This document shows positions 1-17,218 of a stretch of 17,218 nucleotides of DNA, in pieces (position 1 is the first letter of the stretch; each line of letters starts with the position of its first letter). This DNA comes from Nitrospinae bacterium RIFCSPLOWO2_12_FULL_45_22. GTDB lineage: Bacteria > 2-12-FULL-45-22. The stretch spans positions 1 to 17,218 of the forward strand of contig MHDQ01000242.1 of the NCBI GenBank assembly GCA_001803565.1, in the 5' to 3' direction. The notes beneath the pieces were generated by a model that worked only from the letters and a program-made list of their open reading frames with translations, ran no database searches and had not been told where the DNA came from. Position numbers and translations under genes: made by a program.

Positions 1-1830
1 CATATCCGCTCTTTCGATCCTAGAGCCAGGACTGCCCCGATGATAGTTGGCAGGGGTCTTTCCGCCAATTATATTACCGAGGAGAATGCCTCGCCGTTTA
101 ATATAGAAGATTCACCCCTCTATACCTCTCTTTGTCAAGGTAATTCCCTTGTTATAGAAAATTTCGAGCAAGACCCCAGGCTCCCCCGAAGGAAGCTCTT
201 ACGGGAAGGGGTAAAATCAGCGGTCTATGTGCCAATAAAATCGCGGGAAAGAAGCCTTTTAGGATTTTTAGCCCTGGCCAGCCGGGAGTATAACTATTTT
301 AAACCCGAGATACTGCCTTTCCTGGAGAGCATTACTAGCCAGATGGGGATAGCTACCGAGCGGACCCTATTCCAGCAAAGGCTTGCCCGCGCCAAAGAAA
401 AATACCAGCATATCTTCACCTATGCCAATGATTTAATTTATCTGTTTGATTTAGAAGGAAACTTCATAGAGGCTAATCTCGCGGCCCGCGAATTCACTGG
501 TTATGGTTTAAGCGATAGGATACATATAAGGGATGTTCTCCCTCCCGATAAGCCCGAGGAACTCATTAAGCTTGAGAGGGTCGTACAACAGTTGCTCCAG
601 GGAGAGACTACTCAGGCCAGTTTTGAAATTGAGATAGTAAAGACAAATGGTGAGCGGGCTATCCTGGAGACCCGGGGGGTATTACTTAGAGACCATTCTG
701 GCAAACCTATGGGTTTTCAGGGCATTTCCCGGGATATCACCAAGCGGAAGAGATTAGAAAAAGAGCTAAGAGATAATAAAGAATTCCTGGACAATATTAT
801 CCAAAATATTGCGGACCCCATCATAATGACCGACATCCATGGCATAGTTACTTTCTATCACCCTGGGCTTATGACAGAGACAAGGTATAGCCCGGCAGAG
901 ATGCTAGGGCAGCCTCCTTGGAAGTTCTACCGCGAAGGCGAGAAAGAGGCCAAAAAGATAATGGCTATCCTTAAAAAAGAAGGTAGGTTGATGAACTATG
1001 AGCTGGAACTAGTAGAAAAAGGAGGAAAGGTCGTCCCTTACTTGATCTCAGCTATTCTTTTGCGGGATGACAGGGGAGAGATAGTGGGAACCTTAGGGAT
1101 AGCGAAGGATTTAACCGAGAAGAAGGCCTTAGAGAGGCAGGTATTCCAGAGTGAAAAACTGGCCTCTATCGGTATGCTGGCGGGCGGTGCGGCCCATGAG
1201 ATATTTAACCCCATGCAGGTCATCCTGGGCATTAGTCAACTGCTGATGCAAAAGCAGAAATGGGATGATAGCGTGATAGAAAAGTTGAAGAAGATTGAGG
1301 ATCAAGTCAAGCGGGTGACGAATATTATAAATGGGTTGCGCCAGTTTTCTCACTCTTCTCTCCAGGAAAAGACCATGTTAGACCTAAATGCTACTCTAAA
1401 AGAAGCCCTATCTTTAATAGAGTACGATTTTCCCAAGGAAGGGATAGATCTAATTGTCAAACTAGATCCCCAGCCTTTAATACTCTATGGCGATAGTGCA
1501 GAGCTTATCCAATTATTTGTTAATATCCTTATCAATGCCAGAGATGCTATGCCCAAAGGGGGAAGGGGTACAATTACTACTGCCCCATATATAAACCAGG
1601 AGAGGAATTGGGTAAGAATTGTTATTTCTGATACCGGGTGTGGCATCCCTCCGGAACTGCTGCCCAAAATCTTTGACCCCTTCTTTACCACTAAAGCTGC
1701 CGGTAAAGGCACCGGTTTAGGGCTGACGGTCTGCCATGGCATCGTAAAGAGGCATGATGGGCTAATCTCCGTAGAGAGCCAGCCCAGGCAAGGGACTACC
1801 TTTACTATTGACCTGCCCCTTGCTACCTGA
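1..1830 (+). CDS. GAF-PAS-PAS sensor histidine kinase, 5' end outside window
   Basis: A cytosolic two-component kinase that autophosphorylates a His and passes the phosphate to an unidentified response regulator. The frame is open from base 1 through the first Met codon at 40, so the real start lies upstream. Counting from that Met (596 residues): C-terminal part of a GAF domain at about 1-110, PAS at about 120-238 (ending in the usual SRDITKRK-type PAC segment), a second PAS at about 245-362, HisKA at about 370-440 with phospho-acceptor H386, and HATPase at about 475-596. The ATPase boxes are clear: N-box around N495/N499, DTGCGIPP 531-538, IFDPFF 544-549 and GKGTGLGL 555-562. The H-box reads HEIFNP, where HELRNP or HEINNP is usual. 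There is no membrane segment, HAMP or receiver domain in the visible part, and no regulator gene adjacent, so it is an orphan kinase here. The ligand cannot be inferred. Confidence 0.93.
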   Translation, partial: HIRSFDPRARTAPMIVGRGLSANYITEENASPFNIEDSPLYTSLCQGNSLVIENFEQDPRLPRRKLLREGVKSAVYVPIKSRERSLLGFLALASREYNYFKPEILPFLESITSQMGIATERTLFQQRLARAKEKYQHIFTYANDLIYLFDLEGNFIEANLAAREFTGYGLSDRIHIRDVLPPDKPEELIKLERVVQQLLQGETTQASFEIEIVKTNGERAILETRGVLLRDHSGKPMGFQGISRDITKRKRLEKELRDNKEFLDNIIQNIADPIIMTDIHGIVTFYHPGLMTETRYSPAEMLGQPPWKFYREGEKEAKKIMAILKKEGRLMNYELELVEKGGKVVPYLISAILLRDDRGEIVGTLGIAKDLTEKKALERQVFQSEKLASIGMLAGGAAHEIFNPMQVILGISQLLMQKQKWDDSVIEKLKKIEDQVKRVTNIINGLRQFSHSSLQEKTMLDLNATLKEALSLIEYDFPKEGIDLIVKLDPQPLILYGDSAELIQLFVNILINARDAMPKGGRGTITTAPYINQERNWVRIVISDTGCGIPPELLPKIFDPFFTTKAAGKGTGLGLTVCHGIVKRHDGLISVESQPRQGTTFTIDLPLAT

Positions 1831-1832
1831 GG

Positions 1833-1907
1833 AAACGTAAAACACAAAACTAAAAGCGCAAAGCTAAGGAATACATTACCTCAGTTTTACACTTTACATC
1901 TTGCGTT
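1833..1907. repeat. Imperfect inverted repeat between kinase and rsmE
   Basis: The outer arms are AACGTAA (1834-1840) and TTGCGTT (1901-1907). The inner arms are CTAAGG (from 1864) and CCTCAG (ending about 1884). The sequence between consists of reiterated AAAACACAAAACTAAAA-like words, the same style as the other intergenic palindromes in the window. It begins immediately after the kinase stop. No T-run follows, so a terminator role is unproven. Confidence 0.5.
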
Positions 1908-1915
1908 GATTTATT

Positions 1916-2668
1916 ATGCCGGTATTTTTTATCCCACCAGAGAATTTTCTTCCTGACAAGGTATTAATAACCGGTCCCGATGTCAGACATATAACAAAAG
2001 TCTTACGCCTGGGCATCGGGGATAAGATAAAAGTTTGCGATCAACCGGGAAATAGATATCAGGCTAAGATAGATGTTATCGAAAAGGGGTGGGTAATAGC
2101 TGGTTTAGAGCCGGAGATGTTAACAGAATACGGCCGAGAACCTCCCAGGCAGCCCATGATCACAATAGGGCAGGCCCTACCCAAGGGTTATAAGATGGAC
2201 CTAATCGTGCAAAAGGCCTCAGAGTTAGGGGCATCTGAATTAGCACCATTATTGACTCAAAGGACTTTAGTGCGTCTTAATTCTAAAACTACTAGCTTCA
2301 AAATAGCCCGCTGGCAGAAAATAGCCCAGGAATCTGCTAAACAATCAGGGAGCAGGAAAATCCTTCACATCGGCAATATAGCGGGTCTAGAGGAGTTCTG
2401 TTCGTTATCCGCTAAAGCTGACTTAAAGCTAATTCTTTGGGAAGAAGAAAAGCTCAGGCGCTTAAGGGACGTCTTACCTAAAGATACCTCCCCTGAAACC
2501 ATAACCCTGATTATTGGCCCCGAAGGGGGTCTTACCCGGCAAGAAATAGGACAGGCCCAGGATTATGGTTTTTTACCTACCGGCTTGGGCCCCCGCATAC
2601 TCCGGGTAGAAACCGTTGCCCTGACCCTCCTTACTATCCTGCAATATCAATATGGCGACTTAGGCTAA
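1916..2668 (+). CDS. rsmE: 16S rRNA (uracil(1498)-N3)-methyltransferase RsmE
   Basis: SPOUT-class methyltransferase that uses S-adenosylmethionine to methylate N3 of U1498 in 16S rRNA of the small subunit. The 250-residue length is normal for the family. Residues 1-70 form the PUA-like N-terminal domain, beginning MPVFFIPPENF, which fits the family's usual start. The catalytic domain shows the segment QALPKGYKMD (86-95) followed by LIVQKASELG, then IIGPEGG (199-205) and LGPRILRVETVAL (224-236), the last two forming the knotted SAM site. The ATG at 1916 has no strong Shine-Dalgarno sequence. It is likely a housekeeping gene transcribed alone or with the upstream kinase, and it converges on the PHP gene. 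In many bacteria rsmE sits beside prmA, but no prmA is visible here. Confidence 0.95.
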   Translation: MPVFFIPPENFLPDKVLITGPDVRHITKVLRLGIGDKIKVCDQPGNRYQAKIDVIEKGWVIAGLEPEMLTEYGREPPRQPMITIGQALPKGYKMDLIVQKASELGASELAPLLTQRTLVRLNSKTTSFKIARWQKIAQESAKQSGSRKILHIGNIAGLEEFCSLSAKADLKLILWEEEKLRRLRDVLPKDTSPETITLIIGPEGGLTRQEIGQAQDYGFLPTGLGPRILRVETVALTLLTILQYQYGDLG

Positions 2669-2671
2669 TCT

Positions 2672-2743
2672 GTAAGGGGTAAGGAGTGAGGCGTAAGGAG
2701 TAAGGCGTAAGTGGTTTTTGCCTTGTACTGCTCACTCCTTACG
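2672..2743. repeat. Inverted repeat between convergent genes, possible bidirectional terminator
   Basis: The left arm contains GTAAGGAGTGAG (about 2681-2692) and further GTAAGGAGTAAGG-type copies. The right arm CTCACTCCTTAC (2731-2742) is its exact reverse complement. It sits between the rsmE stop and the stop of the opposing PHP gene. A hairpin here could end transcription from both sides, but there is no clear T-run. The same word family recurs at 6381-6408, 10022-10067 and 10989-11029. Confidence 0.55.
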
Positions 2744-3988
2744 TCAATAGGCCAGGGCAATTAAATGGGCCAAATAATGGGGCGACCTGCCTGTGCCAAG
2801 GCAGACAGGTAATTTTGTCACTGGAATCCAGGTTATCCATGAAAAGGGATAACTTTTTCGTGGGGTTTGTCCTGTGCAAAAAACAAATGTTTTTATCCCT
2901 TGTTTTTCAAGAAATTCCCATACTCCTTTTGGCAATGAGTCGTCCAGGAGGATGGTCTTATTATGTTCCAGGAAGGGGATTAACTGGCCTGGGTCCCAAT
3001 CCTTACCGGGAGCAATCCCAGGAGAGAAATCAGAAAAGGAAAAGGGTTGAAAGCCATAATGGTCAATGATCTTTTCCATTAATGGTTCTCCGAGTTGATT
3101 AGCCAGTCCCTCAAAGCATATGAGGCAAGATTTCTGGTCAAAATATCTCTGTCTCAAGTTAATGACCAACTTATAGTTTAACCTACCATAGTCTTCGGCG
3201 GCCCCGAAACGATCCTCGGGTTCTTCATCACCATGATAATCTGAACCACCTGTCAATATGAGATCATATTTCTGACATAAATACTGGTAAAACTTTAGAT
3301 CCGAATAGGCTAGACCGGGGTATATCCCTTCCAATCCATCCAGGCCATACCCTTTAAATTCAGCCACTATCTCTTCGAGGAGTTTTTGGTCGGGAGTTAT
3401 TAACCGGGGATGAGCCAATACCGACAGCCCGGCTACTCCTTTTATAATAGCAACAGCTTCCTGAACCGTGCATCTCGCCTTTGGGATATTGCAGGGGTTA
3501 AGATACCTACTGAAGGCCTCATTAATATCTGCCACATAGCCATGGCCTACTAATTCTCTGGCTAAATGCATCCGGCCCAACGAACCCCTGGCCTCCCGCA
3601 ATATACTCTCATAATCTAATGGCCTTTTACCTTTATTCTTAAGGCATTGGTTTGTCTTTGCCAGGATCTTTTCTCCCCTCTCTAGCCGCCTCTGCTGAAA
3701 TTCCAGCAAAGTATTGACTAATTCACCTTCTCTCCAGCGAATGTAATAGCCCAGAATATGGATATCTTTATAATCCTTGTACTGCACACTAAGTTCCACA
3801 CCAGGTATAACCTCCACGCCCAGGGATTCTCCTTCTACCAGGGCCTCTTCTATCCCTGACAGGTTGTCATGATCAGTGATAGCAATAGTCGCGAGGGCAT
3901 GGGCCTTAGCTTTAGAGACTATTTCCCTGGGGGCCTTCTTACCATCTGAAGCCCAGGTATGGATATGCAAATCCACCTTACTGTTCAT
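2744..3988 (-). CDS. PHP-domain phosphoesterase with C-terminal extension
   Basis: Metal-dependent phosphoesterase of the PHP superfamily, closest in pattern to the YciV/TrpH group, whose characterised members act on 5' ends of RNA and on nucleoside 3',5'-bisphosphates. Metal-ligand motifs are in order: VDLHIH (H8, H10), ITDHD (D39, H40), PGVEL (E65), HILGY (H77), LAHPR (H193) and GSDYHG (D250, H252). The PHP part ends near residue 275, the normal length of the group, yet this protein has 414 residues. Residues about 282-390 carry no motif I recognise. They open with CLICFEGL, reminiscent of the first strand of nucleotide-kinase folds but without a P-loop. The last about 25 residues are read partly from a palindromic repeat. 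The ATG at 3988 lacks a strong Shine-Dalgarno sequence. PHP identity is secure; the substrate is inference. Confidence 0.88.
   Translation of the reverse strand: MNSKVDLHIHTWASDGKKAPREIVSKAKAHALATIAITDHDNLSGIEEALVEGESLGVEVIPGVELSVQYKDYKDIHILGYYIRWREGELVNTLLEFQQRRLERGEKILAKTNQCLKNKGKRPLDYESILREARGSLGRMHLARELVGHGYVADINEAFSRYLNPCNIPKARCTVQEAVAIIKGVAGLSVLAHPRLITPDQKLLEEIVAEFKGYGLDGLEGIYPGLAYSDLKFYQYLCQKYDLILTGGSDYHGDEEPEDRFGAAEDYGRLNYKLVINLRQRYFDQKSCLICFEGLANQLGEPLMEKIIDHYGFQPFSFSDFSPGIAPGKDWDPGQLIPFLEHNKTILLDDSLPKGVWEFLEKQGIKTFVFCTGQTPRKSYPFSWITWIPVTKLPVCLGTGRSPHYLAHLIALAY
2785..2810. repeat. CCTGCCTG-type palindromic repeat inside PHP coding sequence
   Basis: Arms ACCTGCCTG and CAGACAGGT are complementary with one mismatch and flank a short loop. 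Related elements occur at 5723-5748 and 5572-5590 in non-coding DNA. Here the element is translated in frame, contributing about residues 393-401 (LPVCLGTGR) near the C-terminus of the PHP protein. Confidence 0.6.
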
Positions 3989-4388
3989 TGTGTATCCAAA
4001 GCCCTACGAATCTTTAAAGTTAATTTCCCTCTAAATTAAATTTAGCATTACCATAGCACAAACCGTGCTTTATGGAAATACAATATTTGCCTTTAAACTA
4101 TAAATAGGCTATTTTTATCTTAATTCCGACATTCGAGAGGTTTTTATTATAGTTGAAGCAACAGTTTAGCCAAATAAAGTATCCCAAAGACTTGCCACGG
4201 ATAGACACAGATGAACACGGATCACCTGGCTAACCCTTCGGGCTTGAGCCCTCAAGGGCGAAGCCTTTCCCTGCCACTAAGGCTCAAAGACACCAATGGC
4301 ACCTCATTTACTACTCCTTAGTGCCTTGGTGGCCTAATCTGCGTCTATCTGTGTCCAAGAAGGAAATTCATATACTATCAAGGTAAAT
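3989..4388. other. 400-base intergenic region: AT-rich part and nested palindromes
   Basis: No ORF is credible here. The PHP-proximal part is AT-rich and holds a bulged hairpin at 4051-4075 (CCATAGCAC / GTGCT-TT-ATGG). A loose promoter-like pair TTGCCT (4087-4092) and TATTTT (4110-4115), spaced 17 bases, could serve the downstream kinase but is weak. The rest, from 4195, is a set of nested inverted repeats listed separately. The region presumably carries promoters for both divergent genes. Confidence 0.5.
4195..4356. repeat. Nested three-part inverted repeat
   Basis: Outer arms: left about 4195-4224 made of GGATAGACACAGATGAACAC-like words, right 4336-4356 (AATCTGCGTCTATCTGTGTC plus one C). 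Middle arms: 4273-4296 (GCCACTAAGGCTCAAAGACA onwards) and 4316-4333 (CCTTAGTGCCTTGGTGGC). A third hairpin at 4237-4262 pairs TTCGGGCTTGAG with CTCAAGGGCGAA, with two mismatches. The three arm families differ in word content, which suggests that separate elements are stacked here. The kinase start codon at 4389 follows 32 bases later. Confidence 0.6.
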
Positions 4389-5501
4389 ATGGCACAGGAG
4401 GCACTAAATAGCTGGGATTTTTTTAGATCGGTCCTGGATGGAATCCAGGATATGATAAAGATTCTGGATAGAGATTATAAGATTATCTATGCTAATCGGT
4501 CAGCCCAGGAATACCTGGGCAAGCCTTTAGAAGAGTTAATAGGAAGGCATTGCTACCAGGAATATCACCAGTCTCCCCTACCTCCTGAACATTGTGTTAC
4601 AATGGATACCTATCAGACAGGAGCCCCTCAAAATTCTGCCTTTACCACTTTAGAGCCTGACGGTTTAGAGAGGCACTGGGAGATAGCTACCTTCCCTTTA
4701 AAGGACGATGAGGGAAACGTAAAATATATTATTGAGATAGTTAAAGATATTACCGAGCGGAAGATACTACGATATCAATTGGTGGAAGCGGAGAGATTAG
4801 CCAGTTTAGGCCACCTAGCAGCAGGAATAGCCCATGAACTCCGCAACCCATTAGTAGCTATTGGCTCAATAACTCAACTCCTGGATGAAGATACTGATGA
4901 GAACGACCCCCGTAAAGGAGATATTCAGACCCTTATACGGGAGATAAAGAGGCTGGATAAATTTATCCATGAGTTTTTGGACTTCTCTGCCCCCAAAGGC
5001 CCTCACCCCTCCCTTTGTGACCTGGCAGACCTAATAGAAGATACTCTGGTCCTATTGGATAAGCAGATAAGTTCTAACAAGATAAAGATAATAAAAAAAT
5101 TTCCCAAAAACGTCCCTAAACTCCTTTTGGATAAAGACCAAATAAAACAAGTCTTTCTGAATATTATTGTCAATGCTATGGAGGCTATGCCTGATGGAGG
5201 AGAGCTAGGGATAACTGTAACTGCAGCCCCGCCCGGAGTTTATGACCAGTCAACGAAAGACATTAAAGGCAAAAGCCTTTCATCTGCCAAAGGAGTTGTG
5301 ATAGAATTCCGTGATACCGGCTGCGGTATCCCACCCGATAAGCTAAAAAAGATTTTTGACCCCTTCTTTTCCTATGGGAAAAAAGGTACGGGCTTAGGAC
5401 TATCTATATGTCACAAGATTGTCCAGAGTCATTTAGGAAGGATAGAAGTAGAAAGCCGGGTTAATCAGGGGACCCGGGTAAATATCTGGCTGCCCGTTTA
5501 A
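4389..5501 (+). CDS. PAS-domain sensor histidine kinase
   Basis: Soluble 370-residue kinase. One PAS domain (about 8-125, ending VKDITERK), HisKA (about 133-200) with H149 in the box RLASLGHLAAGIAHELRNP, and HATPase (about 245-370). The ATPase boxes are QVFLNIIVNAMEAM (N258, N262), DTGCGIPP (309-316), IFDPFF (322-327) and GTGLGL (333-338). The linker between N- and G1-boxes is longer than usual (about 277-303). Within PAS, the stretch from H54-C55 to H68-C69 carries two HC pairs, a spacing seen in PAS domains with cysteine/histidine-rich insets that may bind metal or sense redox; that is inference. There is no transmembrane segment and no receiver or regulator neighbour. An AAGGT sequence 7 bases before the ATG supports the start. 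It shares its architecture class with the kinase at the window start. Confidence 0.93.
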   Translation: MAQEALNSWDFFRSVLDGIQDMIKILDRDYKIIYANRSAQEYLGKPLEELIGRHCYQEYHQSPLPPEHCVTMDTYQTGAPQNSAFTTLEPDGLERHWEIATFPLKDDEGNVKYIIEIVKDITERKILRYQLVEAERLASLGHLAAGIAHELRNPLVAIGSITQLLDEDTDENDPRKGDIQTLIREIKRLDKFIHEFLDFSAPKGPHPSLCDLADLIEDTLVLLDKQISSNKIKIIKKFPKNVPKLLLDKDQIKQVFLNIIVNAMEAMPDGGELGITVTAAPPGVYDQSTKDIKGKSLSSAKGVVIEFRDTGCGIPPDKLKKIFDPFFSYGKKGTGLGLSICHKIVQSHLGRIEVESRVNQGTRVNIWLPV

Positions 5502-5656
5502 GTGGGGCGTGCAATTCCACCCTTCTATCGGTGCGCTATTGCACATATGGGGTTTCCCGGGTTCTTCCCCGCCTGCCAGCGGACAGGTAGCAAAAGACTT
5601 AAAATCTAGGTATAATTTTAATAGAAATTTAGGTAAAGAGATACTCTTTTAAGAAT

Positions 5657-5811
5657 AAACCACAAAGCCACAAAGAGCACTAAGAGAGGAGTAAAAGGTC
5701 ATTAGGTGATTTAATTACCTACCTGCCTGTGCGTTGCACGCAGACAGGATAACTCAATAACCCAATGACCTACTAACCTAATGATCCAAATTACCTTTGT
5801 CTCTTTGTGGC
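5657..5811. repeat. Nested inverted repeat: CACAAAG outer, TCATTAGG middle, CCTGCCTG core
   Basis: The outer arms are a 28-base CCACAAAGCCACAAAGAGCA-type block (5657-5684) and CCTTTGTCTCTTTGTGGC (5794-5811). Inside lie AAAGGTCATTAGGTGATTTA-type (from 5694) and its complement CCTAATGATCC-type (about 5757-5790). At the centre, 5723-5748 is a CCTGCCTGTGCG / CGCAGACAGG hairpin. Each layer has its own sequence family, and the core family is found elsewhere alone. The outer left arm recurs at 6340-6367 with a single base difference. Confidence 0.7.
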
Positions 5812-5945
5812 AACGTAACTATTCAGGTAGGCACAGAGGCACAGAGAGCCAAAGGCACAAAGTAGGAAAAAAACAATGAAACGACCCTGCTCCGCTCTGC
5901 TTTGTGCCTATGTGCCTTTGCCACTTTGTGCCTGAGTAGTTACGT
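5812..5945. repeat. Long inverted repeat of GGCACAAAG words
   Basis: The arms are 5813-5866 and 5897-5945. The outer ends ACGTAACTA (5813-5821) and TAGTTACGT (5937-5945) are perfectly complementary. Inward, TCAGG...GGCACA...AAAGGCACAAAG pairs with CTTTGTGCCTATGTGCC...TTTGTGCCTGA. The loop is 5867-5896. It lies 21 bases upstream of the NifU-like gene's Shine-Dalgarno sequence, so it would be in its leader if transcription starts farther upstream. Confidence 0.7.
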
Positions 5946-5979
5946 GGCAACAAACTTAACTAAAATGGAGGAATTTTCA

Positions 5980-6204
5980 ATGAGAGAAAGAGTAGAGAAG
6001 GCTTTAGAAGAGCTAAGATCTTTTCTCCAGCAGGATGGTGGCGATGTAGAATTAGTAGATGTGGAAGATGGAGTGGTTAAGGTCAAATTGACTGGGGCAT
6101 GTGCTGGCTGTCCAGGGGCACAGATGACCCTTACTATGGGTATAGAGAGGAGACTAAAGGCAGAGGTGCCAGAGGTCACTCAGGTAATAGCAGTGGAAAC
6201 TTGA
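5980..6204 (+). CDS. NifU C-terminal-like Fe-S scaffold/carrier protein
   Basis: Small 74-residue protein consisting only of the NifU C-terminal (Nfu) domain. This domain holds and delivers a [4Fe-4S] cluster, usually bound between two subunits through a CxxC motif. The sequence shows QQDGGDVELVDVEDGVVKVK, the typical beta-rich start, then TGACAGCPGAQMTL with C41 and C44. The start is the ATG at 5980, preceded by a strong GGAGG (5966-5972). The frame is open further upstream, but that part is palindromic repeat and is unlikely to be translated. It is not fused to NifU-N or A-type domains, and no isc/suf genes are near, so it is a stand-alone carrier. Family call is secure; client proteins are unknown. 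The Fe-S radical SAM enzymes at 11-13 kb are possible users, by inference only. Confidence 0.93.
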   Translation: MRERVEKALEELRSFLQQDGGDVELVDVEDGVVKVKLTGACAGCPGAQMTLTMGIERRLKAEVPEVTQVIAVET

Positions 6205-6445
6205 TAGCATAGGAATTTCCTTTTTAATAACCCGGTTTTTCAGTATGCTTGTGGTGAGCGAAGCGAATCCATCAATTCCGAAAGGGCAAGGCTTGTCCTG
6301 AGTGAAGCGAAAGAAAGGGAGAAGCAAAGCAGGTAAGATAAACCACAAAGCCACAAAGAACACTAAGCAATTTAGTTAAGAGTAAGGAGTAAATAGTTAC
6401 TCCTTACTGCTAACGGCTTACTGCTCACTTTTATCTGGAGGTAAG
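6205..6445. other. Intergenic region with direct repeat, 28-mer copy and hairpin
   Basis: No gene. It holds a direct repeat of about 21 bases (6247-6267 and 6291-6311, sharing GCTTGT..TGAG.GAAGCGAA with three differences), the near-exact second copy of the CACAAAG block (6340-6367), and a perfect hairpin (6381-6408). It ends in the TCTGGAGG Shine-Dalgarno sequence of the cytochrome gene. Confidence 0.6.
6381..6408. repeat. Perfect 12-bp hairpin AGTAAGGAGTAA / TTACTCCTTACT
   Basis: The 12-base arms 6381-6392 and 6397-6408 are exact reverse complements around the loop ATAG. It is the most perfect copy of the GTAAGGAGT family that also occurs at 2672-2743 and 10022-10067. It lies 37 bases before the cytochrome start, with no T-run after it, so it is more likely a repeat element than an intrinsic terminator. 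Confidence 0.75.
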
Positions 6446-6793
6446 ATGGGGAAGAAGAGTCTTGTTTTAGTTTTCCTGGCGGTTATTCTGCTCTATCCAA
6501 TATCCATAACAGCACCCCAAGAACCTCCCGACAAACTCTTCCTGGAAAAATGTGCCCCTTGTCATGGCCCTCAGGGTAAAGGCGATGGCCCAGCGGCTAC
6601 TGCTTTAAACCCTAAACCGCGAGATTTTACCTCCGGCCAATGGAAGTTTGGTGGTAGCAAGGAGCAAATAATAAAGACTATTACTGGGGGGGTTCCGGGG
6701 ACAGCTATGCCAGCCTGGAAAGCTTCTTTATCGCCCGAACAGATAGGGCAATTAGCTGGCTATATCCTTACTCTCTCCCAAAAAGCCAACTAG
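6446..6793 (+). CDS. Exported class I c-type cytochrome, monohaem
   Basis: Periplasmic electron carrier of 115 residues. The N-terminus MGKKSLVLVFLAVILLYPIS is a clear signal sequence (two Lys, then a hydrophobic stretch), with cleavage probably near residues 20-27. It is followed by LFLEKCAPCHGPQGKGDGP, where C36-A-P-C-H40 binds haem covalently. The distal axial ligand is probably M88 in GGVPGTAMPAWKASLS, and the C-terminal helix QIGQLAGYILTL is typical of cytochrome c class I/cbb3-subunit-III-like folds. GGAGG lies 7 bases before the ATG. There is no haem-copper oxidase, nitrite reductase or other partner nearby, so the redox partner cannot be assigned. Maturation would need a cytochrome c biogenesis system elsewhere. 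Confidence 0.93.
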   Translation: MGKKSLVLVFLAVILLYPISITAPQEPPDKLFLEKCAPCHGPQGKGDGPAATALNPKPRDFTSGQWKFGGSKEQIIKTITGGVPGTAMPAWKASLSPEQIGQLAGYILTLSQKAN

Positions 6794-6890
6794 AATAATC
6801 CTCTGATTCCGGGTGGTATGAATATTGCTTCTATTAGTAACAGAATAACAGCAAATTAAGATTAGCCATATTTTTTTGAGGAGGTATGCT

Positions 6891-7136
6891 ATGACTACAG
6901 AGCAACAAAGTACTCTTATATGCAGGAGCTGTGGTAAACAATCCAGTGATAGGGGACATCTGTGTGACCCGGTATCGGTAGAGAAGTTGTGCTGCAATTA
7001 TTGTGGCGGTCAATTCCATGATGTGCGATACCATATATGTCGGGAGGCGATGAAGCATATAGAATATGTTTGTAGTAAATGTGGCAGGGTATCGGTAGAT
7101 AACGCTACTATATGTTATCCCGAAAAGATCCAATAA
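6891..7136 (+). CDS. Small Cys-rich protein with three zinc-knuckle-like units
   Basis: An 81-residue hypothetical protein with ten Cys. Three units share the pattern C-x2-C-G then a third Cys: C11/C14/C25, C35/C38/C50 and C61/C64/C75. The first and third units have exactly the same spacing (C-x2-CG-x10-C-x-P, 50 residues apart) and similar fill, so they look like an internal duplication. The middle unit has x11 and extra His (H43, H48). This points to zinc-ribbon or knuckle folding, though Fe-S binding cannot be excluded. The start is the ATG at 6891 with AGGAGG (6879-6884) six bases ahead; an in-frame TTG at 6876 overlaps that Shine-Dalgarno sequence and is rejected. There is no signal peptide, so it is cytosolic. 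I do not recognise a named family and offer no function. Confidence 0.85.
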   Translation: MTTEQQSTLICRSCGKQSSDRGHLCDPVSVEKLCCNYCGGQFHDVRYHICREAMKHIEYVCSKCGRVSVDNATICYPEKIQ

Positions 7137-7247
7137 TTAACTCCATAAGTAGAATGATCTAAATTCAAAACAGTTGACTATTTGGGCCTTGGATTTAGAT
7201 ATTGTTTAAGATTTAGGATTTCGAATTTAGGGTTTATTTTATTGCCC

Positions 7248-7308
7248 TTTTTGGGCGCAGATGAACGCAGCAAAAGATGCATGAATCTGCGTAAATCTGC
7301 GTCCCAAA
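7248..7308. repeat. Inverted repeat of CGCAGAT words
   Basis: The left arm TTTTTGGGCGCAGATGAACG (7248-7267, continuing to 7270) pairs with the right arm AATCTGCGTAAATCTGCGTC (7284-7303, continuing CCAAA to 7308). The arm ends TTTGGG and CCCAAA are perfect. Upstream (7190-7240) are loose GATTTAGGATTT-type reiterations. It ends 9 bases before the DUF255 start codon, so it may sit in that gene's leader and affect initiation. Confidence 0.6.
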
Positions 7309-7317
7309 TAGAGAGTC

Positions 7318-9033
7318 ATGGCTCAATTAGACCAAATATTGTGGCAGGAATGGGGAGAAGAGGCCTTTAATAAAGCTAAGGCCGAAGATAAGCCTATACT
7401 ATTAGCCATTGGTGCGGTATGGTGCCACTGGTGCCATGTAATGGATCAAACCTCCTATTCCGACCCAGCGGTTATAGAGCTAATAAACAACGAATTTGTC
7501 CCTATCAGGGTAGATAATGATAGACGGCCAGATATAAATGAGCGCTATAACCTGGGTGGGTGGCCTACTACGGCCATTTTAACCCCTGAAGGGCATCTGC
7601 TTAGCGGAGGAACTTATATACCCCCGGCTCAACTCCAGCAACTGCTCCTTCAAGTCGTCCAGGTATATCACCAGCGAAGGGTAGATCTCTATGCCCAAAT
7701 TCTGCAGCAAACTCAACTAGAAGATATTGTTCCCCGTTATCATCCCGGCCAGGATGGTATTATAGATACATCATTCCTTAAAGCTGGCTTAAGGAAGTTG
7801 GAGGAGGCCTTCGATCCGTTTCATGGTGGTTTTGGCCGGGAGCCCAAGTTTCCTAACCTGGATGCCCTTACCCTGGCCCTGTACCATTATTTTTTGACCG
7901 GAGATGATGTATTTGGCCAGATAGTCTTCACCAGCCTGGATAAAATGGGCTGGAGCGGTATGTATGACCAGGAAGAAGGGGGGTTTTTCCGCTATTCTAC
8001 TAGCCGGAATTGGGGCATTCCCCATTTTGAAAAGATGCTAGAAGATAATGCCGGCTTTATAAAGCTCTATCTCGAAGCCTATATGGTTAGCGGCGATAAT
8101 AAATACCGTGATAAAGCCCAACAGATAATTAACTACCTTAAGAATACTTTGTCTAACCCGGAGGCGGGGGGATTTTATGGGAGTCAGGATGCCGATGAGG
8201 AGTATTATAAGTTAAACCAGGTGGACAGACAGCGGGTTTCTGCACCAACGATAGACCGAACTATATATACCAATTGGAACGCCAAGACAATAAGCAGCTA
8301 CTTATATGCCTATAGCATCCTGGGAGACCCTTATCTGCGGGATTTTGCCCTGACTACCCTCACTTTTATCCTCACCCATTGCTATACCGAAAGAGGGGTC
8401 TTATGCCACTATTTTAAGGAAAGCCCACAAGTGCCGGGACTCCTCACCGATGCCGTTTATCTAGGCCAGGCCTTGCTAGATAGCTTTCAACTCACTCAAG
8501 ACAGTGCCTATCTAACCCGGGCCATTAATCTCGCCCAGACCATAAAAACCAGCTACGCCGACCTTGAAGGCGAAGGTTTTTTTGATACTATTAAGGATGT
8601 CGCCAGGTTGGGTTATCTGGCTAGACCGATCAAGCCCCTGGAGCTTAATGCCACAGCCGTTTTATTCTTCCTGAATCTTTATTCCTTGACCGATGAAGAA
8701 GAGTATCACCAGTTGGCAGAAAAGACCCTCCTGTCCTTCAAACTATCTATTCACCAGCATGGTTTTCTGGCGGTCAGGTATTTCCTGGCGGTGCAAAGAT
8801 ATCTAACCCCCTTGATGAGCATCACGGTCGAGGGAGGAGACTCAAGGTTATGGGAAGAGGGCCTTAGGGTGTTTTATCCCTGGAAGGGTATCCGGCATGC
8901 GGATCGAGATAAGGATAAGGCAGTCCCTACCCTCCTTGTTTGCTTAGGTAACAGTTGCTGGGAGCCCATTACTGATCCCCATACTTTAGCCAGGTTGATC
9001 AGAGAACGAGTACGCAATGAACACTCTACCTGA
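7318..9033 (+). CDS. Thioredoxin-like/DUF255 protein (YyaL family, short form)
   Basis: A 571-residue protein with an N-terminal thioredoxin-like DUF255 domain (about 1-130) and a long alpha-helical, six-hairpin glycosidase-like C-terminal region. The thioredoxin site is C36-H-W-C39 in IGAVWCHWCHVMD, followed by FVPIRVDNDRRPD and GGWPTTAILTP. The helical part shows GGFGREPKFPNLDAL, IPHFEKMLEDNAGF, GGFYGSQDADEEY and NWNAKTISSYLYAY, all typical of YyaL/SPATA20-type proteins. The N-terminus lacks the SPYLLQHA...NPVDW segment of longer members and begins directly at the QEWGEEAF helix, as expected of a compact subfamily rather than damage. There is no signal peptide. The biochemical role of the family is not established. 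It overlaps the next gene by 17 bases, so the two are translationally coupled. The Shine-Dalgarno sequence is weak (GAGAG). Confidence 0.9.
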   Translation: MAQLDQILWQEWGEEAFNKAKAEDKPILLAIGAVWCHWCHVMDQTSYSDPAVIELINNEFVPIRVDNDRRPDINERYNLGGWPTTAILTPEGHLLSGGTYIPPAQLQQLLLQVVQVYHQRRVDLYAQILQQTQLEDIVPRYHPGQDGIIDTSFLKAGLRKLEEAFDPFHGGFGREPKFPNLDALTLALYHYFLTGDDVFGQIVFTSLDKMGWSGMYDQEEGGFFRYSTSRNWGIPHFEKMLEDNAGFIKLYLEAYMVSGDNKYRDKAQQIINYLKNTLSNPEAGGFYGSQDADEEYYKLNQVDRQRVSAPTIDRTIYTNWNAKTISSYLYAYSILGDPYLRDFALTTLTFILTHCYTERGVLCHYFKESPQVPGLLTDAVYLGQALLDSFQLTQDSAYLTRAINLAQTIKTSYADLEGEGFFDTIKDVARLGYLARPIKPLELNATAVLFFLNLYSLTDEEEYHQLAEKTLLSFKLSIHQHGFLAVRYFLAVQRYLTPLMSITVEGGDSRLWEEGLRVFYPWKGIRHADRDKDKAVPTLLVCLGNSCWEPITDPHTLARLIRERVRNEHST

Positions 9034-10033
9034 GGCTAATTGGAAACATATTATTGATCTGATCAGGCGAGGGGAGAGGTTCATGCTTACTACCCACATT
9101 AATCCCGATGGAGATGCCATTGGCTCAGAAATGGCCCTCAACTATCTCCTGAAGGGTCTTGGCAAAGAGGTACGGATTATTAATGATAGCCCTCTGCCAT
9201 ATTACTTAACCTTTCTAGACCCTAATAGCGAGATAGAGACCCTGGCTAATACCCCCACTGTACCCCTAAAACTACCATCCCTGGATGGCATATTTATTCT
9301 GGATATCAGTGACTGGCAGAGGCTCGGCAGGCTAAAAGAGATGGTTAAAGATAGCCCGGCCCTGAAAATCTGCCTGGATCATCACCCCGCCCAGGATAGG
9401 CCGGGTGATATAAATATGGTAGATGAGGGGGCGTCTAATACTGGCATATTAATATTTGAGCTTATAAACCGCTTAGAGGTCAAGCTAACCAAGCCCATGG
9501 CTGAAGCCCTCTATGTTTCTCTCTTGACCGATACCGGTTCTTTCCGCTTTTCTAATACTAATGCTAAGGCCCATGAAATGGCAGCCCAATTAATAAGAGC
9601 CGGGGTAGTAAGTCATGAGATATATTCTAAGGTTTATGAGCAGGGATCCTGGGATAGGATGAGACTCCTGGGCAAACTCCTCTCCTCTATTGAATCGTGT
9701 TGCCAAAATAAGGTAGCATATCTCGCGGTTACCCAGGAGCTATTAAACACCTATCATGTACACCCCGATGAGGTAGAGGGTTTTGTCGAATTCCCCCGGG
9801 TTATCGAAGGGGTGGAGGTAGTTATCCTGTTCCAGGAGATAGGCCAGGAAAAGACCAGGATCAGCCTCCGCTCTAAAGGGAAAGTAAATGTTCAAGAGAT
9901 AGCCCATATATTTGGCGGTGGCGGCCATCCTTATGCTTCGGGTATCAGGCTAGATAAGTCTTTGCCAGAGTCCATTTGCTCTCTACTGGGAGTGCTTGAA
10001 GAAAAATTATATGGATTGAGAAGTGAGCAGTAA
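9017..10033 (+). CDS. nrnA: DHH/DHHA1 phosphoesterase, NrnA-like nanoRNase/pAp phosphatase
   Basis: A 338-residue cytosolic phosphoesterase that by family removes 5'-mononucleotides from very short RNAs and/or dephosphorylates pAp, using Mn2+. Motifs: THINPDGDAIGS (H27, D31, D33), LDISD (D96, D99), LDHHP (D121, H122, H123), the GASNTGILIFEL segment, LLTDTGSFRFSNT (D172), and in the DHHA1 domain FGGGGHPYASG (299-309) that binds substrate. The length agrees with the family. The ATG at 9017 lies inside the end of the DUF255 gene, giving coupled translation. The last codons (AGT GAG CAG TAA) fall in a palindromic repeat that starts at 10022, so the C-terminal S-E-Q tail and the stop come from repeat sequence. 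The choice between nanoRNase, pAp phosphatase or both is not visible from sequence. Confidence 0.92.
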   Translation: MNTLPEANWKHIIDLIRRGERFMLTTHINPDGDAIGSEMALNYLLKGLGKEVRIINDSPLPYYLTFLDPNSEIETLANTPTVPLKLPSLDGIFILDISDWQRLGRLKEMVKDSPALKICLDHHPAQDRPGDINMVDEGASNTGILIFELINRLEVKLTKPMAEALYVSLLTDTGSFRFSNTNAKAHEMAAQLIRAGVVSHEIYSKVYEQGSWDRMRLLGKLLSSIESCCQNKVAYLAVTQELLNTYHVHPDEVEGFVEFPRVIEGVEVVILFQEIGQEKTRISLRSKGKVNVQEIAHIFGGGGHPYASGIRLDKSLPESICSLLGVLEEKLYGLRSEQ

Positions 10034-10067
10034 GCAGTTACCTGCTCACTTACTCACTCCTTACTGC
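10022..10067. repeat. Hairpin repeat containing the nrnA-like stop codon
   Basis: AGTGAGCAG (10022-10030) pairs perfectly with CTGCTCACT (10042-10050); the loop carries the TAA stop (10031-10033). An alternative stem pairs GCAGTAAG (10028-10035) with CTTACTGC (10060-10067). The two pairings are mutually exclusive. It belongs to the GTAAGGAGT/AGTGAGCAG word family. The nfo start is at 10084. Confidence 0.6.
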
Positions 10068-10083
10068 GAACTGGGTAAAAGAT

Positions 10084-10926
10084 ATGCTCTTAGGTGCCCA
10101 TGTATCTATTTCCGGGGGGATTTTTTATGCTCCACTGCGGGGTCAAGAGATCGGTTGCAATACTATCCAGATATTCACCAAGAATGCTAACCAGTGGAAG
10201 GCCAGAAGAATCTTACCTGATGAGATAGAAAAATTTCAAGAAAGCCGAACTAGCGCCAATATTTCACCTGTAGTAGCCCATGACTCTTACCTGATAAATC
10301 TAGCCTCACCCGATAGCGAACAATGGGAAAAATCTCTACAAGCCTTCCTGGAGGAGATGGAAAGAGCAGAGTCTCTGAAGATACCCTATCTAGTTACCCA
10401 TCCTGGCGCCCATAAAGACGCCGGAGAAGAAGGGGGCCTCAGAAAACTAATAGAAAGCTTCAATATCTTGCACCGAAAGACCAAGGGCTTCCAACTAAAG
10501 ATCCTTTTAGAAACTACTGCCGGCCAGGGCAGTGCCCTGGGTTACCGCTTCGAACATATAGCCCAGATAATAAAGTCTCTGGAAGAACCTCACCGGATGG
10601 GGGTATGTTTCGATACTTGTCATGCCTATGCGGCTGGTTATAATATAAAAGAGGAAAAGGGTTATTATCAAACCTGGGAGAATTTTGACCGGCTTATTGG
10701 CCTACCACAGCTCAAGGTCATCCACCTTAATGACTCCAAGAAGGGGTTAGGGAGCCGTATAGACCGGCATGAACATATAGGCAAAGGGGTCCTGGGCTTA
10801 GAATTGTTTAAACGCCTGTTGCATGATCAGCGATTCCAAAATATATCTATGATTTTAGAAACCCCAGGGGGCCAACCGGAAGATAAGATGAATCTGGATA
10901 CCCTTAATGCCTTGCTCAATAATTAA
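10084..10926 (+). CDS. nfo: Endonuclease IV (AP endonuclease)
   Basis: DNA repair enzyme that cleaves 5' of abasic sites using three Zn2+ ions in a TIM barrel. The 280-residue length is normal. The N-terminus MLLGAHVSISGG is the family signature, followed by IGCNTIQIFTKNANQW. Candidate zinc ligands line up with those of the E. coli enzyme: H66 (AHDSYL), H106 (THPGAH), E143 (LLETTAG), D177 and H180 (CFDTCHAYAAGYN), H214 (VIHLNDSK), D227 and H229 (RIDRHEHIGKG) and E259 (ILETPGG). The Shine-Dalgarno sequence is weak (GGGTAA). It lies 50 bases after the DHH gene and may be in the same transcript, although the hairpin between them could reduce read-through. It converges on the radical SAM pair. 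Confidence 0.96.
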   Translation: MLLGAHVSISGGIFYAPLRGQEIGCNTIQIFTKNANQWKARRILPDEIEKFQESRTSANISPVVAHDSYLINLASPDSEQWEKSLQAFLEEMERAESLKIPYLVTHPGAHKDAGEEGGLRKLIESFNILHRKTKGFQLKILLETTAGQGSALGYRFEHIAQIIKSLEEPHRMGVCFDTCHAYAAGYNIKEEKGYYQTWENFDRLIGLPQLKVIHLNDSKKGLGSRIDRHEHIGKGVLGLELFKRLLHDQRFQNISMILETPGGQPEDKMNLDTLNALLNN

Positions 10927-10931
10927 ACGGA

Positions 10932-11072
10932 ATTATTCATCACTGCAGAAACGCAAAGCCGCAAAGGACACAAAAAGGCATAAGGCGATAACTCCTCATC
11001 CCCTTACCCCTAACTCCTCACTCCTTACGATGTGGATATCTTTGCGTCTTTGCGGTTGTTATTATGAATAAT
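10932..11072. repeat. Large inverted repeat between convergent nfo and radical SAM genes
   Basis: The outer arms ATTATTCAT (10932-10940) and ATGAATAAT (11064-11072) are perfect complements. Inside, AACGCAAAGCCGCAAAG (from 10950) pairs with CTTTGCGTCTTTGCGGTT (to about 11058). The loop region 10989-11029 holds forward and variant copies of TAACTCCTCACTCCTTAC. It could act as a two-way transcription stop between converging genes. This is the same nested design as 4195-4356 and 5657-5811. Confidence 0.65.
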
Positions 11073-11103
11073 GCTCGAAAAAATTTAGGCAAAAACCCGG
11101 GCC

Positions 11104-12168
11104 TTATGCGAGATATTTCTCCTGGGCCTCGGGGTTGAGCCAACATTTTGGGTCTGGACCAGCTAGATCACCGGTATAATGCAGGGCCGCCGCACGACAA
11201 CCCACGCAAATATCATTATTCTCACACTGGGCGCACTTACCTTTTACCGAGATATCTCGCATGGAGATGGTCTCTTTATGCTGCTGGTAGATATCATAGA
11301 AGCGCTGCTGATAAACGTTACCTGAAGCCATCTCCCGGGGCATCTGGCCACAGCGCATGACCAAACCATCTACCGTCAGATAGACATTAGTGCGGCACTG
11401 AATAGTAGTACATTCCGTAGAGCCCATCCGAGCCCAGTTGGGGCTATTAAATTTCTTGGCCCGGTACTCAAAAGCCCGTTTTACATCAGAGAGGCTGGGC
11501 TCTAACGCACGCTTGATGCTACCACTGCCCATGGGCTTAAATACCGACATCTCTACGAATCTTGCCCCCATCTCATCAACATACCAGTCAATAGTTTCCT
11601 CAATAGCCTCCGCGGCTGGGCCGGTCAGGGTGATACAGGGCAGGATGCGCTCCCGGAGAAACCCGGCCTCAAGGAGGTTTTTATATCCTTGTATTCGAGC
11701 GGAGAGTTCTTTGGGATTAGAATGGAGCCGGGCAAAGACTTCGGGGTTGATACTATCTATATGGATACCAAAGACATTGAGATACCTCTTCTGATAAGCT
11801 TCTACCACCTTCTTGCTCATAGACCTGGTTAGGGGTAAACCACCAGAAAATGCCCCACAGCCTATACCAACATGAGAGGCATAGGCCAGGATCTCAAAAA
11901 AATCTGGGTGCAACAAGGACTCCCCACCATCCCAATAAATCTGACAAAAACCCAGAGTAGCCAGGTCATCCAATACCTCAAATACCTTTTCCTTTGGCAT
12001 ATATTGCGGGTTGGGGTTAGCATCTGAATTGCTAAAGCAAAACTTACAAGTATGGGGGCATTTAGTAGTCAATTCCCAATCAATATAATAAGGCCGTTTC
12101 TCTTTCCAGGCCCGTACTTTCCTCGGACTGATATATTTATCAAAGATATCTTCCCGATATGTCGCCAT
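11104..12168 (-). CDS. Radical SAM/SPASM enzyme, paralogue 1
   Basis: A 354-residue enzyme predicted to cleave S-adenosylmethionine with a [4Fe-4S] cluster and start radical chemistry on an unknown, possibly peptide, substrate. The radical SAM cluster is C37-x3-C41-x2-C44 (TKCPHTCKFCF). The SAM-binding GGE motif reads GGES rather than GGEP (about 81-84). The SPASM domain for auxiliary clusters is complete: C258, C273 (VDGLVMRC), then C312-x2-C315-x5-C321-x2-C324 and C342 (DPKCW). The start is the ATG at 12168 with GGAGGG eight bases ahead; a TTG twelve codons upstream has no better support. It is clearly homologous to the gene upstream (shared AEAIEETID, EPSLSDVKRA/EPSLDEVRRA and KGKCA-C-E-ND motifs). 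Related SPASM enzymes include haem/haem d1 enzymes (AhbD, NirJ) and peptide maturases; neither role can be chosen from the sequence. Confidence 0.9.
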   Translation of the reverse strand: MATYREDIFDKYISPRKVRAWKEKRPYYIDWELTTKCPHTCKFCFSNSDANPNPQYMPKEKVFEVLDDLATLGFCQIYWDGGESLLHPDFFEILAYASHVGIGCGAFSGGLPLTRSMSKKVVEAYQKRYLNVFGIHIDSINPEVFARLHSNPKELSARIQGYKNLLEAGFLRERILPCITLTGPAAEAIEETIDWYVDEMGARFVEMSVFKPMGSGSIKRALEPSLSDVKRAFEYRAKKFNSPNWARMGSTECTTIQCRTNVYLTVDGLVMRCGQMPREMASGNVYQQRFYDIYQQHKETISMRDISVKGKCAQCENNDICVGCRAAALHYTGDLAGPDPKCWLNPEAQEKYLA

Positions 12169-12295
12169 AATTCTCCCTCCTAAAATATCTCCTGCCTTAA
12201 TCAAAGATTTTAATTACCGGGAACATAGATTTATGCAACCTTTTACCCATCTTTCTTTGCATCATATCATCCTAATCTTCACCTTATACTCGCTC

Positions 12296-13399
12296 TCATT
12301 TCATATCCATCTGCCAGACATATTGGGGTGACTCAGGATTCTTCCAGCACTTGGGGTCACTGGCTTCTACATCGCCCAGGTAGCGCCAGGCATTGCCCCG
12401 ACAGCCAAAACAGACATCATTATGCTCGCAATCAGCACACTTTCCCTTTATCTTGATGGTCTTAAAATGGAGCATCTCTTTATTGGGCTCATGGATATCA
12501 ATAAAGCTCTTCTCATGAATATTCCCGGCCGACATATGAGTGAGCCAATTACAGGGTGCAACTTCACCATCAATGTTAATATAGCATTTGTAAATACAAT
12601 GAATATGTGGGGTATCGAGGGTAGCAATCCTGAGCCATTCCGGAGAGAGCCTCTTTGCCCGATACTCCATGGCCCGCCGTACCTCATCTAAGCTGGGCTC
12701 CCACTCACGTTCCAAATGAGTGAGAGAGGTTGGCCCCTGTGGCTTATAAGGGAAGAGGAAGACATGGGCAACCTTCATCTCATCCACAAAATAATCTATG
12801 GTCTCTTCTATGGCCTCTGCAACCGGCTTGGTAAGGGTAGTAGAGACAAAGACCCGGCTAGAAGGGAAACCGGCATCTAATAAACTTTTCCAGTTATCTA
12901 ACTTCTTTTTTAAGGTTTTCGGATGATCATGGATCCTGGCAAAGACCCGCTCATTGGTAGTCTCAATATTGAGGCCTACATATTGCAAGCCCCCCCACTT
13001 CACGATCTTTTTGCACATCTGCTTAGTTAAAGGGATGCCGCTGGTAAAGACGCAGCACTCTATCCCCTTTTCTGCGGCATATTCTGAGGCCTCAAATAGC
13101 CAGGGATAAAACAAGGGCTCACCACCCTGCCACTCAATGGATACAGTACCTAATTGAGCGGCCTCATCTATGAGATTAAACAGCCGCTCCCTGGGCAGTA
13201 CCTTTTGGCCTGACGGGGTAGAATAATTCCAGCAAAACTTACAACCCCCGGTACAGCGATCCAGGAGCTCAATATCTAAATGCCGGGGGATATTCTCTTC
13301 CGCCAGCTTTTTCCTTTTAGGGTTGAAATAGCTCAAGAAGATATACTCAGAAGACAACTCCTTTTTACCCACAGTCTTTGCTTTCACTACCTGTACCAT
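12296..13399 (-). CDS. Radical SAM/SPASM enzyme, paralogue 2
   Basis: A 367-residue paralogue, first gene of the minus-strand pair. The radical SAM cluster is C49-x3-C53-x2-C56 (DRCTGGCKFCW), with a canonical GGEP at 92-95. SPASM: C272, C283 (GEVAPC), C321-x2-C324-x5-C330-x2-C333, and C351 (DPKCW), the same layout as paralogue 1. It carries an N-terminal extension of about 12-15 residues relative to the other copy (VKAKTVGKKEL). The start is the ATG at 13399 with GGAGGTAGG ahead of it. The two genes are 127 bases apart and probably form one transcript. No ABC transporter, protease or obvious RiPP precursor is adjacent. Possible substrates are a short peptide or a tetrapyrrole; no claim is made. 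A palindrome at 13420-13435 overlaps the proposed transcription start. Confidence 0.9.
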   Translation of the reverse strand: MVQVVKAKTVGKKELSSEYIFLSYFNPKRKKLAEENIPRHLDIELLDRCTGGCKFCWNYSTPSGQKVLPRERLFNLIDEAAQLGTVSIEWQGGEPLFYPWLFEASEYAAEKGIECCVFTSGIPLTKQMCKKIVKWGGLQYVGLNIETTNERVFARIHDHPKTLKKKLDNWKSLLDAGFPSSRVFVSTTLTKPVAEAIEETIDYFVDEMKVAHVFLFPYKPQGPTSLTHLEREWEPSLDEVRRAMEYRAKRLSPEWLRIATLDTPHIHCIYKCYINIDGEVAPCNWLTHMSAGNIHEKSFIDIHEPNKEMLHFKTIKIKGKCADCEHNDVCFGCRGNAWRYLGDVEASDPKCWKNPESPQYVWQMDMK

Positions 13400-13419
13400 T
13401 GTTTTCCTACCTCCCTCCG

Positions 13420-13435
13420 CAATTTTACAAAATTG
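13420..13435 (-). promoter_or_regulatory. Perfect palindrome at radical SAM operon start
   Basis: CAATTTTACAAAATTG has 7-base perfect arms around AC. On the minus strand it lies directly upstream of the GGAGG Shine-Dalgarno sequence and directly downstream of a -10-like TAGAAT (complement of 13436-13441), with TTATCA 18 bases further as a fair -35. It would therefore cover the transcription start: an operator, or a weak leader hairpin. The promoter match is modest. Confidence 0.35.
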
Positions 13436-13485
13436 ATTCTAAAATCCGAAAAAATTAGCTGATAAATCCGACTTCATGCACTTTA

Positions 13486-13533
13486 TGCTCATTCGGTTTT
13501 ATTCGTTTTTATTTGTGCTCATTCGTGGTTATT
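13486..13533. repeat. TGCTCATTCG direct repeat with TTATTCG words
   Basis: TGCTCATTCG occurs at 13486-13495 and 13516-13525, a 30-base period. The space between is filled by TTTTATTCG and TTTTATTTG variants, followed by TGGTTATTTACG. It is another member of the window's word-reiteration style, but without an obvious second complementary arm. Confidence 0.45.
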
Positions 13534-13576
13534 TACGCCACTGATAATTTTGTTAAACCATTTTTTCAGAAACAGG

Positions 13577-13606
13577 TTGAAATAATTATCATTAGCATGT
13601 TATATT
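13577..13606 (+). promoter_or_regulatory. Sigma70-like promoter facing the SDR/acyl-CoA dehydrogenase genes
   Basis: TTGAAA (13577-13582) and TATATT (13601-13606) are spaced by 18 bases, each one base from consensus. Transcription would begin near 13613, just ahead of the palindrome at 13621. This gives a leader of about 390 bases before the SDR ATG. The promoter call is pattern matching only; the downstream palindrome strengthens it. Confidence 0.4.
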
Positions 13607-13620
13607 CAGGCGAATATTTT

Positions 13621-13634
13621 ACCTACCGATAGGT
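13621..13634. promoter_or_regulatory. Operator-like palindrome 1 (TetR-type candidate)
   Basis: ACCTACCGATAGGT is symmetric at 12 of 14 positions. It lies 15 bases after the -10 element, where a bound repressor would block early transcription. Its ACC...GGT arms resemble those of the two palindromes further downstream. Confidence 0.4.
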
Positions 13635-13767
13635 TTAATGTCAAACATTTTCCTCGGCGCCATTTATTACCTGGAATGACTTACGAATAGGATAGAATGG
13701 GATGCCCAGCAGATAAAATGGCTGGCCGAACTAGAGCTCCGTTATAATATAAACGACCATAAAATTT

Positions 13768-13782
13768 ACCTGCCCGGTAGGT
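13768..13782. promoter_or_regulatory. Operator-like palindrome 2
   Basis: ACCTGCCCGGTAGGT has outer arms ACCT/AGGT and inner CC/GG, with a 15-base span. It starts 20 bases after a TATAAT (13743-13748) that lacks a good -35. It is preceded by TTT, like the other two. Confidence 0.35.
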
Positions 13783-13873
13783 GTTCACTGTGCTGCTGGT
13801 GGTGTTACCCTGCACTGGTAGGAACTGGAAGGGTTCCTGGAGTAAAGAGGCAGATAATACTTGAAGTTAGATT

Positions 13874-13885
13874 TACCGAGCGGTA
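13874..13885. promoter_or_regulatory. Operator-like palindrome 3
   Basis: TACCGAGCGGTA: 5-base perfect arms TACCG/CGGTA around AG, preceded by TT. It shares the ACC...GGT core with palindromes 1 and 2, in a shorter spacing. It lies 116 bases upstream of the SDR start codon. Confidence 0.35.
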
Positions 13886-14000
13886 GAATAATAAGGATTT
13901 TGTGTGCCATCATTTTCAAGAAGCGGCCACCCAACCCCCGGACGGGAAACAAGTGGGACCGCCTGGTAACTATTCTTAATCGTAATAGGAGGGAAGAGCA

Positions 14001-14918
14001 ATGACAGACAGACTAAAAGACAAAGTAGCAGTTGTCACGGGAGCGGGCAATGGCATTGGGCGGGCCATCGCCCTGGCCATAGCGGCTGAGGGGGCAAAGG
14101 TGGTAGTCAACGATCTGGGCTGCTCCACGACGGGCGAGGGAGCATCGAGCGGGCCGGCTGACCAGGTAGCTGAGGAAATCCGTCGGGCCGGGGGGACGGC
14201 TGTAGCCAACTATGACAGCGTGGCCACCATGGCTGGTGGGCAGGCCATCGTCCAGACAGCCATCAACCAGTTCGGCCGTATTGATATCCTGGCCAATGTA
14301 GCCGGCAACGACCGTGGCCGGATGGTCTTCAACCTCACCGAGGAGGAGTGGGACATAGTGATCGCCGTTCACCTTAAGGGGACCTTCATTACCACCAAAT
14401 TTGCCTCCCAGCTTATGCGCCAGCAGAAGAGTGGCCGTATCATCAACTGCACCTCAGCAGCGGGTCTTATCGGAGAACCGGGCCACTCCAACTACTGCGC
14501 TGCCAAGGCAGGTATCGCTGGCTTCACGCGGGCCGTGGCACGGGAGCTGGGCCGATACGGGATTACAGTGAATGCCTTTATGCCCGGGGCGGCCACTCGC
14601 ATGGCAGGTCTAGTTACCGAGGAGATATGGAAAAAGCGGGTGGAGGAAGGGACAGCCCTGCCGGGTATTAGCTGGCCCCTACCACCTCCGGAGGACGTGG
14701 CCCCCGTGGTAGCTTACCTGGCCACCGACGAGGCCGCCCATATCAACGGCCAGATCATCGGGGTTATCGGCCCGCGGGTCTTCCTCTACAACCATCCGAC
14801 AGAAGTCAAGACGATCTATAAGAAGGAGGGACGGTGGACAGTGGAGGATCTGATCGAGCTGGTACCCCTAACGCTAGGCCAGGGTTTGGTCAACCCGGCC
14901 CCCCCGAAGACCCAGTAG
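14001..14918 (+). CDS. Short-chain dehydrogenase/reductase, probable hydroxyacyl-CoA dehydrogenase
   Basis: A 305-residue NAD(P)-dependent SDR. The Rossmann glycine motif is TGAGNGIG (13-20), followed by VVVNDLG (D38 favours NAD over NADP). The NNAG-equivalent is NVAG (99-102). The catalytic residues are S152 (CTSAAG), Y165 and K169 (YCAAK). The loop after VVVNDLG (STTGEGASSG) and the C-terminal extension past 250 resemble the dehydrogenase part of peroxisomal-type multifunctional enzymes, which oxidise 3-hydroxyacyl-CoA. With the two acyl-CoA dehydrogenases downstream this suggests beta-oxidation or cyclic-acid catabolism; the exact substrate is inference. AGGAGGG precedes the ATG. The gene is markedly GC-richer than its neighbours and prefers ATC over ATA, which points to separate acquisition. 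Confidence 0.88.
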   Translation: MTDRLKDKVAVVTGAGNGIGRAIALAIAAEGAKVVVNDLGCSTTGEGASSGPADQVAEEIRRAGGTAVANYDSVATMAGGQAIVQTAINQFGRIDILANVAGNDRGRMVFNLTEEEWDIVIAVHLKGTFITTKFASQLMRQQKSGRIINCTSAAGLIGEPGHSNYCAAKAGIAGFTRAVARELGRYGITVNAFMPGAATRMAGLVTEEIWKKRVEEGTALPGISWPLPPPEDVAPVVAYLATDEAAHINGQIIGVIGPRVFLYNHPTEVKTIYKKEGRWTVEDLIELVPLTLGQGLVNPAPPKTQ

Positions 14919-14992
14919 GCAGCCTATTATTTTCCAAGTTGGAGTTTCCCCAAAAATTTCTAAAACCAGGTATCATCCTTTTCAAAATTTCA

Positions 14993-15006
14993 CCGCATAG
15001 ATGCGG
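14993..15006. repeat. Small perfect hairpin CCGCAT-AG-ATGCGG
   Basis: Six-base exact arms (14993-14998 and 15001-15006) flank AG in the 199-base gap between the SDR and acyl-CoA dehydrogenase genes. With a two-base centre it is more plausible as a protein-binding palindrome than as an RNA hairpin. Its arms differ from the ACC...GGT sites upstream. Confidence 0.3.
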
Positions 15007-15117
15007 CCCAGGGCATCACTGGCAATTTCAATTCTGGCACGCCCCTCTCCCAGATTGTCCAGCATATCCAGCAACGGGTAGCAGAGAGTAGAAAGGAAAA
15101 AAGATAAGGAGGGCATT

Positions 15118-16266
15118 ATGCAGTTAGGAATGACAGATGAGCAGAAGCTGTTGCAGCAGACGGTTCGGCGGGCCGCGCAGGAGAAGATGGCCCCGCTGGT
15201 TGCCGAGATTGATCGGAAAGATCATGAATATTATGATACTATCCGCAATTTTGTCCAGGAACTGGGCTTACTGTCTCTGATTATCCCTAAGGAGTGTGGT
15301 GGCCCCGGTGGAAACCTCACTACCGCTTGCATTGTCGTGGAAGAATTAGGTAAAGTGATCCCGGCTGCCGCGGCTATTCTGGGCGGACATTACCTGGCGA
15401 TAGATTGTATAGAAGCCGGGGCTAAGGAGGATATACGGAGCCGGTATCTGACCCAGTTTGCTACGGGCAAGTATCTGGCTGCGATCTGCCTCACAGAGCC
15501 CGAAGCCGGTTCTGATGCTGCCGCTATAAAGACCAGGGCAGTGAGACAAGGGGACAATTATGTCTTAAATGGCCGCAAATGCTTCATTACCAGTGGTGGC
15601 ATGGCGGATATCCTGTCGGTATTTGCTGTTACCAACCCAGGTAAAGGGGCCAAAGGCGTCTCTCTCTTTATCGTTGAGAGGGATACTCCAGGTATCTCTA
15701 CCGGCAAGATCGAGGATAAGATGGGTATGCGGGGCACCCAGACCGCAGAAGTGATCTTTGAGGATGCCATTGTGCCAGCCCAAAACCTGGTCGGCGAAGA
15801 AAACAAAGGATTTGTTATGGCCCTGGATGGTTTTGATAAATCCCGGCCTCTGGTTGGGGCCTTGAGTGTGGGCTTAGCCCAGGCTGCGCTGGATCAGGCA
15901 GTAGAGTATGCCAAGGTACGGGTAACTTTTGGTAAACCCATTGCCCAGCACCAGGCGATCCGCTTCATGATCGCAGATATGGCTATGCAGGTTGAGGCAG
16001 CCCGCGCCCTGGTCTATAAGACCGCTGCTATGGCCGACTCAGGCCATAAAGCAGAGCTGAGAAAATTCGCCTCTATGTCCAAATGTTTTGGGTCAGATGT
16101 AGCCATGAGGGTCACCACCGATGTAGTACAGATATTTGGTGGTTATGGCTATATGCGGGATTATCCGGTAGAGCGGATGATGCGGGATGCCAAGCTCACC
16201 CAGATATTTGACGGCACCAACCAGATCCATCGGATGGTAATTGCCTCCAGCATCTTCCACGATTAG
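15118..16266 (+). CDS. Acyl-CoA dehydrogenase (MCAD-like) with Asp at the catalytic Glu position
   Basis: FAD flavoenzyme of 382 residues, normal for the family; it dehydrogenates an acyl-CoA and passes electrons to ETF. N-terminal helical domain about 1-120; middle beta domain with LTEPEAGSD (125-133) and the FAD-contacting FITSGG (156-161); C-terminal helical domain from about 235. FDKSRPLVGALSVGLAQAALD (from 239), FGKPIAQHQAI and QIFGGYGYMRDYPVERMMRDAK resemble MCAD and butyryl-CoA dehydrogenases. The usual catalytic motif IYEGT(N/S)QIQR reads IFDGTNQIHR, so D365 replaces the catalytic Glu. Asp is known as the base in cyclohexene-carboxyl-CoA-type dehydrogenases of anaerobic aromatic degraders, so a cyclic substrate is possible; this is inference. 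AAGGAGG supports the ATG. It is followed 43 bases later by a second acyl-CoA dehydrogenase. Confidence 0.93.
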   Translation: MQLGMTDEQKLLQQTVRRAAQEKMAPLVAEIDRKDHEYYDTIRNFVQELGLLSLIIPKECGGPGGNLTTACIVVEELGKVIPAAAAILGGHYLAIDCIEAGAKEDIRSRYLTQFATGKYLAAICLTEPEAGSDAAAIKTRAVRQGDNYVLNGRKCFITSGGMADILSVFAVTNPGKGAKGVSLFIVERDTPGISTGKIEDKMGMRGTQTAEVIFEDAIVPAQNLVGEENKGFVMALDGFDKSRPLVGALSVGLAQAALDQAVEYAKVRVTFGKPIAQHQAIRFMIADMAMQVEAARALVYKTAAMADSGHKAELRKFASMSKCFGSDVAMRVTTDVVQIFGGYGYMRDYPVERMMRDAKLTQIFDGTNQIHRMVIASSIFHD

Positions 16267-16276
16267 ATATGTAGTG

Positions 16277-16292
16277 GCAGAGCTTGCTCTGC
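16277..16292. repeat. Perfect hairpin GCAGAGC-TT-GCTCTGC
   Basis: Seven-base exact arms lie in the 43-base gap between the two acyl-CoA dehydrogenases. There is no T-run. It lies between the first gene's stop and the GGAGAGGGAG Shine-Dalgarno sequence of the second, so it could act in differential mRNA stability within an operon, or be a mobile palindromic unit. Confidence 0.55.
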
Positions 16293-16309
16293 AAATAGGA
16301 GAGGGAGCA

Positions 16310-17218
16310 ATGGACGAGTTATTCCTTACCCCAGAGCATTTACGTTTCAAGGAAGAAGTAAGGGCCTTTGCCCAAAAAGAGATTGCACCGAGGGCAGTTG
16401 AGTTGGACCGGGCTGGCCCCAAGAGCTTCCCCTATGAGCTTATGAGGCGCTTAGGTGAGAAAGGACTCCTGGGTATCACTTACCCGAAGGAGTATGGCGG
16501 GTTGGGGAGAGATTTTACCAGCTACGTAGTAGCCATGGAAGAGGTGACCCTGGCCTATGAGGCCTTAGGACCGAACTGCCAGGGCCACCTGGTAGGACTA
16601 CTGCCCATCTATTTGCGGGGTACCAAGGAACAAAAGGAAAAATATTTGCGCCCCGGGGTAAAAGGGGAAAAATTATCTGCCTTTGCCCTGGTAGAACCCC
16701 AGGCCGGTTCAGATGCTGCCTCTATCCAGAGCCATATAGTGAAAGCTGAAAGTACCTATATCCTCAATGGCAAGAAGGCCTTTATCTCCAATGCCGGCGC
16801 CGCGGAGATATATGTGGTCATTGCCCGTACCAAAGGCACCCAGCGACACCAGGGGGTACATGCCTTTATTGTCGAGAAAGGGACTCCGGGATTTACTATC
16901 GGCAATATTGATGAGTACCTTGGTATGTATGGCCATATCACCGGTGAATTGCTCTTTGAAGACTGTCGCATTCCCAGCGACAACCTCTTAGGAGATGAAG
17001 GAGATGGTTTTAAGATCGCTATGGAGACGCTGGATAGGGGCCGGGTAGGCGAGTGTGCCCAGGCCCTCTCGATTGCCCAGAATTCCTTGCAAGAGGCCAT
17101 AAGGTTTGCCAGGGAGCGGGAACAGTTCGGCAAGAAGATTGCCGAGTTCCAGGCTATCCAATTCATGCTGGCAGATATGGCCATGAATATTGATGCCGGC
17201 AGACTCCTGGTCTATAGG
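16310..17218 (+). CDS. Second acyl-CoA dehydrogenase, 3' end outside window
   Basis: The open frame of 303 codons from the ATG at 16310 to the last base has no stop, so the gene continues beyond the window. A GGAGAGGGAG Shine-Dalgarno sequence precedes the ATG. The protein begins MDELFLTPEHLRFKEEVRAF and has LVEPQAGSDAAS (middle-domain loop near residues 124-135), FISNAGAAE (FAD contact), LFEDCRIPSDNLLGDEGDGF, LDRGRVGECAQALSIAQ and QFGKKIAEFQAIQFMLADMA, all standard for FAD acyl-CoA dehydrogenases. The segment with the catalytic base near residue 360 lies outside, so Glu or Asp cannot be told. It is diverged from the upstream dehydrogenase, so the pair probably acts on two different substrates or successive steps. 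Its operon position with the SDR suggests the same pathway. Confidence 0.92.
   Translation, partial: MDELFLTPEHLRFKEEVRAFAQKEIAPRAVELDRAGPKSFPYELMRRLGEKGLLGITYPKEYGGLGRDFTSYVVAMEEVTLAYEALGPNCQGHLVGLLPIYLRGTKEQKEKYLRPGVKGEKLSAFALVEPQAGSDAASIQSHIVKAESTYILNGKKAFISNAGAAEIYVVIARTKGTQRHQGVHAFIVEKGTPGFTIGNIDEYLGMYGHITGELLFEDCRIPSDNLLGDEGDGFKIAMETLDRGRVGECAQALSIAQNSLQEAIRFAREREQFGKKIAEFQAIQFMLADMAMNIDAGRLLVYR

Follow-up and report, generated by a model that had tools for sequence, protein, structure and literature searches.

Nested palindromes in an intergenic gap of a Nitrospinae bacterium: probable successive insertion of separately mobile units

The window analysed here is a stretch of 17,218 nucleotides, contig 242 of a 3.67-Mb assembly in 321 contigs from Nitrospinae bacterium RIFCSPLOWO2_12_FULL_45_22. 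A histidine kinase gene (4389-5501) and a nifU-like gene (from 5980) flank a gap that holds a composite palindrome in which one repeat family sits inside another, and the question is how such a structure comes about. The layering is A (CCACAAAG words) > B (TCATTAGG words) > C (a 27-nt hairpin), to which a fourth unit, F, is added (Table 1). An earlier note on this DNA had described three nested palindrome families without F, and all three are present where it placed them. The strand forms a single nested hairpin at -27.1 kcal/mol, compared to -12.5 +/- 2.6 for shuffles (z = -5.6), with 0 of 200 shuffles folding as well; inclusion of the neighbouring palindrome brings z to -7.3. The extent of 5657-5811 given in that note is too short, as A spans 5649-5959, with its right end set at 5959 because F is inserted in the right arm. 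The left end of A reads TTAAGAATAAACCACAAAG and the right end CTTTGTGGCAAC...AAACTTAA, and the same two distinct ends are found in paralogous A copies. These two constant, different ends speak for a mobile unit. The TTAA present at both ends of A could be either a part of the repeats or a duplication.

Table 1. Positions of the composite palindrome, its layers and related palindromes in the window.
Feature	Position	Strand	Remarks
A, outer palindromic element	5649-5959	.	arms of CCACAAAG/CACTAAG words; right arm interrupted by F
A ends	5649 / 5959		TTAAGAATAAACC...GGCAAC(F)AAACTTAA; basis: sequence
B, palindrome of 8-nt TCATTAGG/TTATTGGG words within A	5696-5796	.	arms 5696-5721 and 5749-5796
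C, 27-nt hairpin CCTGCCTGTGCGTTGCACGCAGACAGG	5722-5748	.	exact insertion at tip of A>B, without target duplication
F, GTAACTATTCAGG...CCTGAGTAGTTAC MITE, IS66 type	5815-5943	.	in right arm of A
F target duplication GTGGCAAC, left copy	5807-5814	+	8 bp
F target duplication GTGGCAAC, right copy	5944-5951	+	8 bp
Solo C hairpin, 24 nt	2786-2809	.	in frame near 3' end of minus-strand ORF 2744-3988
A arm (right arm not recognised), then GTAAGGAG-word (D) palindrome	6338-6440	.	
Second doll, CGCAAAG-word shell (A') around GTAAGGAG/CTCCTTAC words (D)	10946-11065	.	
Third doll, ACACAGATGAACACGGAT-word shell (E) around CACTAAG/CTTAGTG words	4201-4356	.	

The reading favoured here, with a probability of about 0.87, is that the element is composite, assembled by the successive insertion of palindromes that are each mobile in their own right. 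The first support comes from the layers themselves, which occur apart. When the region was compared to its own genome, 61 matches were found, to parts of the element and not to the whole. Loci for closer comparison were taken from targeted stretches and from 40 contigs chosen as an arithmetic sample. The earlier note took it that its proposal would fall if the three layers were always found together, and the paralogues show that they are not: A>B occurs without C, B and C each occur alone, and A occurs with other contents. The A copies hold B, B plus C, D-type or GCAAAG-type contents, and at many loci B stands by itself or within another shell. Within the window, the core was correctly noted to occur alone, as the solo C hairpin of Table 1, and the outer arm does recur near 6340 (6338-6367, 97% identity). 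The similar core reported at 5572-5590 is only a distant C-like hairpin that does not match the C pattern. Nor is the order of layers fixed, since a TAGTTAAC palindrome is the outer layer around CGCAGAG words at one locus (L136) and lies within D words at another (L167).

This freedom bears on a different explanation, in which the doll forms a single functional RNA or terminator structure, maintained as a unit and selected for its nesting. The site between the histidine kinase and nifU-like genes and a fold far better than that of shuffles would suit such a structure, which is nonetheless highly improbable: Rfam covariance models at the gathering score have 0 matches within the window, the contents of the same shell vary freely by locus, and copies lie at many unrelated intergenic sites.

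Further support for successive insertion comes from pairs of empty and filled sites. The pairs are paralogues, as the genomes searched include a single one of the same order and the others share the rank of domain only. The alignment of two A>B dolls (L125 and L127) to the window runs through A and B, and exactly the 27 nt of C are missing from both. Their empty junction reads ...GGTGATTTAATTACCTA|ATAACTCAATAACC..., with one base different in L127, and there is no target duplication at the C junction in the window. In the window copy, the distance from C to the CCACAAAG end is about 62-63 nt, and that to the CTTTGTGG end is 63 nt. Similarly, two GTAA elements, L240 (173 bp, duplication TAAAATTA) and L176 (200 bp, duplication AAGAAAGA), differ by a 27-nt C, which is also carried by a further 200-bp relative (L013); in the 200-bp element C is central, with 85 nt on one side and 88 nt on the other. 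A second C of 19 nt is present in L028 and missing from L012, and one of 24 nt is present in L228 and missing from L239 and L246. Comparison of L186 to L232 shows C apparently in place of 13 nt of a REP, and in L144, from the same genome, a C sits within the loop of a C. The C pattern has 55 copies in the 3.67-Mb genome, compared to 0 for the reversed control pattern. The flanks of the 26 C copies listed have no consensus and no conserved GTAG-like foot tetranucleotide.

The outer shells provide the second line of evidence. In the window, F is flanked by GTGGCAAC on either side, a perfect 8-bp duplication (8/8), which marks the right arm of A as the insertion site of F. With F removed, that arm reads CTTTGTGGCAACAAACTTAA, as in the arm of other A copies, and the F homologues L002, L005 and L142 each have an 8-bp duplication of their own. 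In an unselected list of GTAA-type end pairs, the 8-bp duplication is complete (8/8) in 10 of 26 candidates, compared to a background of 0/1437 at 7 or more. Adding more loci and looser partner ends gives a set of 32 sampled GTAA elements, selected at a duplication of at least 7/8, with 23 at 8/8 and 9 at 7/8. The terminal inverted repeat of F and of nearly all 32 begins with GTAA, and GTAA-type ends number 484 genome-wide versus 117 for the reversed control pattern. For a second shell family, GGGTGTGGCTATTCTTTGTCA, the genome-wide count of ends is 55 (control, 0), and 7 of its 8 complete copies have 9-bp duplications of at least 7/9. This GGGTGTGGC-ended element occupies two different positions in one GTAA element (L155 and L154), each time with a 9-bp duplication, the empty form being L149. 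The GTAA and GGGTGTGGC outer shells are therefore ordinary MITEs.

An IS66-family transposase gene (PF03050, E = 1e-18) is present in the genome and adjoins the end GTAACCGTTCACCC. IS66 elements have repeats starting GTAAGCG and 8-bp duplications (PMC11946415). The left end GTAACCGTTCACCC of the IS66 element equals the end of one MITE subtype, and the ends of F (GTAACTATTCAGG) fit the general pattern only. The gene runs into a stretch of N at L176:2207-2215, a scaffold gap that joins it to an unrelated gene; this gap removes the right end of the sole IS66 copy found, so that one end was compared with the MITEs. The GTAA shells would thus have moved by DDE transposition with 8-bp duplications and IS66 as the likely driver, and a putative DDE transposase that makes 9-bp duplications, whose gene was not found, likely moves the GGGTGTGGC shells. 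The GTAA elements resemble IS66-family MITEs in their GTAA-starting terminal repeats, their 8-bp duplications (PMC11946415) and the presence in the genome of an IS66 transposase whose left end matches one MITE subtype. They differ in that the interior here is a stack of other palindromes, the comparison to the autonomous copy covering one end.

The layers can also be placed in order. In the window, C came after A>B. The likely course is that A already carried B, because A>B is itself copied as a unit, and that C next entered the tip of A>B. F would have entered the right end of A, before or after C. The route of C would differ from that of the shells: a 19-33-nt unit is inserted exactly and makes no target duplication. 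The order is explicit for a five-layered doll at L130:540-880, which reads GTAA > CACGGAT words > AATTAGCAAT words > GGGTGTGGC MITE > REPIN, owing to two nested duplications, an outer one of 8 bp (7/8) and an inner one of 9 bp (AAATCAATT, 9/9) around the REPIN. As dolls of this kind give the relative order of insertion, repeat families become datable against each other. In a further doll (L238:628-907), a REPIN lies in a GGGTGTGGC shell and its loop is filled by another nested palindrome (CGTCATTCCGG...CCGGAATGACG).

Nested arms could instead have grown in place, by slippage of 8-nt words and snap-back copying with no mobile unit involved. Runs of degenerate 8-10-nt words, varying in number, make up the arms of A, B, D and E, as such growth would produce, and for B, D and E no target duplication or empty site was found among the sampled stretches, so these layers may have grown in this way; for B, the slippage of words may have taken place within a hairpin. 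As an account of the whole element, growth in place is unlikely. It does not produce the exact presence or absence of 27, 24 and 19 nt of C, the 8- and 9-bp duplications around shells, or identical units at dozens of unrelated loci, and it is refuted for C, for the GTAA shells and for the GGGTGTGGC shells. For these units, the repeated insertion of palindromic mobile units suggested in the earlier note is borne out by the exact empty/filled paralogue pairs and the target duplications.

The earlier note proposed looking for a RAYT/TnpA-REP-type transposase, and the genome does have five Y1_Tnp loci, three of them with recognisable REPs around them whose sequence is unlike C. REPs of the RAYT-linked types form the cores of some dolls. 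The GTAGTGG cores inside GGGTGTGGC shells consist of two inverted GTAG hairpins, which makes them REPINs, and these REPIN cores belong to the RAYTs of the genome. Should a single RAYT/TnpA-REP system move every layer in a REPIN-like manner, the REPINs inside shells would be expected, as would the presence of Y1_Tnp in 32 of 33 genomes rich in A words compared to 86 of 159 others, an association that may reflect the style of a genome rather than cause. Y1 transposition is not known to make 8- or 9-bp duplications such as the shells carry. C has no conserved GTAG-like foot, its association with Y1 across genomes is weak (p = 0.085), and Y1_Tnp has no match in two genomes (G094 and G171) that have 8-9 C copies, one of these genomes being 100% complete. 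Y1 is therefore rejected as necessary for C, and one RAYT system for all layers is quite unlikely; the RAYTs go with other REP families and doll cores, and C has neither their tetranucleotide nor a strict dependence on them. The analysis linked no transposase to C, A or B.

Successive insertion leads to the question of whether palindrome tips are preferred, as the earlier note held for the loop of every element. Fourteen insertion events were collected by hand with borders that could be set, most of them from pattern borders or direct comparison. Their fractional positions are.491,.481,.811,.803,.728,.635,.805,.53,.508,.43,.50,.50,.625 and.32, with those of L159 (.43), L144 (.50) and L247 (.32) judged by eye. 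Seven of the 14 lie within 0.07 of the centre where 2 are expected (p = 0.0015), and several are far off axis (0.63-0.81). Consistent with this, 14.7% of intergenic C copies are at palindrome tips, defined by outward-pairing flanks with a score of at least 12, compared to 3.85% of random intergenic points (p = 0.0099), an excess of about 4-fold over the intergenic background. An excess of about 9-fold at the same score was overstated, its control points being near C and mostly coding. A rank test over all C copies found no shift (p = 0.44), so that the tip effect comes from a minority of them; no fewer than three quarters of C copies lie away from any palindrome. Tip insertion is thus a preference and not a rule: nesting at the loop holds for roughly half of those insertions whose position could be set, and the others are anywhere.

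Exposure of the loop may be the cause of this preference. It is conceivable, with the odds somewhat against it, that C joins an exposed single-stranded target as single-stranded hairpin DNA, and such joining would explain the excess of C in hairpin loops. Base-exact cases of palindromes within palindromes in bacteria make it directly testable whether hairpin or cruciform tips attract mobile DNA.

C is not confined to this genome. Its pattern is found in 48 of the 192 genomes searched, with 60 copies in G188 and 39 in G032; the reversed control is near zero save in a few genomes, G056 and G137 among them, and the counts of these few were disregarded. The identical 27-mer of the window is also present in G116, G092, G103, G171 and G135, which share only the rank of domain with it. 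In G032, the inner C unit at the tip of one REP>C shell differs between loci (L284 compared to L285 and L289), and there are further cases of C within C (L283, L286 and L287). In G066, C lies in the loop of a REP-like hairpin (L270). The A-type words are found in 64 of the 192 genomes, and also in named contigs of Gemmataceae, Desulfuromonadales and Margulisiibacteriota.

Several known systems share traits with these units. REP/REPIN sequences with their RAYTs (PMC3116915, PMC2817692) are likewise short, dispersed intergenic hairpins, and GTAG-footed pairs form the core of some dolls; unlike them, C lacks a GTAG foot, usually occurs singly and is present in genomes without Y1_Tnp. REP-targeting insertion sequences such as ISRm22, IS1397 and IS621 also insert at the axis of a pre-existing palindrome, and ISRm22 was reported exactly at the axis of palindromy of its REP (PMC1525189). 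Here, however, the inserted units are themselves palindromes, stacked up to five layers, and the preference is partial. Short mobile palindromes that merge have been described in mitochondria (PMC4478555, PMC2670323), and the mitochondrial GC clusters and Volvox organelle palindromes resemble the present units in being gene-less, in merging or shuffling and in having no known mobilizer (PMC4478555, PMC2670323). They are organellar, whereas C is common to deep bacterial lineages, and GC42 is described with AG target nucleotides whereas C makes no duplication. The nested MITEs are of a familiar kind.

An exact-word literature search, with most subscription journals outside its scope, found no paper on the word palindromes, and none was found in the same range on a bare hairpin like C in bacteria. 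C would be a new variant of minimal mobile hairpin, perhaps a new class. On a bolder and rather doubtful reading, C is the first of a widespread class of minimal mobile DNA in bacteria, a bare hairpin of 19-33 nt. Its members would, just as tentatively, combine exact and duplication-free insertion, a preference for loops including their own, and carriage between deep lineages. The mover, on the same speculative footing, might be an enzyme other than the Y1 transposase or errors of single-strand replication at hairpins. Identification of the mover of C could explain many stray intergenic hairpins in metagenome assemblies.

Some copies of C are also found in genes. Open frames of at least 150 aa hold 22 of the 63 distinct C copies, and the length of C is a multiple of 3 in 16 of these 22, compared to 22 of 41 outside frames; an excess inside frames is not clear. 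Such copies may give proteins stray peptides, for example CLSARSQAG.

Word palindromes or half-palindromes (GTAAGGAG, CACAGATGAACACGGAT and CGCAAAG words) are present in most intergenic gaps of the window, at 2672-2745, 4201-4356, 6338-6440, 7252-7303, 10021-10066 and 10946-11065, and several of them are nested. Palindromes were detected by gapped alignment, in which scores of 23-25 are often noise; at 25 or more there are 40 compared to 10 in the shuffled control, and at 30 or more there are 17 compared to 0. Elsewhere in the window, adjacent minus-strand genes at 11104-13399 share diverged DNA, 72-80% over short stretches, and this pair is probably a tandem duplication.
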